The notes beneath the pieces are model-generated. The model saw only the letters and a list, made by a program, of their open reading frames with translations, did no database searches and had not been told where the DNA came from. From the NCBI GenBank assembly GCA_030550095.1, contig JAUQQA010000012.1, forward strand, positions 1 to 61,407: 61,407 bases of DNA. Direction: 5' to 3'. A program made the position numbers and the translations under genes. This document shows, one piece after another, positions 1-61,407 of this stretch. Positions within the stretch are counted from its first letter, which is position 1; each line of letters begins with the position of its first letter. This DNA is from Chloroflexota bacterium (lineage in GTDB: Bacteria > Chloroflexota > Anaerolineae > J036 > Brachytrichaceae).

Positions 1-2
1 GC

Positions 3-647
3 CTCATCCCCTCAGGGCGAGCGACGCGCGGGCAAGTGTTCGCCATTCTCGGCATCTTAGCGACAGCAGCGCTCGCTGTGGCAGCCTATCTCGGCTTGCC
101 TGTGCTGATCATGGCGCTGATCGGCCTCGCCATCGCGCTCGCATACTCCGCCGAGCCGATCCGCTTAAAGAAGAACGGCTGGCTAGGCAACCTCGCCATT
201 GGGCTGACCTATGAGACCTGCGCTTGGATCGCAGGTCATCTCACCTTCGACCCCGAGCTGCGCTCGCCCACCGCGATGCAGAGCTTCACGCTCGCGCTGA
301 TCTACGGCTTAGGCGTGGTGGGCACGATGATCATCAACGACTTCAAGAGCGTCGCGGGCGACCGCAAGATGGGCATCCGCACCATCCCCGTGATGTTTGG
401 CGAATCAAACGCAGCGCGCATCGGGGTAGTGATCATCAACGCAGCGCAACTTGTCGCAATCGGTGCGCAACTTGCCTGGGGACGCTGGATTCCTGCGGGG
501 ATTTGCTTCCTGTTGCTGCTTGCGCAATTGCGCGTGCAAGCCCAGCTCATCCGCGAGCCAACGCAACCAATGGCGGTGCGCTACAACCTCGTGGGCATTC
601 CACCTTACACATGGGCGATGCTCGTCTCAGCGATTGGTTTGGGCTGA
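3..647 (+). CDS. bchG: (Bacterio)chlorophyll synthase, 5'-truncated
   Basis: This is the C-terminal part of a UbiA-family prenyltransferase that attaches a phytyl or geranylgeranyl tail to (bacterio)chlorophyllide in the membrane. The frame is open to the left edge of the window, so the GTG at 36 is internal and the true start lies outside. The diagnostic signature is the second aspartate-rich loop, NDFKSVAGDRKMGIRTIPV, close to the NDFK-x-x-x-GDR motif of BchG/ChlG. The segment AYSAEPIRLKKNGWLGN also matches that family. Several hydrophobic helices alternate with short loops. The gene implies a phototrophic host or one of recent phototrophic ancestry. It overlaps the convergent gene downstream by 21 nt. 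Another UbiA prenyltransferase is possible but less likely. Confidence 0.85.
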   Translation, partial: LIPSGRATRGQVFAILGILATAALAVAAYLGLPVLIMALIGLAIALAYSAEPIRLKKNGWLGNLAIGLTYETCAWIAGHLTFDPELRSPTAMQSFTLALIYGLGVVGTMIINDFKSVAGDRKMGIRTIPVMFGESNAARIGVVIINAAQLVAIGAQLAWGRWIPAGICFLLLLAQLRVQAQLIREPTQPMAVRYNLVGIPPYTWAMLVSAIGLG

Positions 648-950
648 TGCTTGCTGCGCCAACCAAGCCTCGCGCGTGACGAATTCGCCGCCGGTGATTT
701 CGCGGCTCAGTTCGTGGTAAGCGCCATCGAAGCGAAGCACGATCTCCACGCGCCCGTAGCAGCGGTTATCCACCACCACCTTGCGCACAAAGAGCGTGCC
801 GTCGTCGTCCAAACTGAGCTCGTTGTGCTTGTGAATGCGCACGCGCGTGATCGCGCCGCACTTGTGCCCACGCACGTAGTAGATCAGCGCGTCAGGGTCA
901 TCGTCGGGTGAGCGCGGCTTGCCGCCAAGGATGCGCTTTAACCACTGCAT
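627..950 (-). CDS. Conserved hypothetical protein, 107 aa
   Basis: A small soluble protein of unknown function. It has a basic N-terminus (MQWLKRILGGK), an acidic stretch, and then a core rich in beta-strand-forming residues with two cysteines (at HKCGAI and DNRCYG). It reads as a compact beta domain, and no catalytic motif is visible. Its 3' end overlaps the end of bchG by 21 nt in convergent orientation. The start ATG lies 33 nt beyond the stop of menG on the same strand, so it probably follows menG in one transcript. Codon use matches its neighbours. No family name can be given from the sequence alone. Confidence 0.6.
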   Translation of the reverse strand: MQWLKRILGGKPRSPDDDPDALIYYVRGHKCGAITRVRIHKHNELSLDDDGTLFVRKVVVDNRCYGRVEIVLRFDGAYHELSREITGGEFVTREAWLAQQASAQTNR

Positions 951-983
951 GGCGCCTCAAAGTATCACGCCACAGGCGCTCGT

Positions 984-1703
984 TCAAACAACGCCCACGT
1001 GGATCGCCATCGTGCCTAAGCCAAGCAAGCGATAATGCACTGCTCGGAAGCCCGCCGCCAGCATCTTTTGGCGCAGCGGCTCCGCTGCAGGAAACCGCGC
1101 CAGCGATTGCGGCAGATAGGCATAGGCCTGCAAGTCGCCCGCGACGGCACCGCCGATCAGCGGCACGATGCGCCCGAAGTACACCCAAAACAGCTCGCGG
1201 AAGAGGGGCGTCTGCGGGTGCGTGATCTCCATGCATACCACGCGCCCGCCAGGTCTCACCACGCGGCGCATCTCGCGCAGCGCCAGCTCAAGGTTCACCA
1301 CGTTGCGCAGCAGAAAGGCATTCGTGCAGCCATCGAAGGCGTGATCGGGGAAGGGCAGCGCCAATGCATCGCCCACAGCCCACGTCACGTGGTGCTCCGC
1401 GCGCGCTTGGGCTTTGCGCACGCCCTCGCGCAGGATGACTTCGGAGAAATCCATCGCCACCACGTGTGCCTGTGGGTAAACCTCGCGCACGGCAAACGCG
1501 AGATCGCCCGTGCCGGTGGCGAGATCGAGCACGCAGGCGCGCCCGTCGAGTTGTAACGCGCGCGCTGCAGCGCGCCGCCACGCCTGATCGCGCCCAGCGG
1601 TCATCAGGTGGTTCATCAGGTCGTAGCGGCGCGTGATGCGCCCGAACATGGCGCGGATGCGCTGGGCACGTTCGCGCTCAGCAGGGGCGAGCGGCAACGG
1701 CAT
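984..1703 (-). CDS. menG: Demethylmenaquinone methyltransferase (MenG/UbiE)
   Basis: A 239-residue class I SAM-dependent methyltransferase that would carry out the last step of menaquinone synthesis, C-methylation of demethylmenaquinone. The N-terminal FGRITRRYDLMNHLMTAGRDQAWRR matches the UbiE/MenG signature (shown here as its separate blocks RYDLMNHLMT and D-x-x-WRR). Motif I is LDLATGTGDLA, followed by the acidic MDFSEVIL and the post-motif GCTNAFLLRNV, close to the family's AFGLRNV. Length is typical. It sits 6 nt from the HtrA gene upstream on the same strand and probably shares its transcript. Menaquinone is the usual quinone of Chloroflexota, so MenG is preferred over UbiE. Confidence 0.88.
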   Translation of the reverse strand: MPLPLAPAERERAQRIRAMFGRITRRYDLMNHLMTAGRDQAWRRAAARALQLDGRACVLDLATGTGDLAFAVREVYPQAHVVAMDFSEVILREGVRKAQARAEHHVTWAVGDALALPFPDHAFDGCTNAFLLRNVVNLELALREMRRVVRPGGRVVCMEITHPQTPLFRELFWVYFGRIVPLIGGAVAGDLQAYAYLPQSLARFPAAEPLRQKMLAAGFRAVHYRLLGLGTMAIHVGVV

Positions 1704-1709
1704 GGTGCT

Positions 1710-2969
1710 TTACTCTGGCTGCGGGCGTTCGCCAAGCGTCACTTGCAAATCCAGCTCACGCCTCTCGCGCCAAACGGTGATCGTCACGCGGTCGCCGGGC
1801 TTGTAGTTGGCGACGAGGCGCGAGATGAGCTGTTCGTAATCGCGGATCGGCTGCCCGTCGAAGGCGATGATCACATCGCCAGGGACGACGATGTTGCCGC
1901 GCGCGTCCAACTGCGCGCCGCGCATGCCCGCGCGCGCCACAGGTCCGCCGCGCTGCACGCCAAGCACCATCACGCCGTCCTTCAGCGGAATGCCGAGGGT
2001 CTCGGCGACTTCGTTCACGCGCACCGCGCCCTGGATGCCCAAGAAGGGATACCGCACGCGCCCTTCCTCGCGCAGCGCCTTCACCACGCGCCGCACCGTG
2101 TTCGAGGGCACCGCGAAGCCGATGCCGCTGTTCACGGGTTGCCCCAAAGCCGTCTGCCCCGCTGCGCGGATCGCCGTGTTCACGCCGATCACGCGCCCGC
2201 GAAGGTCGAGCAACGGACCGCCGGAGTTGCCCGGGTTGATCGCCGCGTCGGTTTGGATGATGTCTGGGTTGGCGAAGCTGCCGCCGCTGCCGCCTTCAGA
2301 GAGTGTGCGCCCCTTCGCACTCACGATGCCAAGCGTCATCGTGCCCGCTAGCCCGAAGGGATTGCCGATCGCGACCACACGCTGCCCGACGCGCACCTCG
2401 TCCGAGTCTGCCAGTTCTAGGTAAGGCAGCCCCGTGCGCGGCACCTTGAGCAGCGCGAGATCGCTGTAGGGGTCGCGCCCGACCAGCTCCGCGCGCATGC
2501 GCTCGCCATCGGCGAACGTGACATCAATGCGATCCGCGCCCTCGACCACATGGTTGTTGGTGACGATATAGCCGTCGGGGTCAATCACGAACCCCGAGCC
2601 AGTCCCACCACCAAAGCCGCCGCGATTGACTGTGATGAACACCACAGCAGGGTTGGCTCGTTCGTAGAGGTTGACCAAAGCTTGGTCCTCGCGGTCAAGT
2701 GCGGCGAACGCGCTCTCGGGGAGCGGGGTTGCCGTCGGGCTTGGGGTGGAGAAAGCGCGCACCGCGGGCGCTGCGGTTTGGCGACTGGTCTCGCGCGTAG
2801 CGCTGTCTGGTGCTGCATCGGTCGCCAGCGCAGTAACCACGAGTTCCGCAGCTTGCCGTGCGCGCTCGCGCGCCTCGCTTGCCAGGTTAGAGAGTTGCTC
2901 AGCGGTACACCCTGCCGTCGCCAGCAAGGCGCTCGCCAAGATCGCGGTGAGCCAAGTTCGTGCTCGCAT
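1710..2969 (-). CDS. HtrA/Deg-type serine protease lipoprotein with PDZ domain
   Basis: A trypsin-fold quality-control protease at the cell surface. An N-terminal hydrophobic segment ends in a lipobox-like TAGC, so Cys21 would be lipidated. A Ser/Thr/Pro-rich linker follows, then the protease domain with catalytic His140 (TNNHVVEG), Asp170 (SDLALLKV) and Ser249 (GNSGGPLL), and then one PDZ domain (about residues 325-415) with an LGI substrate-binding loop. The start at 2969 is chosen because it begins the signal peptide directly. An in-frame start at 3005 would add 12 residues before it. The gene is divergent from the ResB-like gene. Family members degrade or refold damaged exported proteins. 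Confidence 0.88.
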   Translation of the reverse strand: MRARTWLTAILASALLATAGCTAEQLSNLASEARERARQAAELVVTALATDAAPDSATRETSRQTAAPAVRAFSTPSPTATPLPESAFAALDREDQALVNLYERANPAVVFITVNRGGFGGGTGSGFVIDPDGYIVTNNHVVEGADRIDVTFADGERMRAELVGRDPYSDLALLKVPRTGLPYLELADSDEVRVGQRVVAIGNPFGLAGTMTLGIVSAKGRTLSEGGSGGSFANPDIIQTDAAINPGNSGGPLLDLRGRVIGVNTAIRAAGQTALGQPVNSGIGFAVPSNTVRRVVKALREEGRVRYPFLGIQGAVRVNEVAETLGIPLKDGVMVLGVQRGGPVARAGMRGAQLDARGNIVVPGDVIIAFDGQPIRDYEQLISRLVANYKPGDRVTITVWRERRELDLQVTLGERPQPE

Positions 2970-3081
2970 GATGATAACCCTCACGTTACAATCGCCGTGT
3001 CTCACACCGCGCGATTAGATAGCATTGTTGTGTAGATCGTATGTTGGAGAGGTTAACCGTAGCTGATAGGGGGCTTGAACC

Positions 3082-4374
3082 ATGCAGATAAGCGCGGCGC
3101 AGCAGCACGATCCACTTGAAGAGCGCGACCTCTGGCGGGCAGTGTGGCAGGTCCTCAGTGGCAACGCGCTCTTCGCGGCGGTGCTGTTTGTGGTCGCGCT
3201 CGGTTTAGTGGCAAGGGCGACACTGCCGCAAATGCCCACGTTGGGCACCGAGGACCCGATCGCTTACAGCCGTTGGGTCGCGGCGTCGCGCCAACAATTT
3301 GGTGAGTTCCACGACGTGCTCACTGCGCTCGGGCTGAACCATGTGATGCAAGCGCGTTGGTGGCTGTTGGCGCTTGCGCTTGCGCTTGTGCTCGCGCTGT
3401 TGCGCCTCATCGAAGCGCTGGCGTGGACAATCTGGGTGCGGCGCAGCGCAGCGTTGCTCGACGAGGTGCGCCTTGCCGTGGCGCACACGCCCATGCCACC
3501 TGAGGCGCTAAGCCTCTGGTTGCGCAACCAGGGCTTGCGCGTGCGTGCCCACAGCGATCATGCCCTCACCGCAACAAGCCGATGGCAAGCTGACGTTGCC
3601 GCCGCGCTCCTTCACGGCGGCGTGGCGCTCCTGTGTGGTGCGCTGCTTGTGGACGCGCGCTGGGGCTGGATCGCGGGTGAGCGCAGTCTCATTGCAGGTG
3701 CGCCGCTGCGGCTGCCCGACCAACGCACGTTGACGCTGAGCAGCGCCGATGAGGCAACCTATCAGCTCACGCTGGAGCCACCAGGCGAAACGCGCGTGCT
3801 GCGCAAAGGCGAGCGCGGAACGCTCGGAGGGATCGGCGTTCGTATCGCGCGCGCGGTCGAGGGGTATCGCGTTAGCGCTGAGCGCGCCGGACAAGCACTT
3901 AACCTTCGCGCCTCGAACCTTGCACAGCCCAGCACCGAGGTGCGCGTGGTGCTCGACGAAGAGGGGCAGGAACAATTCCTCGCCTTGCCCGAGGCGCAAC
4001 TTGCCCTCGCGCTGCGACGCGAAAACGCTAACACGCGCACTGTGCAGGCGTTCGCCATTCCCTCAGGCAACGTGCTCACCACGACGGCGCTCGCGCCCAC
4101 CCTTCAGGTCAACGAGGTGCGTTTCACCTTCCAGCCCGCCCCAGCGATCAGCCTCGAGGCTTGGTTCTTCCCAGGTTTGGCATGGGCGGCGCTCGGTGCG
4201 GGCTTGAGCGCAATCAGCGCGTTGGGGATGTGGCGATGGTCGCGCCAACGGCTAGTGGTGTTGCGCCGCGGCGAATGGCTCGAGATTTATGCGCGGGGTC
4301 GCCGTGTCGGTCCGCTCGCGCGAGCGCTCGCGCGAGAAGCCGAAGCCCTTGCGCGCAACAGCACCTTAGCGTGA
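3082..4374 (+). CDS. ResB-like cytochrome c biogenesis membrane protein
   Basis: A 430-residue protein with hydrophobic segments near residues 28-48, 93-113, 170-190 and 355-378, and a large region of about 165 residues between the third and fourth. This is the topology of ResB/Ccs1, which works with ResC/CcsA to deliver haem to apocytochromes c on the outer face. The segment after helix 3 (HGGVALLCGALL) resembles the family's start of the extracytoplasmic domain. Sequence similarity is weak, so the call rests mainly on topology. No CcsA partner is visible next to it. The last 9 nt overlap the convergent glycoside hydrolase. Confidence 0.5.
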   Translation: MQISAAQQHDPLEERDLWRAVWQVLSGNALFAAVLFVVALGLVARATLPQMPTLGTEDPIAYSRWVAASRQQFGEFHDVLTALGLNHVMQARWWLLALALALVLALLRLIEALAWTIWVRRSAALLDEVRLAVAHTPMPPEALSLWLRNQGLRVRAHSDHALTATSRWQADVAAALLHGGVALLCGALLVDARWGWIAGERSLIAGAPLRLPDQRTLTLSSADEATYQLTLEPPGETRVLRKGERGTLGGIGVRIARAVEGYRVSAERAGQALNLRASNLAQPSTEVRVVLDEEGQEQFLALPEAQLALALRRENANTRTVQAFAIPSGNVLTTTALAPTLQVNEVRFTFQPAPAISLEAWFFPGLAWAALGAGLSAISALGMWRWSRQRLVVLRRGEWLEIYARGRRVGPLARALAREAEALARNSTLA

Positions 4375-5646
4375 TTGACGCACCCGAAGGTAGTCGCGCA
4401 TGGATTCCCACAGCGGCGTGGGCGTGAAATCAGGCTCGACCATGCGGAAGTAGTACCAGCTCTGACTGCGCTCTGCATCCGAGGGGCGTTTGAAAAACCA
4501 CACGCTCATCACGCCGATCCAAGGCCACTCTTGCCGTGCGCGCTCAAAAAGCAACGGCACATAGCGCGCCTGCTGCTCCGGCGAGACGATCCCGTAGCGG
4601 GTGAGGTCGGCGATGGCGGGGTCGTTCGGCGGCGCGTTCCAGTTGACCTCGCTCAGCCAGATCGGCTTGTGGGCGTCACCGTGGCGCACCATGATGTCGC
4701 GCATGAGCATGTGTCGCGCCACGTTGGTCTGCAACGGATCGCGCCGGCGGTCGAAGGGACCACTGAACAGCCCGTAGCCCTGCGCTGCGGCAACGTCGAA
4801 ACAGCGCGCTGCGCCCGCGGCATACATGCGTTCGAGGAAGATCAAGTCGTTGAGTCCGCCGCCGGGATGCCCGCCTCCGTCTTGGGCGATTGTCGGCGCC
4901 AGCGCCGCTGCGATAACCACATTCTGCGGGTCCACCGCCTTCAGTCGCTCATACGCGAGGCACAGCAAGCGCGTGTAGTCCTCGGGGTTAGAACGCTGGT
5001 TGCCCCACTCGGGGTAAATGTTCGGCTCGTTCCAGATTTGCCAGTGGTAGATGCGTCCCTTGTAGCGCCGCGCCAGCACCTCGACGAAATCGGCAAAGTC
5101 GTTGAAGTCCGCTGGCGGCCCAAACTCGCCGAGGTCGGCGTAGCCACGATGCGCCCATGCTGGCGGCGCGCCTACACGTGCGATGATGCGCAACCCGTAG
5201 CGCTCCGCTAGCGCAACGATGTTGTCGTACTTCTCCCACGCGCTGCGGTAAGGCACGTTGCGCCGATCCTCGAAGTCGCCCTTGCCGTGAATCTCGATGT
5301 CGGACCACACAAAAGGCTGGCGGATCCAGCCGAAACCTGCCTCGCGGATCATCTGCAACGTGCGCTCGCGCTTCGCCACCTCGACCTCGCCTTCGAGGAA
5401 CGTGTTGACGCCGAACGGGTTCTCAGGCAGGTGCTGGATCGGCGCATCGGGCGCGAGTTGCAGCGGCGGGCGCGTGAGGTCGAGCGCCATGTTCCACAGC
5501 GCACGAAACTGCGCAGGGCGCTGCTCTTCGCCCGTGAGGTAAAACAGCGCCTCCCCAGGCGCAAACAACGCGACCCCAACCAAGATGCTGACGAGCGAAA
5601 CGACCCATCCTTGCAACAAACGCTTAGCGATCATCGCCATTTGCAA
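4366..5646 (-). CDS. Membrane-anchored clan-A glycoside hydrolase
   Basis: A 426-residue TIM-barrel glycosidase of the GH5/GH39/GH10-like clan A. An N-terminal hydrophobic segment (about residues 12-32) acts as a signal anchor, putting the catalytic domain outside. The probable acid/base Glu is in IWNEPNIYPEW and the probable nucleophile Glu is in IWLSEVNW, both at positions expected for retaining clan-A enzymes. Other barrel landmarks are GFGWIRQPFVW and GLRIIARVG. Substrate cannot be named. It overlaps the ResB-like gene by 9 nt. Its start lies inside the 3' end of the HNH gene (23-nt overlap), so the two are probably translationally coupled. Confidence 0.75.
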   Translation of the reverse strand: MQMAMIAKRLLQGWVVSLVSILVGVALFAPGEALFYLTGEEQRPAQFRALWNMALDLTRPPLQLAPDAPIQHLPENPFGVNTFLEGEVEVAKRERTLQMIREAGFGWIRQPFVWSDIEIHGKGDFEDRRNVPYRSAWEKYDNIVALAERYGLRIIARVGAPPAWAHRGYADLGEFGPPADFNDFADFVEVLARRYKGRIYHWQIWNEPNIYPEWGNQRSNPEDYTRLLCLAYERLKAVDPQNVVIAAALAPTIAQDGGGHPGGGLNDLIFLERMYAAGAARCFDVAAAQGYGLFSGPFDRRRDPLQTNVARHMLMRDIMVRHGDAHKPIWLSEVNWNAPPNDPAIADLTRYGIVSPEQQARYVPLLFERARQEWPWIGVMSVWFFKRPSDAERSQSWYYFRMVEPDFTPTPLWESMRDYLRVRQSR

Positions 5647-6127
5647 GGTACTTGCGCCACGCTTCGTTGGTCGCCATGGTTAGCAACGCCATCGTCCAAA
5701 AGCGCGGGCGATAGGGCTTGCGCAAGAGCTTCATCCCTGCTTCTTCTGGCGTGCGGTTGCCCTTGCGGCGGTTGCAAGAGGCGCAAGCGATCACCACGTT
5801 TTCCCACTCCGTACGACCGCCGCGCGAGCGCGGCAACACGTGGTCAATGGTGAGCTGATCGCGCGGAGGCTGCGCGCCACAGTATTGGCAGGTGTAGTTG
5901 TCGCGCAACAGCAGCGCCTTGCGCGAGAGCGGCAAGGGCAGGTTATGGGGCACACGCACGTAGTAAAGCAGGCGGATTACCAACGGCACAGGGATCACTT
6001 GTTGGGCGCTGCGCAACACTGCGTCGGCTGTCTCGAGCACTTCCGCCCGCTGCGCCATCACTAGATGCAAGGCGCGCGCGACCGACACGACGCTGAGCGG
6101 CTCATACGTCGCGTTGAGCACCAGCAC
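5624..6127 (-). CDS. HNH endonuclease
   Basis: A 167-residue HNH nuclease-fold protein. The zinc-binding pairs are CQYCG and CASCNRRKGNR, and the HNH core is LTIDHVLPRSRGG...WENVV, with His and Asn at the metal-binding positions. The N-terminal LVLNATYEPLSV is typical of a widespread single-copy family found in Chloroflexota, Cyanobacteria and Actinobacteria whose biological role is not established. The start is uncertain. The GTG at 6127 is the first recognised start, and the coding pattern seems to continue a few codons upstream without an ATG. No intein or intron lies nearby, so a homing role is unlikely. Confidence 0.8.
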   Translation of the reverse strand: MLVLNATYEPLSVVSVARALHLVMAQRAEVLETADAVLRSAQQVIPVPLVIRLLYYVRVPHNLPLPLSRKALLLRDNYTCQYCGAQPPRDQLTIDHVLPRSRGGRTEWENVVIACASCNRRKGNRTPEEAGMKLLRKPYRPRFWTMALLTMATNEAWRKYLANGDDR

Positions 6128-6251
6128 ACGACGCGCGGCGACTGGTGCAGCGTCCCGGGCAGCGGTTACTGGTTCCGGTTTCTCGTCTCCTTGAACGGCA
6201 AGCCTGATGACTGCATGAATTGTACCGAAGCAAGGGACTGCGCGAGCGTGC

Positions 6252-6623
6252 TTAGCGCACGTGGAGCCAGCCGAGCACGATGAAGACGATCACCAGCACG
6301 CCCCACACGCCATAGCCGCCCAACACCGCAGGCAGCAGCGCCCAGCCCCACTGCAACGCCAACCACACCGCCCCCACCCACACAAGCGTCGCAATGAGCC
6401 CTGGCACGAGCGCGCGAACGAACATCGCGGCAAGGTGAGGGTCGTAGTTGCCGGTGCCAAAGAGCACCCAAAGTCCCAGCGGGATGTTGATCGGCATCGT
6501 GGCGAGGATCGCTGCAAGCGTGCGCGAGCGCTCGCGCAAGAACGCCACGCCCAAGATGATGAGAATTGAGGCGATCACAGGCAGCGCCTTCTGGAGCTGC
6601 GCCGGCTCAAGGCTGAGTCGCAT
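6252..6623 (-). CDS. Small four-helix membrane protein, 123 aa
   Basis: A hypothetical integral membrane protein with four hydrophobic segments: about residues 13-30, 37-56, 66-90 and 98-120. Charged residues are few and lie in the loops. The MPINIPLGLWVLF segment is the most distinctive part. No transport or enzyme motif is visible. The ATG lacks a Shine-Dalgarno sequence, but a TACAAT box (minus strand, 6635-6640) ends 11 nt upstream. That suggests a near-leaderless transcript from a promoter placed back to back with the next, rightward gene. Function unknown. Confidence 0.6.
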   Translation of the reverse strand: MRLSLEPAQLQKALPVIASILIILGVAFLRERSRTLAAILATMPINIPLGLWVLFGTGNYDPHLAAMFVRALVPGLIATLVWVGAVWLALQWGWALLPAVLGGYGVWGVLVIVFIVLGWLHVR

Positions 6624-6634
6624 AGCGGCGCAAA

Positions 6635-6651
6635 ATTGTAGGCGCTAGAAT
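6635..6651. promoter_or_regulatory. Divergent pair of -10 boxes
   Basis: Minus strand TACAAT at 6635-6640 ends 11 nt before the start of the leftward membrane protein. Plus strand TAGAAT at 6646-6651 ends 13 nt before the start of the rightward lipoprotein. No clear -35 boxes are seen. The assignment rests on position and on the same arrangement elsewhere in the window. Confidence 0.4.
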
Positions 6652-6664
6652 CCGACCGCGAGAG

Positions 6665-7063
6665 ATGAGCAGGATGCGCTGGCTAGGGTTTATCGCGCTT
6701 GCGTTTGGGCTACTCGCTTGCCAAGCCGCAGGCGGTGAAGCCACATCTGCGCCCGAGCGCGTCATCACGCGCTATCTGGAGGCGCGGGTGCGCGGCGATG
6801 TGGACGCGATGGTGCGCCTCTCCTGCGCCGATTGGGAGCTGCGCGCGCGCAACGAAGCTGCCTCGCTGCGCAACGTCGAGGTCAAGCTGGAGGGGCTCCA
6901 GTGCGCCACCACGACACGCGAGGCTGCCCAAGCGCTTGTGCGCTGCACGGGCAAGATTGTGGCGAACTACAACGGCGAGCTGCGCGACTTTGATCTCTCG
7001 CTGCGGGACTTTCGGCTTGTGCAGCAAGGCGGCGAGTGGCTGATGTGCGGTTACAGCGAGTGA
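6665..7063 (+). CDS. Small lipoprotein with NTF2-like domain
   Basis: A 132-residue secreted lipoprotein. The signal peptide ends in LLACQ, giving a lipidated cysteine at residue 19. The mature part begins with a helix, VITRYLEARVRGDVDAMVRLSCADWE, shown here only as the pattern RYLEA-x-x-x-GD-x-DAM. This pattern is common in SnoaL/NTF2-fold proteins and is followed by beta-rich sequence ending in EWLMCGYSE. Four cysteines in the mature part may form disulphides. No enzymatic residues can be named. It stands alone, with a possible promoter just upstream and the palindrome-rich region downstream. Confidence 0.6.
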   Translation: MSRMRWLGFIALAFGLLACQAAGGEATSAPERVITRYLEARVRGDVDAMVRLSCADWELRARNEAASLRNVEVKLEGLQCATTTREAAQALVRCTGKIVANYNGELRDFDLSLRDFRLVQQGGEWLMCGYSE

Positions 7064-7084
7064 TCGGTTTTTCCTTCGCTGTAC

Positions 7085-7130
7085 ATGCACATGCCCTGTA
7101 AGGTGCGTTTCCCTTACAGGGCATGTGCAT
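7085..7130. repeat. 19-bp perfect inverted repeat
   Basis: The left arm 7085-7103 (ATGCACATGCCCTGTAAGG) is the exact reverse complement of the right arm 7112-7130, separated by an 8-nt loop. The stem is too long and lacks a T-run on either side, so it is not a standard intrinsic terminator. It follows the lipoprotein stop by 21 nt and could protect that mRNA's 3' end or mark a separate RNA or repeat element. Confidence 0.85.
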
Positions 7131-7207
7131 CACGAGAAGAGGAGAGAAGATGCGACCACACCCGCCGCGTGCTGCCGACTGCTCACGCAGCCACGACCCA
7201 CTTTCCC

Positions 7208-7245
7208 TGCCTGCAGAGCCACCGCTTTCCGTACTCTGCAAGGCA
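7208..7245. repeat. Imperfect inverted repeat, 11-bp stem
   Basis: TGCCTGCAGAG (7208-7218) pairs with CTCTGCAAGGCA (7234-7245), with one bulged A and a 15-nt loop. It is directly followed by the perfect palindrome TAGCCGGCTA (7246-7255). Confidence 0.7.
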
Positions 7246-7303
7246 TAGCCGGCTATTCTGCGTGCAGTCTAACGCCTCTTTTTCCCGCTGTCACTCTGCA
7301 CAA

Positions 7304-7346
7304 GACCAGGGCACGACCTGGTCGCCTGACTAGTTTCGAGACTAGT
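7304..7346. repeat. Two tandem short hairpins
   Basis: GACCAGG (7304-7310) pairs with CCTGGTC (7317-7323) across a 6-nt loop. ACTAGT (7329-7334) is repeated at 7341-7346 across the 6-nt loop TTCGAG. The two units have the same loop length and are 5 nt apart. Confidence 0.65.
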
Positions 7347-7396
7347 GACGGGTAGGGTGAAAAAACGGGTTGATTCTTCTACACTCGCGGCAAGCC

Positions 7397-7819
7397 ATGA
7401 TTGCCCAGGCGCCGGCTCGGGTGCTGATCGCAGACGACCAACAGAAAGTGCGTTCGGCGCTGCGCTTACTGATAGACCAAGAACTCGCGTTTTGTGTGGT
7501 AGGGGAGGCCAACAACGCCGAAGCGCTGCGGCAAATCGCCGCGCAGGTGATGCCGCATATCGTGTTGTTGGATTGGGAGCTGCCCGGCTTGCCGCTGAAC
7601 GGTGGGCGACTTGCGCTCGTGCGCCAAGCGGCTCCCGACGCTTGGGTGATCGCGATGAGCGGGCGACCTGAGGCGCGCCAACAAGCCCTCGCCGAGGGCG
7701 CTGATGGCTTCGTGAGCAAGATCGAGCCTTCCGAGGCGGTGCTGAGGGCGCTATACTCCGCCTACGAAAGGCTCCATGACCCTCATCGCCTTGCAGCTCA
7801 ACCTCATCGAGCTGTTTGA
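7397..7819 (+). CDS. Receiver-only response regulator
   Basis: A 140-residue CheY-like receiver domain without an output domain. The acidic pair is Asp13/Asp14 (IADDQ), the phospho-acceptor is Asp59 (VLLDWELPG), the Ser/Thr switch is in AMSGR, and the conserved Lys is in GFVSKIEP. The ATG at 7397 is chosen because the receiver strand starts soon after. An in-frame TTG at 7370 would add nine residues. The 3' end overlaps the histidine kinase gene by 44 nt, so the two are probably co-translated partners. With no DNA-binding domain, it must act through protein contacts or as a phosphate relay. Confidence 0.85.
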   Translation: MIAQAPARVLIADDQQKVRSALRLLIDQELAFCVVGEANNAEALRQIAAQVMPHIVLLDWELPGLPLNGGRLALVRQAAPDAWVIAMSGRPEARQQALAEGADGFVSKIEPSEAVLRALYSAYERLHDPHRLAAQPHRAV

Positions 7820-8807
7820 CATCTTGGTGGACGCGGTGATCGCGTTCGACCAAGATCAGCGCATCCTCTACTTCAACAAGGGCGCCGAGACGATTTTCGG
7901 CTACCGCGCCGAGGAGGTGTTGGGACAACCGCTAGACATTCTTGTGCCAGAGCGCTTTGTCGCCATCCACCGCGAGCACTTTCGGCGCTTTCTCGAATCC
8001 CCGATCAACTCGCGCTCCATGGGCGAGCGCCAACCCATCAGCGGCCGCCGCAAAGATGGCAGCGAGTTCCCCGCTGAAGCTGCGATCGCTAAGGTTCATC
8101 GCAACGGTGAGGTGGTGTGCGTTGTGATCCTGCGCGACATCAGCGAGCGCCGCCGAGCCGAAGAAGCACTGCGTCAACAAGCCGCGCGCAGCGCCGTGGA
8201 AGCCGAGCGCAACCGCATTGCGCGCGACTTGCACGACTCAGTGACGCAAGCGCTATTTTCCGTGAGCGTCATCGCTGATGTGCTGCCGCGCATCTGGGAG
8301 CGCAACCCTGCCGAGGGCAAACGGCGATTAGAGGAGCTGCGTCAGCTCAGCCGCGGCGCGCTAGCGGAGATGCGCACCTTGCTGCTCGAGCTGCGTCCTG
8401 CATCGCTGCTCGAAGCCGATCTCGCTGAGCTGTTGCGTCAGCTCGGCGCCACCGTGCGCAGCCGTGCCCCTGTGGACGTCACGGTGCACGTCGAGGGACC
8501 AACTCAAACCATCCCCAACGAGCTTAAGGTAGCGCTGTATCGCATCGCGCAAGAGGCGCTCAACAACGTCGCAAAGCACAGCAACGCCTCGCGCTGCACT
8601 GTGCATTTGAACGTCTCCCCACCCAACGGTGCGCAGCCCCGCGTTCAGCTCACCATCACCGATGATGGACGCGGCTTTGACCCCAGCGCCAACCGCGCGG
8701 CGCACCTCGGGCTGCGCATCATGCGTGAGCGCGCTGACGACATCGGCGCCCATCTCGAGATCCGCAGCCAGCTTGGCGCAGGTACAACGGTGCGCGTCAC
8801 CGTTTGA
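7776..8807 (+). CDS. PAS-domain sensor histidine kinase (NarL/DesK type)
   Basis: A 343-residue cytoplasmic kinase with no membrane segment. An N-terminal PAS domain (about residues 8-122; FNKGAETIFGYRAEEVLG is the typical PAS core) is followed by a short helix and a HisKA_3 dimerisation domain with the phospho-acceptor His153 in RIARDLHDSVTQ. The HATPase_c domain has the N-box EALNNVAKHS and the G-box DDGRGFD. HisKA_3 kinases normally pair with NarL-type regulators that carry an HTH, but here the overlapping partner is a bare receiver. The PAS domain suggests a cytoplasmic signal such as redox state, oxygen or light, which the sequence does not identify. Confidence 0.9.
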   Translation: MTLIALQLNLIELFDILVDAVIAFDQDQRILYFNKGAETIFGYRAEEVLGQPLDILVPERFVAIHREHFRRFLESPINSRSMGERQPISGRRKDGSEFPAEAAIAKVHRNGEVVCVVILRDISERRRAEEALRQQAARSAVEAERNRIARDLHDSVTQALFSVSVIADVLPRIWERNPAEGKRRLEELRQLSRGALAEMRTLLLELRPASLLEADLAELLRQLGATVRSRAPVDVTVHVEGPTQTIPNELKVALYRIAQEALNNVAKHSNASRCTVHLNVSPPNGAQPRVQLTITDDGRGFDPSANRAAHLGLRIMRERADDIGAHLEIRSQLGAGTTVRVTV

Positions 8808-8880
8808 GCAAGCAGCTTTGGCTTCTCAACTTGCACTTATTCTCCGTCACTGAGCGTACGATCCCTCGCTGGGGTGAGAT

Positions 8881-11800
8881 ATGTCCCACAAGACGAAATG
8901 GCTTGTTTTGCTTCTGCTCATCGCAAGCGCCGCCTCTTTCGCTTCCAACGCTCGTGGGCTTATCGATCCAGAGCAGCTTCAAAGCGAATCAGAACAGACC
9001 TCTGAGGCGCTGATCCATCAGCTCATCGTAAAGTACCGAACGCCTAAGGACACAATAGCGCAACCTTCCTCGCAACAAAATCAAGCGCGTGCGCTCGAAG
9101 CGCGCCTAGCGCGCTTGAACGAAATCGCTCCGATCCCCTTAACCCTTTCGCGCATCATGACGAATGGGGCACTTGTGGTGCGCTTATCCAAGGGCGTCTC
9201 GGCGGAAGAAGCGGAACAGATCGCAGCACAACTCAGCCTCTCGCCCGAGATCGAATACGCTGAACCCGACTACATCCTCCAACCCCACACTCTCACCCCG
9301 AATGACCCAGAGTATAGCGAGCAGTGGCATTACTTCGACACTTACGGCATCAACCTGCCACAAGCATGGGAGATCACCCGCGGCAACTCTAACGTTATCG
9401 TCGCTGTGATCGATTCAGGTCATCGCCCACATCCCGACCTACAAAGTCGCATCATTGGGGGCTACGACTTCGTCACAGACCCGAGCCGAGCTGGCGATGG
9501 CGATGGACGTGATTCAGACCCTACAGACCCTGGTGATTTCTGTGACGGCTCAAGAAGCTCATGGCACGGCACGCACGTCGCTGGCACGATCGGCGCGGTG
9601 ACCAACAACGGGTTGGGTGTTGCTGGCGTCACGTGGGATACGCGCTTGCTCTCCGTGAGAGCGCTAGGGCGGTGTGGTGGTGTCCTTTCAGACCTGATCG
9701 ACGCTATACGTTGGGCGGCTGGGCTTGAGGTTGCCGGCATCCCGAGAAACACCACGCCAGCGCGTGTTCTGAACCTCAGCTTGGGCGGCAGGTTCGCGTG
9801 CTCCTCATCCTTACAGGAAGCCATTCACGAGATCAACGCCGCAGGCGCCGTCATTGTCGTTTCGGCAGGCAACAGCAACGCTCCAGCAAGCACGGAAGCC
9901 CCTGCATCCTGCGAGGGCGTGATCACCGTTGGAGCAACCAACCGCTACGGCATGCGCAGCTTTTACAGCAACTACGGCCCCCTCATTGATGTGAGCGCCC
10001 CCGGGGGCGATCTCATGGACGGCGGTGTTCTCTCGACGGACAACGCTGGCGCAACCCTCCCTGGAGAGGATACTTACAAGCGCAAAATTGGAACCAGCAT
10101 GGCTGCTCCTCACGTCGCTGGGGTGGTGGCGCTCATGCTGGCACTCGATCCTTCACTCAACTACACCCGCACCGAAGCGCTCCTGAAGGCAACTGCAAAA
10201 CCTTTCGCCCCCAATCATTCATGCGTTGGGGACTTCACCTGCGGTGCCGGCATTGTGGACGCTCACGCTGCGCTCCGTGCCCTTCTCCCTCAACAGCAAC
10301 CCCCGGGCGCATTCCAAAAGGAAACTCCGGCGAATAACACCGACGAGCACCCCTTAGATGTAGTGCTCGCGTGGACAAGACCCAGTGGCTTCGTGAACCA
10401 TTTCCGTTACTGCCTGAGCACTTCGCCGTGCCAGCCCCAAACCTCAGTCGGGAGAGACACCTCGGTGGTCGTCCAGAATTTGAACCCAGGCACCACCTAC
10501 TTCTGGCAGGTGCGCGCTTGTGCTGATCCCAACTGCACGGTTTACACCGAGGCGGATAGCGGGCGCATCTATCAGTTCACCACGCAGCGCCCTGATGCCA
10601 CTGCGGTGCGCAAGCTGACACCAAAGAATGGCGCAACCCGAGTTGCATTGACAACCACACTTGTCTGGCAAGGCGAAGCACCTCGCTATCGCTACTGGGT
10701 GTGGGATGCTGAAGGAGTAGTTGTGCCTACTGCGACGACCCCGTTGACACAGGGCCAGATCGGCGGCTTGCAGCCTGGGCGCGTGTATTTCTGGCAGGTG
10801 CAGGCGTGCGAAGACACTGCGTGCCAGAGTGTGCAGGATGCCGACGGAGGCACGCCTTCCCGCTTCTCCACGGCTTTTACACCTGTTCCCTTCCTGAAAC
10901 GTGCTCCTGCAGCGCAAGCGATCTCGCGCCCCATCCAACTGAACCTACGCTGGTTTGCTGGCGGCGACTTGGTTGACCACTACCGATTCTGCTTGGGCGT
11001 CACCCCCACGCTTTGCACACCCTCGCTTCCCGTTTTTCCGCCTACTGCCACCGCGCAGATCGTGGATGGGCTGACGCAAGCGGAGACTTACGCTTGGCAG
11101 GTGCGTGCCTGCTCCGATCCTGCATGCACGGTTTACACCGACGCGAACAATGGTGCGCACAGCGCCTTCACAACGGCGCAACAGCCACGCGCTTTCGCTA
11201 AGCTCTTCCCGCTGAACGGGACCGTGATCTTCAATCGGTATGTGACGCTAACAGTGCAGCCCGCAGATGGCGCCATTGGCTATGCTTTCTGCTTCGACAC
11301 CCAACCCGGCTGCGTCCCACGCAGCATCGGCGCCACTCCGATCGTCACGCATGGCCCGCTCAGTGTAGGCACAACTTTCTACTGGCAGGCGCGCGCATGT
11401 GGCGACGTAGCATGCACCGTGTACAGGGAAGCTGAGGGCGGCTACTGGCAGTTCTCCATCGCCCCACCGCCTCAAGCGTTCAGCAAGATTGCGCCCGCCA
11501 ACGGCGCCAGCGAGCTTTCCTCGACGGTGACCCTTGAGTGGGAGGCAGTGCCAGGGGTCGATCACTACCGCTACTGTTATACCAACGAGCTTACCTGCAT
11601 CCCAGAGACCAGCGCTGGGGCTACAAACCGCGTCACCATCTCAGGCTTACAAGCTGGAGCTAACTACTTATGGCGCGTGCGCGCTTGCACTGATGCTGAG
11701 TGCACGATCTTTACGGAAGCAAACGCAGGGCGTCCGTGGACGTTCACAGTGCGCGCCCGCTCTGACAGCTTTTCCAAGCTATACCCCGCGGACCAAGCTA

Positions 11801-13398
11801 AGCTCCCCACTGGCACCGTGGTGCTCCGGTGGAGCGCCTTGGCAGGTGCAAACCACTATCGTTATTGCCTCACCACAAACTCAACGTCCTGCTCACCCAA
11901 TGTTTCGGTTGGAACAGCGACTCAAGCAACCTTCACAATCACGAACACAAATTTCCGACCCGTCTACTGGCAGGTGCGCGCTTGTCTTGATGCGAACTGC
12001 AATCGCTATGTAGATGCAGACAGTGGGCAAGCATGGAGTCTTCTGTTCACTCCCTTCCCCTTCCTGGTAAAAACTGATTTGAGTGACTCAAAAACCCCCT
12101 TGTCTGTAGGGTTCAGCTGGCTCAGAATGCTCACCTACCCTGTTGTGGACCACTACCGCCTGTGCTACAGCACTAACAGCGAGGGGTGTGTGCCAAACAT
12201 TGTGCTAACAGACGTGCTTGCTTTGAGGACTAATATCTTTGCTGCTCGAGTAGAAGGGCTGCTCCCAAACACAACGTATGTTTGGCAGATTCACGCTTGC
12301 CTGGACCACGAATGTGATACCTACTACGCCGCCGACCGCGGTAAGCCTTCAAGATTCACCACTGCCAGCCTGCCTCCTCCTTTTGGCAAAGCTACACCAC
12401 CCAATGGCTCATCCGTGCAGCAACCCGTGAGGCTTCAATGGACGCGCACAGGTGAAAACCCAGACGACTACGTTTACTACTACTGCTACAGTGAGGATGC
12501 GCGATGCACCCCGAACCGCTTTGCGGCTACACAGCTCTCCGTGTATGTTTACGGGTTGCGCCCGGGTGCGACCTACCGTTGGCTTGTGCGCGCGTGTGAT
12601 AGCATAGTGGGATGCAGCGCACAGCGAGAGGCGGATGAAGGACAAGCGTGGAGCTTCACCACGGAGCACTTGCCGACCACCTTCTCCAAGCGCGCACCTG
12701 TGAATGAAGCCGAAGATAGACTGCTCGAGGTGCGCTTAGAGTGGGAGGCAGTGCCCCAAGTGCATCACTACCGCCTGTGCTACAGCACAGAATCCACTTG
12801 CGAACCGCAGCAGAACGTCGGACCCTCAACCAGCGTCGTCTTGACAGGGTTGCAACCGAGCACAACTTACACCTGGCAGGTCCGCGCCTGCGCGGATGTC
12901 GAATGCACCACGTTCGTTGATGCCGACAACAGAACGCCTTGGCGCTTCCGCACAGGCTCTCTCGGCATTGATGGTTCAGCACCAGGAAGCATCGATGCGG
13001 AGTTGCTCACTAGCCACCCCGAAACTGGTCTCCACCCAAGACCGTTGATGGCTCATCTTGGTGAGCCGTTCACCCTCACCGTGCGTCTCGTGAACGCGCA
13101 TGCATTCACGGCGACAGTGCACGTGTCTCTGGCACTGCCTACGGGTATCGAAACCCTTACTGCCACAGGGCTGCATTCGCAGAACCAGCCGCCAGCGCTC
13201 TCGTGGAACAGCGTAGTGGTTCCGCCGAACACGACGAAAGACATTGACCTACGCGTGCGGGTGAACGCACAGCTGCAAGCTGAACAGAACGTTAGGCTCG
13301 AAGTGAGTGATGCCAACAGCACTGTGGTCTCAGCCCCAGAGATTGTGCTGCTTCAGCCAAGAACCTATTTGCCGCTCATTCTCCATCGGGGCCGTTAA
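8881..13398 (+). CDS. Secreted subtilisin-family protease with nine cysteine-bearing repeats
   Basis: A 1505-residue exported S8 protease. A signal peptide covers about residues 1-25 and an I9-like propeptide about 45-135. The catalytic triad is Asp178 (VAVIDSGH), His232 (HGTHVAGT) and Ser406 (GTSMAAPHVAG). Residues 474 to about 1361 hold nine repeats of about 97 residues, each a fibronectin-III-like strand pattern. The consensus contains HYRYC, a second Cys about 8-10 residues later, TTYxWQVRAC and a fourth Cys four or five residues on, so two disulphides per repeat are likely. A C-terminal beta domain on conserved-repeat/CARDB lines (about 1375-1490) ends in RTYLPLILHRGR. It would digest extracellular protein, with the repeats as adhesion or spacer modules. 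Confidence 0.9.
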   Translation: MSHKTKWLVLLLLIASAASFASNARGLIDPEQLQSESEQTSEALIHQLIVKYRTPKDTIAQPSSQQNQARALEARLARLNEIAPIPLTLSRIMTNGALVVRLSKGVSAEEAEQIAAQLSLSPEIEYAEPDYILQPHTLTPNDPEYSEQWHYFDTYGINLPQAWEITRGNSNVIVAVIDSGHRPHPDLQSRIIGGYDFVTDPSRAGDGDGRDSDPTDPGDFCDGSRSSWHGTHVAGTIGAVTNNGLGVAGVTWDTRLLSVRALGRCGGVLSDLIDAIRWAAGLEVAGIPRNTTPARVLNLSLGGRFACSSSLQEAIHEINAAGAVIVVSAGNSNAPASTEAPASCEGVITVGATNRYGMRSFYSNYGPLIDVSAPGGDLMDGGVLSTDNAGATLPGEDTYKRKIGTSMAAPHVAGVVALMLALDPSLNYTRTEALLKATAKPFAPNHSCVGDFTCGAGIVDAHAALRALLPQQQPPGAFQKETPANNTDEHPLDVVLAWTRPSGFVNHFRYCLSTSPCQPQTSVGRDTSVVVQNLNPGTTYFWQVRACADPNCTVYTEADSGRIYQFTTQRPDATAVRKLTPKNGATRVALTTTLVWQGEAPRYRYWVWDAEGVVVPTATTPLTQGQIGGLQPGRVYFWQVQACEDTACQSVQDADGGTPSRFSTAFTPVPFLKRAPAAQAISRPIQLNLRWFAGGDLVDHYRFCLGVTPTLCTPSLPVFPPTATAQIVDGLTQAETYAWQVRACSDPACTVYTDANNGAHSAFTTAQQPRAFAKLFPLNGTVIFNRYVTLTVQPADGAIGYAFCFDTQPGCVPRSIGATPIVTHGPLSVGTTFYWQARACGDVACTVYREAEGGYWQFSIAPPPQAFSKIAPANGASELSSTVTLEWEAVPGVDHYRYCYTNELTCIPETSAGATNRVTISGLQAGANYLWRVRACTDAECTIFTEANAGRPWTFTVRARSDSFSKLYPADQAKLPTGTVVLRWSALAGANHYRYCLTTNSTSCSPNVSVGTATQATFTITNTNFRPVYWQVRACLDANCNRYVDADSGQAWSLLFTPFPFLVKTDLSDSKTPLSVGFSWLRMLTYPVVDHYRLCYSTNSEGCVPNIVLTDVLALRTNIFAARVEGLLPNTTYVWQIHACLDHECDTYYAADRGKPSRFTTASLPPPFGKATPPNGSSVQQPVRLQWTRTGENPDDYVYYYCYSEDARCTPNRFAATQLSVYVYGLRPGATYRWLVRACDSIVGCSAQREADEGQAWSFTTEHLPTTFSKRAPVNEAEDRLLEVRLEWEAVPQVHHYRLCYSTESTCEPQQNVGPSTSVVLTGLQPSTTYTWQVRACADVECTTFVDADNRTPWRFRTGSLGIDGSAPGSIDAELLTSHPETGLHPRPLMAHLGEPFTLTVRLVNAHAFTATVHVSLALPTGIETLTATGLHSQNQPPALSWNSVVVPPNTTKDIDLRVRVNAQLQAEQNVRLEVSDANSTVVSAPEIVLLQPRTYLPLILHRGR
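10300..12963 (+). repeat. Nine tandem protein-coding repeats of about 97 codons
   Basis: These are the diverged repeats within the subtilisin gene. Repeats 2, 4 and 7 have lost or moved some of the four cysteines seen in repeats 1, 5 and 9. The DNA copies are clearly diverged from each other, so they arose by old duplication and not by recent slippage. Confidence 0.8.
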
Positions 13399-14051
13399 GG
13401 CAGCGGCGGCACATAGTCTGGGTTGCGCCACTCCAGCAGCGTGGACCAACCGTCGGTGGGCGGGTCGTGCAAGTAGTTTTGGAGCAAGCCGCGCAGCTCA
13501 AAACCGTTGCGCAACTGCGTGGTTAGCGTGCTGTCGAAGATGATGCCCGCGACCACGTGGCGAACGTAGTCCGCGGCGCTCATTAAGTGCTTGAAGTTCG
13601 CGTAGCCTGGGATCATGCCACCGATCACCTGCCCGCGTAGGTTGAGACGGCGACACAATGCCTTGCGCGCATCGTGCAGCATGCGCGCGATGCCGCGCCC
13701 ACGGTAGTCGGGATGCACGCACATATCAATGCCGTAGTAGTAGTTGCCGCGCGGATTGTGATTGGTAAGCCAGCCACCCGCGATGGCTTCGAGAAAGGTA
13801 TGGCCCTGAAAGTATTCCGGCGCAATGCGCTCGTAGTAGGTCAAGAACCCCGAAGTCGAGCCGACGACGCGCCCGCTTGCGCGTTCGAGAGCGACAAATT
13901 GCCCCTCTGGGAAAAGGCGGATATGGCTGAGAAAGTGCTCGGGCTTGAGCTGCTCCTCGTATGCCAGAGTTGGGTAACACAGCGGCTGCAGCGCCGCACA
14001 GGCCTCCACGTGCTCGGGCTGCATGTTTTGCACAACGAACGCTTCTGCCAT
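13395..14051 (-). CDS. GNAT-family N-acetyltransferase
   Basis: A 218-residue GCN5-related acetyltransferase. The acetyl-CoA-binding motif A is MCVHPDYRGRGIARMLHDAR, with the R-G-x-G-I/A pyrophosphate loop. Preceding strands carry GQFVALERASGRVVGS. Chain length and the GGMIPGYANFKHLMSAADYV region resemble the GNAT half of proteins that are elsewhere fused to a carbon-nitrogen hydrolase. Here no hydrolase follows. The ATG at 14051 is chosen because the domain begins at once. The same frame stays open far upstream, but that stretch is antisense to the methyltransferase gene. The substrate is unknown. It overlaps the subtilisin stop by 4 nt. Confidence 0.8.
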   Translation of the reverse strand: MAEAFVVQNMQPEHVEACAALQPLCYPTLAYEEQLKPEHFLSHIRLFPEGQFVALERASGRVVGSTSGFLTYYERIAPEYFQGHTFLEAIAGGWLTNHNPRGNYYYGIDMCVHPDYRGRGIARMLHDARKALCRRLNLRGQVIGGMIPGYANFKHLMSAADYVRHVVAGIIFDSTLTTQLRNGFELRGLLQNYLHDPPTDGWSTLLEWRNPDYVPPLP

Positions 14052-14116
14052 GGAGATAAGTCTATGTGAGGCAACGCAGAGGCAAAGCGCCATTTGTGCG
14101 CTAGCATTACGCTGCC

Positions 14117-14917
14117 TTGTCCGCGAATCATCCTTTTGCTCGACCTGCGGGCTATGACTTTCTCGCGCCGCAGCTCGCGGAGCTGCCGTTCTTCCGCGCG
14201 TTGCTGCGCGCGGTGGAGGCGCGTTTCTACCAGTCGCTCCCTGTCCTCCCACCCGTGCTCGATCTAGGCTGCGGCGATGGCAGCTTTGCCGCTCATGCCT
14301 TCGCGCAGCCGCTCGACGTTGGGCTGGACCCATGGCGCGCGCCTTTGCGCGAGGCTCATGCCCGAAAGGCGCATCGTCTACTGACCCTCGCCGACGGTGG
14401 GCACATGCCTTTCGCTGACGGCGCGTTTCAGACCATCGTGAGCAATTCGGTGTTGGAGCACATCCCACACCTCGACCGCGTGCTCGTGGAATGCGCGCGC
14501 GTGTTGCGCCCAGGCGGCTATTTGCTCTTTTGCGCACCCTCTGATCACTTCACCGACTGGTTGATCGGTGGTGCTTTGTTCGGGGAGCGCTACCGCCGTT
14601 GGTTCAATCGTATCGCACGGCATTATCACTGTGACGGCCCGCAGCGCTGGCGTGAGCGACTGGCAGCAGCTGGCTTGATCCTGGAGCGCTGGTGGTACTA
14701 CTTCTCGCCGCGCGCGCTGCGCGCGCTGGAGCTAGGGCATTACCTCGGCGTGCCCAACTTGATCAACCGCGCGCTCTTTAAGCGCTGGGTGCTGTTTCCC
14801 TCGCAGCGCAATCCGACGCTGCGTTTGGTCGAAGCCGTGCTGCGCCCGATCTACGAAGAACCGCTCCCCGAAGTCGGTGCTTACCTCTTCGGTGTGGCAC
14901 GCAAGCCAGAAGCCTGA
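14117..14917 (+). CDS. SAM-dependent methyltransferase (type 11)
   Basis: A 266-residue class I methyltransferase. Motif I is VLDLGCGDGSFAAHAF, the acidic loop follows as GLDPWRAPL, then MPFADGAFQTIVSNSVLEHIPH and RVLRPGGYLLFCAPS, the standard order of Methyltransf_11. A C-terminal part of about 100 residues, rich in aromatic residues (LERWWYYFSPRALRAL), may contact a lipid or membrane substrate. The start is a TTG at 14117. No alternative ATG keeps the full N-terminus. It is divergent from the GNAT gene by 65 nt and is followed by the M29-like gene. The substrate cannot be deduced. Confidence 0.8.
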   Translation: MSANHPFARPAGYDFLAPQLAELPFFRALLRAVEARFYQSLPVLPPVLDLGCGDGSFAAHAFAQPLDVGLDPWRAPLREAHARKAHRLLTLADGGHMPFADGAFQTIVSNSVLEHIPHLDRVLVECARVLRPGGYLLFCAPSDHFTDWLIGGALFGERYRRWFNRIARHYHCDGPQRWRERLAAAGLILERWWYYFSPRALRALELGHYLGVPNLINRALFKRWVLFPSQRNPTLRLVEAVLRPIYEEPLPEVGAYLFGVARKPEA

Positions 14918-14921
14918 GTTC

Positions 14922-14927
14922 TACAAT
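14922..14927 (+). promoter_or_regulatory. -10 box of the M29-like gene
   Basis: TACAAT ends 8 nt before the ATG at 14936, and no Shine-Dalgarno sequence is present, so a leaderless transcript is likely. Confidence 0.4.
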
Positions 14928-14935
14928 CCGACGTG

Positions 14936-15931
14936 ATGGCTTCCTCGGATTTCGCGCTTTGGCTCGCGTGGCGCATCGCGCAAGGGATTGACGCAGGGGT
15001 AGGCGAGTGGATCTTGGTGCGTGACCAGGCAGGGCACGATGTGCTCCTGCGCGAAGTTGCCACCGCCCTCGCCGAGGCTGGCGCTACACCGCTGATCGAG
15101 ATCGCCACGCCAGAGTGGCTGGCTCGTGTGCTCGCACATGCGCCACAAGAGGCCCTCATGCACTTCGACCAACATCGCCGCATCTGGCTAGAGCAGTGCC
15201 ACCGCATCGTTACGCTCGACGGCGGCCTGCTCGACGCCGTGCAAGCTGACGAACACCGCCAGGCACTGTGGCTCGAAGCACAAGTGCGCTTGATCGCCAT
15301 CGAGGAGTCGCGCCACGTGCCGCATCTTGTGGTCGCCGTGCCCACCCCCAGCAAAGCTGCGCAGCTCGGCATGACGCTCGAGGTGCTGACAAGCACGTTA
15401 CTTGACGCCCAGCGCGCGACGTTGTTCGACCTAGAGCGCCCCATGGATCGAGTGCTCCTTAAAGCCAGCGAGGCGCAGCGGTTGCAGGTGCGTTTTGCTG
15501 AGGACGACGCGCTGTATCTGATGCGCGCAACAACGCAATGGCAGCGCAACGACGGCTACATCGAAGCCGAAGACGTTGCGCAGCACAACACACTCGCAAC
15601 GCTGCCCGCAGGTGCGCTTTCCACCTCGTTGGCGCCGGAGACCGCGCATGGCGTGCTCACTGTGCCCAACGTGGGCAAGCTTCACTTCGCGGAGGGGCAC
15701 GTGGTGCAAGTGGAGTCAAGTGAGCTGCCCGCAGAGATGTTGCTCGGCGCGGCGCCCGTTGCGCTACGCCTCGGGCTGAATCCCGTGCTGCGCCAGCCTC
15801 TTGGTTGGTCCTGGGTGGATCAGCTAGTGCACGGCGCAGTGACGCTCGACTTCGGCGATCACCCGCTTGGCGAGATCACGTTGCACGGTGCGGCGTTGTG
15901 GCTGGAGGATTGGCAGGCATTCGGTGCGTGA
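14936..15931 (+). CDS. Divergent M29 aminopeptidase-like protein
   Basis: A 331-residue protein that resembles the aminopeptidase T/AmpS (M29) family. The N-terminal block (WLAWRIAQGIDAGVGEWILVR, then LLREVATALAEAGATPLIEI) follows the family's opening Rossmann-like unit. The later PAGALSTSLAPETAHGVLTV and LHFAEGHVVQVES blocks sit where active enzymes have a metal-binding PDGE-x-F-x-AP-E segment and a G-x-V strand. The glutamate of the PDGE motif is missing (PAGA), and several other ligand positions look unconserved, so catalytic activity is doubtful. It ends 4 nt before the JAMM protease gene and is probably co-transcribed with it. The family call is moderately secure, the function is not. 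Confidence 0.5.
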   Translation: MASSDFALWLAWRIAQGIDAGVGEWILVRDQAGHDVLLREVATALAEAGATPLIEIATPEWLARVLAHAPQEALMHFDQHRRIWLEQCHRIVTLDGGLLDAVQADEHRQALWLEAQVRLIAIEESRHVPHLVVAVPTPSKAAQLGMTLEVLTSTLLDAQRATLFDLERPMDRVLLKASEAQRLQVRFAEDDALYLMRATTQWQRNDGYIEAEDVAQHNTLATLPAGALSTSLAPETAHGVLTVPNVGKLHFAEGHVVQVESSELPAEMLLGAAPVALRLGLNPVLRQPLGWSWVDQLVHGAVTLDFGDHPLGEITLHGAALWLEDWQAFGA

Positions 15932-15935
15932 GCTG

Positions 15936-16355
15936 ATGCTACGGCGCGCGCAGTGGCGCGCTATCGTTCAACACCTTGAGTCAGCGTATCCTGAAGAGAG
16001 CTGCGGGCTGCTGCTCGGCACGATCCGCGATGCCGTTGGCGAAGTAAGCGCGGTGCATCCCACGCCCAACGCCTGGGAACCCGCCGCTGAACGCCGCACG
16101 CGCTTCCTCATCGCGCCCGAGGATTTCGTGCGCGCGGTGCGCTATGCCGAGCACAACGCTTGGGAGGTGATCGGGTTCTTCCACTCGCATCCCGATCACC
16201 CCCCATTGCTTTCGGACGTTGACCGCGCGCTTGCCTGGTCGGCGATGGCGATGCTCATCGTGAGCGTGCGCGCAGGGCGCGTTGCCGAGGCGCGCGCGTG
16301 GTGGTTGAGCGAAGACGGCGCGTTTGCCGAGATGCTCGTGCGCGTGCAGGATTAG
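15936..16355 (+). CDS. JAMM/MPN-fold metalloprotease (M67)
   Basis: A 139-residue JAB1/MPN zinc isopeptidase domain. The metal and catalytic residues are visible: Glu20 or Glu21 (YPEESCG), then the JAMM signature His83-x-His85-Pro...Ser93-x-x-Asp96 in FFHSHPDHPPLLSDVD. Bacterial members release ubiquitin-like sulfur carriers (ThiS/MoaD type) or trim their tails. None of those genes is nearby. Length is that of a minimal domain. The ATG at 15936 follows the M29-like stop by 4 nt, indicating translational coupling. The gene converges with the aldehyde dehydrogenase, 12 nt apart. Confidence 0.88.
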   Translation: MLRRAQWRAIVQHLESAYPEESCGLLLGTIRDAVGEVSAVHPTPNAWEPAAERRTRFLIAPEDFVRAVRYAEHNAWEVIGFFHSHPDHPPLLSDVDRALAWSAMAMLIVSVRAGRVAEARAWWLSEDGAFAEMLVRVQD

Positions 16356-16367
16356 CAAAGCGACGCG

Positions 16368-17816
16368 TTAGAAGCCGTAGCGCACGTACACCGTCTTGGT
16401 GCGGGTATAGAAGGCGCGTGCCGCCTGTCCTTGCTCCTTGAACGTGTTGGCGCTGCTGGCTTTAAAGCCGCCAAAGGGCGCCTGCAGCGCCACGCCCGAG
16501 GTTGGCTCGTTGATCTTGACCACGCCTGCCTCGATGCGATCGGCGAAGCGCAGCGCCTTTTGCAGGTCATGCGTGACGATGGCGGCAGAAAGCCCATAGC
16601 CGATCTGGTTCGCCTTCTCCACCGCGTCGTCGAAGTCTTTGGCACGGATGATGCCGATGACTGGACCGAAGATCTCTTCCTGCGCGATGCGCATGGTAGG
16701 CTGCACGTCGTCGAAGACGGTGGGTTGGATGAAGAAGCCGCGCTCACTGCGCAGTGGCTCGCCCCCTGCGATCAGCCGCGCGCCTTCTTGCTTGCCGATC
16801 GCCACGTAGTCCAAATCCGTCTGGAGCTGTTCGGCGCTCACTGCTGGTCCCATTTGCACGCCGCTCTGCAATCCATCGCCCACGCGCAACGTGCGTGCCG
16901 CCTCGGCAAGGCGCTGCGCGAAGGCATCGGCGATACCCTGCTCGACGATCACGCGGCTGGTTGCCGTGCATGCTTGTCCCGTCAGCCCAAAGCCGCCGCG
17001 CACCACGATGTCCACCGCGAGGTCGAGGTCGGCATCATTCAGCACGATGGTGGGGTTTTTGCCGCCCATCTCAAGCTGGGTGCGCACGAAGTTGCGCGCC
17101 GTCTTCTCATAGATCTTGGTGCCGACGGCATACGAGCCGGTGAAGCTCAAGCCGTTGATGTCTTTGCTCTCAGCAAGTGTATCACCCACGCGGCTGCCGC
17201 TGCCAACGACGAGGTTGATCACGCCCGCGGGCACACCTGCCTCGACCAAGATCTCGACCAACTTCAGCGCTGTATGTGGCGCCAGCGAGGCGGGCTTAAA
17301 CACCACCGTGTTGCCGTACACAAGCGCTGGCGCGATCTTCCAGGCAGGGATGGCGATGGGGAAGTTCCACGGCGTGATCACCGCGACGACGCCGAGCGGC
17401 TCAGACTTGGTGAACAGCAAGGTCTCCGGTGTGTTAGCGGGGATCACCTCGCCACCAGCGCGGAAACCTTCGCCTGCGTAGTAGCGGAAGATGTCGCGCG
17501 CGCGGAGCACCTCGGCTTTGCTCTCGGCGAGTGTTTTGCCTTCCTCGCGCGTGAGCGTCTCCGCGAGTTCATCTGCGCGCGTGTGGATGATCTGCGCGGC
17601 TTTATCGAGGATCGCGCCGCGTGCGGGTCCGGGAAGCGCAGCCCAAGCTGGCAAAGCCTCGCGCGCTGCGGCGATCGCGCGCAGCGTGTCCTCGCGCGTG
17701 GCGGAAGCGAAGTAACCGATCACCTCGCCCGTCGCAGGGTTGAGGTTCTCGATCACCGCGCCGTCTGAAGCGGACACCCACTCGCCTGCAATGTAGTTTT
17801 TAAAGGTCTCGACCAT
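16368..17816 (-). CDS. NAD(P)-dependent aldehyde dehydrogenase
   Basis: A 482-residue enzyme of the ALDH superfamily that oxidises an aldehyde to the acid. The catalytic Cys lies in [10 protein letters not shown] and the general base Glu in QLEMGGKNP. The substrate-channel Asn is in ITPWNFP, and the nucleotide loop is FTGSYAVG. Length and the opening [11 protein letters not shown] are typical of the semialdehyde dehydrogenase branch (succinate or 2-oxoglutarate semialdehyde), but substrate cannot be settled from sequence alone. It starts 28 nt after the FeoB G-domain gene on the same strand, so it may be at the end of the iron transcript by read-through. Confidence 0.9.
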
Positions 17817-17844
17817 GGCGCTGGCATTCTATGACGGGCGCGCC

Positions 17845-18669
17845 TCACTGTTGTCCCACAACCGCCATCGTGCGGCTGAGCTGCACATCGGGCGCGCGCT
17901 GCGCTGCAACAAGCGCCGCCAATTCGCCGTTGCGCAGCGCCTCTTCAAGCCGCGCGTCGCCGTCGAGCAGACGGATGGCGATCCAGCGCGCATTGGGCAC
18001 CCCTGGCGCGAGCTGCTGGATGAGGGGCACGAGCGCCTCCACCGCTTGTTGCACTTGCGGCGCAAGCTGCACGCGCAGGGGCTGCGTGTGGATGCGCCCT
18101 TCGATCACGTCCGCCATGGTGGTGAGCAGCGCCATGATGCCCTCGCCGCTGCGCGCAACGATGGGCACCGCCGGCACACCGAGATCGCGACTGAGTGCGC
18201 GCGTATCCACTTCGATCCCCTTGCGACGCGCCTCGTCCATCAGGTTCACCGCGACCACGGCCTTGTCCGTGATCTCAAGCACCTGGAGCACCAGGTTTAA
18301 GTTGCGCTCCAACGCTGTGGCGTCCACCACGATGATGGTGCAATCGGGCTGGCCGAAGAGCAAAAAGTTGCGCGCCACTTCTTCGTCCTGCGAGGCAGAG
18401 AGCAGCGAATACGTCCCTGGCAAGTCCACTAACTTGTAGCGCACGCCGTTGAAGACAAAACCGCCTTCAGCGCGGCGCACAGTTTTGCCGGGCCAATTGC
18501 CCGTGTGCTGCTTTAGCCCGGTGAGCGCATTGAACAGCGTGGATTTACCCGTGTTGGGGTTGCCGGCAAGCGCAACCACACGGTCGAAGCGGTCCATCCT
18601 GATGCCCATGCGTTCGAGCTGCGCAAACGCAGGGCAAGTTGCACAAGGATCAGCGGTTGGTGTTGGCAT
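17845..18669 (-). CDS. Stand-alone FeoB-type GTPase domain
   Basis: A 274-residue protein that corresponds only to the cytosolic GTPase and helical domain of the ferrous iron transporter FeoB. G1 is GNPNTGKSTLFNALTG, G2 lies in GNWPGKTV, G3 is DLPGTYSL and G4 is NLMDEAR. An N-terminal CATCP pair precedes the G domain. Full FeoB has a further 400 or more residues of membrane gates, which are absent here with no remnant downstream. Either the membrane part is encoded elsewhere (split FeoB) or this is a regulatory GTPase. The ATG at 18669 is preferred over a non-ATG start at 18693. It lies 36 nt below the DtxR-FeoA gene, supporting an iron role. Confidence 0.85.
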   Translation of the reverse strand: MPTPTADPCATCPAFAQLERMGIRMDRFDRVVALAGNPNTGKSTLFNALTGLKQHTGNWPGKTVRRAEGGFVFNGVRYKLVDLPGTYSLLSASQDEEVARNFLLFGQPDCTIIVVDATALERNLNLVLQVLEITDKAVVAVNLMDEARRKGIEVDTRALSRDLGVPAVPIVARSGEGIMALLTTMADVIEGRIHTQPLRVQLAPQVQQAVEALVPLIQQLAPGVPNARWIAIRLLDGDARLEEALRNGELAALVAAQRAPDVQLSRTMAVVGQQ

Positions 18670-18705
18670 TGTCTCAAGTGAGCAGGTCAGCAAATTGCAC
18701 GCGTT

Positions 18706-19713
18706 TCAGAGCGTAGCTGGTTTGACGAGAATCGCCTCGGCTTGGTGCTTGCGCAACGCGATCAACGTGCCGCGCACGCGATATGCGCGCGGGCTGCCAA
18801 ACGGGGTCTGCATCTCCGCGCGGATCAACGTGCCCGGCGTTAGCCCGAGGTCGAGCAGTCGGCGGCGCGTCAGCCCTTGCAAGGCTGGATCAAGCGCAAC
18901 GATGACGGCGTCTTGATGCAACGGCAAACGCGAGAGCGGCACAGCATCGGCTGGCTTTGGCGCCCCGGCAGGGGCCACACTGATGTTGGCGGCAATGGCA
19001 GGCGCAAGACGACACGTTAAGGTGCCGTCGGTGAGAGTGATCGCCTGGGGCGTGCGCTCGATCACTTGCACCACCTGCCCTACCTTCACGCCAGCCGCAA
19101 GCAACTGTTGGTAGGCAAGCGCAGGCTCATCCTCAAGATGCACCACGCGCGCGGGCGTGTTGAGGGGCCAATCGGTGAGCGGCGTGCCCTGTTCGCGCGG
19201 GATGTGACCCTCGCGGCTTGGGATGGGATCGCCGTGCGGATCGTGCTGGGGGTAGCCTAGCTCTGCCTCAAGCGCATTCACCTGCTCAGGCGTGAGCAAG
19301 TGCTCACGACGCTGCGCCTCATCATGCACCTGCGCCAGCGGCATGCGCGCCTCATCAGCAAGGTAACGTTCCAACAGCCGATGCGCGCGCACCACGTTCA
19401 CCGCCCACTCGCGCCCCTCCGACGTGAGTCGGAGCTGCTCGTCGTGCGACTCGATCAGCCCGCGCGCTTCCATGCGCTCGATGAGTTGCAGCGCTTGCCC
19501 GCGCGGCAGGCTCAGCGCGCCGCTCAGCGACTCAGGTGAGGCGCGTCGGCCTTGATGCTCGCGGTTGAGCAAGTGCTTGAGCGCATCCTCGATGCGCTCT
19601 CGTTCGCGCCAACTGCGCCAAAGGCGATACCGCGCGAAAAGCCCAACGCGCGGCAACAGCAAGCCAAGCCCAACCAGCAGCAGGATCAAAAGCACAAACC
19701 AGAGCTCTGCCAT
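18706..19713 (-). CDS. Membrane-tethered DtxR-type regulator fused to FeoA domains
   Basis: A 335-residue fusion. An N-terminal membrane helix (about residues 4-22) is followed by a basic stretch and then a DtxR-type winged helix (about 40-100). The metal-binding dimerisation domain has VVRAHRLLERYLADE, a second element ending in REHLL, and DPHGDPIP. Two SH3-like FeoA-type domains cover about 178-250 and 262-335. At the position of DtxR Cys102 (MntR Glu99) a Gln appears to be present. DtxR proteins repress iron genes when metal-loaded. Fusing this to a membrane helix and to FeoA would place sensor, regulator and transporter accessory in one chain. It heads the operon with the FeoB G domain and carries a DtxR-like box at its own start. 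Confidence 0.82.
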   Translation of the reverse strand: MAELWFVLLILLLVGLGLLLPRVGLFARYRLWRSWRERERIEDALKHLLNREHQGRRASPESLSGALSLPRGQALQLIERMEARGLIESHDEQLRLTSEGREWAVNVVRAHRLLERYLADEARMPLAQVHDEAQRREHLLTPEQVNALEAELGYPQHDPHGDPIPSREGHIPREQGTPLTDWPLNTPARVVHLEDEPALAYQQLLAAGVKVGQVVQVIERTPQAITLTDGTLTCRLAPAIAANISVAPAGAPKPADAVPLSRLPLHQDAVIVALDPALQGLTRRRLLDLGLTPGTLIRAEMQTPFGSPRAYRVRGTLIALRKHQAEAILVKPATL

Positions 19714-19714
19714 T

Positions 19715-19733
19715 TTAGGCTAGGCTAAATTAT
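19715..19733. promoter_or_regulatory. Candidate DtxR/IdeR operator over the -10 box
   Basis: TTAGGCTAGGCTAAATTAT matches 15 of 19 positions of the known DtxR/IdeR consensus TTAGGTTAGGCTAACCTAA. It lies 1 nt upstream of the start codon of the DtxR-FeoA gene. On the minus strand a perfect TATAAT (19728-19733) overlaps its far end. Metal-loaded regulator bound here would block RNA polymerase, giving autoregulation. Confidence 0.65.
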
Positions 19734-19770
19734 AGGGAGGTTTCTGCTGCCGCGCATGCGCTGTTCAACT

Positions 19771-19776
19771 TACAAT
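19771..19776 (+). promoter_or_regulatory. -10 box of the HIT gene
   Basis: TACAAT ends 10 nt before the ATG at 19787. No Shine-Dalgarno sequence is visible, which is consistent with a leaderless or very short leader. Confidence 0.4.
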
Positions 19777-19786
19777 TGAGCTTATC

Positions 19787-20134
19787 ATGGCGGAAGAGAC
19801 CATCTTCGCCCGCATCGTGCGCGGTGAGGTGCCGGCGCGCATTGTGTATCAAGATGACGAGGTAACCGCATTCCACGACATTGCGCCTGTGGCACCTACC
19901 CACATCCTCATCGTGCCCAACAAGCCGATCCCCACGCTCAACGACGTCACGCCTGAGGATGGCGCGCTACTTGCCAAGCTTCTGCTCACGGCGCAGCGCT
20001 TGGCACGGGAGCTGGGCGTGGCAGAAAGCGGCTACCGGCTGGTGATCAACTGTAACCGCGACGGCGGGCAGAGCGTGTATCACCTGCACGTGCATCTGCT
20101 CGCAGGGCGCAAGATGACTTGGCCCCCTGGCTAA
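19787..20134 (+). CDS. HIT-family nucleotide hydrolase (HinT-like)
   Basis: A 115-residue histidine-triad protein. The catalytic triad motif is [13 protein letters not shown] (H-x-H-x-H), with upstream family marks [19 protein letters not shown] and [10 protein letters not shown]. Length and pattern match HinT, which hydrolyses AMP-NH2 and aminoacyl-adenylates. The call is secure at family level. It is followed 7 nt later by the epimerase gene and probably shares its transcript. The start ATG follows a -10-like box closely. Confidence 0.92.
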
Positions 20135-20141
20135 CGCAGCC

Positions 20142-21074
20142 ATGGCGCGCTACCTCATCACGGGCGGCGCTGGCTTCCTCGGCGCGGCGCTTGCCAACGC
20201 ACTGGCGCAGCAGCGGCATGTGGTGCGCGTGCTTGACGACCTCAGCGCAGGCGATCCCGCGCGTCTTGCGCCAGAGGTGCATTTCACGCGCGGCGATGTG
20301 AACGACGTGCCCAAGCTGTGGACGTTGCTGCAAGGCGTGGATTGCGTGTTCCATCTCGCGGCGCGCGTCGCCGTGAGCGAGTCAGTGCTATACCCACGCG
20401 AGTACAACGCGACCAACGTCGGCGGCACAGTTGCGCTCCTGCAAGCCGTGCGTGATGCTGGCGTGCGGCGCGTGGTGTTTGCCTCCTCGGGCGCGGTGTA
20501 TGGTGAGCAACCCTACGAACGCATCCGCGAGGACGCGGTGCCTAACCCTGGCTCGCCGTATGCCGTGAGCAAGCTGGCAGCGGAATACTACGTGAATGTG
20601 ATCGGCGCGCTTTGGGGCATTGACACAGTGATCCTGCGCATCTTCAACGCCTACGGCCCCGGGCAGCCACTGCGCGTCTCACACCCTCCCGTCGTGCCAG
20701 CGGTGATCCGCCAAGCACTCACAGGTGGCTCCATCATTGTGCACGGCGACGGTCGTCAGCAGCGCGATTTTGTGTACGTGGATGATGTGGTGCAGGCGCT
20801 TATCACTGCCGCCAACGCGCCAAACGTCAACCGCCTGATCATCAACGTAGGCAGTGGCACAGCCACCAGCATCAACGACCTGGTAGCGACGGTTGGGCGT
20901 GTGTTGGGCAAGCGCCTAGAACCGCTGCATGTGACGGCAGAGAGCGGCGGCGTCTCGCGGCTGTGCGCCGATCTCAGCCGTGCGCGCGAGCGCCTCAACT
21001 ACGAGCCGCGCATCTCGCTCGAAGAAGGATTGCAGCGCACCATCGAACACTGGCGCAAGCAACTTGGCGTCTAG
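20142..21074 (+). CDS. NAD-dependent nucleotide-sugar epimerase/dehydratase
   Basis: A 310-residue extended short-chain dehydrogenase. The NAD-binding Rossmann motif is GGAGFLG at residues 8-14. The catalytic set is a Ser in FASSGAVYGE and the Y-x-x-x-K pair in YAVSKLAAE. The substrate loop RQQRDFVYVDDV is typical of GalE-like UDP-glucose 4-epimerases. It would supply sugars for surface polymers. The exact sugar cannot be named. It directly follows the HIT gene with no room for a terminator. Confidence 0.88.
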   Translation: MARYLITGGAGFLGAALANALAQQRHVVRVLDDLSAGDPARLAPEVHFTRGDVNDVPKLWTLLQGVDCVFHLAARVAVSESVLYPREYNATNVGGTVALLQAVRDAGVRRVVFASSGAVYGEQPYERIREDAVPNPGSPYAVSKLAAEYYVNVIGALWGIDTVILRIFNAYGPGQPLRVSHPPVVPAVIRQALTGGSIIVHGDGRQQRDFVYVDDVVQALITAANAPNVNRLIINVGSGTATSINDLVATVGRVLGKRLEPLHVTAESGGVSRLCADLSRARERLNYEPRISLEEGLQRTIEHWRKQLGV

Positions 21075-21099
21075 GCGCGATCTGCAGCATACTCAACGC

Positions 21100-22068
21100 A
21101 TGATCCGCGATCCAGTTCTTTCCCAGGAGTGGCATCCCGTCACCTCGGTGGCACAGCTTGCGCAGACGCCGGTTTTGCGCGTGCGCTTGCTCGGCGAAGA
21201 CTTGGTGATTTGGCGCTGCGGCGAACACGTTCTCGCCTGGCAAGATCTCTGCCTACACCGCGGCGCGCGGCTTTCGCTGGGTTGGATCCACGACGGGCGT
21301 CTTGTGTGTCCGTACCACGGCTGGGAGTACGACGCCAGCGGTCAGTGCGCGTACATCCCCGCTCACCCCGAGCAAACCCCGCCACCGAAAGCACACGCAC
21401 GGACGTTTTTCACGCAGGTGCGCTACGGGCTTGTGTGGGTGGCGCTGGAAGAGCCGCCCCACAACGTGCCTTCTTTCCCAGAGTGGGACGACCCCGCTTT
21501 CCGCAAAATCCTGTGCGGTCCGTATGCGGTGAAGGCGAGCGGCCCGCGCATTGTGGAGAACTTCCTCGACGTGGCGCATTTTCCTTTCGTGCACGGCGGC
21601 ATCCTCGGCGACCCTTCGCGCCCCGAAATCAGCGATTACGAGGCGGAGATCACGGATGAAGGCGTTGTCGCACGCCGCGTGCGCGTGTATCAGCCGAACG
21701 GCTACGGCGACGGGCGCGGTGCCGAGGTGGAATACACCTACAAGGTGCTCCGACCGCTCACCGCTTACCTGCTCAAGGAGAGCGAGGGCCCGCGCTTTTC
21801 GATCTTGCTCGCCATCACCCCCCACGACACAACGGAGAGCACGGTGTGGATGTGGATGGCGATGAACTACGGGCACGACATCCCCGAGGCTGATCTGATT
21901 GCCTGGCAGGATCGTATCTTCGCGCAAGATCGCCCCATCGTCGAATCGCAGCGACCGGAGTTGTTGCCACTCGATCTTCAAGCCGAGCTACATTTGCGCA
22001 GCGACCGCACCGCGATCGCATATCGCCGCTGGCTGCGGCAACTGGGGTTGACGTTTGGCGTCGCCTAG
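21100..22068 (+). CDS. Rieske non-haem iron oxygenase (VanA/PobA-like)
   Basis: A 322-residue ring-hydroxylating or O-demethylating oxygenase. The Rieske [2Fe-2S] ligands are C-x-H in CLHRGARLS and C-x-x-H in VCPYHGW. The mononuclear iron motif is ENFLDVAHFPFVHGG (His, His, with the bridging Asp). The C-terminal LPLDLQAELHLRSDRTAIAYRRWL block is typical of the VanA/phthalate-oxygenase branch. The substrate is unknown. The ATG at 21100 is chosen because it follows a CATACT box by 6 nt and starts the family's N-terminus. An open frame continues upstream inside the epimerase gene. No reductase partner is adjacent. Confidence 0.85.
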   Translation: MIRDPVLSQEWHPVTSVAQLAQTPVLRVRLLGEDLVIWRCGEHVLAWQDLCLHRGARLSLGWIHDGRLVCPYHGWEYDASGQCAYIPAHPEQTPPPKAHARTFFTQVRYGLVWVALEEPPHNVPSFPEWDDPAFRKILCGPYAVKASGPRIVENFLDVAHFPFVHGGILGDPSRPEISDYEAEITDEGVVARRVRVYQPNGYGDGRGAEVEYTYKVLRPLTAYLLKESEGPRFSILLAITPHDTTESTVWMWMAMNYGHDIPEADLIAWQDRIFAQDRPIVESQRPELLPLDLQAELHLRSDRTAIAYRRWLRQLGLTFGVA

Positions 22069-22072
22069 CGGT

Positions 22073-23122
22073 TCAAGCTTTGGGTTCGCTGCCCAAGCGC
22101 TGGCTGAGTTCGATCAGCGCCTCGAGCTTGCGCAGCGCAGCCCCGCTGCGAATGCTCTCGCGCGCCATTTCGATCCCAGTGGCAATATCCGGCGCGGCAT
22201 CGGCAGCATAGAGCGCCGCACCTGCATTGAGCAGCACCACATTTGTGCGGGCGGGCAGGTCCTCGCCGCTCAAGATCGCGCGCGTGATCGCAGCGTTGAA
22301 GTCAGGCGTGCCGCCGCTGAGGTCGTCAAGCGTGGTTGGCTCAAAGCCAAAGTCCACCGCGTCGAGCACGTACTCTGTGATCTGCCCGTTGCGCACTTCG
22401 GCAACGGTGTTGGGGCCGACGGTGGTCAACTCGTCAATGCCGGCGACCTGCGGCGAGGCGCTGCTCACCACGAGCGCGTGTTCTGTCTCCAATTGCAGCA
22501 ACACCTCTGCCATCAAGCGCACATAGCGCCGATCCCACACGCCGAGCAGGTGGTGTTTAGCAAGCGCGGGGTTGCTTGGCGGGCCGATGATGTTGAAAAT
22601 TGTGCGTTGCCCAATCTCACGCCGCGGCCCTGCAGCATGCTTCATGGCGGGATGATGCAGCGGAGCGAAGGCAAAACCAATGCCGATCTCATCAATGCAG
22701 CGCGCGACCTGCTCGGGCGTGAGGTCCACCTTAACGCCGAGCGCGTTCAGCACGTCGGCGCTGCCGCTTTGCGAGGAGGCAGCACGGTTGCCGTGCTTTG
22801 CCACGGGCACCCCTGCGCCCGCGACGACAAACGCCGCCGTGGTGCTGATGTTGAAGGTGTTGCTTTTGTCGCCGCCGGTGCCTACAATGTCAATGAGGCG
22901 CGGCTGATGGCACGGGATGCGCACCATATGCGCGCGCAGCGCACGCATACTGCCGACGATTTCATCGGCGGTCTCGCCCTTCATGTGCAGCGCGGCGAGA
23001 TAGGCGCCGATCTGCGCGGGCGTTGCCGCGCCGACCATGATCTCGTTCATCACCGCCTCCGCCTCGTCCGCCGTAAGCGAGGTGAAAGTGAAGAGCTTCG
23101 CGATAGCCTGCTGGATCATCAT
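22073..23122 (-). CDS. trpD: Anthranilate phosphoribosyltransferase
   Basis: A 349-residue enzyme that transfers phosphoribose from PRPP to anthranilate in tryptophan synthesis. The PRPP-binding GTGGDKSNTFNISTT, the Mg-binding region and KHGNRAASSQSGSADVL are all TrpD signatures. Length fits. The thymidine phosphorylase relatives share the fold but not this pattern or size. No other trp genes lie in the window, so the pathway is dispersed. The start is uncertain: 23122 is chosen because the family begins near MMIQQAIAKL. An ATG at 23158 would add 12 mostly hydrophobic residues. It converges with the Rieske gene, 4 nt apart. Confidence 0.9.
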   Translation of the reverse strand: MMIQQAIAKLFTFTSLTADEAEAVMNEIMVGAATPAQIGAYLAALHMKGETADEIVGSMRALRAHMVRIPCHQPRLIDIVGTGGDKSNTFNISTTAAFVVAGAGVPVAKHGNRAASSQSGSADVLNALGVKVDLTPEQVARCIDEIGIGFAFAPLHHPAMKHAAGPRREIGQRTIFNIIGPPSNPALAKHHLLGVWDRRYVRLMAEVLLQLETEHALVVSSASPQVAGIDELTTVGPNTVAEVRNGQITEYVLDAVDFGFEPTTLDDLSGGTPDFNAAITRAILSGEDLPARTNVVLLNAGAALYAADAAPDIATGIEMARESIRSGAALRKLEALIELSQRLGSEPKA

Positions 23123-23211
23123 CACGATGGGGATTATCACCAAAAGCATGCGCGGCATTTCTCAACAAGCGAAAACCATTCAGCGACGTGCTATAAATTT
23201 CTAAGACTGCG

Positions 23212-24267
23212 ATGCGCATGATCTCACGTCGAACATTTCTCAAGCTTGCCCCAGGCGTTGCACCGCTCGTTTTCATCCTGCCCGCGCGAAGTGCGCAGGC
23301 ACAAATCACTGCCGAGCCGAAGCCCAAGCCCACGCGCCGACCGTTCGGGCGCGCCATCGTCGGCGGGATCCGCGTGCGCGAGTTGCCTTCGGTCAAGGCG
23401 CCCGTCGTTCGACAACTCCAGCGCAACGAAGTGATCCCCGTGCTTGGGCAGGTGGAAAGCGAGGAAAGCCCAACCAACTACAACAAGATTTGGTACAAGA
23501 CCAGCGACGGCTGGGTGCATTCAGCGCAGGTACAACCTTGCGAAAACACGCTCAACACCCCCATCACCCAAATCGAAAAGGACGCGCTGGTTTGGGCAGA
23601 GCTGACCGTTCCGCTCAGCCGCGCACGCGTGCAGCCCAACCCCGAAGCGCGCGCCCCTTGGACGCACTACTTTGGCACCATCTTCCAAGTGCTGGAAGTG
23701 CGCGAAGGCACAGACAAGAAGCTGTGGTATCGCATCAGCGACGGAATCCTGAGCACGCTGTGGGTCACCGCGGAACACTTGCGCATTCTGCCGCCTGAGG
23801 AGTTCGCACCGATCTCGCCGAATGTGCCGCCCGAAGCCAAGCGCCTTGAAGTGGACCTAAAGGCGCAGCGCGTATATGCCTACGAAGGCGATCGCAAGGT
23901 GTTCGAGGCGCGTTGCGCCACTGGTGCAAGCTTCCGTCAGCCTGATGGCACGCTGAGGAGCTTCCACACCACGCGCGGCAACCATCACATCTACGTGAAG
24001 ACGCCTTCGCAGCGCATGTTCAACGAGCCGCGCACTTACGATCTGCCGGGCATCCCCTGGGTTGCGTATTTCACCTCAAGCGGCATCGCCTTCCACGGCA
24101 CCTATTGGCACAACGACTACGGCAAGCCGCGCAGCCATGGGTGCGTGAACTTGCTGCCGGAAGATGCCCAGTGGGTGTATCGCTGGTCGTTGCCTGTGGC
24201 TCCGCCCGATCAGCGCTGGACGCGCCTGCGCGACCGCAAGCAAGGCACGCTTGTGCGCGTGTTTTAG
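23212..24267 (+). CDS. Exported L,D-transpeptidase (YkuD) with SH3-like domains
   Basis: A 351-residue envelope protein. The N-terminus has a Tat-like motif SRRTFLK followed by a hydrophobic stretch ending near ARSAQAQ. Two SH3-like modules (about residues 45-105 and 120-195) precede a YkuD catalytic domain (about 220-335). The active site is visible as HGTYWHNDYGKPRSHGCVNL, with the conserved His and the nucleophilic Cys in SHGC. Family members make 3-3 peptidoglycan cross-links or attach proteins to the wall. The gene stands between trpD (divergent) and tRNA-Leu. The end of the gene carries the tRNA promoter region. Confidence 0.9.
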   Translation: MRMISRRTFLKLAPGVAPLVFILPARSAQAQITAEPKPKPTRRPFGRAIVGGIRVRELPSVKAPVVRQLQRNEVIPVLGQVESEESPTNYNKIWYKTSDGWVHSAQVQPCENTLNTPITQIEKDALVWAELTVPLSRARVQPNPEARAPWTHYFGTIFQVLEVREGTDKKLWYRISDGILSTLWVTAEHLRILPPEEFAPISPNVPPEAKRLEVDLKAQRVYAYEGDRKVFEARCATGASFRQPDGTLRSFHTTRGNHHIYVKTPSQRMFNEPRTYDLPGIPWVAYFTSSGIAFHGTYWHNDYGKPRSHGCVNLLPEDAQWVYRWSLPVAPPDQRWTRLRDRKQGTLVRVF

Positions 24268-24277
24268 CTTGTATAAT
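24251..24277 (+). promoter_or_regulatory. Promoter of tRNA-Leu
   Basis: A perfect TATAAT (24272-24277) lies 13 nt before the tRNA 5' end. TTGTGC (24251-24256) is a possible -35 with a short 15-nt spacer, and it lies within the last codons of the transpeptidase gene. Confidence 0.5.
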
Positions 24278-24290
24278 CCCCACACCACGC

Positions 24291-24375
24291 GCCGAAGTGG
24301 CGGAACTGGCAGACGCGCGCGACTCAAAATCGCGTTCCTTTCACAGGAGTGTGGGTTCGACTCCCACCTTCGGCA
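24291..24375 (+). tRNA. tRNA-Leu(CAA)
   Basis: A class II tRNA of 85 nt. The acceptor arm GCCGAAG pairs with CTTCGGC, with A as discriminator. The anticodon stem CGCGA/TCGCG encloses the loop CTCAAAA, giving anticodon CAA. The long variable arm contains the stem TCCT/AGGA, as expected for leucine. The T arm is GTGGG-TTCGACT-CCCAC. The 3' CCA is not encoded. It reads UUG codons. Confidence 0.95.
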
Positions 24376-24428
24376 ATTTCCCCTGCAAATACATCTAGCC
24401 CCTCGTGCGACGTGAACGCGCCCCTCGG

Positions 24429-24434
24429 TAGAAT
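24429..24434 (+). promoter_or_regulatory. -10 box of the ThuA-like gene
   Basis: TAGAAT ends 9 nt before the ATG at 24444, again with no Shine-Dalgarno sequence between. Confidence 0.35.
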
Positions 24435-24443
24435 GCGCGCGTC

Positions 24444-25181
24444 ATGAGCATCCGCGTCACGATTTGGAACGAATATCGCCACGAGCGGAGCAGCGCCGCC
24501 GTCGCCGCGATTTACCCTCAAGGCATCCACGAAACCCTCGCGCAGGCGTTGCGTGCGCAGCCAGATTTCGTAGTGCGCACCGCTACGCTGGACGAGCCAG
24601 AGCACGGCTTGAGCGCTGAAGTGCTCCAAGACACGGACGTGCTGATCTGGTGGGGGCACAAGGCGCACGACGAAGTGCAAGATGATGTTGTTGAGCGCGT
24701 GGTGCAGCGCGTTTGGGCAGGCATGGGGTTCATCGCGCTGCACAGCGCGCACTTCTCCAAGCCGTTCAAGCGCCTGATGGGCACCGATTGCGCGCTGCGC
24801 TGGCGCGAGGCGAGCGACAAGGAGCGCTTTTGGGTGGTCAACCCAGCACACCCGATCGCGCAAGGGCTGCCCGATTTCTTCGAGCTGGAGCGCGAGGAGA
24901 TGTATGGCGAGTTTTTCGGTGTGCCGCAGCCCGACGCGCTTGTGTTCATCAGTTGGTTCAGCGGCGGCGAGGTGTTTCGCAGCGGCTGCTGCTGGTATCG
25001 CGGCATGGGCAAGGTGTTCTACTTCCGCCCCGGTCATGAGACCTATCCCACCTATCACCACCCGCTTGTGCAACAAGTGATCGCCAACGCGGTGCGCTGG
25101 GCAGCTCCAACCCCCGTGGCAAACTTCACGCGCGACGTGCGCCGTCCTTCCGCGCCTTTGGAGCCGCTGCCGCAGCACTAG
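24444..25181 (+). CDS. ThuA-like glutamine-amidotransferase-fold protein
   Basis: A 245-residue protein with the ThuA (trehalose utilisation) fold, a class I glutamine-amidotransferase-like domain. Family landmarks are the opening [58 protein letters not shown] and [18 protein letters not shown]. The nucleophilic Cys of true amidotransferases is absent (LHSAHF), as is usual for ThuA proteins. It probably takes part in sugar catabolism, perhaps of keto-sugars, but the reaction is not established. It lies alone after the tRNA gene and overlaps the convergent NrtR-like gene by 4 nt. Confidence 0.85.
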
Positions 25182-25936
25182 GGAAACAATCGGCGCGCCT
25201 TGATCTCGGCAACTGCATCTGCGCGGTAGCGGTAAAGGCGCGCTGGTCGCCCTTCGCCTGTGCGGAACTCGCCCGTCTCCTCGAGCACGCGCGCTTGCAA
25301 GATGCGCCTTCGGAAGTTGCGCTTGTCCAATTTCTCGCCCAGGATGGTCTCGTAGGCGCGCTGTAGCTGGCTGAGGGTGAACGTCTCGGGTAGCAGGCGA
25401 AAGCCGACGGCAGTGTACTCCAACTTGTAGCGCAGGCGCTTAAGCGCGTAGTTCACGATCTCCGCGTGATCGAACGCCATCTCAGGCAGGGCATACACTG
25501 ACTGCCACTGCGCGTCAGCAGCGTCGCGCCCAGCGTGCACGGTGAGCGGCGTGGGCACGAGCGCATAGTAGGCGACGGTGATGGTGCGCCCGCGCGGATC
25601 GCGATCCAGTGCGCCGAAGGTGTAGAGCTGCTCGAGGTGCACGTTTGTCACCCCGGTCTTCTCGCGGAGCGTGCGCATTGCGCCCTCTTCCAGCGATTCA
25701 TCCACGCGCAGTGCCCCACCGGGGATCGCCCACTTACCCTCAAACGGCGGCGTCTTGCGCTTGACGAGCAGCACCTGCAGGTCGTCGTCGCGCAACGCCA
25801 AGATCACTACGTCCACCGTGACGAAGATCTCCGACGTGCGCTCGTGAGCGCGTTCAGGCTCAGCACCAACAGCAGGCTTTGCCGCGAGCACAGGGTTCGA
25901 TTGTATGCGCTGCTCAGCGCTACTTGAACTGCGCAC
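25178..25936 (-). CDS. NrtR-like regulator (Nudix domain plus winged helix)
   Basis: A 252-residue protein with a Nudix domain (about residues 35-165) and a C-terminal winged helix (about 175-250; [14 protein letters not shown] and RNFRRRIL are typical). This is the layout of NrtR, a regulator of NAD metabolism that senses ADP-ribose. The Nudix box is degenerate. [23 protein letters not shown], read as G-x5-E-x7-R, has Thr where the catalytic RE pair needs Glu and Lys in the EE pair, so it likely binds and does not cleave its ligand. A GTG at 25936 is the assumed start, which overlaps the aldolase stop by 17 nt. No NAD genes are adjacent. Confidence 0.75.
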
Positions 25937-26666
25937 GGCGCACGGCTTCGTCGGGGCGTGTGTGGATGCGGTCCACGGCGCGCGCGTCGAGGAAGTTTGC
26001 TCCGCCGCAACTCAGCGCTCCCATCAGCACCCGCGCGTGCTTCACCGCCATTGCCGTCACGTTTTGCACCTGTTTCGCTGTGACGCCGAGCGCGATAAGG
26101 CCATGGTTCTGCAAGTAAATGGTGCGCGGCGATTCACCCCAGCGATCTTGATACGCGCGCACTTGGTCACCGATCGCACGCGCGAGTGGCACGCCAGGAT
26201 CGGTGTACGGCACGAAGACCGACTCTGGACCGCACACCACGATCTCGTCGGGCATGAGGTGGCGCGTGATGAGCGCGGCGTTGACGGAGCAAAGCACGCT
26301 GCACACCGCGGTGGGGTGCGTGTGCCCGATAAACTGTGCGTCGGTGAGCTGGTATAACAGCGCGTGGAAGAACGTCTCCACAGAAGGCCAAGGCTGCGCA
26401 GCATCTGCGCGCGCGGCGTCAAGCACAGCGTGCACCTCAACATCGGAGAGACGCTCGTGTTCCAACGCGCGCAGCACAGGCGCAAAGCGCACGTGCGCCA
26501 CCTGATGCGCCGCAAGCGTTTGTAGGCTGGAGCCGCTCGCTTTGATCAGAAACGTCTCTGCGTCGAGCCGCGCGCTGACGTTGCCCTCGCCGATGATGGC
26601 GTAGTCGCGGCGCTCCTCGCCGAGGTGATGCGCTAATGCGAGCAGGTCGGCTAGGGGGTCCGACAT
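25920..26666 (-). CDS. Class II aldolase/adducin-family protein
   Basis: A 248-residue zinc-dependent aldolase-fold protein. The phosphate and substrate loops are seen in GEGNVSARL and IKASGSSL. The metal-binding histidines are in FIGHTHPTAV and a third in YLQNHGLIALG. Relatives include L-fuculose-phosphate aldolase, ribulose-phosphate 4-epimerase and methylthioribulose dehydratase. The substrate cannot be chosen between these. It begins 6 nt after the PHP gene and probably belongs to the same transcript, with the NrtR-like gene overlapping its end. Confidence 0.85.
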   Translation of the reverse strand: MSDPLADLLALAHHLGEERRDYAIIGEGNVSARLDAETFLIKASGSSLQTLAAHQVAHVRFAPVLRALEHERLSDVEVHAVLDAARADAAQPWPSVETFFHALLYQLTDAQFIGHTHPTAVCSVLCSVNAALITRHLMPDEIVVCGPESVFVPYTDPGVPLARAIGDQVRAYQDRWGESPRTIYLQNHGLIALGVTAKQVQNVTAMAVKHARVLMGALSCGGANFLDARAVDRIHTRPDEAVRRAQFK

Positions 26667-26672
26667 GGGCTT

Positions 26673-27488
26673 TCAATCTTGGATCTGCACAAAACGCGGT
26701 TGCCGCCGCTCGAACACAGCGATGTGTGTGAAGCCCGCCTCGCGCGCGATGGCAAGCGCGCGGTCAATATCCGCACCCACATCCTGCGGCGCATGAGCGT
26801 CGGAGCCGACGGTGAGCACCTCGCCGCCCATCTCACGGAACCAGCGCACCACAACGGCAGGCGGGTTTGGGTTGGGCAAGCCGCGCCGCAGCGGCGAGGT
26901 GTTGATCTCGATGCCCTTGCCGCGTCTGATCAGCGCGCGCAACACTTCGCGCAAAATGGGCTCGTAGTCGCGGATGTCGTAGGCGTCGCCGAAGAACGCC
27001 GTGCCGTAGCGCGCTGGGTAGTCAATGTGTGCAAGCACGTCGAAATCGCCCTGCTCAGCCAACGCGATCATCTCGGTGAAGTAACGGCGGAACGCCTCGC
27101 GCCACCCGCCTTCGCACCAAGCGGTGAAGAATTCGGGGAGTACGGTGTTCACCTCGGGCGTCACCCAATGCAGCGAACCCAGCACAAAGTCCCAGTCGTG
27201 CTGTCGCAACACTGCCGTGGCACGCTCGGCGTGGCGGTGTGGCTCGCTGATCTCGATGCCTGCGCGGATGCGCAAGCGATCGCCGAACTGTTCTCGGCAG
27301 CGCGCGAGCGCCTGCATGTAGTCCGCGGGGCGGAAGTAAAAGCTTGTTGGGTCGCCGGGGTTGTAATCCTCGTGCTCGGTGAAGGCGATCTCTTGCAAAC
27401 CGCGCGCGATGGCGGCTTGGCATTGCACTTCCATCGGCGCTTGGCTATCTTGCGAGAAGTGTGTGTGGCAGTGGTAGTCAACGCGCAT
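26673..27488 (-). CDS. PHP-domain phosphatase (histidinol-phosphatase-like)
   Basis: A 271-residue PHP-fold metal-dependent phosphoesterase. The trinuclear metal ligands are recognisable: DYHCHTHFSQDS at residues 4-15, AFTEHEDYN, AGIEISEPH, GSLHWV, AHIDYPARY and VGSDAHAPQDVG. Order and length match HisK-type histidinol-phosphatases, but other phosphate esters are possible. The ATG at 27488 is chosen because it opens the first PHP motif. The frame continues far upstream only as antisense or shifted sequence of fabH. It starts 11 nt after the fabH stop. Confidence 0.85.
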   Translation of the reverse strand: MRVDYHCHTHFSQDSQAPMEVQCQAAIARGLQEIAFTEHEDYNPGDPTSFYFRPADYMQALARCREQFGDRLRIRAGIEISEPHRHAERATAVLRQHDWDFVLGSLHWVTPEVNTVLPEFFTAWCEGGWREAFRRYFTEMIALAEQGDFDVLAHIDYPARYGTAFFGDAYDIRDYEPILREVLRALIRRGKGIEINTSPLRRGLPNPNPPAVVVRWFREMGGEVLTVGSDAHAPQDVGADIDRALAIAREAGFTHIAVFERRQPRFVQIQD

Positions 27489-27499
27489 GAGAGGCAACC

Positions 27500-28693
27500 T
27501 TAGCGTTTCTGCTCCGAGGTTGTAGATTGCTCTTGAGGGCGTGGGCGGTTTGCGGGTGTGGACGATTTGCCGTTGCTGAGCGCAGGATCGAGCGAACCAA
27601 ATATGCGGTCTTCGACGTGGCGCAAGAGGCGCCGTGCGCGCGAGCGCAAGCCAGCCAAGCTGTAGCCCAATTGTCGCCAGGTGCGCCCTTTGCGATGGAA
27701 GGCGCGCGGCTCGCTCCACTGCACCGCGGCAGCCGCCCACGTCAGCCCGCCGCCGAACCCCACCATCACCACGCGATCGCCAGGGCGCAGCCGCCCCGTT
27801 GCAGCAGCTTCGGCAAGCGCGATCGGGATCGAAGCGGCGCTGGTGTTGCCATACGATTGGATGTTGCAGAACACCTTGTCCATGGGGATGTTCAGCGCGC
27901 GCGCTGCGGATTCGATGATGCGCAAATTCGCTTGGTGCGGCACGAACAGATCCACCTGCTCTGGGTTCCAGCCCGCTTTTTGAATCACCTCGCGCGCGGC
28001 GCGATCGAGGATGCGGGAAGCGAAGCGATACACCTCGCGCCCGTTCATTTTGATGGTGTGCAGGTTTTGTGCCAGCGCTTCGGGCGTGATCGGCATCTTG
28101 CTGCCGCCGGCAGGTAAGATGAGCAACTCGGCGCCGCTGCCGTCGGAGCGCAACAGGGTTGCCATCACACCGCCGGGCTGCTCGCGCGCTTGGAGCACCA
28201 CCGCGCCCGCGCCATCCCCGAAGAGCACACAGGTGCTGCGGTCGGACCAATTCACAATGCGCGAGAGGGTTTCTGCGCCGATCACGAGCACAGTTTCCGC
28301 ACTGCCGGCTTTAATGGCATCAGCACCCATGCTCAAGGCATACACGAAACCAGAACATGCAGCGCTGAGGTCAAACGCGCCGGCGTGATCAGCGCCAAGC
28401 GCATCCTGCACGAGCGAAGCAGTGGAAGGGAAGATGTGCTCTGGCGTTGCGGTGGCGACGATGATCAGGTCCACTTGATGCCCGCTCAAGCCGGCGACCT
28501 CGAGCGCTTCCTTTGCGGCTGCAATGGCGAGCGTGGCGGTCGTCTCGTGCGGACCAGCAATGCGTCGTTCGACGATGCCTGTGCGCTCGCGGATCCAAGC
28601 GTCGGACGTATCCACGATGCGCGCGAGGTCGTCATTCGTCATGATGCGTTGTGGGAGCGCCTTGCCCCAACCGACGATGTGAGCGTATCGCAT
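27500..28693 (-). CDS. fabH: 3-oxoacyl-ACP synthase III (KAS III) with C-terminal tail
   Basis: A 397-residue condensing enzyme that joins acetyl-CoA (or another starter) to malonyl-ACP. The catalytic triad is Cys in LSAACSGFVYAL, His in VPHQANLRI and Asn in YGNTSAASIP. The last core block, GDRVVMVGFGGGLTWAAAAVQW, is typical. Ordinary FabH ends there at about 325 residues. This protein adds about 65 residues rich in Arg, Ser and Pro, likely disordered. It follows fabF by 33 nt in the same direction, making a fatty-acid synthesis pair. Confidence 0.92.
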   Translation of the reverse strand: MRYAHIVGWGKALPQRIMTNDDLARIVDTSDAWIRERTGIVERRIAGPHETTATLAIAAAKEALEVAGLSGHQVDLIIVATATPEHIFPSTASLVQDALGADHAGAFDLSAACSGFVYALSMGADAIKAGSAETVLVIGAETLSRIVNWSDRSTCVLFGDGAGAVVLQAREQPGGVMATLLRSDGSGAELLILPAGGSKMPITPEALAQNLHTIKMNGREVYRFASRILDRAAREVIQKAGWNPEQVDLFVPHQANLRIIESAARALNIPMDKVFCNIQSYGNTSAASIPIALAEAAATGRLRPGDRVVMVGFGGGLTWAAAAVQWSEPRAFHRKGRTWRQLGYSLAGLRSRARRLLRHVEDRIFGSLDPALSNGKSSTPANRPRPQEQSTTSEQKR

Positions 28694-28726
28694 GGCTCTG
28701 CTTGCGCTGTTGCGCGGCGCGCCTGA

Positions 28727-29989
28727 TTATCCCGCGAATGCCTTAAGCACGAGCGTGGCGTTGTGCCCGCCAAAGCCAAAGGAGTTGGTCAACGCCACGC
28801 GCACTGGGCGCCGCACCGCGACGTTGGGCGTGTAGTTGAGGTCGCACTCGGGGTCGGGCACCTCGTAGTTGATCGTCGGCGGGATCACGCCGTGGTTGAT
28901 GGCTTGCACGCACACGATTGCCTCGATTGCGCCGACTGCGCCGAATGAGTGTGCCGTCATGGACTTGGTGGAGCTGATGTTGATGTCGTAGGCAGCTTCG
29001 CCGAACACTTCTTTGATGGCGCGCGTCTCGTTGGCATCGTTGAGCGGCGTGCTGGTGCCGTGTGCGTTGATGTAATCCACTTCGTGCGGCGCGATCCCAG
29101 CTTGGCGCAGCGCGCGACGCATCGCCATGGCAGGGCCTTTCACGTCGGGCGCAGTGATGTGGAAGGCGTCGTCCGTCGCGCCATAGCCGACGATCTCGGC
29201 GTAGATGCGCGCGCCGCGTGCCTGCGCGTGCTCCAGCGATTCGAGCACCAGCATCGCTGCGCCCTCGCCTGTGACGAACCCATTGCGCGTCTTGTCGAAC
29301 GGTCGGCAGGCGCGCTTGGGATCGTCGTTGTAAGTGGAGAGCGCGCCCATGTTGTAGAACGCCGACATGGAGAACGGGTTGATCGGCGACTCGCAGCCGC
29401 CGGTGAGCACAGCTTGCGCGCGCCCGCTGCGGATCATCTCAAACGCCTCGCCGATGGCGTTGGCGCCACTTGCGCACGCGGTGACAATGCACAAGTTCGG
29501 CCCACGGATGCCGAAGTGGATCGCGATCTGTCCTGTGGCGGTGTCCGCCAGCATCATCGGCACCGTGAACGGGCTGATGCGCCGATGCCCGCGCGTGAGC
29601 ATCACCGTGTGCTCATTCAGCAACGTGGTGATGCCGCCGATGCCGCTGCCGATCACGACGCCAACGTCGTAGGTGTTGTCCTCGGTGATTTTCAAGTTCG
29701 CGTCTTCCAGCGCCTGTCGCGCGGCGATCAGCGCAAAATGGGTGACGCGATCCATGCGCCGCGCTTCTTTGCTGCCGAAATGCTGCGCTGGATCGAACCC
29801 CTTCACTTCAGCAGCGATGTGCACGTCGAACTCACGATGATCAAAAAGCGTGATGTAGTCCACGCCAGACTGGCCAGCGATAAGCGCTTCCCAGGTTTCC
29901 TGGACGTTGTGCCCCAGCGGGGTGATCATCCCCATGCCAGTGACCACCACGCGCTGCGGCGTGATTCGATTCAAAGGTGCGTGGGTCAT
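28727..29989 (-). CDS. fabF: 3-oxoacyl-ACP synthase II (KAS II)
   Basis: A 420-residue elongation condensing enzyme. The active site is the Cys in IVTACASGANAIGEA, with His residues in NAHGTSTPLND and TKSMTAHSFGAVG. The N-terminal RVVVTGMGMITPLG and the final NSFGFGGHNATLVL are canonical. Length is typical. A GAGGTAGG Shine-Dalgarno-like stretch precedes the ATG. No acpP, fabD or fabG gene lies next to it in this window. It heads the leftward run fabF-fabH-PHP-aldolase-NrtR. Confidence 0.95.
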   Translation of the reverse strand: MTHAPLNRITPQRVVVTGMGMITPLGHNVQETWEALIAGQSGVDYITLFDHREFDVHIAAEVKGFDPAQHFGSKEARRMDRVTHFALIAARQALEDANLKITEDNTYDVGVVIGSGIGGITTLLNEHTVMLTRGHRRISPFTVPMMLADTATGQIAIHFGIRGPNLCIVTACASGANAIGEAFEMIRSGRAQAVLTGGCESPINPFSMSAFYNMGALSTYNDDPKRACRPFDKTRNGFVTGEGAAMLVLESLEHAQARGARIYAEIVGYGATDDAFHITAPDVKGPAMAMRRALRQAGIAPHEVDYINAHGTSTPLNDANETRAIKEVFGEAAYDINISSTKSMTAHSFGAVGAIEAIVCVQAINHGVIPPTINYEVPDPECDLNYTPNVAVRRPVRVALTNSFGFGGHNATLVLKAFAG

Positions 29990-30154
29990 ATGTGAACCTA
30001 CCTCGGTTGTTCACGGGACGCAGGCATGCACGTAAACTTGTGCGATGCCCTCAACGTGAAGATGTGAAGAAGGCATACTCCCTCACAGCCGATCAACACC
30101 GTCGGCGGCGAGGCGACACGCAGCAAGGAGGTCAGAAGCCAACCGAGGCTGTGC
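29990..30154. other. Intergenic region upstream of fabF
   Basis: Part of the gap before fabF. I see the fabF Shine-Dalgarno region and no convincing gene or terminator. No acyl carrier protein gene is present here. Confidence 0.4.
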
Positions 30155-30502
30155 TCAAGGGGCGCGTGGCACTGCGCAGCACCCCGGCCACGCGCTACGC
30201 ATGCGCAACGGGGGCCACTCCGTGAGGCGCTGCACGTGAATGGACTCGGGGATGAATAGCTCAAGCGGCGGGAGCGCGTGCCAGCCCAAACGCTCATCGC
30301 ACAGCGCCGCGAGCGAACGCGCGTGTAGCTTGAGACGAATGGAGGCGATCCAATGCTTGCTGCCGCTGATCCACTCGTGCAAAGAGGCAGCAGTGACGAG
30401 CGCGCTAGCGAGCGCGTAAGCGACGAACATGGATAGCCCCAACGCAAGCGGCCCCGCGCTGAGAGCGTATCGCCAGCGGCTCAGTTCAAAGCGCCCGAGC
30501 AC
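30155..30502 (-). CDS. Possible small membrane protein, 115 aa
   Basis: A weakly supported frame in the 543-nt gap between fabF and the exporter operon. It predicts one long hydrophobic segment (about residues 12-38, SAGPLALGLSMFVAYALASA) followed by a basic soluble part. It starts at a GTG that lies 7 nt below a minus-strand TACAAT box (30510-30515), an arrangement shared with other genes here. No family is recognised. Codon pattern is only fair, and the C-terminal part rich in Pro and Arg looks less gene-like. Confidence 0.3.
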   Translation of the reverse strand: MLGRFELSRWRYALSAGPLALGLSMFVAYALASALVTAASLHEWISGSKHWIASIRLKLHARSLAALCDERLGWHALPPLELFIPESIHVQRLTEWPPLRMRSAWPGCCAVPRAP

Positions 30503-30532
30503 GTCAGCAATTGTACTCGTGCACCAAGGGCG

Positions 30533-31807
<1,275 letters not shown>

Positions 31808-31811
31808 GGCT

Positions 31812-33053
<1,242 letters not shown>

Positions 33054-33055
33054 CG

Positions 33056-33847
33056 CTATAACTGCAAGACGCGATCCGAGCACGCGATGAGTGGCTCAAG
33101 CACCGGCTCATCGCCCACGATCTGCCCGTCTGCGATGCGGATGATGCGCCGCGTGTGTTGCGCGATGCGCGGGTCGTGCGTCACGAACACCACGGTGATC
33201 CCCTTCTCCATGTTCAGCCGCTGAAAGATGCACATCACCTCAGCGCCGGATTTTGAGTCGAGGTTGCCGGTCGGCTCGTCGGCGAGGATGAGCGCCGGGT
33301 TGTTGACCAGCGCGCGCGCGATGGCGACGCGCTGTTGTTGCCCGCCCGAAAGCTCGTTTGGGTGATGATGCAGGCGGTTGCCCAAGCCAACTGCCTCAAG
33401 CGCCACCTTAGCGCGCTCGCGCCGCTCGCGCGCAGGCACGCCCGCGTAGATCAGCGGCTGCTCCACGTTGTCAATTGCTGAGGTGCGCGGCAGCAAGTTG
33501 AACGACTGAAAGACAAAGCCGATCTTCTTGTTGCGGATCTCGGCAAGCTGGTCGTCGTTCAACTTCTCCACATCCACGCCGTCGAGGCGATAGGTGCCCG
33601 AGGTTGGTTGGTCGAGGCAGCCGAGGATGTTCATCAGCGTGGATTTGCCCGAGCCAGAGGGGCCCATGATCGCCACCAGCTCGCCCGGATAAATGCGCAG
33701 CGAGACGCCGCGCAGCGCGTGCACCTCAACCGTGCCCATCTTGTAAACCTTGGTCACGTCGCGCACCTCGATCACGGGCGTTCTATCCTCGTGCTTGCCG
33801 TTCAGCGCAGAGGGCGCGACGATTTGCTCAAGTGTGGTTGTGCTCAT
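33056..33847 (-). CDS. MacB/LolD-type ABC exporter ATPase
   Basis: A 263-residue nucleotide-binding subunit. Walker A is GPSGSGKST, the Q-loop is [11 protein letters not shown], the signature is [15 protein letters not shown] and Walker B is [13 protein letters not shown], with the H-loop in FVTHDPRIA. The pattern SFNLLPR and GNLDS is typical of the LolD/MacB/FtsE branch, which works with mechanotransmitting permeases. It lies between the adaptor and the two permeases in one leftward operon. Substrates of such systems include antibiotics, peptides and lipoproteins. Which one applies here is unknown. Confidence 0.95.
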
Positions 33848-33862
33848 CGTTCCACCTCCTCG

Positions 33863-35368
33863 CTACTGACCGAAGACGGTGCTCACGCGCGGCGCGAGGA
33901 TCACGTCGCCTTCGTTCACGCCGCTGCGGATCTCGGTGAAGCTTTCGTTGCGCGTGCCGATCTCCACTTCTACTTCGCTCACCTGGTCACCGACGCGCCG
34001 CGTGACGAAGACCTTGCCGCTCTCGCGGTCGCGGCGCAGCGCCCAGTTGGGCACAAGCAACACGTTGTCGCGGCGCTCGAGCACAATGGAGGCGTTCGCC
34101 GTCATGCCGCTGCGCAAACCCTGCACGCCCCCGTCAATGCCCACGCGCACATCATACGAGACCACGCCGTTCACCAAGCGCGACACAGGTGAGATGCGCT
34201 TGACCTTGCCCTTCACCTCTACACCGGGCAACGAGTCTAACGTGATGCGCACCTCTTGTCCTTCACGGATCTTGGCGATGTCAATCTCGTCCACGGTGAT
34301 GTCAATGTGGAAGCGCGAAGTGTCCACCACCGTGACCACAGGCTGCGTGCCGACCACTTCGCCAACTTTGATGTTGAGGTTAGCGATCTCACCATCTATG
34401 GGCGACTTGAGCACGGCCTGTTCGATGCGGCGCTGTGCTTGCTTCACTTGAATCTCTGCGAGGCGCACCTGGTTCTGCGCCGTGGCGAGCTGAACCTCGG
34501 CGTTGCGCAGCGCGATCTCCGCCTGCTTGAGCTGCGCCTCGGCTTGCTCAATGTCAAAGCGCTGTGCTGGTCGCAACAGGCGTTCCAAATTCGCGCGCGC
34601 AGATTGCACTTGCTGCTCAGCGGCTTTGATCTGCGCCTCGTCCGCGCCCTTGGCGACGCGGTCATACTGCGCTTTTGCTGCGTTGTAGTTGTTGGTCGCT
34701 TGCTCCAATTGCAATGCAGCGGGGGAGCCAGCGATCCCTGCAGGATCGAAGGCAAAGGCGCGGTCGTAATTAGCCTGCGCCTGGCGCAGCGCAACTTCGG
34801 CGTTGCGCAAGTTCGCTTCCGCAGCGGCAAGGTCCTCAGGTGTTGGGCCATTGCGCAGTTTCTCAAGCTGCGCTTCAGCGGCGGCAAGTGCCGCGCGTGC
34901 AGCTTCTATGTCCGTCTTGCGCGTGCCGCTCACCGTGCGGCTGTAGTTCGCGGTCGCAATGATCTTCTGCACGCGTGCGTTCTCCAGCGCATTCTCTGCT
35001 TGTGCCAGTGCGTTCTTCGCCTGCGCCAGGTTCGCCTCCGCTTGGGCAAGCGCAAGCTCAAGGTCAGTTGTATCGAGCCGTGCGATCACATCGTCTTTCT
35101 TCACGCGCTGCCCGTTTTCGACGAGCACCTCCGCCACTGTGCCAGGCTGCTGAAAGCTTAGACGCACGAGAGACTCAGGCTCAATGTTGCCTGTGGCGCT
35201 GACGGTTGCGACGAGCGAGCCGCGTGTGACCGACGCCGAGCGCTCCGCTGCCGACTCTTGGCGCGCACCAGGCGGCGCACAAGCGGCGAGCGCAATCACA
35301 GTGGCAAGTGCGAGAGGAAAGAACGCGGCTAATCGTGGCGCACGTTTGACGCTCATGTGCTTGCTCAT
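33863..35368 (-). CDS. MacA/HlyD-type membrane fusion lipoprotein
   Basis: A 501-residue periplasmic adaptor. A signal peptide ends in LAACAPP, so a lipidated Cys is likely. A lipoyl half-motif, NIEPESLVRLSFQQPGTVAE, is followed by an unusually long alpha-helical hairpin (about residues 95-330) rich in A, E, Q and repeating units such as AEANLAQAKNALAQAE. Then come the second lipoyl half (GEIANLNIKVGEVVG) and the beta-barrel domain. The hairpin is longer than in typical YknX/MacA of Gram-positives. It heads the exporter operon. The start at 35368 is used, and an ATG at 35356 is also possible. Confidence 0.88.
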   Translation of the reverse strand: MSKHMSVKRAPRLAAFFPLALATVIALAACAPPGARQESAAERSASVTRGSLVATVSATGNIEPESLVRLSFQQPGTVAEVLVENGQRVKKDDVIARLDTTDLELALAQAEANLAQAKNALAQAENALENARVQKIIATANYSRTVSGTRKTDIEAARAALAAAEAQLEKLRNGPTPEDLAAAEANLRNAEVALRQAQANYDRAFAFDPAGIAGSPAALQLEQATNNYNAAKAQYDRVAKGADEAQIKAAEQQVQSARANLERLLRPAQRFDIEQAEAQLKQAEIALRNAEVQLATAQNQVRLAEIQVKQAQRRIEQAVLKSPIDGEIANLNIKVGEVVGTQPVVTVVDTSRFHIDITVDEIDIAKIREGQEVRITLDSLPGVEVKGKVKRISPVSRLVNGVVSYDVRVGIDGGVQGLRSGMTANASIVLERRDNVLLVPNWALRRDRESGKVFVTRRVGDQVSEVEVEIGTRNESFTEIRSGVNEGDVILAPRVSTVFGQ

Positions 35369-35521
35369 GGTTATCTCTGCGATGACCGAAGAAAGCTTTT
35401 ACATCACAGATGCGCAGTGCTTGGCTGCGCAAAACACGCGCCCGACTATAGCCAGCAGCGATTAGCCCCGTCTGAGATTCAGCCTAACAGTTCATTAGCA
35501 CGTCTAACGATTAAAAAACCT

Positions 35522-37726
35522 TCAGGGCAGGCGAAAGCGCGTGAGCACGATCTGGTCGCCGACGAACTGCCCGTGCTCGTCATAGGCGGGGGCGCGTTTG
35601 AAATCTTGGGGTGAGTACCACACGAGGAGCAAGCGATACACGCCTGGCGCGGCATCGGCACGCACGGCGAGCGGGTGCGTGAGCGTGATCGGCGCGCCAG
35701 GCGCCCACTGCGCGAGTGGCTGTGTGGCGTCGTGCTGGGCAATCTTGTTGGCGCCTTCATCCAGCAACTGGAGCGAGATCGCCCACTCACCGCTGGGGAG
35801 CGCTTCGCGTCGCCAGGATGTGGTGAGAGTGAGGGTCTCGCCTGCGCGCAGGACGCGCGCGCTCGCTTCATAGCTGAGCAAGGCAACGCCGTTGGTGTAG
35901 CGCAACAGCGGCGTTTCTGTCGTGCGCGCCTGCAAAGTGAGCGCAGCGTCCAGGAAAAGACGATCTGCCCCGTCGGGCAGCGTGAGGCGTTCGCCCGTCG
36001 CGTGGTCGTACACCCCTACCACCCAACGCAACGTTGCAGGCGCAAGCGCCCAAGCAGGGATGCGCACCGTGTAGAAGTCGCTCCAGCGCCGACCAGCGGG
36101 CAGCTCGCTCAGCGCCAAGCGCCCCTGACCAGGGTGCATGTCGCGCTGCGCGAGGATCACGTCGTGTTCATCCACGAGATGCACGAACACGCTGTAGTTG
36201 CGCGTTACAGGTTGGCGCAGCTCCCAGTTCAAGTGCAGCGTCACGGCGTCGCCGGGGCGCGCTGTGAGCGCCTCGGGTTCCGCCGCGACGAGATGGACAG
36301 CGTCGCCGAACGCTGCGCCCACACGCTGAGCCAACGGGCGTGCCCAGCCATCCGCAGGCGGCGCGTATGCAGGTGCAATCACAAGTAGCGGCGTGAGCCA
36401 AGCGAGCGCACTGAGCGCGAGCACGCTGCCCAGCAGCACAGCGCGGTGCCACGCCCACCAGCCATAGGCGAGACCTGTTGCGATCAGCGCAATGCAGGGA
36501 AACATCAACCGACCCTGCGAGGCAGGCGTGAGCGAGGTCCAACGCAGCAGCGCGATAAAGGTCAGCCCGACCCAAGTGCCACCAAGCGCAAGCGCGCGCC
36601 AACCCGCGGGTGATACTTTGCCGCGCATCATGCGCCATACAATGCCGAGGAGCGCCATCCCCGAGAGCGCGTTGAGCACGTCATACACCCACGGCGGATA
36701 GATCACGTTCATCGCGCCGAACACGCCCCAGAAGGACCAAACAAAGCCTTCGCGCTCGCTCCAGAGCTGCGCGAGCGTCGCTGGCGTGTCGCGCCGACCC
36801 ACTACGTCGAGGAAGGCGTTCCATCCCAGCCAATCGCCGTAGAGCGCGCGATTGCGCACAAACCACCAGCCGCTGATCGCCAACGTCACCAACGTCATCC
36901 CGCCGATCCACAGCGCACGGCGGCGCAGCCAAGCGCTGCGTGTCATCGCAGCGTCGTCTTGCGCGAGCAGCGCCGCCAAGCTGAACAACGCAAGCACGCC
37001 CAGCACGCTGCTCTTGCTCAGCGCGCCCAAGCCAGCAATCGCGCCTGCGAGCAGAGCGCTGCGCAGACTGAGATCGCGCAGACGCCACACGCGCAGCGCC
37101 CACCACGTGCCCAGCGTGCCGAAGAACACGGCGGCGTTGTCGTTGTTCACAGAGCCGCTGATGAAGGCAAACATCGGCGTGTGTGCGACGATCATCGGCA
37201 CGCTTAGGCGCAGCCAAGCGCGAGGATCGCGTTCACCGTGCCGTGGGAAGAGCTGCGCCGCAGCGCGATAAGCGAACCACACGCTGCCAGCGCTCAATAA
37301 CACTGAGACCAAGCGCGCGACGCGCACAGCAAGCGCAGCGCCTTGCCAAGGGAACGCATAGGCTTGGGGCGTTTGCAAGATGATGTTCACGTTGCCATCG
37401 CGCGTTGGGACGCCCATATCGCTGTGCGGATTGATGCGGCGGATGGTGCGCCAGTCGTGGTCGTCGAGCGGCATCGTAGCGAGCGCTGCCAGCCAGTAAT
37501 ACAGCGGCGGCTGACTGCCTTCCTGTCGCCATGGCGCCTCAGCGTCGGTTTGCCCAGCGCGTTGCACAGGCAAGTCACCGCCGTTCGCCAAATGCTGCAC
37601 CAACGGGTAGTGCCAAAGCTCGTCGGAAGCCTCAAACAGCGGGGTAACCAGCCCGTAAAAACCGAAAAGTAACAGGGCGAGGATGACGACGAGCTGCGCA
37701 GCGCGCCGTTCAGCAGTAGCGCTCAC
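35522..37726 (-). CDS. DUF2142-like polytopic membrane glycosyltransferase-type protein
   Basis: A 734-residue membrane protein. The N-terminal half has about ten hydrophobic segments, and the first outer loop holds an acidic FEASDELWHYPL motif, like the catalytic D/E-E of GT-C glycosyltransferases and DUF2142. The region SQPPLYYWLAAL after it is also typical. The C-terminal 270 residues or so are soluble and beta-rich (NYSVFVHLVDEHDVILAQ, then WVVGVYDHATGERL), resembling domains found after RgtA/ArnT-like cores in Chloroflexota. It would move a sugar from a lipid carrier to an external acceptor. It follows the coiled-coil gene by 21 nt. Confidence 0.7.
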   Translation of the reverse strand: MSATAERRAAQLVVILALLLFGFYGLVTPLFEASDELWHYPLVQHLANGGDLPVQRAGQTDAEAPWRQEGSQPPLYYWLAALATMPLDDHDWRTIRRINPHSDMGVPTRDGNVNIILQTPQAYAFPWQGAALAVRVARLVSVLLSAGSVWFAYRAAAQLFPRHGERDPRAWLRLSVPMIVAHTPMFAFISGSVNNDNAAVFFGTLGTWWALRVWRLRDLSLRSALLAGAIAGLGALSKSSVLGVLALFSLAALLAQDDAAMTRSAWLRRRALWIGGMTLVTLAISGWWFVRNRALYGDWLGWNAFLDVVGRRDTPATLAQLWSEREGFVWSFWGVFGAMNVIYPPWVYDVLNALSGMALLGIVWRMMRGKVSPAGWRALALGGTWVGLTFIALLRWTSLTPASQGRLMFPCIALIATGLAYGWWAWHRAVLLGSVLALSALAWLTPLLVIAPAYAPPADGWARPLAQRVGAAFGDAVHLVAAEPEALTARPGDAVTLHLNWELRQPVTRNYSVFVHLVDEHDVILAQRDMHPGQGRLALSELPAGRRWSDFYTVRIPAWALAPATLRWVVGVYDHATGERLTLPDGADRLFLDAALTLQARTTETPLLRYTNGVALLSYEASARVLRAGETLTLTTSWRREALPSGEWAISLQLLDEGANKIAQHDATQPLAQWAPGAPITLTHPLAVRADAAPGVYRLLLVWYSPQDFKRAPAYDEHGQFVGDQIVLTRFRLP

Positions 37727-37747
37727 GGGGAAGAAACAAGGGCGACG

Positions 37748-38254
37748 CTAACTCTCCTGCGCGGGCAGCTCATGCTGGTCGAGCAGCGCCAGGTTTTGGG
37801 TGCGCGCCTCGATATCGGCTTGGAGCTTGAGGATGCCGTTTCGAACGACATCGAGGGTGCGCTCCAGCTCATCTCGTAGGCGCATCAGCGTTTCCAATGC
37901 ATAGCGTTCCGCCTCAGCGCGCAGCTGTTCTGCTTCACGATGCGCGCGTACCTCAATCAGTTCTGCGCGGTTGCGGGCTTGTTCCAACACTTGCGATTGC
38001 TCCACCAGGCGCGCAGCCTCCTCTTGTGCAGCGCGAATGATGCGCGTCGCTTCAGCACGTGCCTCCTCGATGATGCGATCGCGCTCTTGCTGAATCCGCC
38101 GTGCCTCTTCCACCTCTTTGGGGATGGACATCATCATCTGGTCAATGAGGTTGAGGCAGCGCGTCTCATCTACAACGCGCAATTTCGTGCCGGGAATGGT
38201 CCGCGCCTCGAGCACGAGCCCTTCGAGCCGGGAGAGCAAGTGTTGGATATCCAT
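37748..38254 (-). CDS. Coiled-coil protein, 168 aa
   Basis: A short N-terminal segment (MDIQHLLSRLEGLVLEART, residues 1-19) is followed by a long helix (about 45-150) with strong heptad character and many Glu, Ala and Arg (IIEEARAEATRIIRAAQEEA). It resembles DivIVA-like or V-type ATPase subunit E-like proteins by composition only. Such small coiled-coil genes are found next to metG or cell-division genes in Chloroflexota, where they are unnamed. It has its own candidate promoter about 85 nt upstream. Function unknown. A structural or polar-scaffold role is a guess. Confidence 0.7.
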   Translation of the reverse strand: MDIQHLLSRLEGLVLEARTIPGTKLRVVDETRCLNLIDQMMMSIPKEVEEARRIQQERDRIIEEARAEATRIIRAAQEEAARLVEQSQVLEQARNRAELIEVRAHREAEQLRAEAERYALETLMRLRDELERTLDVVRNGILKLQADIEARTQNLALLDQHELPAQES

Positions 38255-38338
38255 AGGCTACATGTGTCTTGCTGCCGATAGTGTGCCAACCATACGAAGG
38301 GACGCAGCCCTCGCAGAATTCGCTCACTGTGTGCGTAG

Positions 38339-38366
38339 ATTGTAATGTCTCAGCATCTCAGCGCAA
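38339..38366 (-). promoter_or_regulatory. Promoter of the coiled-coil gene
   Basis: On the minus strand TTGCGC (38361-38366) and TACAAT (38339-38344) are separated by 16 nt. Transcription would start near 38332, leaving a leader of about 75-80 nt before the ATG at 38254. Confidence 0.45.
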
Positions 38367-38378
38367 GGCGGTGTGCAG

Positions 38379-40130
38379 TTAGCTTTGTTCCTTTGGCATC
38401 TCTATGCGCTGCACCAGCCCGCGCGGCTCACCACCCAGGGGTTGCCCCGGCACAAGCGTGCTCGGCGCCCAACGCCCTGTGGCGCGTGAGGCATCGTAGC
38501 GCAACACGTCGTGGGTGCGTCCGCCCGCTTCCTCTACAGTCTGCACATATTGCTCGCCGAAGATCGGCGTCGTGTAACCAAGCTGGCGACGTGCCGCTTC
38601 GGAAAGGTGCGGCGTGAACGGCGAGAACAGGATCGTGAGCGAGTCAATGGCACGTGCAGCGACGTAGAGCTGCGTCCCTGCGCGCGCGCGATCGGCTTTG
38701 ATCGTCTTCCAAGGCGCCTCCTGGTCAAGGTATTGATTGACCGCGGTAGCGATCTCTAAGGTGTCGAAGAGCGCCTCGCGCAAGTGCACCGCGTTGAGCT
38801 TAGCGCCGATTTGGTCGAACGCTGATTCCACACGAAGCAGGAGTGCTTGGTCATTGGCAGTGAGCGCCTGCGGCTGCGGGATGCGCCCCTCGAAGTGGCG
38901 CCAAATCTGCGAGAGCACACGCTGGATCAAATTGCCCCACTTGGCGAGCAGCTCGCTGTTGTTGCGTTGCGCAAACTCCGACCAGCTCCAATCAGCGTCG
39001 CGCGTCTCTGGCAAGATGCTGCTCAGGTAAAAACGCAGCGCGTCGGGCCCGAATCTCTGCGTGAGGTCGAGCGCCTCTAATGAGACGCCCAAGCTCTTGC
39101 TGAACTTTTGCCCGCCGAGGTTCAAGTATTGATTCGCAGGCACATCGTAGGGCAAGGTAAAGCGGCGCGGCGAATCGCCCTCGTCGAGGTTGCGCATGCC
39201 GATCAAAATCGCGGGCCAAAGCACGGTGTGGAACAGGATGTTATCCTTGCCGATGAAGTTGTAGATTTTGGCGTTGGGGTTGTACCAAAACGCCTCCCAT
39301 GCGTCGGGCTGTCCTGAGAGCTTCGCCCACTCAATGGTGGCGCTGAGGTAGCCGAGCAGTGCTTCCCACCACACGTAAATGCATTTGCCCTCCGCGCCCT
39401 CGATGGGGATAGGGATGCCCCACGTGAGATCACGGGTGAACGCGCGTGGCTCCATCGTGCGCGCGTAACTGCGCGAGTACTCAGTGACGGTGCTGCGCCA
39501 GTAACGATCTTTATCCGCGAGGTATGCGAGCACTGCCTCGCGCAGCGCGGGCAAGTCCCACATGTACTGCTCGCTCTCGCGGATGGTGAGCACGTCATCA
39601 GGGTGGGTGCGGCTGCGCGGGTTGATGAGCTGTGTGCCGTCGAGCAGCGCGCCGCACTGATCGCACTGGTCGCCGCGCGCGCGCTCATAGCCGCACACAG
39701 GACAGGTGCCCTCTACAAGCCGATCGGGCAAAAACTTGCCCTGGCGCTCGGAATATAGCTGCCGTTGTTTTTCGGGGTAGAGATAGCCATTCTTGAGCAA
39801 GCGCCGGAACATCTCCTGACCGAGCGCGATGTGGTTTTGCGTGTCGGTATGCGTGAACAGGTCGTACGAGATGCCCAGGCGCAATTGAGTCTCCAAGAAG
39901 CGATGGTGGTAATACTCAAACACCTCGCGCGGGGTCTTGCCTTCCTTCTCTGCTTGGACCACAATCGGTGTGCCGTGTGCGTCGCTGCCGCTCACCATCA
40001 CCACGCGGTTGCCCTTCAGACGTTGGTAACGCGCGAAGATGTCCGCTGGCAAGTAGCAACCAGCGATATGTCCCACGTGCAAGTCACCATTTGCATAGGG
40101 CCAGGCGAGGCAAACTAAGATGTCTTCCAT
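38379..40130 (-). CDS. metG: Methionyl-tRNA synthetase
   Basis: A 583-residue class I synthetase. The HIGH-type motif is HVGHIAGCYLPADIF and the KMSKS equivalent is KFSKSLG. A zinc knuckle with two CxxC pairs (CPVCGYE and CDQCGALL) lies in the connective peptide. The anticodon-binding helical domain follows (about residues 400-540). The MetRS C-terminal dimerisation (tRNA-binding) domain of about 110 residues found in some bacteria is absent, giving the shorter form. A minus-strand TATGAT box (40143-40148) ends 12 nt before the ATG. Confidence 0.95.
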   Translation of the reverse strand: MEDILVCLAWPYANGDLHVGHIAGCYLPADIFARYQRLKGNRVVMVSGSDAHGTPIVVQAEKEGKTPREVFEYYHHRFLETQLRLGISYDLFTHTDTQNHIALGQEMFRRLLKNGYLYPEKQRQLYSERQGKFLPDRLVEGTCPVCGYERARGDQCDQCGALLDGTQLINPRSRTHPDDVLTIRESEQYMWDLPALREAVLAYLADKDRYWRSTVTEYSRSYARTMEPRAFTRDLTWGIPIPIEGAEGKCIYVWWEALLGYLSATIEWAKLSGQPDAWEAFWYNPNAKIYNFIGKDNILFHTVLWPAILIGMRNLDEGDSPRRFTLPYDVPANQYLNLGGQKFSKSLGVSLEALDLTQRFGPDALRFYLSSILPETRDADWSWSEFAQRNNSELLAKWGNLIQRVLSQIWRHFEGRIPQPQALTANDQALLLRVESAFDQIGAKLNAVHLREALFDTLEIATAVNQYLDQEAPWKTIKADRARAGTQLYVAARAIDSLTILFSPFTPHLSEAARRQLGYTTPIFGEQYVQTVEEAGGRTHDVLRYDASRATGRWAPSTLVPGQPLGGEPRGLVQRIEMPKEQS

Positions 40131-40174
40131 CGTTAGGCAGCGATCATAGGCGATGAATCCACGTTTGCCGCGCC

Positions 40175-40180
40175 GATAAT
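40175..40180 (+). promoter_or_regulatory. -10 box next to the start of the small membrane gene
   Basis: GATAAT ends 6 nt before the ATG at 40187, with no Shine-Dalgarno sequence. A minus-strand TATGAT for metG lies at 40143-40148. Confidence 0.4.
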
Positions 40181-40186
40181 GCTGGT

Positions 40187-40528
40187 ATGGCGCTGACTCC
40201 AGAATTGCTGTTGTGGTGGGCGCTTGTGTACGGCGCCCTGCCCATCGCAGCGGGGTCGCTGGTGGGGTTGCCGTTTTGGCTGCGCGGGCGTGTGCTTCTG
40301 GGCAACGCGCTGGGATCGGCGGTGATCGCTGCGGTGATGGTTGTCTTCATTTTGCAATTTCTGTTTGAGCTGCTCACCCTTGCCTCGGTGTTCGAGACGG
40401 ATGTTTGGTTGCTGCCGCTGGGCGCACTGGTGTTCGCGGGCTGGCTCGACGTGCTCGTGATGTTCTTCATCAGCGGCGCGGTGGAGCAGCGCGTGAACCG
40501 CAAGCGCATGCGCCTCGACGATCTTTGA
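40187..40528 (+). CDS. Small membrane protein, 113 aa
   Basis: A hypothetical integral membrane protein with three hydrophobic segments (about residues 8-28, 40-65 and 75-98) and a basic C-terminal tail (EQRVNRKRMRLDDL). No motif points to a function. It stands between metG (divergent) and the peptide importer, whose promoter begins 5 nt after its stop. The near-leaderless start is shared with other genes of the window. Confidence 0.6.
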   Translation: MALTPELLLWWALVYGALPIAAGSLVGLPFWLRGRVLLGNALGSAVIAAVMVVFILQFLFELLTLASVFETDVWLLPLGALVFAGWLDVLVMFFISGAVEQRVNRKRMRLDDL

Positions 40529-40533
40529 TGCGC

Positions 40534-40562
40534 TTGACAACTGCGCCTGCCTTCGCAATAAT
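40534..40562 (+). promoter_or_regulatory. Sigma-70-type promoter of the peptide importer
   Basis: TTGACA (40534-40539) and AATAAT (40557-40562) are separated by exactly 17 nt. The leader of about 53 nt contains a GCCTG/CAGGC hairpin and a strong GAGGAG Shine-Dalgarno site before the ATG at 40622. Confidence 0.75.
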
Positions 40563-40621
40563 TCGCTCAGCCTGCGTTGCGTCAGGCAAATCCGGCGAAA
40601 GCGAACGAGGAGTATCGAACT

Positions 40622-42598
40622 ATGCCCAGTCGGAAACACTATTCGGTTCTCGCCCTTGCTGCGACAACGAGCTTGTTGTTGGCAGCTTGCGGTGCGCCTG
40701 CGGGTACGCCCGTCGTGCAGACGGTCGTGGTGACGCAGGAGGTGGTCAAGGAGGTCGAGAAGGAGAAAGTAGTTGAGATCACCGCAACCCCCGTGCCTGA
40801 GTGGACCACCCCGCACCCGATCCTGAGCGACATCCGCGTGCGCCAAGCGATCGCATACTGCACCGACCGCGAGAAGTTGATCGAGTCGGTCTACGGCTAC
40901 CTGCCCGAGGAGGATCGCAAGAAGCTGCTCATGGACACCTTCATCCCGAAAGACTCGGTCTGGTACGCCAGGAACGTGGACCCCAACGCAAACATCGTGG
41001 ATTACCCGTATGACCCCGAGAAAGGCAAGGCGCTGTTAGAGGAAGCGGGCTGGAAGCTGCCTCAGGGTGGCTCGATCCGCGTGAACGACAAAGGTGAGCC
41101 GTTGGCGCTCCGCTTCACCACCACCAACGCGCCGTTCCGCCAGACATGGGGCGCCGTGTTCGTCAGCCAGCTCCAGCAGTGCGGCATCCAGCTCCTGCCG
41201 TCGTACATTCCCGGCTCGATCTGGTTCGGCGGCAACTCGGGTCTGCGCCGCCGCGATTTCGAGCTGGGCGCCTTCGCCTGGGTCGGTGAGACCGAGCCAC
41301 CAGGTGTGACGCTCTACGCGTGCGACCAGATCCCGCGCCCCGATAACGGCTGGCAAGGGCAGAACTACATGGGCTGGTGCAACGAGCGCGCGAGCACGGC
41401 GATCAAGCAAGCGAACAACACGCTGAACGACGCTGAGCGCAAGCGCTTGTATGCCATCGTGCAGGAGGAGTTCAGCAAGGACATGATTTCGCTGCCGCTC
41501 TTCCAGCGCCTTGAGGCCACCGCCCACAATAAGGAGCTGAAGGGCTTGAAGGCAGACCCCACGGAGTACTACACTGCTAGCATCGCTGATTGGGAGCTGC
41601 CCGGCAAGGACACTGTGATCATCGCCCTCGGTCAGGAGCCCGCTTCGCTGTTCCTCCTGCAGGAGAGCGCTGCCGTGGCGACCATCGTGGGACAAACGGT
41701 GTTCGGCACTCTCTACACGCAATACAGCTACGGCTTCCAGCCCGTGTTGCTCGAGGGTGATCAATTCCCGACCATCGAGAACGGCGGCGCGCAGAACGTC
41801 GAGGTTGAGGTGCAAGAGGGCGACCTCGTGGTAAACGCCGATGGCGATGTGGGCACCCTCAAGGGCGGCAAGCTCATTGACCGCGAGGGCAATGAGCTAT
41901 CGCTGAAGGGCAAAGACATCAACGGCAACGAGGTCGAGATCAAGGCGGGCGTCAAGCTGCCGCAGCTCACCGTCACCTACAAGTTCAAGCCACACAAGTG
42001 GAGCGACGGCGAGCCGGTCAAGAAGGCGGACTGGGAGCTGGGCTACAAGGTCGCCTGCGACCGCGAGTCGGGCGCCGTGAGCTTCTTCACCTGCGACCGC
42101 GTGGTCAGCCACGAGGTGCTTGACGACAACAGCTACCGCGTCGTGTACGCCAAGGGCTACCAGCCGCCGACCTACTACCTGCCACCCTTCGGCTACTATC
42201 CGTCGCACCAGAAGTTGGCGGATGGTCGCACCCTGGCTGAAGTGCCGCCGAAGGAGTTCAAGAACCTGAAAGAGGTGACCGATACGCCGCTGGGCACCGG
42301 ACCGTATCGCATCAAGGAATGGCAGCGCGGTCAGCGCATCGTGCTGGAGGCGAACCCCAACTTCTGGAAGGGTGAGCCAAAGATCAAGAACGTGATCTTC
42401 CAGGTGTTCGAGGGCGGTCCTGCGGGCGCTGTTGCGGCGTTGCTGCAAGGCACGGTGGATGTGGTCGGCAAGGAAGTGCTCGGCGCTGGCCAGGAGCTAC
42501 AGACCGTCATCGAGGAAGCGAATAAAGGCACCATCGTCGCTGAGCCGATGGGTAGCCCGACCTGGGAGCACGTGGACTTCAACCTGAACGTGCGCTGA
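40622..42598 (+). CDS. Peptide-binding lipoprotein with circularly permuted fold (SBP_bac_5 type)
   Basis: A 658-residue solute-binding protein of a Dpp/Opp-type importer. The signal peptide ends in LLLAAC (lipid on Cys23), then a charged Val/Glu/Lys linker. Normal family members run from an N-terminal strand, through a TGPYRI-type region, to VRQAIAY and a C-terminal lobe. Here the part that is normally last (HPILSDIRVRQAIAYCTDREK, cited in part as DIRVRQAIAY, to ASIADWELP; about residues 64-327) comes first. The normal N-terminal part (KDTVIIALGQEPASL onward) follows and ends at HVDFNLNVR, exactly where VRQAIAY would usually continue. An acidic insertion of about 50 residues lies near 395-445. 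The ATG follows GAGGAG. Confidence 0.88.
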   Translation: MPSRKHYSVLALAATTSLLLAACGAPAGTPVVQTVVVTQEVVKEVEKEKVVEITATPVPEWTTPHPILSDIRVRQAIAYCTDREKLIESVYGYLPEEDRKKLLMDTFIPKDSVWYARNVDPNANIVDYPYDPEKGKALLEEAGWKLPQGGSIRVNDKGEPLALRFTTTNAPFRQTWGAVFVSQLQQCGIQLLPSYIPGSIWFGGNSGLRRRDFELGAFAWVGETEPPGVTLYACDQIPRPDNGWQGQNYMGWCNERASTAIKQANNTLNDAERKRLYAIVQEEFSKDMISLPLFQRLEATAHNKELKGLKADPTEYYTASIADWELPGKDTVIIALGQEPASLFLLQESAAVATIVGQTVFGTLYTQYSYGFQPVLLEGDQFPTIENGGAQNVEVEVQEGDLVVNADGDVGTLKGGKLIDREGNELSLKGKDINGNEVEIKAGVKLPQLTVTYKFKPHKWSDGEPVKKADWELGYKVACDRESGAVSFFTCDRVVSHEVLDDNSYRVVYAKGYQPPTYYLPPFGYYPSHQKLADGRTLAEVPPKEFKNLKEVTDTPLGTGPYRIKEWQRGQRIVLEANPNFWKGEPKIKNVIFQVFEGGPAGAVAALLQGTVDVVGKEVLGAGQELQTVIEEANKGTIVAEPMGSPTWEHVDFNLNVR

Positions 42599-42635
42599 AG
42601 CCCGCGCTCCCTAACCCAACCTAAGCATCTTAACG

Positions 42636-42677
42636 GGCGAGTAGCTCAAGTGCATCTTTGAGCTACTCGCCTTTGTT
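42636..42677 (+). terminator. Intrinsic terminator after the binding-protein gene
   Basis: GGCGAGTAGCTCAA (42636-42649) pairs perfectly with TTGAGCTACTCGCC (42658-42671) across an 8-nt loop, followed by TTTGTT. Partial termination here would make the binding protein more abundant than the permeases. Confidence 0.8.
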
Positions 42678-42788
42678 CAATGGAGATCGCGAAGAGCGCC
42701 TGCACAACATTTGGGCGTGGCAATGCCAAGTCGGTCGTGCTTCGCTTTACAATGCAGCACCCTTTCTGAAAGTGTGTGATGTGAGGCA

Positions 42789-43979
42789 ATGGCAAACTAT
42801 TTGGTACGCCGGTTCATCCTGGTGTTCGTGATGGCATTTGTGGTCTCGCTGGCGTCGTTTGTGTTGCTGTACTCGGCGCCGGGCGGACCGCTGGAGCAGC
42901 TTGTGGCGCTCCAAAGCACCACGCGCCGCCCAGATCCGGACGAGATCGAGCGCATCATGAAACGCTATGACCTCGATCTCAACCTGTTCGTGCGCTACCT
43001 GCGCTGGCTCACAGGACATCCTCGTGGACCTATCGTCATCGGCGGGCAAGAGGTTTTTGGCGATCTTCAGGTGGGCTGCCTGAAAGAAGGACAGGCGCGA
43101 TTGGTGTATCCCGATGGACGCGTGGTGGAGATCAACTGCGCCAAGCCCGTGTTCCTGCGCGATCTCGCTGACCGCCCCACGGGGAACGGTGTGATCCGCC
43201 TCGACTTTGGGCGCTCGCAGCAGCTTGCGCGCGAACAGCCTGTGATCGAGCTGATTGAGTCGCGCTTGGGCAACACCCTCCTCCTCATGGGGCTTTCCAC
43301 CTTCTTCGCCATTGCGCTCTCGATCCCGATCGGGATTTACTCCGCCGTCAAGCAATACTCGCGCTTCGACTATTTCTTCACCACGTTGACCTTTTTCGGC
43401 TCGGGGATGCCGACCTTGTTCACAGGCGTGATGGGGATTTTGGTGTTTGCATTGCTGTTCCAGCGCCTTGGCTTGCCCTATCTCCCCGCCGGTCTAGTGG
43501 AATCCAACCGCGACGCCGTGGTGCCGCTGCTCGGCACGATTAAGGCTGGGTCGTTCGCAGACCGCCTCTGGCACTTGATCCTGCCCGTCGCCGTGCTGAC
43601 GTTCTTTAACCTTGCAGGGTGGACGCGCTTCATCCGCTCCTCCATGCTTGAGGTGTTGCGGCAAGACTACGTGCGCACAGCGCGCGCGAAGGGTGTGGTC
43701 GAGCGCCTCGTCATCCTCAAGCACGCCCTGCGCAACGCGCTGATCCCCTTCGTCACCTTGCTCGCGGGCGTGCTGCCCACCCTCTTCGGTGGCGCGATCA
43801 TCACTGAGAGCGTGTTCAACTGGTCAGGCATCGGGCGCCTGTTCATCAACGCGCTGGTGGCAAGCGACTACCCCGTAGCCATTGCCTACGTGTTGATCTC
43901 GACATTCTTGACGTTGATCGGGTTCATCCTGTCCGATGTGCTCTACACCGTGGTGGACCCGCGCATTCGGTTAAGCTAG
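42789..43979 (+). CDS. dppB: Peptide ABC importer permease (DppB type)
   Basis: A 396-residue permease, longer than the usual 305-340. The first helix (about residues 8-28, FILVFVMAFVVSLASFVLLY) is followed by an enlarged external loop (about 60-150) that contains two cysteines. Then come the five helices of the BPD_transp_1 core, with the coupling EAA-like loop at RTARAKGVVERLVILKHALRNAL (cited as RTARAKGV and LRNAL). A TACAAT box at 42748-42753 may be a second promoter after the terminator. It is followed by dppC after 8 nt. Confidence 0.9.
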   Translation: MANYLVRRFILVFVMAFVVSLASFVLLYSAPGGPLEQLVALQSTTRRPDPDEIERIMKRYDLDLNLFVRYLRWLTGHPRGPIVIGGQEVFGDLQVGCLKEGQARLVYPDGRVVEINCAKPVFLRDLADRPTGNGVIRLDFGRSQQLAREQPVIELIESRLGNTLLLMGLSTFFAIALSIPIGIYSAVKQYSRFDYFFTTLTFFGSGMPTLFTGVMGILVFALLFQRLGLPYLPAGLVESNRDAVVPLLGTIKAGSFADRLWHLILPVAVLTFFNLAGWTRFIRSSMLEVLRQDYVRTARAKGVVERLVILKHALRNALIPFVTLLAGVLPTLFGGAIITESVFNWSGIGRLFINALVASDYPVAIAYVLISTFLTLIGFILSDVLYTVVDPRIRLS

Positions 43980-43987
43980 GAGTGCGT

Positions 43988-44992
43988 ATGGCGACAACGA
44001 GCGTTCCGCTAACCAAACCCACAGCGCCAGTGCTTGCGGGCGCGCGCTCAGAGAGCCAATGGGCGATCGTGCTGCGGCGCTTCCGCAAACACCGCATGGC
44101 GATGATCTCGCTAGGGGCGCTGATGGTGGTCTTCTTGGCTTCGCTGTTGGCACCGGTGCTCGCGCCGTTCCCGCGCGATGCAACGGGGTTAGCCCCGCGC
44201 TTCTCTCCTCCTCTCACTGCGTACAACGGCCAAATGCACTGGCTGGGCACTGATCACGTCGGGCGTGATTTCTTCACGCGCCTGCTGTACGCCGCGCGCA
44301 TCACCCTGAGCATCTCGTTTTTCGCGGCGACGCTCGCCACCCTGATCGGCATGACCCTCGGCGCGCTTGCTGGCTACTTCCGCGGCTTGGTGGATAGCAT
44401 CGTGATGCGCATCTTGGAGTTCATGGCGTCAATCCCCGATTTCCCCATCCTGCTCATCGTGGCTTCCATCCTCGCCAGCCGCCCCGAATCGCTGCCGATC
44501 CCGCGCTTCGTGTTGGACGCCATGGGAGCGCTGATGCTGCTCAGCCCAGTGGGCAATGAGCGTGCACAAGTGGTGGTGATCATCGTTGTGCTCACTGCGT
44601 TCGGCTGGATTAGCGCTGCGCGCCTGATGCGCGGCATGGTGCTCTCCGTGCGCGAGCGCGACTTCATCGAGGCGACACGCGCGCTCGGCGCCTCAAACGC
44701 GCGCATCATCCTACGCCACGTGGTGCCCAACGCCTTCCCGCCGCTTGTGGTGAGCTACACGCTGAGCCTGGCAGGCGCGCTCACCGCCGAGACGGCGCTC
44801 AGTTTCCTCGGGATCGGCATCACCGACCCAACCCCAACTTGGGGCAACATGCTTCAGTTCGCAACAAACTTCATGCTCACCGACCCCTGGGTGCCGCTGA
44901 TCCCAGGCTTGCCCGTGGTGATTGCTTCGCTCGCGTTCAATTTCATCGGCGATGGGCTGCGCGACGCCCTCGACCCCCGCTTGAAGATGTAA
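43988..44992 (+). CDS. dppC: Peptide ABC importer permease (DppC type)
   Basis: A 334-residue permease. The OppC_N segment (FRKHRMAMISLGALMVVFLA) gives the first helix, and the core has WLGTDHVGRDFFTRLLYAAR, the standard DppC entry. The EAA loop is in EATRALGASNARIILRHVVPN (cited as EATRALGASN). The ATG at 43988 is chosen because AGGAG lies 5 nt upstream, and the GTG at 43982 lies inside that site. Middle residues about 170-200 carry a small insertion relative to E. coli. Part of the importer operon. Confidence 0.92.
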   Translation: MATTSVPLTKPTAPVLAGARSESQWAIVLRRFRKHRMAMISLGALMVVFLASLLAPVLAPFPRDATGLAPRFSPPLTAYNGQMHWLGTDHVGRDFFTRLLYAARITLSISFFAATLATLIGMTLGALAGYFRGLVDSIVMRILEFMASIPDFPILLIVASILASRPESLPIPRFVLDAMGALMLLSPVGNERAQVVVIIVVLTAFGWISAARLMRGMVLSVRERDFIEATRALGASNARIILRHVVPNAFPPLVVSYTLSLAGALTAETALSFLGIGITDPTPTWGNMLQFATNFMLTDPWVPLIPGLPVVIASLAFNFIGDGLRDALDPRLKM

Positions 44993-45012
44993 GGCTAAAC
45001 TCGTGCAACGTG

Positions 45013-46059
45013 ATGGCGCTTGACACCATGACGACTTCAGTGACCCGGCTTACGACTTCGCAAACCCAAAGCACCTCCAACAACGGCGACTTGATGCTGG
45101 ACGTGCAGGACCTGCGCACGTATTTCTACACCGAGGACGGCGTTGTGAAAGCGGTAGACGGCGTGGACCTCTGCGTGCGGCGCGGCGAGACGCTCGGCGT
45201 GGTGGGTGAGTCAGGCTGCGGCAAGAGCGTCACTTCGCTCTCGATCATGCGCTTGATCAGCCCACCAGGGCGTATCGTCTCAGGCAGGATCATCTTCGAC
45301 GGCGTGGACTTGCTCACGCTGCCTGAACACGAGATGACCAAGATCCGCGGCAACCGCATCTCAATGATCTTCCAGCAGCCCACTTCGTGCTTGAACCCCG
45401 TGTTTAAGATCGGCGATCAGGTCGCTGAGGTGCTGCAGATCCATGAAGGGCTGGGCAAAAAGGCAAGTTGGGACCGCGCGGTGGAACTGCTGCGCATGGT
45501 GGGCATCCCTGAGCCACAAAAGCGTGCCCACGCGTATCCACACGAGATCTCCGGCGGTCAAGCGCAGCGCGTGATGATCGCCATGGCGCTTGCGTGCCAG
45601 CCTGAGCTGCTGATCGCTGACGAGCCGACCACGGCATTGGACGTGACGATCCAGGCGCAGATCCTGGACCTCATGCGCGAGCTGAAAGAGAAGACCGGCA
45701 CGGCGATCATGCTGATCACGCATGACATGGGCGTCGTTGCCGAGATGTGTGACCGCGTGGTGGTGATGTACGCCGGGCAGGTGGTGGAACAAGCCGACGT
45801 GAAGACGATCTTCACCAACCCGCTGCATCCCTACACCAAAGGGCTGTTGGGGTCGATCCCGGTGCTTGGGCAATTGCGCGATCGCCTAGACACCATTCCC
45901 GGCACGGTGCCGAACTTGATCGATCCGCCGCCAGGCTGTCGTTTCGAGCCGCGTTGCCAAGTGTGCGAAGGCGCAGTGCGCGAGCGCTGCCGCACTGAGC
46001 TGCCGCCTCTGCGCGAGGTGGAGCCGGGACACTGGGTGCGCACGTGGTTATACGACTGA
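45013..46059 (+). CDS. dppD: Peptide ABC importer ATPase (DppD/OppD type)
   Basis: A 348-residue ATPase. Walker A is [11 protein letters not shown], the Q-loop [10 protein letters not shown], the signature [14 protein letters not shown] and Walker [13 protein letters not shown]. The C-terminal oligopeptide/dipeptide domain carries [21 protein letters not shown] with four cysteines, a likely Fe-S or zinc site known from DppD-type subunits. The first 25 or so residues are a low-complexity Thr/Ser-rich extension. The ATG at 45013 is chosen, though 45028 is also possible. It pairs with DppF. Confidence 0.93.
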
Positions 46060-46087
46060 AACGCGCACGGAGGGCAAGAGGGAAAAC

Positions 46088-47113
46088 ATGAGCACTGAAA
46101 CGTTGCTTGAAGTTCGAAACCTGGTGAAGTATTTCCCGATCAAGGGCGGGTTGTTGCAGCGCACCGTGGGCTACGTGAAGGCGGTGGATGGCGTCTCGTT
46201 CACGGTGCGGCGCGGCGAGACGCTCGGGTTAGTGGGCGAGTCGGGCTGCGGCAAGACAACCGTCGGGCGCACCATCTTGCGGCTGATCCCAGCGACCAGC
46301 GGCGAGGTGCTTTTTGAAGGACGCGATGTCTTCAAGCTCAACGCGCGCGAGATGAAGGCGCTGCGCAAAGATATGCAAATCATCTTTCAGGACCCCTACT
46401 CATCACTCGATCCACGCATGCCGATTGGCGAGAGCGTCGCAGAGGGGCTGCTTGTGCATGGCGTCAAAGACGCGCGCAAGCGCAACGAGATCGTGATCGA
46501 GATGTTGCGCAAGGTGGGTCTGGAGGATTATCACGCGCGGCGCTACCCGCATGAGTTCTCCGGTGGTCAGCGTCAGCGCATCGGCATCGCGCGTGCGCTG
46601 GCGCTGCGCCCGAAGTTCATCGTGTGCGACGAGCCTGTCTCCGCGCTCGACGTGTCGATCCAGTCGCAGGTGTTGAACTTGCTCAAGGACTTACAGGCAG
46701 AGTTCGGGCTGACGTATCTGTTCATCGCGCACAACCTCAGCGTGGTGGAGCACATTAGCGACCGCGTCGGCGTGATGTATCTCGGCAAACTGGTGGAGCT
46801 CACCGACCGCGTGACGCTTTTCCGCGATCCGCTGCACCCCTACACCAAAGCGCTGCTCTCCGCGATCCCCATCCCCGACCCGACTGCGCAGAAGCGCGAG
46901 CGGATGATCTTGCAGGGCGAAGTGCCCTCACCAGTGAACCCACCGCGCGGCTGCCGGTTTCACCCGCGCTGCCCGTTTGCTGTTGACCGCTGCAAGGTGG
47001 AAGAGCCACCGCTTGAGGAGCTGCGCCCAGGACATTTCGCGGCGTGTTGGGTGGCGAAGGACGAGGTGGAGCGCGCAAAACGCCTCGAAAGTGTCTCTGC
47101 TCAAGCTGCGTAG
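46088..47113 (+). CDS. dppF: Peptide ABC importer ATPase (DppF/OppF type)
   Basis: A 341-residue ATPase. Walker A is [11 protein letters not shown], the Q-loop [12 protein letters not shown], the signature [14 protein letters not shown] and Walker [13 protein letters not shown]. The C-terminal [18 protein letters not shown] again holds the cysteine cluster. The opening VKYFPIKGG is typical of DppF. The gene follows dppD by 28 nt with a GAGGG Shine-Dalgarno site, and ends the operon at a bidirectional terminator. Confidence 0.95.
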
Positions 47114-47149
47114 CGCCCGCAGGCTCGTCTCGCAACGCGAAAAGAAAAA

Positions 47150-47186
47150 GCCCCGCTGCGCCTTCCAGCCCAGCGGGGCATTTTCG
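47150..47186. terminator. Bidirectional intrinsic terminator
   Basis: GCCCCGCTG (47150-47158) pairs with CAGCGGGGC (47171-47179). It is preceded by an A-rich run and followed by ATTTTCGTT, so it can end both the rightward dppF transcript and the leftward subtilisin transcript. Confidence 0.8.
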
Positions 47187-47200
47187 TTCCAGGGTGTCGC

Positions 47201-50200
47201 TTACCGTCGCACGATGGGGAGGAACACGCGGACGACGTTGACGCGCGTTGTGCTCGTCCAGTAAGCTGGGAAGTCGCCGTCCGCAGCAAAGGCAACCCAC
47301 TCTGCGCTTGCTGTGACGGGTCCACTCACTGTTGCGCTCCGCGTGATCACGACGCTCTGACCTGGCCCGAGGTCATAGGCGAATCCGCTTAGCACGTTAC
47401 CGAGCACTGTATCCGTCAAGGTGTGTGTGCTCAACGTGATGCTGCCCGTGTTGCGCACGGTGTAGCAGTAGTACACCTGCGTGCCAACTGGCACCGTGAT
47501 CACAGAAGTCGTCGCGCACACGTTCGGGTTTGTCCCTACCGTCTTCGTCAGCACAATGCTGGGAAGGCTGAGTGTGAGCGCGTCTGCCTCACGCCCATGC
47601 TGTGCATCGCGATACATCAGCAGGATGCCCTGCTGCGAAGGCGAATCGAGGTCAGCATAGGCGTAGGGCGTGATCGTGATCGTGCTGCTGCCGCCGATGG
47701 GTACGGGGTTCGGCGCAAGCCCAGTCACTGCTGCGCGCGGGAAGGCAGGGTTCACCGTCATGTAGTCGGTTGCGTCGGTGCAATTGCCTGTGAAGTAGTT
47801 ATCACACGCGAGCACCTGGAAGTTGAAGGGCTGCCATGCTGATGGGTTGGTAACGCTCAAGCCAATTTGGTCGGCGCGGATGGTGAGAATGGTGTTGCCC
47901 GAGTTAAAGTCGGCGTCGCTGTAGAAGAACGCCTGGAAAGGTCCACTGGGTAGCGGACCAGCAAAGACCAGGTTCACGCCCGTGGCTGCAAACCCGGTTT
48001 GCTCGGCGTTGTAGATCACATAGTCGTCCCAGCCATCACGGTCGGTGTCCACGTAGATGTCAATCTCGAGCGGGTAATTGGGATGCGTCCGTGGTCGCCA
48101 TGTGTTCACCGCGAACTGGATGCCGAACTCCCCGTTACCGAGATTCACGGCGCGCACGCCAACGTAGCGCAGATCAGGTTTGGTTTCGTTGGCTCCACGG
48201 CCTGGCAAGGTGGTGTAGCTAAGCGGGCTGATCGCCGTGAGCGCGAAAGCGTCTATCCGCCCTGTGCGCGCGCCCTGCGGATTGCTCAGCGCGACGGTGA
48301 ACTCGTTGCTCGTAGTGACGACCACGCTGCTCACGCTCGGCGTAAGGATGCCTGCCGCACCGTGCGGCAGGATGTGCCACGGCAGCGCAACCGTGTCGGT
48401 CACATCCCCGATGAGCAGATAGCCGTCGAACTCAAAGCTGCCCAGCACGCTGCCCGTGCCCATTTGAGAGGGCGGGAAACTCCAAGTCGGGAGCTTACCT
48501 GCGTCCACAGTCCACGTGATCACGAATTGCGCGCTGTCGTTTGCGGGCACGCTAACGGTCGGCTGCACGCTTGGGATCACCGCGCCGCTTGCTGCATCGT
48601 CGGCATAACGGAAGGTGGGCGTAATGGCGTATTCGCGGGTGATCGGGCTGTAGTTGCGCACCACCACGCTGCGCGTGAAGGTGTGTGTGCCCGTGAGCAG
48701 GCGGTGATACCCAAGTGAGAGGCTCACGCCATCGGTGTAGCGCTCGCCGTTGAGAATTTGCGGATTCGCCGCCCATGCCGCGCTCGTGCTGCTAAGCGCA
48801 CGATCAGCGCGCACTTCACCCGCGCCAATGCGGCTGATCTCTGCCAGCACGCCAGGTTGTGTCGCTGGGTTGATGAACACGTTTCGCTCAGCGGTGTTCA
48901 TCAGGCGCGCTTTCACCTCGGCTGGCGTCAGGTTTGGCTCTGCGCTGAGGAGCAACGCTGCCGCGCCCGCGACCATCGGCGCAGCCCCTGAAGTGCCACC
49001 AAATGCACGTTCACCTGTGCCGCTGCCCGACACCGCCGACACCGAAGCGCCCGGCGCGCCAATGTCTGGCTTGATGCCGCTAAAGCTGATGTTCGGACCG
49101 CGCGAGGAGGAGGCCACCATGCTGCCCACCATCGGCACCGTGATCAACGGCGAGACCGTGACGGTGACCACTTCAGTGGGAATCTGCGACTTGATGAGAT
49201 CACCCTCGTTTTTGCGAATGATGAGCGTGTCGGTGAAGTTCGAGCCGCCACCGTAGCTGAAGCTGGGCGGGTCACCCAGGACATTGTTGGCGATGAGCAC
49301 GCCGATGGCGCCGGAGACCACCGCGCGATCCACTTTCAAGCTCACGGCGCACGCACCGCGATCGATCAGCGCTACCTTGCCAGCAGGATCATCAAGGTAG
49401 GGGTCACCGGGACAACCTCGTCCAACGTACGCGATCTGCCCCGTGAAACCATTGACGATGGGCGCCCAACTCACTGTCGCCGTGTTCGAATAGTTACCTG
49501 CAATGGTGAGAGGCGCATTGATCACCAACGGGTAGGTGCGCGCACTAGGCACTTGTGTCTCTGCCACGCTGAGCACCTCAGGTGCTGAAGAGGGTGAGCC
49601 AACAATGTAGGGGCGATCGGCGCTGTTGCCCGCCGACGCGACCACGACTACCCCCGCGCGGACAGCGTTTGCCGCGGCTTCGCTCAAATCATCCTCTTTC
49701 TGCCCGTAAGGCGCGCCGAGCGACATGTTGATGATGTCCACGGCATCGCTCAAGTCGTTATCACCATTCGGATCAAGGGCGTAATCAATGCCCCTGAGCA
49801 ACGCGATGCCATTGCAACTCGAGGAAACTGCACTGCACACCTTGACAGCGTAGAGCTTGGCGCCAGGAGCAACGCCGCGATGGGTATCGCTCACGTTCTG
49901 TCCCGCGATGATGTCAGCAACGTGCGTGCCGTGCCCACCTGCGGCTGGCGATGGACCAGGCGGCGCGTCAATCGGGTTTGGGTCCTCAGAGCGCGGTCCA
50001 TACGTAGGCCAAAGCTCACCCACAAAGTCGTAGCCGCCGATCACTTTTGCCGTCGGGAAGCCTGTGTTGGCGGTGACGGTGGTGTTCTCAGTGCTGGTGA
50101 TGTGCGTACCCCACGCCGCTTGGAACGCAGCAGCTGTGCCTGGACCACCGAGGTTGGCATGGGTGTAGTCAATGCCTGAATCGAGCACCGCAACAGTAAC

Positions 50201-50788
50201 GCCTGTGCCTGTGACGCCGCGTGTGTTTTGCACGAAGGTCGCGCCGATGTAAGGCACAGTCTCGCTGAGATCGCGCTCGTAATGGCGCACGGGGCGCACG
50301 GACTTCACCCCTGGCAACTTAGCGAGCGCCTCGAGCTGCTGCGCGGGGATGCGCACAACCACTGCGTTGAGCGCTTTGGTCAGGCGTGCCTCTTCCTTCG
50401 CGCCGAGCCGCGCTGCCGCAGCAACGAAAGCATTTTGCTGGCTCGTGAGCTGAGCTGCGTAAGCCGCTTGCTCCACACCAGAAAGCTGCACACCAAAGCG
50501 CTCACGCTGTCTTGCGGCAACCACCGCAAGAGGCGGCGCTTGTAGTTGCACAACGACCTCAAGCTCCTCTTGCGCTGCAAAACGCTCCGTTAGCTTATGA
50601 GGCAGGCGCGCAGGCGCACCTGCTTCGCCAACGCGCAATGAGGGCGGGGTTTCAGCAACCATCGTGCCTGCCACCCTTGGCGTGGCTGTGCCTCCTTGAG
50701 GAGACTGAGCATGCGCTGGGAGGGAGGTTGAGAAACGAGCAAGAAGAAGCAAAACGCCCGCTGTGATCCTCAAATGATGAAGTTGCAT
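47201..50788 (-). CDS. Secreted subtilisin-family protease with PA domain
   Basis: A 1195-residue S8 protease of the lactocepin/cucumisin type. The signal peptide is about residues 1-28, and an I9-like propeptide follows (about 60-165). The triad is Asp203 (VAVLDSGIDYTH), His289 (HGTHVADI) and Ser600 (GTSGAAPMVAG). A protease-associated domain is inserted between His and Ser (about 420-515; GACAVSLKVDRAVVSGAIG). C-terminal parts are Fn3-like and a conserved-repeat domain (VYYCYTVRNTGSITL), ending in VFLPIVRR. The ATG at 50788 is chosen because GGAGG lies just upstream and the signal peptide starts there. It would cleave extracellular proteins for the peptide importer next door. Confidence 0.92.
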   Translation of the reverse strand: MQLHHLRITAGVLLLLARFSTSLPAHAQSPQGGTATPRVAGTMVAETPPSLRVGEAGAPARLPHKLTERFAAQEELEVVVQLQAPPLAVVAARQRERFGVQLSGVEQAAYAAQLTSQQNAFVAAAARLGAKEEARLTKALNAVVVRIPAQQLEALAKLPGVKSVRPVRHYERDLSETVPYIGATFVQNTRGVTGTGVTVAVLDSGIDYTHANLGGPGTAAAFQAAWGTHITSTENTTVTANTGFPTAKVIGGYDFVGELWPTYGPRSEDPNPIDAPPGPSPAAGGHGTHVADIIAGQNVSDTHRGVAPGAKLYAVKVCSAVSSSCNGIALLRGIDYALDPNGDNDLSDAVDIINMSLGAPYGQKEDDLSEAAANAVRAGVVVVASAGNSADRPYIVGSPSSAPEVLSVAETQVPSARTYPLVINAPLTIAGNYSNTATVSWAPIVNGFTGQIAYVGRGCPGDPYLDDPAGKVALIDRGACAVSLKVDRAVVSGAIGVLIANNVLGDPPSFSYGGGSNFTDTLIIRKNEGDLIKSQIPTEVVTVTVSPLITVPMVGSMVASSSRGPNISFSGIKPDIGAPGASVSAVSGSGTGERAFGGTSGAAPMVAGAAALLLSAEPNLTPAEVKARLMNTAERNVFINPATQPGVLAEISRIGAGEVRADRALSSTSAAWAANPQILNGERYTDGVSLSLGYHRLLTGTHTFTRSVVVRNYSPITREYAITPTFRYADDAASGAVIPSVQPTVSVPANDSAQFVITWTVDAGKLPTWSFPPSQMGTGSVLGSFEFDGYLLIGDVTDTVALPWHILPHGAAGILTPSVSSVVVTTSNEFTVALSNPQGARTGRIDAFALTAISPLSYTTLPGRGANETKPDLRYVGVRAVNLGNGEFGIQFAVNTWRPRTHPNYPLEIDIYVDTDRDGWDDYVIYNAEQTGFAATGVNLVFAGPLPSGPFQAFFYSDADFNSGNTILTIRADQIGLSVTNPSAWQPFNFQVLACDNYFTGNCTDATDYMTVNPAFPRAAVTGLAPNPVPIGGSSTITITPYAYADLDSPSQQGILLMYRDAQHGREADALTLSLPSIVLTKTVGTNPNVCATTSVITVPVGTQVYYCYTVRNTGSITLSTHTLTDTVLGNVLSGFAYDLGPGQSVVITRSATVSGPVTASAEWVAFAADGDFPAYWTSTTRVNVVRVFLPIVRR

Positions 50789-50835
50789 TCCGTGCCTCCT
50801 CGACCAAAGCTGTGCGTTCCGCTCAGCGCTCAATT

Positions 50836-52701
50836 CTAGCGACCGCATGCGGGCTCGCAACTTGCTTCATGGCTTGTGCGTCCTGCTTTCGCGGCAAGGT
50901 CGCGTTCGAAGGGCGGCGCCGTGAGCGTTAGCACCCCGCCGATGGCTTGACTTTCTGCACTGCGCAGCCAAGCACCAGTCTGCGGGTCGAACCAATCCAC
51001 GCGATACCAGCCCGCATCTAGTCCGCGCAGGCGAAGCTGCACGTCCCGTTGAATCGGCAACGAGATCGGCTCCGCCCGTGTAATGCGCTCAGCAAGGCGC
51101 TGTTGGTCGTAATGCGCGCTGCGCACCCACACCAACGCGCGGTCGGCACGCACCAAGCCCATGGCGATCGCTTCGTCGCAATCGCACTCCACGGGCGTGG
51201 GCGTAAATGTTGCGAGGTCCTCGTCGGCGAGGAAGCGCGCCAAGCTGCGAAAGCGCGACCACAGCGCGCCGGCATCCACGTAATCCTCCCACCACCAATA
51301 CATCGCAGTGGTGGCAAAGCCGTTGAAAGCGCTCGCCCAAAGCGCGTTGTGCAGATGCACGCCTTCGCGATTGGCCTCGTTGAGCGACTCATCCACGTGC
51401 GAGAAGCCGAACTCACCAAACAGCAACGGCTTGTTCGGCGCATCCGCTGTGAGGCGGAAGCCACCTGGGATGCTGGTGAACCAACGCGGTTGCGCGCTGT
51501 ACTCGTGCCGTTGCAGCACATCTATCTCCTCCATGCGCCAAACGAACGGGTCGCCATCGCCGACGTAGCTCAAGGTGATGAGGTGTCGGTTGACATCTGC
51601 TTCGCGCAACACGGTGGTCATCTCGCGCAGCCATGGCATGAGCTGAGGAGTCTCGATGCGCGTCGCCTCGACCTCGTTCCAGTACTCCCACGCGAGCAGG
51701 TTTGGCGAGTAGCCCCAGCGCGCGGCAATGTAGCGCAAGCGCCGCGCGAACAGCGCACGTGCTTGCGGGTCTGTGACGAAGTCGCGTGGGTCGCGCAACG
51801 GCCCGCTGTTAAGGGCGTTATAGGGGTTCTCCGCCCAAACGCCGCCTTCGTTGTCGCGGTATTCGCGGTCACTGATCAAGCTGAGCACAAGATAGACCCC
51901 GCGCTGCTCCGCAAGCGCAAAGAGCTGATCCAGCCAGTGTGCGCGCAATTGGCGATTGTCGTAGTTGCCCAAGCCTGTATCGCGCCACTCCAGCCCAAAC
52001 GACCACGGCGCCATCCACACGCGCGCCACGTTGCCGCCGTTGTCGGCAAGCGCATTGAGCCAACGGGCATAATCCTGCGCTGCGTCGTTGCGCCACCACG
52101 CGAGATTAAGCCCGATCGGGAAGAACGTGGTGCCGTCGTCAAAAGCGAGGTAGCGCGGGTTGCGTGGATGCACGCGCACGTAGCCTGGTGCATCGCGCGG
52201 CGCCACCTCGAACGTGATGGACTCGCCTTGCTGCAGGGGGTTGGTGTTAAGCAGCGGCGTGGCTTGCCATCGGCCGGCACTGGGCGGCGCAAAACGGACG
52301 CGCCAGCCGCTGCGCCATGGGTCGCGCTGGTGCAGGTACCAAAACGCCGGCACGGTGATCTGCGTGCCGTCGGGTGCGGTGAAGCGCACGCGCACATCCG
52401 CCTCAGTGGGGTCGTAGGGGTTCTCGAAGCGCTGGGCGACGTGCACGTATAGCTCGAGCATGCATAGGCGTGGCACAGGCTGCACAGGACGCGAGAGCGA
52501 AAGCGCTGCCTCAGGGTCATGAGGCGCTTGCTCGATCGAAGCTGGGCAAGGCGACACAGCGCGCGGCAGTGAGGACGTTGGCGTGGGAATGGGATGGGAG
52601 CTTAGCGAAGCGGTCGGCGCGGGTGTTGGCTGCTGCGCGGTGGCGCAGGCTGCAAGCGCAGCAAGGAGCGCGGCAAGCAGGGGAAATCGCAGGCGGTGCA
52701 T
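50836..52701 (-). CDS. DUF5060-type glycoside hydrolase lipoprotein
   Basis: A 621-residue surface glycosidase. The signal peptide ends in LAACATAQ (lipidated Cys19). A Pro/Thr/Ser linker leads to a DUF5060 beta domain (about residues 75-170), followed by a clan-A TIM barrel (about 180-520) that starts with FFPIGLNLAWW. The likely acid/base Glu is in LAWEYWNEVEA and the nucleophile in LLFGEFGFS. A C-terminal beta domain finishes the protein. Similar layouts occur in GH5-like and DUF4038 proteins of unknown substrate. It lies upstream of the subtilisin in the same direction, 47 nt apart, and may share regulation. Confidence 0.82.
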   Translation of the reverse strand: MHRLRFPLLAALLAALAACATAQQPTPAPTASLSSHPIPTPTSSLPRAVSPCPASIEQAPHDPEAALSLSRPVQPVPRLCMLELYVHVAQRFENPYDPTEADVRVRFTAPDGTQITVPAFWYLHQRDPWRSGWRVRFAPPSAGRWQATPLLNTNPLQQGESITFEVAPRDAPGYVRVHPRNPRYLAFDDGTTFFPIGLNLAWWRNDAAQDYARWLNALADNGGNVARVWMAPWSFGLEWRDTGLGNYDNRQLRAHWLDQLFALAEQRGVYLVLSLISDREYRDNEGGVWAENPYNALNSGPLRDPRDFVTDPQARALFARRLRYIAARWGYSPNLLAWEYWNEVEATRIETPQLMPWLREMTTVLREADVNRHLITLSYVGDGDPFVWRMEEIDVLQRHEYSAQPRWFTSIPGGFRLTADAPNKPLLFGEFGFSHVDESLNEANREGVHLHNALWASAFNGFATTAMYWWWEDYVDAGALWSRFRSLARFLADEDLATFTPTPVECDCDEAIAMGLVRADRALVWVRSAHYDQQRLAERITRAEPISLPIQRDVQLRLRGLDAGWYRVDWFDPQTGAWLRSAESQAIGGVLTLTAPPFERDLAAKAGRTSHEASCEPACGR

Positions 52702-52737
52702 GATCTACGTTTGTGTTTTGACCATCCTTTGTCCTAG

Positions 52738-52765
52738 TTGACAGGGCTCACGCTTTCACTACAAT
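52738..52765 (+). promoter_or_regulatory. Sigma-70-type promoter
   Basis: A perfect TTGACA (52738-52743) and TACAAT (52760-52765) with a 16-nt spacer. Transcription would begin near 52772. Confidence 0.75.
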
Positions 52766-52771
52766 TCTTCG

Positions 52772-52875
52772 ATGTCCATGAAGAGCGGTTGGAGCGCGCA
52801 GGTGATCCTGTGCCCCTTGTTCACCAGTGAACAGAGAGGCACGCATGCGGCAACGCAGCGTGCCTTTTTGTTTTG
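52772..52875 (+). ncRNA. Structured leader or small RNA ending in a terminator
   Basis: About 104 nt between a strong promoter and a strong terminator, upstream of the 83-residue protein. It contains the hairpin TGTTCA-CCAG-TGAACA and then the terminator stem. It could be an attenuator or riboswitch controlling the next gene, or an independent small RNA. An open frame (ATG at 52772, stop TAA at 52901-52903) also spans the whole leader, 43 codons, with no Shine-Dalgarno site. It could be a leaderless leader peptide. No known riboswitch class is recognised. Confidence 0.5.
52837..52875 (+). terminator. Intrinsic terminator with GCAA tetraloop
   Basis: AGGCACGC (52837-52844) pairs with GCGTGCCT (52858-52865). 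The inner TGCG/CGCA pair is closed by a GCAA loop, with one bulged A. The run TTTTTGTTTT follows. It is on the plus strand only about 65 nt below the probable start of transcription. Confidence 0.8.
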
Positions 52876-52907
52876 GCTTACGTCTGCACTTGTAAGGAGG
52901 TAATCCC

Positions 52908-53159
52908 ATGATGGATTCGAGCTTCATCGGCAAGGTAGAGAAGGCGCATCGCTACGCCAAGGAGCGCGATCGCTTCACCTTCCTCACGTTCCAAGTCATC
53001 GTGCGCGGCGACAACGGCGAGTACCTCGTCACGTTTGATCACGGTCAGTGGCATTGCAACTCCGAATACTTCAAGAAGCACGGCGTGGATAGCCACACCA
53101 TGGCGGTTGAGAAGCTGCTCGAGGGCATGCTGTATCAACCGCAAAAGGTGGTGGACTAA
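52908..53159 (+). CDS. Small SWIM-like protein, 83 aa
   Basis: A soluble 83-residue protein. Its core (FQVIVRGDNGEYLVTFDHGQ, then WHCNSEYFKKHGVDSHTMAVEKLLEGML cited as WHCNSEYF and DSHTMAVEKLL) follows the shape of a SWIM zinc finger, C-x-C-xn-C-x-H. Here the second Cys is Ser and the third is Asp, so metal binding is doubtful. The Shine-Dalgarno site TAAGGAGG is near-perfect (52893-52900), 7 nt before the ATG, which implies heavy translation. The gene has its own promoter, structured leader and terminator. The function is unknown. Confidence 0.75.
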   Translation: MMDSSFIGKVEKAHRYAKERDRFTFLTFQVIVRGDNGEYLVTFDHGQWHCNSEYFKKHGVDSHTMAVEKLLEGMLYQPQKVVD

Positions 53160-53190
53160 CCGCCGCTTTCGCTGCATTCACCTCCCATCC

Positions 53191-53236
53191 ACGGGCACAG
53201 GTGCGTTCGCGCGCGCTTGTGCCCGTTTGCGTTTTG
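53191..53236 (+). terminator. Intrinsic terminator of the 83-aa gene
   Basis: ACGGGCACA (53191-53199) pairs with TGTGCCCGT (53218-53226), and GC-rich sequence can extend the stem inward. TTGCGTTTTGC follows. It ends next to the stop codon of the convergent gene. Confidence 0.65.
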
Positions 53237-53237
53237 C

Positions 53238-53750
53238 TCACGGCTCGGCGAGAAAGATCTCCGTGCCACAGTAGGGGCACTTGATCAGCCCCTTGCCCGC
53301 CAGCTCCAGCTTGCCGCCGCATTTCGGGCATTGGCCGCTTTTAAGCCGCGCCGCCTCTGCCGAAAACAACACCCCATCTTCCCAATCCACATAGCCGCTG
53401 AAGAGCTGTTTGGCGATCAAGTCGTAAATCAGCTGGCGCGTTTGGTCGCGCGTCAGCCCAAGCTCGAGCGCTGCTTGAGCGATTTGCACGCGCCCCTGGG
53501 TCATCACCATGCCGAGCAGTTTTTGCTGGCGCTTGACGTGCAGCTCCTCAGCGGCCTCGGCGCGACCGCGCTGGAGCGCGAAAACACCCAACCCCACTAA
53601 GGGAGCAACGAGGATCGCCACGAAGAACAGCGCCAGGATGCGCGCGCCGCGCGTTTCGATGGAGCCACCGATTGCCCAGGCAGCGCCGATCAAGCCGAGC
53701 ACAGCGCCAATGGCGATCAAGAGAATACCCAGCAGCTTGCTTTGGTTCAT
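53238..53750 (-). CDS. Membrane protein with winged-helix-like and zinc-ribbon regions, 170 aa
   Basis: Two N-terminal hydrophobic helices (about residues 7-27 and 40-60) are followed by a helical soluble region resembling a winged helix (about 78-125; GRVQIAQAALELGLTRDQTRQLIYDLI cited as ALELGLTRDQTRQLIYDLI). The C-terminus is a zinc ribbon (CPKCGG and CPYCGTE, about 141-162). The arrangement suggests a membrane-bound protein with a nucleic-acid- or protein-binding cytoplasmic part. No specific function is known. It lies 15 nt downstream of the DUF2207 gene on the same strand and is probably co-transcribed. Confidence 0.7.
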   Translation of the reverse strand: MNQSKLLGILLIAIGAVLGLIGAAWAIGGSIETRGARILALFFVAILVAPLVGLGVFALQRGRAEAAEELHVKRQQKLLGMVMTQGRVQIAQAALELGLTRDQTRQLIYDLIAKQLFSGYVDWEDGVLFSAEAARLKSGQCPKCGGKLELAGKGLIKCPYCGTEIFLAEP

Positions 53751-53765
53751 CGTGTTGCTCGAACT

Positions 53766-55631
53766 TTAGCCGAAACCACCGCGTCCACCCCCGCTGAAGC
53801 CACCACCGCGAGAGCCGCCTCCGCTCCAGCCACCACCGCTGCCCGGGGGCACGCTCGTGAGGTTACGCGCAAGCGTGTCGAACATGCCGCTCAGGTTACG
53901 CTCGAAAGCACCCAAACTGCGCCCCAAGCCCTGTTCCAATCGCTCTAAGCTCGGTGCTTGCGTTGCTGCGCCGCCGATGTCCGGCTTGCTCGAGGCAGGG
54001 CTTGCCGCGCGCTCTCCCGTGCTTCTGCCCACTGGCACAAGCACGCGACGCGGCAGCGAAGGTTCGTAGGGCGCGTACCACGGCGGCAGCGGTGTAGGGG
54101 CAGCGCGGAATTTGCGCACCCAACTGCGTTGCAGCCCAAGCGCGATCGCCCAGGGCAAGTAACGCTCAAAGAGGGCAGCAGCGATGTTCACATCGGTGAA
54201 GTGCTCAAGGTTTTGCAAGTAGCGCCGAAACGCCGCAATGCGCATCCGCATCTCAGCGCCTTTGTGCGTGCGCACGGGCATGTGGGGGGCAATGAGGGCA
54301 AAGGCAAAGCCAGCAACAAACAAGCCGACCGCAGGGAAAACACCAAAGTTCGCCCACTCCGCGAGCGTCAATGCAGCGATAAGCGCCATGAAAGCCAGAA
54401 CGATCAACTGCGATGCGAGCGTCTTGTAGTTGGACCGAGTCGCTTCAGGGGACCGGGTGTAGTAGCCGCGTATCACTAACTCCTCGTAAATCGCGTCTTG
54501 GAGAGCGCGCAGCTTGGGGTAGAACCTCTGATGGAGTGAATGAAGGCTGCGTGATTCGCGGGTATCTAACTCTAGCTGCTTGATCAGCAAACGTTCAAAT
54601 GGCTCAAGCGGCGCGTTGTCGAACGACGGGCCGCGCTTGATCATCCACAGGTTGGGTTCTTCCTCGTGTAATTGCAACACGCCGCGCTGTGCGAGATCGA
54701 CGATGGTTGCCACGATGTCCTGCACGTCAGCCCGTTCGTCATAGAGCGCGCCGCCTAGCCCAGGAGGGAGGTCAGGTGGCGTCGTGAGGTACTCGGCAAC
54801 CAGACCGACGTTCGGGTCGCGCCCGCGCGTGATGTAGATCACAGCAGCAAGCGCCGGCCCGCCCAACGCAAACAGCAGCCCAATGAGGAGAAAGGCGAGA
54901 TCGAGCACGGGCTGCATCGTTTCCTCGAACTCACGGCGTGCGTCGAACTCGCGTTGCCAGGGCGGTGGCGTCCCGCGCACAACGCCGTGGGTGAACTGCA
55001 CGCGCAGCTCCATCGTGACGCCGTTCGGGATCGTCTCGAGCGCATCGGCGACAACGGTTGTGCTGCCTACGCCGCGCACCTCTGCACGAACGCCGTACAC
55101 CTCGGCGCGTTGCACAGTGGCGCCCTCGGGCACGCGCAACGTCGCGCGCGCCTGACGCACGTCAAAACCGTTGCGGTCTGCATAGACTACCCCCCACCAC
55201 ACTTGATCGCCCTTCTCGTAGTAGCGCACCGCGCCATCCACGATGTAGCGCAGGATAAACGTGCGCGTTTCGCGCTCAGCAGGGCGCGAAAAGTAATACT
55301 TGACGAGCAGCTGCTTATCGTCTCTGGCTTGCTCAACACGAAGCGGCACCTCAAGGCCGCTCTGCGGATCAAGCTCGCTGACGCGCACATCGTGCACGTC
55401 CGTGAGGCGGAAGTAAGGGATCTCGCGGAAGCCGAATGTGAACGTGCCCTGCGTGAAGCGAATCACGTTGACCTCGGTGATGTAAAGCGCGCCGTCTTCG
55501 CCAACGACGATCTCGGTGTCCAGGCGCTCCCACACCAACGATTTGGATTGCGCGCCAGCAGGAGGCGCGAAAAACACTGCTGAGCTAGCAAAAAGCACGG
55601 CAGCGAGGAGCGCGCGCGCGTTGCGCCTCAT
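53766..55631 (-). CDS. DUF2207-family membrane protein
   Basis: A 621-residue protein. A signal peptide (about residues 1-27, ending PPAGAQ) is followed by an extracytoplasmic DUF2207 domain (about 30-215, with SKSLVWERLDTEIVVGEDGA), a membrane helix near 240-265, and a cytoplasmic region (about 275-390). Two more helices (about 410-450), another helical region and a Gly-rich tail (GGGWSGGGSRGGGFSGG) complete it. This layout is standard for DUF2207 proteins of many phyla, whose role is unknown. The ATG at 55631 is chosen because GGAGG lies upstream and the signal peptide starts there. Confidence 0.85.
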   Translation of the reverse strand: MRRNARALLAAVLFASSAVFFAPPAGAQSKSLVWERLDTEIVVGEDGALYITEVNVIRFTQGTFTFGFREIPYFRLTDVHDVRVSELDPQSGLEVPLRVEQARDDKQLLVKYYFSRPAERETRTFILRYIVDGAVRYYEKGDQVWWGVVYADRNGFDVRQARATLRVPEGATVQRAEVYGVRAEVRGVGSTTVVADALETIPNGVTMELRVQFTHGVVRGTPPPWQREFDARREFEETMQPVLDLAFLLIGLLFALGGPALAAVIYITRGRDPNVGLVAEYLTTPPDLPPGLGGALYDERADVQDIVATIVDLAQRGVLQLHEEEPNLWMIKRGPSFDNAPLEPFERLLIKQLELDTRESRSLHSLHQRFYPKLRALQDAIYEELVIRGYYTRSPEATRSNYKTLASQLIVLAFMALIAALTLAEWANFGVFPAVGLFVAGFAFALIAPHMPVRTHKGAEMRMRIAAFRRYLQNLEHFTDVNIAAALFERYLPWAIALGLQRSWVRKFRAAPTPLPPWYAPYEPSLPRRVLVPVGRSTGERAASPASSKPDIGGAATQAPSLERLEQGLGRSLGAFERNLSGMFDTLARNLTSVPPGSGGGWSGGGSRGGGFSGGGRGGFG

Positions 55632-55686
55632 TCGTGGTGACCTCCATCGAGGAATTGTGGGCGAGCGCGCCGAAAACGCAACTGCC

Positions 55687-57066
55687 TCACGGCAAGGCGT
55701 ACTCCAACCACGGCAAGGGGTTGACCAGCACGCCACCCACCGCTAACTCCCAATGCAAATGCGGGCCAAGGCTGCGCCCCGTGCTGCCGACGTAGCCGAT
55801 CACTGCGCCTGCTTCGACAAATTGCCCAGGCGTGACGTTAAAGCGCGAGAGATGCGCATAGCCAGTGAACACACCGCGACCGTGATCGATGAGCACGTAG
55901 TTGCCGCGGATCGGCAACGCCTGCGCCATGACCACATTCCCGGCAGCCGCCGCGCGCACGGGCGTGCCAGCGCTCGTGCGAAAATCCACGCCGCTGTGAT
56001 ACGTGCGTAATATGCCGCCGTTGAACGTGCGACGCGCGCCAAAGTAAGAGAGGATGCGCCCCTTCACGGGAGCGCTGAGCGGTCCGTTCCAATGTTGCGC
56101 CTCGGAGAATGACGCAAGCGCTGCTGCAAGCGTCTCCAGCTCGCGCTCGTTCGTCTGCGGATCGAGCAGCGCGGCGTAACGTGCCGAAAGGCGCAGGTTC
56201 TCGAACCCAAACCCAGCCAGCTCCACGCGCACCCACCCGCGCACCACTTGCGCCTCGCCGTCGGCATCCACGATGCGCAGCGTGAGCGTGTATAACCCTT
56301 GAGGAGCGAGGGCGCCGATGCCCGTGAGCGCGTCGTAAGTGTATGGCGCGCTTTGGCTCTCCCGCGCGATGAAGTGCAGCGGTGTTTCACCGAGCGAGCC
56401 GCTGATGCTTTGCAAAGGTGACGCCGTGCGCACGTTGATCCACACCACTTCGCCTTGCCGTGGCGCTTCGGGCACGATGGTGAGCGCAAGGAGCGGATAG
56501 GGCAGCGCAGCAGGCGTGGATGCTTCGCCATTCTGAGCGACGGCAGACAAGCGCAGCAGTTGACCGTTCGCTAAGCAATGGGCACAAGCAAGCTCGTTCA
56601 GCCGCCGCAGCGCGTTCGGGCTGAAGTGATGCCGCGCTGCAAGGCTTGCGATCGTCTCTCCCGGCGTGACGCGGTACAGCATCACATCTGGCTTTGCGGG
56701 CGCGGGCAGCTCGAGCTGTTGCCCAGCAAACAACAACCGCGCGTGTGTGATGCGGTTGCGCGAGGCAAGCGCTTCGACGCGCATTTGGCGTTGCAGCGCG
56801 AGGGTGTGTAACGTCTCGCCTGCCTGCACGATGTGCTCCGTTGGACGAGTCGGAGTTCGTGGTGGGCGCAAAGGCGGGAGCATTGGCGGTGGTGGTGGCG
56901 GCTCAACGGTCGCCGAAGGTTGCGCTTCGTCAGCCACTTCGGGGATCGCTTCGCCTTCTTGGGCGAAGGCGCCGCCGCCGTGGATCGCTGCCCCAAGCGC
57001 TGCAGCCAGCAGCACGCTCCAGATGATGCGGCGCACGAAAGACCCACCTCGGCTCATCCTGCTCAT
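55687..57066 (-). CDS. LysM-containing M23 peptidoglycan endopeptidase
   Basis: A 459-residue exported wall hydrolase. A signal peptide covers about residues 1-35, then a Pro-rich linker. Two LysM domains follow, HIVQAGETLHTLALQRQ onward and LYRVTPGETIASLAARH onward, then a beta-rich middle region. The C-terminal M23 (LytM) domain has the zinc-binding HSGVDFR and HLHW motifs. All metal ligands of the family are present, so it should be active or act as an amidase activator. The start is 57066 or, 9 nt downstream, 57057. It follows prmC by 16 nt in one leftward run. Confidence 0.9.
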   Translation of the reverse strand: MSRMSRGGSFVRRIIWSVLLAAALGAAIHGGGAFAQEGEAIPEVADEAQPSATVEPPPPPPMLPPLRPPRTPTRPTEHIVQAGETLHTLALQRQMRVEALASRNRITHARLLFAGQQLELPAPAKPDVMLYRVTPGETIASLAARHHFSPNALRRLNELACAHCLANGQLLRLSAVAQNGEASTPAALPYPLLALTIVPEAPRQGEVVWINVRTASPLQSISGSLGETPLHFIARESQSAPYTYDALTGIGALAPQGLYTLTLRIVDADGEAQVVRGWVRVELAGFGFENLRLSARYAALLDPQTNERELETLAAALASFSEAQHWNGPLSAPVKGRILSYFGARRTFNGGILRTYHSGVDFRTSAGTPVRAAAAGNVVMAQALPIRGNYVLIDHGRGVFTGYAHLSRFNVTPGQFVEAGAVIGYVGSTGRSLGPHLHWELAVGGVLVNPLPWLEYALP

Positions 57067-57082
57067 CGTGCAACGCGGCATT

Positions 57083-57961
57083 CTACCCGCGCCGAAGCAC
57101 CAAGACGCGATCCAGCCCTGCGAGGTCACGGTGCATGCTGGCGTGTGCCTCGGGTAGCAGTGTGCGCGCAGCTTCGAGCGCAGCCGCGCCTTGAGCAGCG
57201 CCGATCTCGAGAAAAGCCGCGCGCCATGCAGCGCCGCGACCCTCTCGCACGCGTTGCGCGATCTGCGTGAGCAAGCGCCGCACCAGCACAAGCCCATCCT
57301 CGCCCCCATCGAGCGCCAAGCGCGGCTCGTGCGCGCGGATCTCAGGCGGCAGCGCTTCGATCTCTGCACGCGCGACGTAGGGCAAGTTAGCGACGATGAC
57401 CGGCGGCAGCGCAGCCAGGGGCGCGAGCAAATCGGCTTGCACGAAGGCGATGCGCTCAGAGAGGGCATAGCGCGCTGCATTTGCACGCGCAACGTGCAAC
57501 GCCTCGCGGCTAAGGTCGGTGGCGAGCACGCGCGCAGTGGGCGCGTGTTTGGCGATGGCGATTGCGATCGCGCCGCTGCCCGTGCCAACATCCACACACG
57601 CGAAAGGCGCCGCCGACACCTCGCGCAACGCCACAAGCGCAAGATCAACCAGTGCTTCCGTCTCAGGGCGTGGAATGAGCACGCGCGCGTCCACAAGGAG
57701 ATCGAGATCATAGAAGGGGCGATGCCCTAACACGTAAGCGAGCGGCTCGCGCGCGACCACGCGCTGCACCAGCGCCAAAAAGCGTGCGTGCGCTTCAGGC
57801 GCGATCAGCTCATCGTCGTGGGCGATCACCCATTCTTTGCTGGTGCCGAGCGCGTGCGCGAGCAGAAGGCGCGCCGTGTTGCGCGGCGCGTCCACGCCCG
57901 CGCGGTCGAGTTGAATCGTTGCAGCGCGCAAGACCTCGCGCAGGGTTGGCGAGGCGGTCAC
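57083..57961 (-). CDS. prmC: Release-factor glutamine methyltransferase
   Basis: A 292-residue enzyme that methylates the Gln of the GGQ motif in release factors. The N-terminal helical domain, PFYDLDLLVDARVLIPRPETE (cited as VLIPRPETE), the SAM motif CVDVGTGSGAIAIAIAK and the active-site loop are present. The family's usual NPPY motif reads NLPY here (VIVANLPYVARAEI), a single substitution. It overlaps the prfA stop by 4 nt, so the methyltransferase is translated together with its substrate. Confidence 0.93.
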   Translation of the reverse strand: MTASPTLREVLRAATIQLDRAGVDAPRNTARLLLAHALGTSKEWVIAHDDELIAPEAHARFLALVQRVVAREPLAYVLGHRPFYDLDLLVDARVLIPRPETEALVDLALVALREVSAAPFACVDVGTGSGAIAIAIAKHAPTARVLATDLSREALHVARANAARYALSERIAFVQADLLAPLAALPPVIVANLPYVARAEIEALPPEIRAHEPRLALDGGEDGLVLVRRLLTQIAQRVREGRGAAWRAAFLEIGAAQGAAALEAARTLLPEAHASMHRDLAGLDRVLVLRRG

Positions 57962-59025
57962 GGTTGTGTGGCGGCTTCGAGCTTCGCCGCTTGGTCACGC
58001 AGGATTAGCTCGTCAATGAACGGGTCTAAGTCGCCGTCGAGCACTTCGGGAAGGCGATAGAGGTCTAAGCCGAGGCGGTGGTCGGTGACGCGGTTTTGCG
58101 GGTAGTTGTAGGTGCGGATCTTCTCACTGCGCTCACCGCTGCCGATTTGCTCGCGTTTTTGTTGCGCGATGGCGTTAGCGATCTTCGCTTGCTCCAGCGC
58201 ATAGAGCCGCGCGCGCAGGATCGCCATGGCACGCAGGCGGTTTTGCGTCTGGCTGCGCTCATCCTGCACGCTGACCACGATCCCAGTGGGCTTGTGCGTG
58301 ATGCGCACGGCGCTCTCGTTCTTCTGCACGTTCTGCCCTCCTGCGCCACGCGCGCGGAAAGTCTCGATGATCAAATCGCTCGGCGGGATGTGGATTTCCA
58401 CTTCGTCCACTTCTGGCAGCACGGCAACCGTTGCGGTGCTGGTGTGGATGCGCCCGTTAGCTTCGGTCACCGGCACGCGCTGCACGCGGTGCACGCCGCT
58501 CTCATACTTCAAGCGCGAGTAAGCGCCCTTGCCCTTCACAGCGAAGATGACTTCTTTGTAGCCGCCGATGCCCGTCTCGTTTGCGTCGATCAGCTCCACC
58601 TTCCAGCGGTGTTTTTCGGCGTAGCGCGTGTACATGCGGAAGAGGTCGGCGGCGAAGAGCGCCGCCTCCTCGCCTCCAGCGCCCGCGCGGATCTCCATGA
58701 TCACATCGCGCTCGTCGCGCGGGTCTTTCGGCAACAACATGAGCCGCAGCTCCTGCTCGAGCTGCGCGATGCGTTGGCGCAGGCTTTCGGCTTCCTCGCG
58801 GGCGAGCGCTGCAAGTTCATCGTCGCCTTTTGCAAGCGCCTCGTTCTCGGCGAGCTCCTGCCGCGCCTGCTGCCAAGCACGGTACTTTTGCACAATTGGC
58901 TCCAACTCGCTGTGCTGACGCGCTAGCTCCACGTAGCGCGCGTAGTCGCTGGCGAGGTCAGGATCAGCCAACTGCGCCGTGAGTTCCTTGTAACGCCGCT
59001 CAATGCTGGCAAGCTTGTCCTCCAT
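57958..59025 (-). CDS. prfA: Peptide chain release factor 1
   Basis: A 355-residue class I release factor. The tripeptide anticodon is PVT in QRVPVTEANG (the P-x-T of RF1, not the SPF of RF2), so it reads UAA and UAG. The catalytic GGQ is in RARGAGGQNVQKNESAVRITH (cited as GAGGQNVQKNES). Length and the long helical N-terminal domain are typical. It is followed by prmC with a 4-nt overlap. Confidence 0.96.
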   Translation of the reverse strand: MEDKLASIERRYKELTAQLADPDLASDYARYVELARQHSELEPIVQKYRAWQQARQELAENEALAKGDDELAALAREEAESLRQRIAQLEQELRLMLLPKDPRDERDVIMEIRAGAGGEEAALFAADLFRMYTRYAEKHRWKVELIDANETGIGGYKEVIFAVKGKGAYSRLKYESGVHRVQRVPVTEANGRIHTSTATVAVLPEVDEVEIHIPPSDLIIETFRARGAGGQNVQKNESAVRITHKPTGIVVSVQDERSQTQNRLRAMAILRARLYALEQAKIANAIAQQKREQIGSGERSEKIRTYNYPQNRVTDHRLGLDLYRLPEVLDGDLDPFIDELILRDQAAKLEAATQP

Positions 59026-59084
59026 GCTTCACTCGCGTACACGAAATCTGCCCGCACGATGCAGGCAGAACACACGCACCGTGA

Positions 59085-59120
59085 ATTATAGGCTGCTGCG
59101 CGAGCGTGCTTCGCTATAAT
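59085..59120. promoter_or_regulatory. Divergent promoters of prfA and rplY
   Basis: Minus strand TATAAT (59085-59090) points to prfA, with a leader of about 50 nt. Plus strand TATAAT (59115-59120) points to the bL25 gene, with a leader of about 100 nt. -35 boxes are poor for both. Confidence 0.45.
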
Positions 59121-59163
59121 TCGCCCGCTTTCCAGCCGAGGCCTGCGTTCCGTGCATCGCAGT

Positions 59164-59195
59164 CCCATCCGTGAGTAGGGCGCTTGCCCGATGGG
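59164..59195 (+). promoter_or_regulatory. Stem-loop in the bL25 mRNA leader
   Basis: CCCATC (59164-59169) pairs with GATGGG (59190-59195), enclosing GGGC-GCTT-GCCC (59178-59189) and an 8-nt one-sided bulge. It lies 32 nt before the ATG and could be a site for autoregulation by the ribosomal protein. Confidence 0.4.
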
Positions 59196-59227
59196 CGGCT
59201 GAATCGCAGACGAAGGAGTAGGACGCT

Positions 59228-59881
59228 ATGGCAGAAACTATCTCGCTTGCGGCAGAAGTGCGCACCGCAGTTGGTCGTGGCGTGAAAGCGCTGCGCCGCG
59301 GCGGCAAAACGCCAGCGATCATTTACGGGCGCCACACCACGCCGCTCCCTATTCAAATCGAGACGCGGACGCTCGCCAACACGCTGCGCAAGGCAGGTCG
59401 CAACACGTTGATCGCCTTGCAAGTTGCGGGCGAGACACAGCCGCGCATGGTGCTCACGCGCGAAGTGCAGCGCGATCCCATCCGACGTGATCTGCTGCAC
59501 GTGGACTTCTACGAGGTCTCGCTCACGGAGACCATCACGGCAAGCTTGCGTATTGTCGTCGTCGGCGAGCCAGAGGACGTGAAGAGCGGCGCGGGCGTGC
59601 TGATCCAGGAGCGCGACGCGCTGGAGATCGAGTGCTTGCCGCAAGACTTGATCGAATCGGTCACGATTGACGTGAGCCAAATGAAGATCGACGACGTGGT
59701 GCGCGTGAAGGACATCATCGTGCCGCCCGGCATTCGCTTCCTCGAGGACCCCGACCTCGAGGTGTTGCGCGTCACGCGCTTCACGGAGGCAACCGTTGAG
59801 GAGACTGTGACTGAGCCAGGTGAGGTCGAGGTGATCGAGCGCGGCAAGAAGGAAGAGGCTGAGGAAGAAGAGGAAGGCTGA
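59228..59881 (+). CDS. rplY: Ribosomal protein bL25 (CTC form)
   Basis: A 217-residue long form of the 5S rRNA-binding protein bL25. The L25 domain (about residues 5-92) has LRRGGKTPAIIYGR and VLTREVQRDPIRRDLLHVDF (cited as RRDLLHVDF). The TL5 C-terminal domain follows (about 95-190), and a tail of acidic residues ends the chain (EEAEEEEEG). The AAGGAGTAGG Shine-Dalgarno region is strong. It is divergent from prfA and ends at a clear terminator. Confidence 0.95.
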   Translation: MAETISLAAEVRTAVGRGVKALRRGGKTPAIIYGRHTTPLPIQIETRTLANTLRKAGRNTLIALQVAGETQPRMVLTREVQRDPIRRDLLHVDFYEVSLTETITASLRIVVVGEPEDVKSGAGVLIQERDALEIECLPQDLIESVTIDVSQMKIDDVVRVKDIIVPPGIRFLEDPDLEVLRVTRFTEATVEETVTEPGEVEVIERGKKEEAEEEEEG

Positions 59882-59906
59882 ACCTCAGCCTCGGCACGAA
59901 GAGAGC

Positions 59907-59948
59907 AACGCGGTGGCATCACGAGCTAGCGCCACCGCGTTTTCGTTT
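59907..59948 (+). terminator. Intrinsic terminator of rplY
   Basis: AACGCGGTGGC (59907-59917) pairs with GCCACCGCGTT (59931-59941), and TTCGTTTC follows. It ends at the stop codon of the convergent DUF512 gene. Confidence 0.85.
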
Positions 59949-61366
59949 CAGCGCACTGCCGACACTGCAAACGGCACTGCCTCAGCTTCTTCCGGCTCGA
60001 AGAGCAACGTGCTTTGCTTGTTCAGCGCATCTACCACGTCGCCCATGGTGTCGGCAAGCACGACGGGCTTGCCCACCGCGCGCGCGATGTCTCCAGGCGA
60101 GAGATCATCCAACGCGATCCTGTCGGGGTGGTCGAACATGAGGCGCGGCAGGACGATCAACTCGCTTTCCTCGCGCGTGAAGCGATGCGCGCGCAACTGC
60201 GCGATCACGTCGCGCCCATGCAGCAGCCCCGCGACAGTGATCGTCTCGCCCAGCGCCGTGTTCACGATCGGCAGCACCTCAAGCACGACGCTCGCCTCAC
60301 GCGCCATCTCACGGGCGACGCGCACAAGCGTGGGCGCGAAGAGCGTTGCAGTCACGAGTGTTGCTTTGCGGTAGTGTGGGCGGTGGAGAGCACCAGCACG
60401 CACCTCTCGCCGGAGCACGCGACGCCACTCGTCGAGAAAATCGCGCACCATGCCCAAGCCGTTAGCTTGTAGCGTCAGCCCATCATAGGCACGCTTAGGC
60501 GGCACAGCGCGACCAGTGAGCAGATACCATTCATCAGTGGCATACACAAAGCGCACGCCGAAGCGCGCCAAGAACTCAGCTTGCCAACGCGCGACTTGTT
60601 TCAGCATGTGTTCTGCCTCTGCGCGCGTGTGGGTGCGGTGTCCGTAGCGGTGATACTTGGTCAAGCCCACGGGCACAACGCTCACTGAGCGCACAGCGGG
60701 GTAAAGCGTGGCGAGATCATGCACGCTGCGCTCGAGGTGCTCGCCGTCGTTCAGCCCTGGCGTGATGACCAACTGCGTGTGAGTTTCGATGCCGTGCTCG
60801 GCGAGCCAACGCAGTTGCGCCATGATGTCGGGCGCGTTAGGGTTGCGCAAGCATTTGCGGCGCACTTCGAGGTCAGTGGCGTGCACGCTAACGTAGAGCG
60901 GCGTTAGGCGTTGCTCGGCGATGCGCGCCCAATCCTCATCGCTCAAGTTGGTCAGCGTCACGAAGTGCCCGAAGAGGAAGGAGTAGCGGTAATCGTCGTC
61001 CTTGATGTAAAGCGAGCGCCGCATGCGCGGGGCGTTTTGCAGCACGAAGCAGAAGGGACACAAGTTGTTGCAGCGCCGAATGTCCACGTCAAACGTGGGA
61101 TGCGCGAAGGTGATGCCGAGCGCCTGGTTGTACTTGCGGCGCACGGTGACGGTGTGCTCCTGCCCTGCGTGCACAAAGCCAAGGATCAGCACTTCGTCAG
61201 CCGCGTAGAACTGCGCGTCAATCACATCGCGCAGACGGTGCCCGTTGATGGACACAAGCACATCGCCCGGCTGCAGCCCGGCTTGCGCCGCGACGCTCCC
61301 CGCTTCAACGTGCTGGATCAGCCCCGCCATTGTTCGGGCACAAGCATACACCGTTCTGCGGCTCAT
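59948..61366 (-). CDS. DUF512 radical-SAM-like Fe-S protein with PDZ domain
   Basis: A 472-residue protein. An N-terminal PDZ-like domain (LQPGDVLVSINGHRLRDVID, about residues 30-50) precedes a radical-SAM-type core with a C-x3-C-x2-C motif in CNNLCPFCFV and a C-terminal DUF512 domain (about 270-470). The family is widespread in Chloroflexota, Firmicutes and Cyanobacteria, and its reaction is not known. The ATG at 61366 follows GCGGAGA. The ATG at 61330 would begin the PDZ domain more directly. It is convergent with rplY across the terminator. Confidence 0.88.
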   Translation of the reverse strand: MSRRTVYACARTMAGLIQHVEAGSVAAQAGLQPGDVLVSINGHRLRDVIDAQFYAADEVLILGFVHAGQEHTVTVRRKYNQALGITFAHPTFDVDIRRCNNLCPFCFVLQNAPRMRRSLYIKDDDYRYSFLFGHFVTLTNLSDEDWARIAEQRLTPLYVSVHATDLEVRRKCLRNPNAPDIMAQLRWLAEHGIETHTQLVITPGLNDGEHLERSVHDLATLYPAVRSVSVVPVGLTKYHRYGHRTHTRAEAEHMLKQVARWQAEFLARFGVRFVYATDEWYLLTGRAVPPKRAYDGLTLQANGLGMVRDFLDEWRRVLRREVRAGALHRPHYRKATLVTATLFAPTLVRVAREMAREASVVLEVLPIVNTALGETITVAGLLHGRDVIAQLRAHRFTREESELIVLPRLMFDHPDRIALDDLSPGDIARAVGKPVVLADTMGDVVDALNKQSTLLFEPEEAEAVPFAVSAVR

Positions 61367-61407
61367 ATTCTCTCCGCTTCCTGCTTCAACGACCCATGGC
61401 TCGTAGA

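Follow-up and report, generated by a model that had tools for sequence, protein, structure and literature searches.

Swapped order of the two halves in a peptide-binding lipoprotein

The 61,407-nucleotide stretch of Chloroflexota DNA analysed here (the window) encodes a 658-residue lipoprotein that is a complete cluster C (SBP family 5, SBP_bac_5) substrate-binding protein (SBP) with its C-terminal part placed before its N-terminal part. It is very probably a natural circular permutant of a peptide-binding lipoprotein and the receptor of the importer encoded downstream. The reading frame (40622-42598, plus strand) is intact, with an ATG at 40622 preceded by GGAG and a stop codon at 42596-42598. 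Its parts are as follows.

40622 to 40690, plus strand: signal peptide with lipobox LAAC (residues 20-23) and lipidated Cys23, from the sequence
40691 to 40819, plus strand: unstructured linker (residues 24-66) from the lipidated cysteine to the start of the fold, from the sequence
40820 to 41602, plus strand: residues 67-327, normally the C-terminal part and here first, from profile and structure comparison
41591 to 41629, plus strand: junction WELP-GKDTVIIAL, where the ancestral C- and N-termini are joined with 0-3 extra residues, from alignment and model
41603 to 42595, plus strand: residues 328-658, normally the N-terminal part and here last, from profile matches

After the linker the chain opens with ILSDIRVRQAIAY, a stretch found mid-chain in ordinary peptide-binding proteins. 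The first part contains domain III, the second hinge strand and the end of domain II, while the second part contains domain I and the first hinge strand and ends in HVDFNLNVR. The junction WELP/GKD (residues 327/328) is kept in the 40 aligned members of the family; the initial annotation had placed the join of the native termini at WELPGKD, and the junction was found there, conserved and almost free of linker.

The Pfam SBP_bac_5 profile matches the protein in two stretches with 174.5 bits (cut-off 32.4), and a genome scan returned these stretches in reversed profile order, the first corresponding to profile positions 210-358 and the second to 16-177. A family profile (A1) built from 40 members was aligned to the nearest solved structure, Thermus thermophilus 2d5w, where profile positions 14-255 match residues 322-567, 273-336 match 6-74 and 378-587 match 79-311. 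The structure is thus covered almost completely (6-311 and 322-567) but in swapped order. A profile of normal-order sister proteins, used as a control on the same kind of PDB chain, gave one collinear stretch (1xoc 83-516), and the swap in the permuted family is therefore not a search artefact. Permuted sequences rotated to normal order align throughout with normal-order relatives. The C-then-N order proposed in the initial annotation is borne out by the swapped profile alignment together with the reversed Pfam order, and the segments did not fall into normal order on a longer relative. The usual N-to-C order of parts, which is common to known SBP_bac_5 members but lies outside the definition of the fold, is absent here, so the protein is filed as a permuted derivative and not as an ordinary member of the family.

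Homology to cluster C SBPs (PF00496; OppA, DppA, NikA, AppA) extends over the whole length. The permuted SBP shares with them the domains, the TGPY and VRQA motifs, the lipoprotein character and the position as first gene of a dpp/opp-type operon; it differs in that the chain is rotated, with the cut placed by the model in the first hinge strand and the old termini fused. Domain searches call the permuted SBP an ordinary binding protein, which is a warning for annotation.

The A1 alignment of the permuted clade contains six invariant cysteines (columns C26, C133, C180, C199, C425 and C437), whose conservation suggests disulfides. Normal-order sisters (alignment A2) have counterparts for only part of these cysteines.

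Predicted fold and position of the hinge

AlphaFold2 modelling with a 40-row alignment yielded a single fold, predicted with confidence along its whole length (pLDDT 93.9, pTM 0.89), and not two incomplete proteins. Together, the model and the profile coverage of 2d5w place every part of the bilobal fold, with its three domains, in a single chain. The old C- and N-termini are joined in the model by a short loop that leads with high confidence from helix 263-269 to strand 277-282. Lobes of cluster C proteins are joined by a two-strand hinge (PMC7312458). Both hinge strands are predicted in the model (236-248 and 585-599), the first hinge strand ending in the chain terminus: the cut would, by homology, lie in this first strand (585-599 in the model), with strand 236-248 as the second. 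The model chain ends about 5 residues past the long strand 585-599. The view that the new termini fall at the hinge, put forward in the initial annotation, agrees with C-terminal residues that end this strand and with the two-stranded hinge of cluster C (PMC7312458).

Foldseek and VIA-align follow chain order, and with these sequential aligners no PDB chain matched over more than about half of its length, the best query TM being 0.33 over the whole chain. Model residues 7-274 match residues ~250-590 of PDB chains with Z up to 24.8, the latter value for model 7-261 on 2d5w 311-569 (VIA-align). Since the VIA-align rows mostly span model residues 7-272 only, the fold of the N-part rests on the sequence profiles and the model. 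Among the Foldseek and VIA-align matches listed, no solved structure aligned with the whole chain in permuted order.

Distribution, single origin and selection

We scanned about 85,000 species, each represented by one genome, and examined the best 80 loci. All have the C-then-N order and 79 of the 80 hold both halves in one ORF, the 80th (L021) carrying a frameshift at the junction. Every record with a phylum name, 79 in total, belongs to Chloroflexota, and one record is untyped. In an even sample of this phylum the permuted SBP is present in 28 of 301 genomes and 13 of 178 genera, single-contig genomes included. The junction and both new chain ends are conserved in the family alignment, and the permuted SBP is, as judged from coding sequences, under purifying selection (dN/dS 0.083 against L006, both halves similar). 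Many of the loci are in metagenome bins, as an assembly or annotation artefact might have it. Conservation across independent assemblies refutes this explanation, and the single ORFs, the single-contig genomes, the clean conserved junction and the purifying selection likewise leave it next to no probability.

Frameshift-split permuted genes were seen at L021:2790-2890, exactly at the junction, and at L149. In a single-contig genome (G238:C1 near 2871731, L147) the permuted gene is frameshifted within its N-part. Split genes of this kind could be either errors or pseudogenes.

In trees of the whole sequence the permuted proteins group together as one clade (SH-aLRT 100) among normal-order relatives, and they do so again when each half is analysed alone. 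This topology argues for a single permutation event. The expectation that the order might be fixed in a clade and widespread is met by this one origin and by the 28 of 301 Chloroflexota genomes. The same trees bear on the idea that a C-part and an N-part from two different binding-protein families were fused, as opposed to one protein being rotated. The stem of the permuted clade is long, about 0.9-1.0 changes per site, and the half trees leave its exact sister unsettled, which leaves some room for such a chimera. Each half, however, gives the permuted clade the same Chloroflexota neighbours of normal order, these relatives share with it the subfamily-specific LPxLxNG...GDxVVD region as well as cysteines close to VRQA and QxxCGI, and the two halves complete one fold with neither overlap nor gap. 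We consider a chimera very unlikely and treat the protein as a rotated one.

Searches of the window's genome found several other SBP_bac_5 ORFs and no second permuted SBP. On plasmids, 670 records match at ~25% identity and none looked permuted, their piece order having been checked in part; the sole place covering 80% of the query comprises two fragments that fall on an ordinary SBP already annotated as such.

Six loci (L054, L056, L063, L067, L072 and L085), mostly from Anaerolineales, carry a normal-order relative directly upstream of the permuted gene, and these tandem genes share subfamily features with the permuted SBP. Two normal-order SBPs also flank each of the sister operons L152, L155 and L158. 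Tandem copies beside the permuted gene and in sister operons mean that the material for the usual route of duplication, fusion and truncation is at hand, and the permuted gene probably originated when tandem SBP copies fused in frame and the outer halves were then lost. Around the 80 permuted genes we found no intermediate of duplication and, save for normal-order neighbour genes, no remnant of an upstream N-part or a downstream C-part.

A Dpp/Opp-type importer operon headed by the permuted gene

The permuted SBP gene comes first in an operon of the order SBP-B-C-D-F, with the importer genes downstream, and this arrangement is conserved in most loci. As in Dpp/Opp operons, the SBP adjoins two permeases and two ATPases with an oligo_HPY domain. 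The features of the importer are listed below.

42789 to 43979, plus strand: DppB/OppB-type permease (Pfam BPD_transp_1; Foldseek matches to 8j5q_B and 8z1y_A)
43014 to 43190, plus strand: extracytoplasmic insert in DppB (residues 76-134) that follows the scoop motif and contains the invariant cysteines Cys97 and Cys117 (alignment and model)
43982 to 44992, plus strand: DppC/OppC-type permease (Pfam)
44477 to 44563, plus strand: DppC residues 166-194, extra extracytoplasmic loop (alignment)
44839 to 46059, plus strand: DppD/OppD-type ATPase, ORF as called, with ABC_tran from residue 107 (Pfam ABC_tran and oligo_HPY; NCBIfam)
46088 to 47113, plus strand: DppF/OppF-type ATPase (Pfam; NCBIfam NF008453 above its curated cut-off)

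The permuted SBP is nearest to 2d5w/AppA/Opp4A and reaches none of the NCBIfam equivalog cut-offs; homology points to peptides as its probable substrate. Permuted paralogues with no permease gene alongside occur at L058, L062, L064, L065 and L077.

A real permutation could also have produced a protein that is no transport receptor but a sensor, an adhesin, an enzyme or a decaying gene. A side branch in Chloroflexus/Roseiflexus (L077, L081 and L115) that stands alone, lacks the lipobox and bears a C-terminal beta extension would fit such a role, as would one copy (L146) without its N-part. The main lineage, on the other hand, retains the lipobox, the conserved residues, a low dN/dS and the immediate linkage to BCDF, and for it a function other than that of importer receptor appears highly improbable.

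The window also encodes two large proteins of the subtilase family, of which one immediately adjoins the importer operon (47201-50860, minus strand) and the other lies at 8881-13398 (plus strand). The adjoining gene is consistent with a peptide-scavenging setting, which it fits without proving it.

Extra loops in both permeases of permuted operons

The permuted-SBP operons possess extra DppB and DppC loops that co-occur with the permutation, an observation new here and absent from the initial annotation. In DppB, ~55 additional residues, two of them invariant cysteines, separate TM2 from the short helix that follows the scoop motif. AlphaFold2 predicts this insert as a small beta sheet or domain at moderate confidence (blocks 62-84). 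Behind permuted SBPs, the DppB anchor distance is 120-136 residues (one 228) with at least two cysteines in 73 of 73 proteins measured, compared with 68-89 in six sister operons whose SBPs have normal order and 66-80 in a further 13 DppB proteins. DppC has ~27 extra residues in the loop between TM3 and TM4, seen among the operons compared only with permuted SBPs; the corresponding stretch measures 61-63 residues in permuted operons versus 34-46 in sister operons, two short values coming from sequences that are truncated within it. By the topology of the DppC-type permease family, the TM3-TM4 loop is extracytoplasmic. Two short DppB helices are predicted at 34-43 and 50-59, to be compared with residues 32-62 of E. 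coli DppB (PMC12136057).

Within the 301-genome sample, insert-bearing DppB was detected in 29 genomes, including all 28 with a permuted SBP, while the one remaining genome (G295) has a contig end immediately upstream of its DppB. Scores of insert-bearing proteins are separated from the rest by a wide gap, 608 versus 408 bits for the next match, which aligns only behind the insert. In a DppB tree computed without the insert, the proteins of permuted operons form one clade (support 100), joined at 97 with those of L150, L151, L152, L155, L158 and L211. The first five stand beside normal-order SBPs and L211 has no SBP alongside. For L211, whose DppB is related, an adjacent permuted SBP was considered and rejected, the neighbouring genes belonging to an unrelated amino-acid type system. 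As normal-order operons without loops join the permuted clade in this tree, a normal-order SBP with permeases lacking the loops is the likely ancestral state. Loops and permutation thus share one branch, which amounts to one correlated event and not to independent repeats, and their link may reflect hitchhiking.

There is close to an even probability that the loops are unrelated to the permutation and owe their fixation on that branch to chance or to another cause such as a new substrate or envelope, given that every case descends from one ancestor and the association counts once. A functional relation is suggested by the fact that both permeases gained loops on the extracytoplasmic, SBP-docking side, by the location of the DppB insert directly behind the scoop motif and by the finding that, the contig-end case excepted, neither trait occurs alone in any sampled genome. 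Co-adaptation of the DppB and DppC insertions with the permuted SBP is plausible from these sequence comparisons.

Proposed mechanism and comparison with known systems

By homology, the permuted protein would capture oligopeptides in the manner of a Venus flytrap and pass them on to BCDF. Fusion of the old termini would turn the N-lobe (domains I and II) into one uninterrupted segment and leave a single covalent strand to tie the lobes where formerly there were two, the other hinge strand being present in the fold as a chain end. The lipid anchor would exit at the hinge, where domain III begins, and no longer from domain I. The scoop motif of E. coli DppB inserts into the inter-lobe cleft of DppA and each lobe is touched by one helix (PMC12136057). 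The permuted receptor would dock on BC as usual. The DppB insert, which adjoins the scoop motif, and that of DppC lie on the docking face and probably adapt docking to this receptor. These permease modules may steady a receptor with one tether and a hinge anchor or tune its opening. Whether the system further constitutes a distinct importer subtype, in which matching DppB and DppC modules hold or gate such a receptor and in which docking, closing and release differ from Dpp/Opp, is a more tentative proposal that we regard as possible but somewhat doubtful.

The predicted DppB fold matches 8j5q_B and 8z1y_A of the E. coli DppABCDF and M. tuberculosis OppABCD systems and includes a putative scoop motif region. 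In contrast to both systems, ~55 extra DppB residues follow the scoop motif here and the receptor is permuted. The sister SBPs of Chloroflexota (L150, L151, L152, L155 and L158) share subfamily features with the permuted SBP as well as the B-C-D-F operon type, and the DppB proteins of these operons are the closest to those of permuted operons; the SBPs are, however, in normal order and both permeases lack the long extra loops.

An ancient dislocation of a domain from type I to type II has been proposed for periplasmic binding proteins. It is a shift between fold types, unlike the whole-protein permutation described here. Engineered permuted halves of ribose-binding protein have shown that lobe topology can be rearranged and that the fold is malleable, and chain exchange between lobes has been argued to give binding proteins their hinge motion (PMC9815098). 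Those constructs are single lobes made in the laboratory, whereas the permuted SBP is a natural permutation of a whole protein in use. The open-access literature that was searched yielded no report of natural circular permutation in SBP family 5 and only engineered or unrelated cases of permuted binding proteins. The 'circular permutation' of PMC3688454 was rejected as a precedent since it concerns transmembrane domains.

One of two lobe connections has probably been lost by evolution in an importer lineage and this state has been kept across Chloroflexota. Retention of the permutation together with changes in both permeases provides a natural experiment on flytrap proteins, and natural pairs of permuted and normal-order receptors make the hinge strands, the anchoring point and permease docking directly testable.

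A second permuted subfamily

A second permuted subfamily is found in Chloroflexus (L077:5754-8220, L081:5602-8185 and L115). Its members lack a lipobox, carry a ~150-residue C-terminal extension and have no transporter genes at the locus; they look secreted, judging by sequence. A Pfam scan of the L077 extension returned no match. A relative at L146:4430-5675 on the minus strand (G166:C1:452907-453641) has kept only the C-part and the last strand of the N-part, bears a C-terminal extension of the same type, lacks a recognisable signal peptide and is probably decaying.
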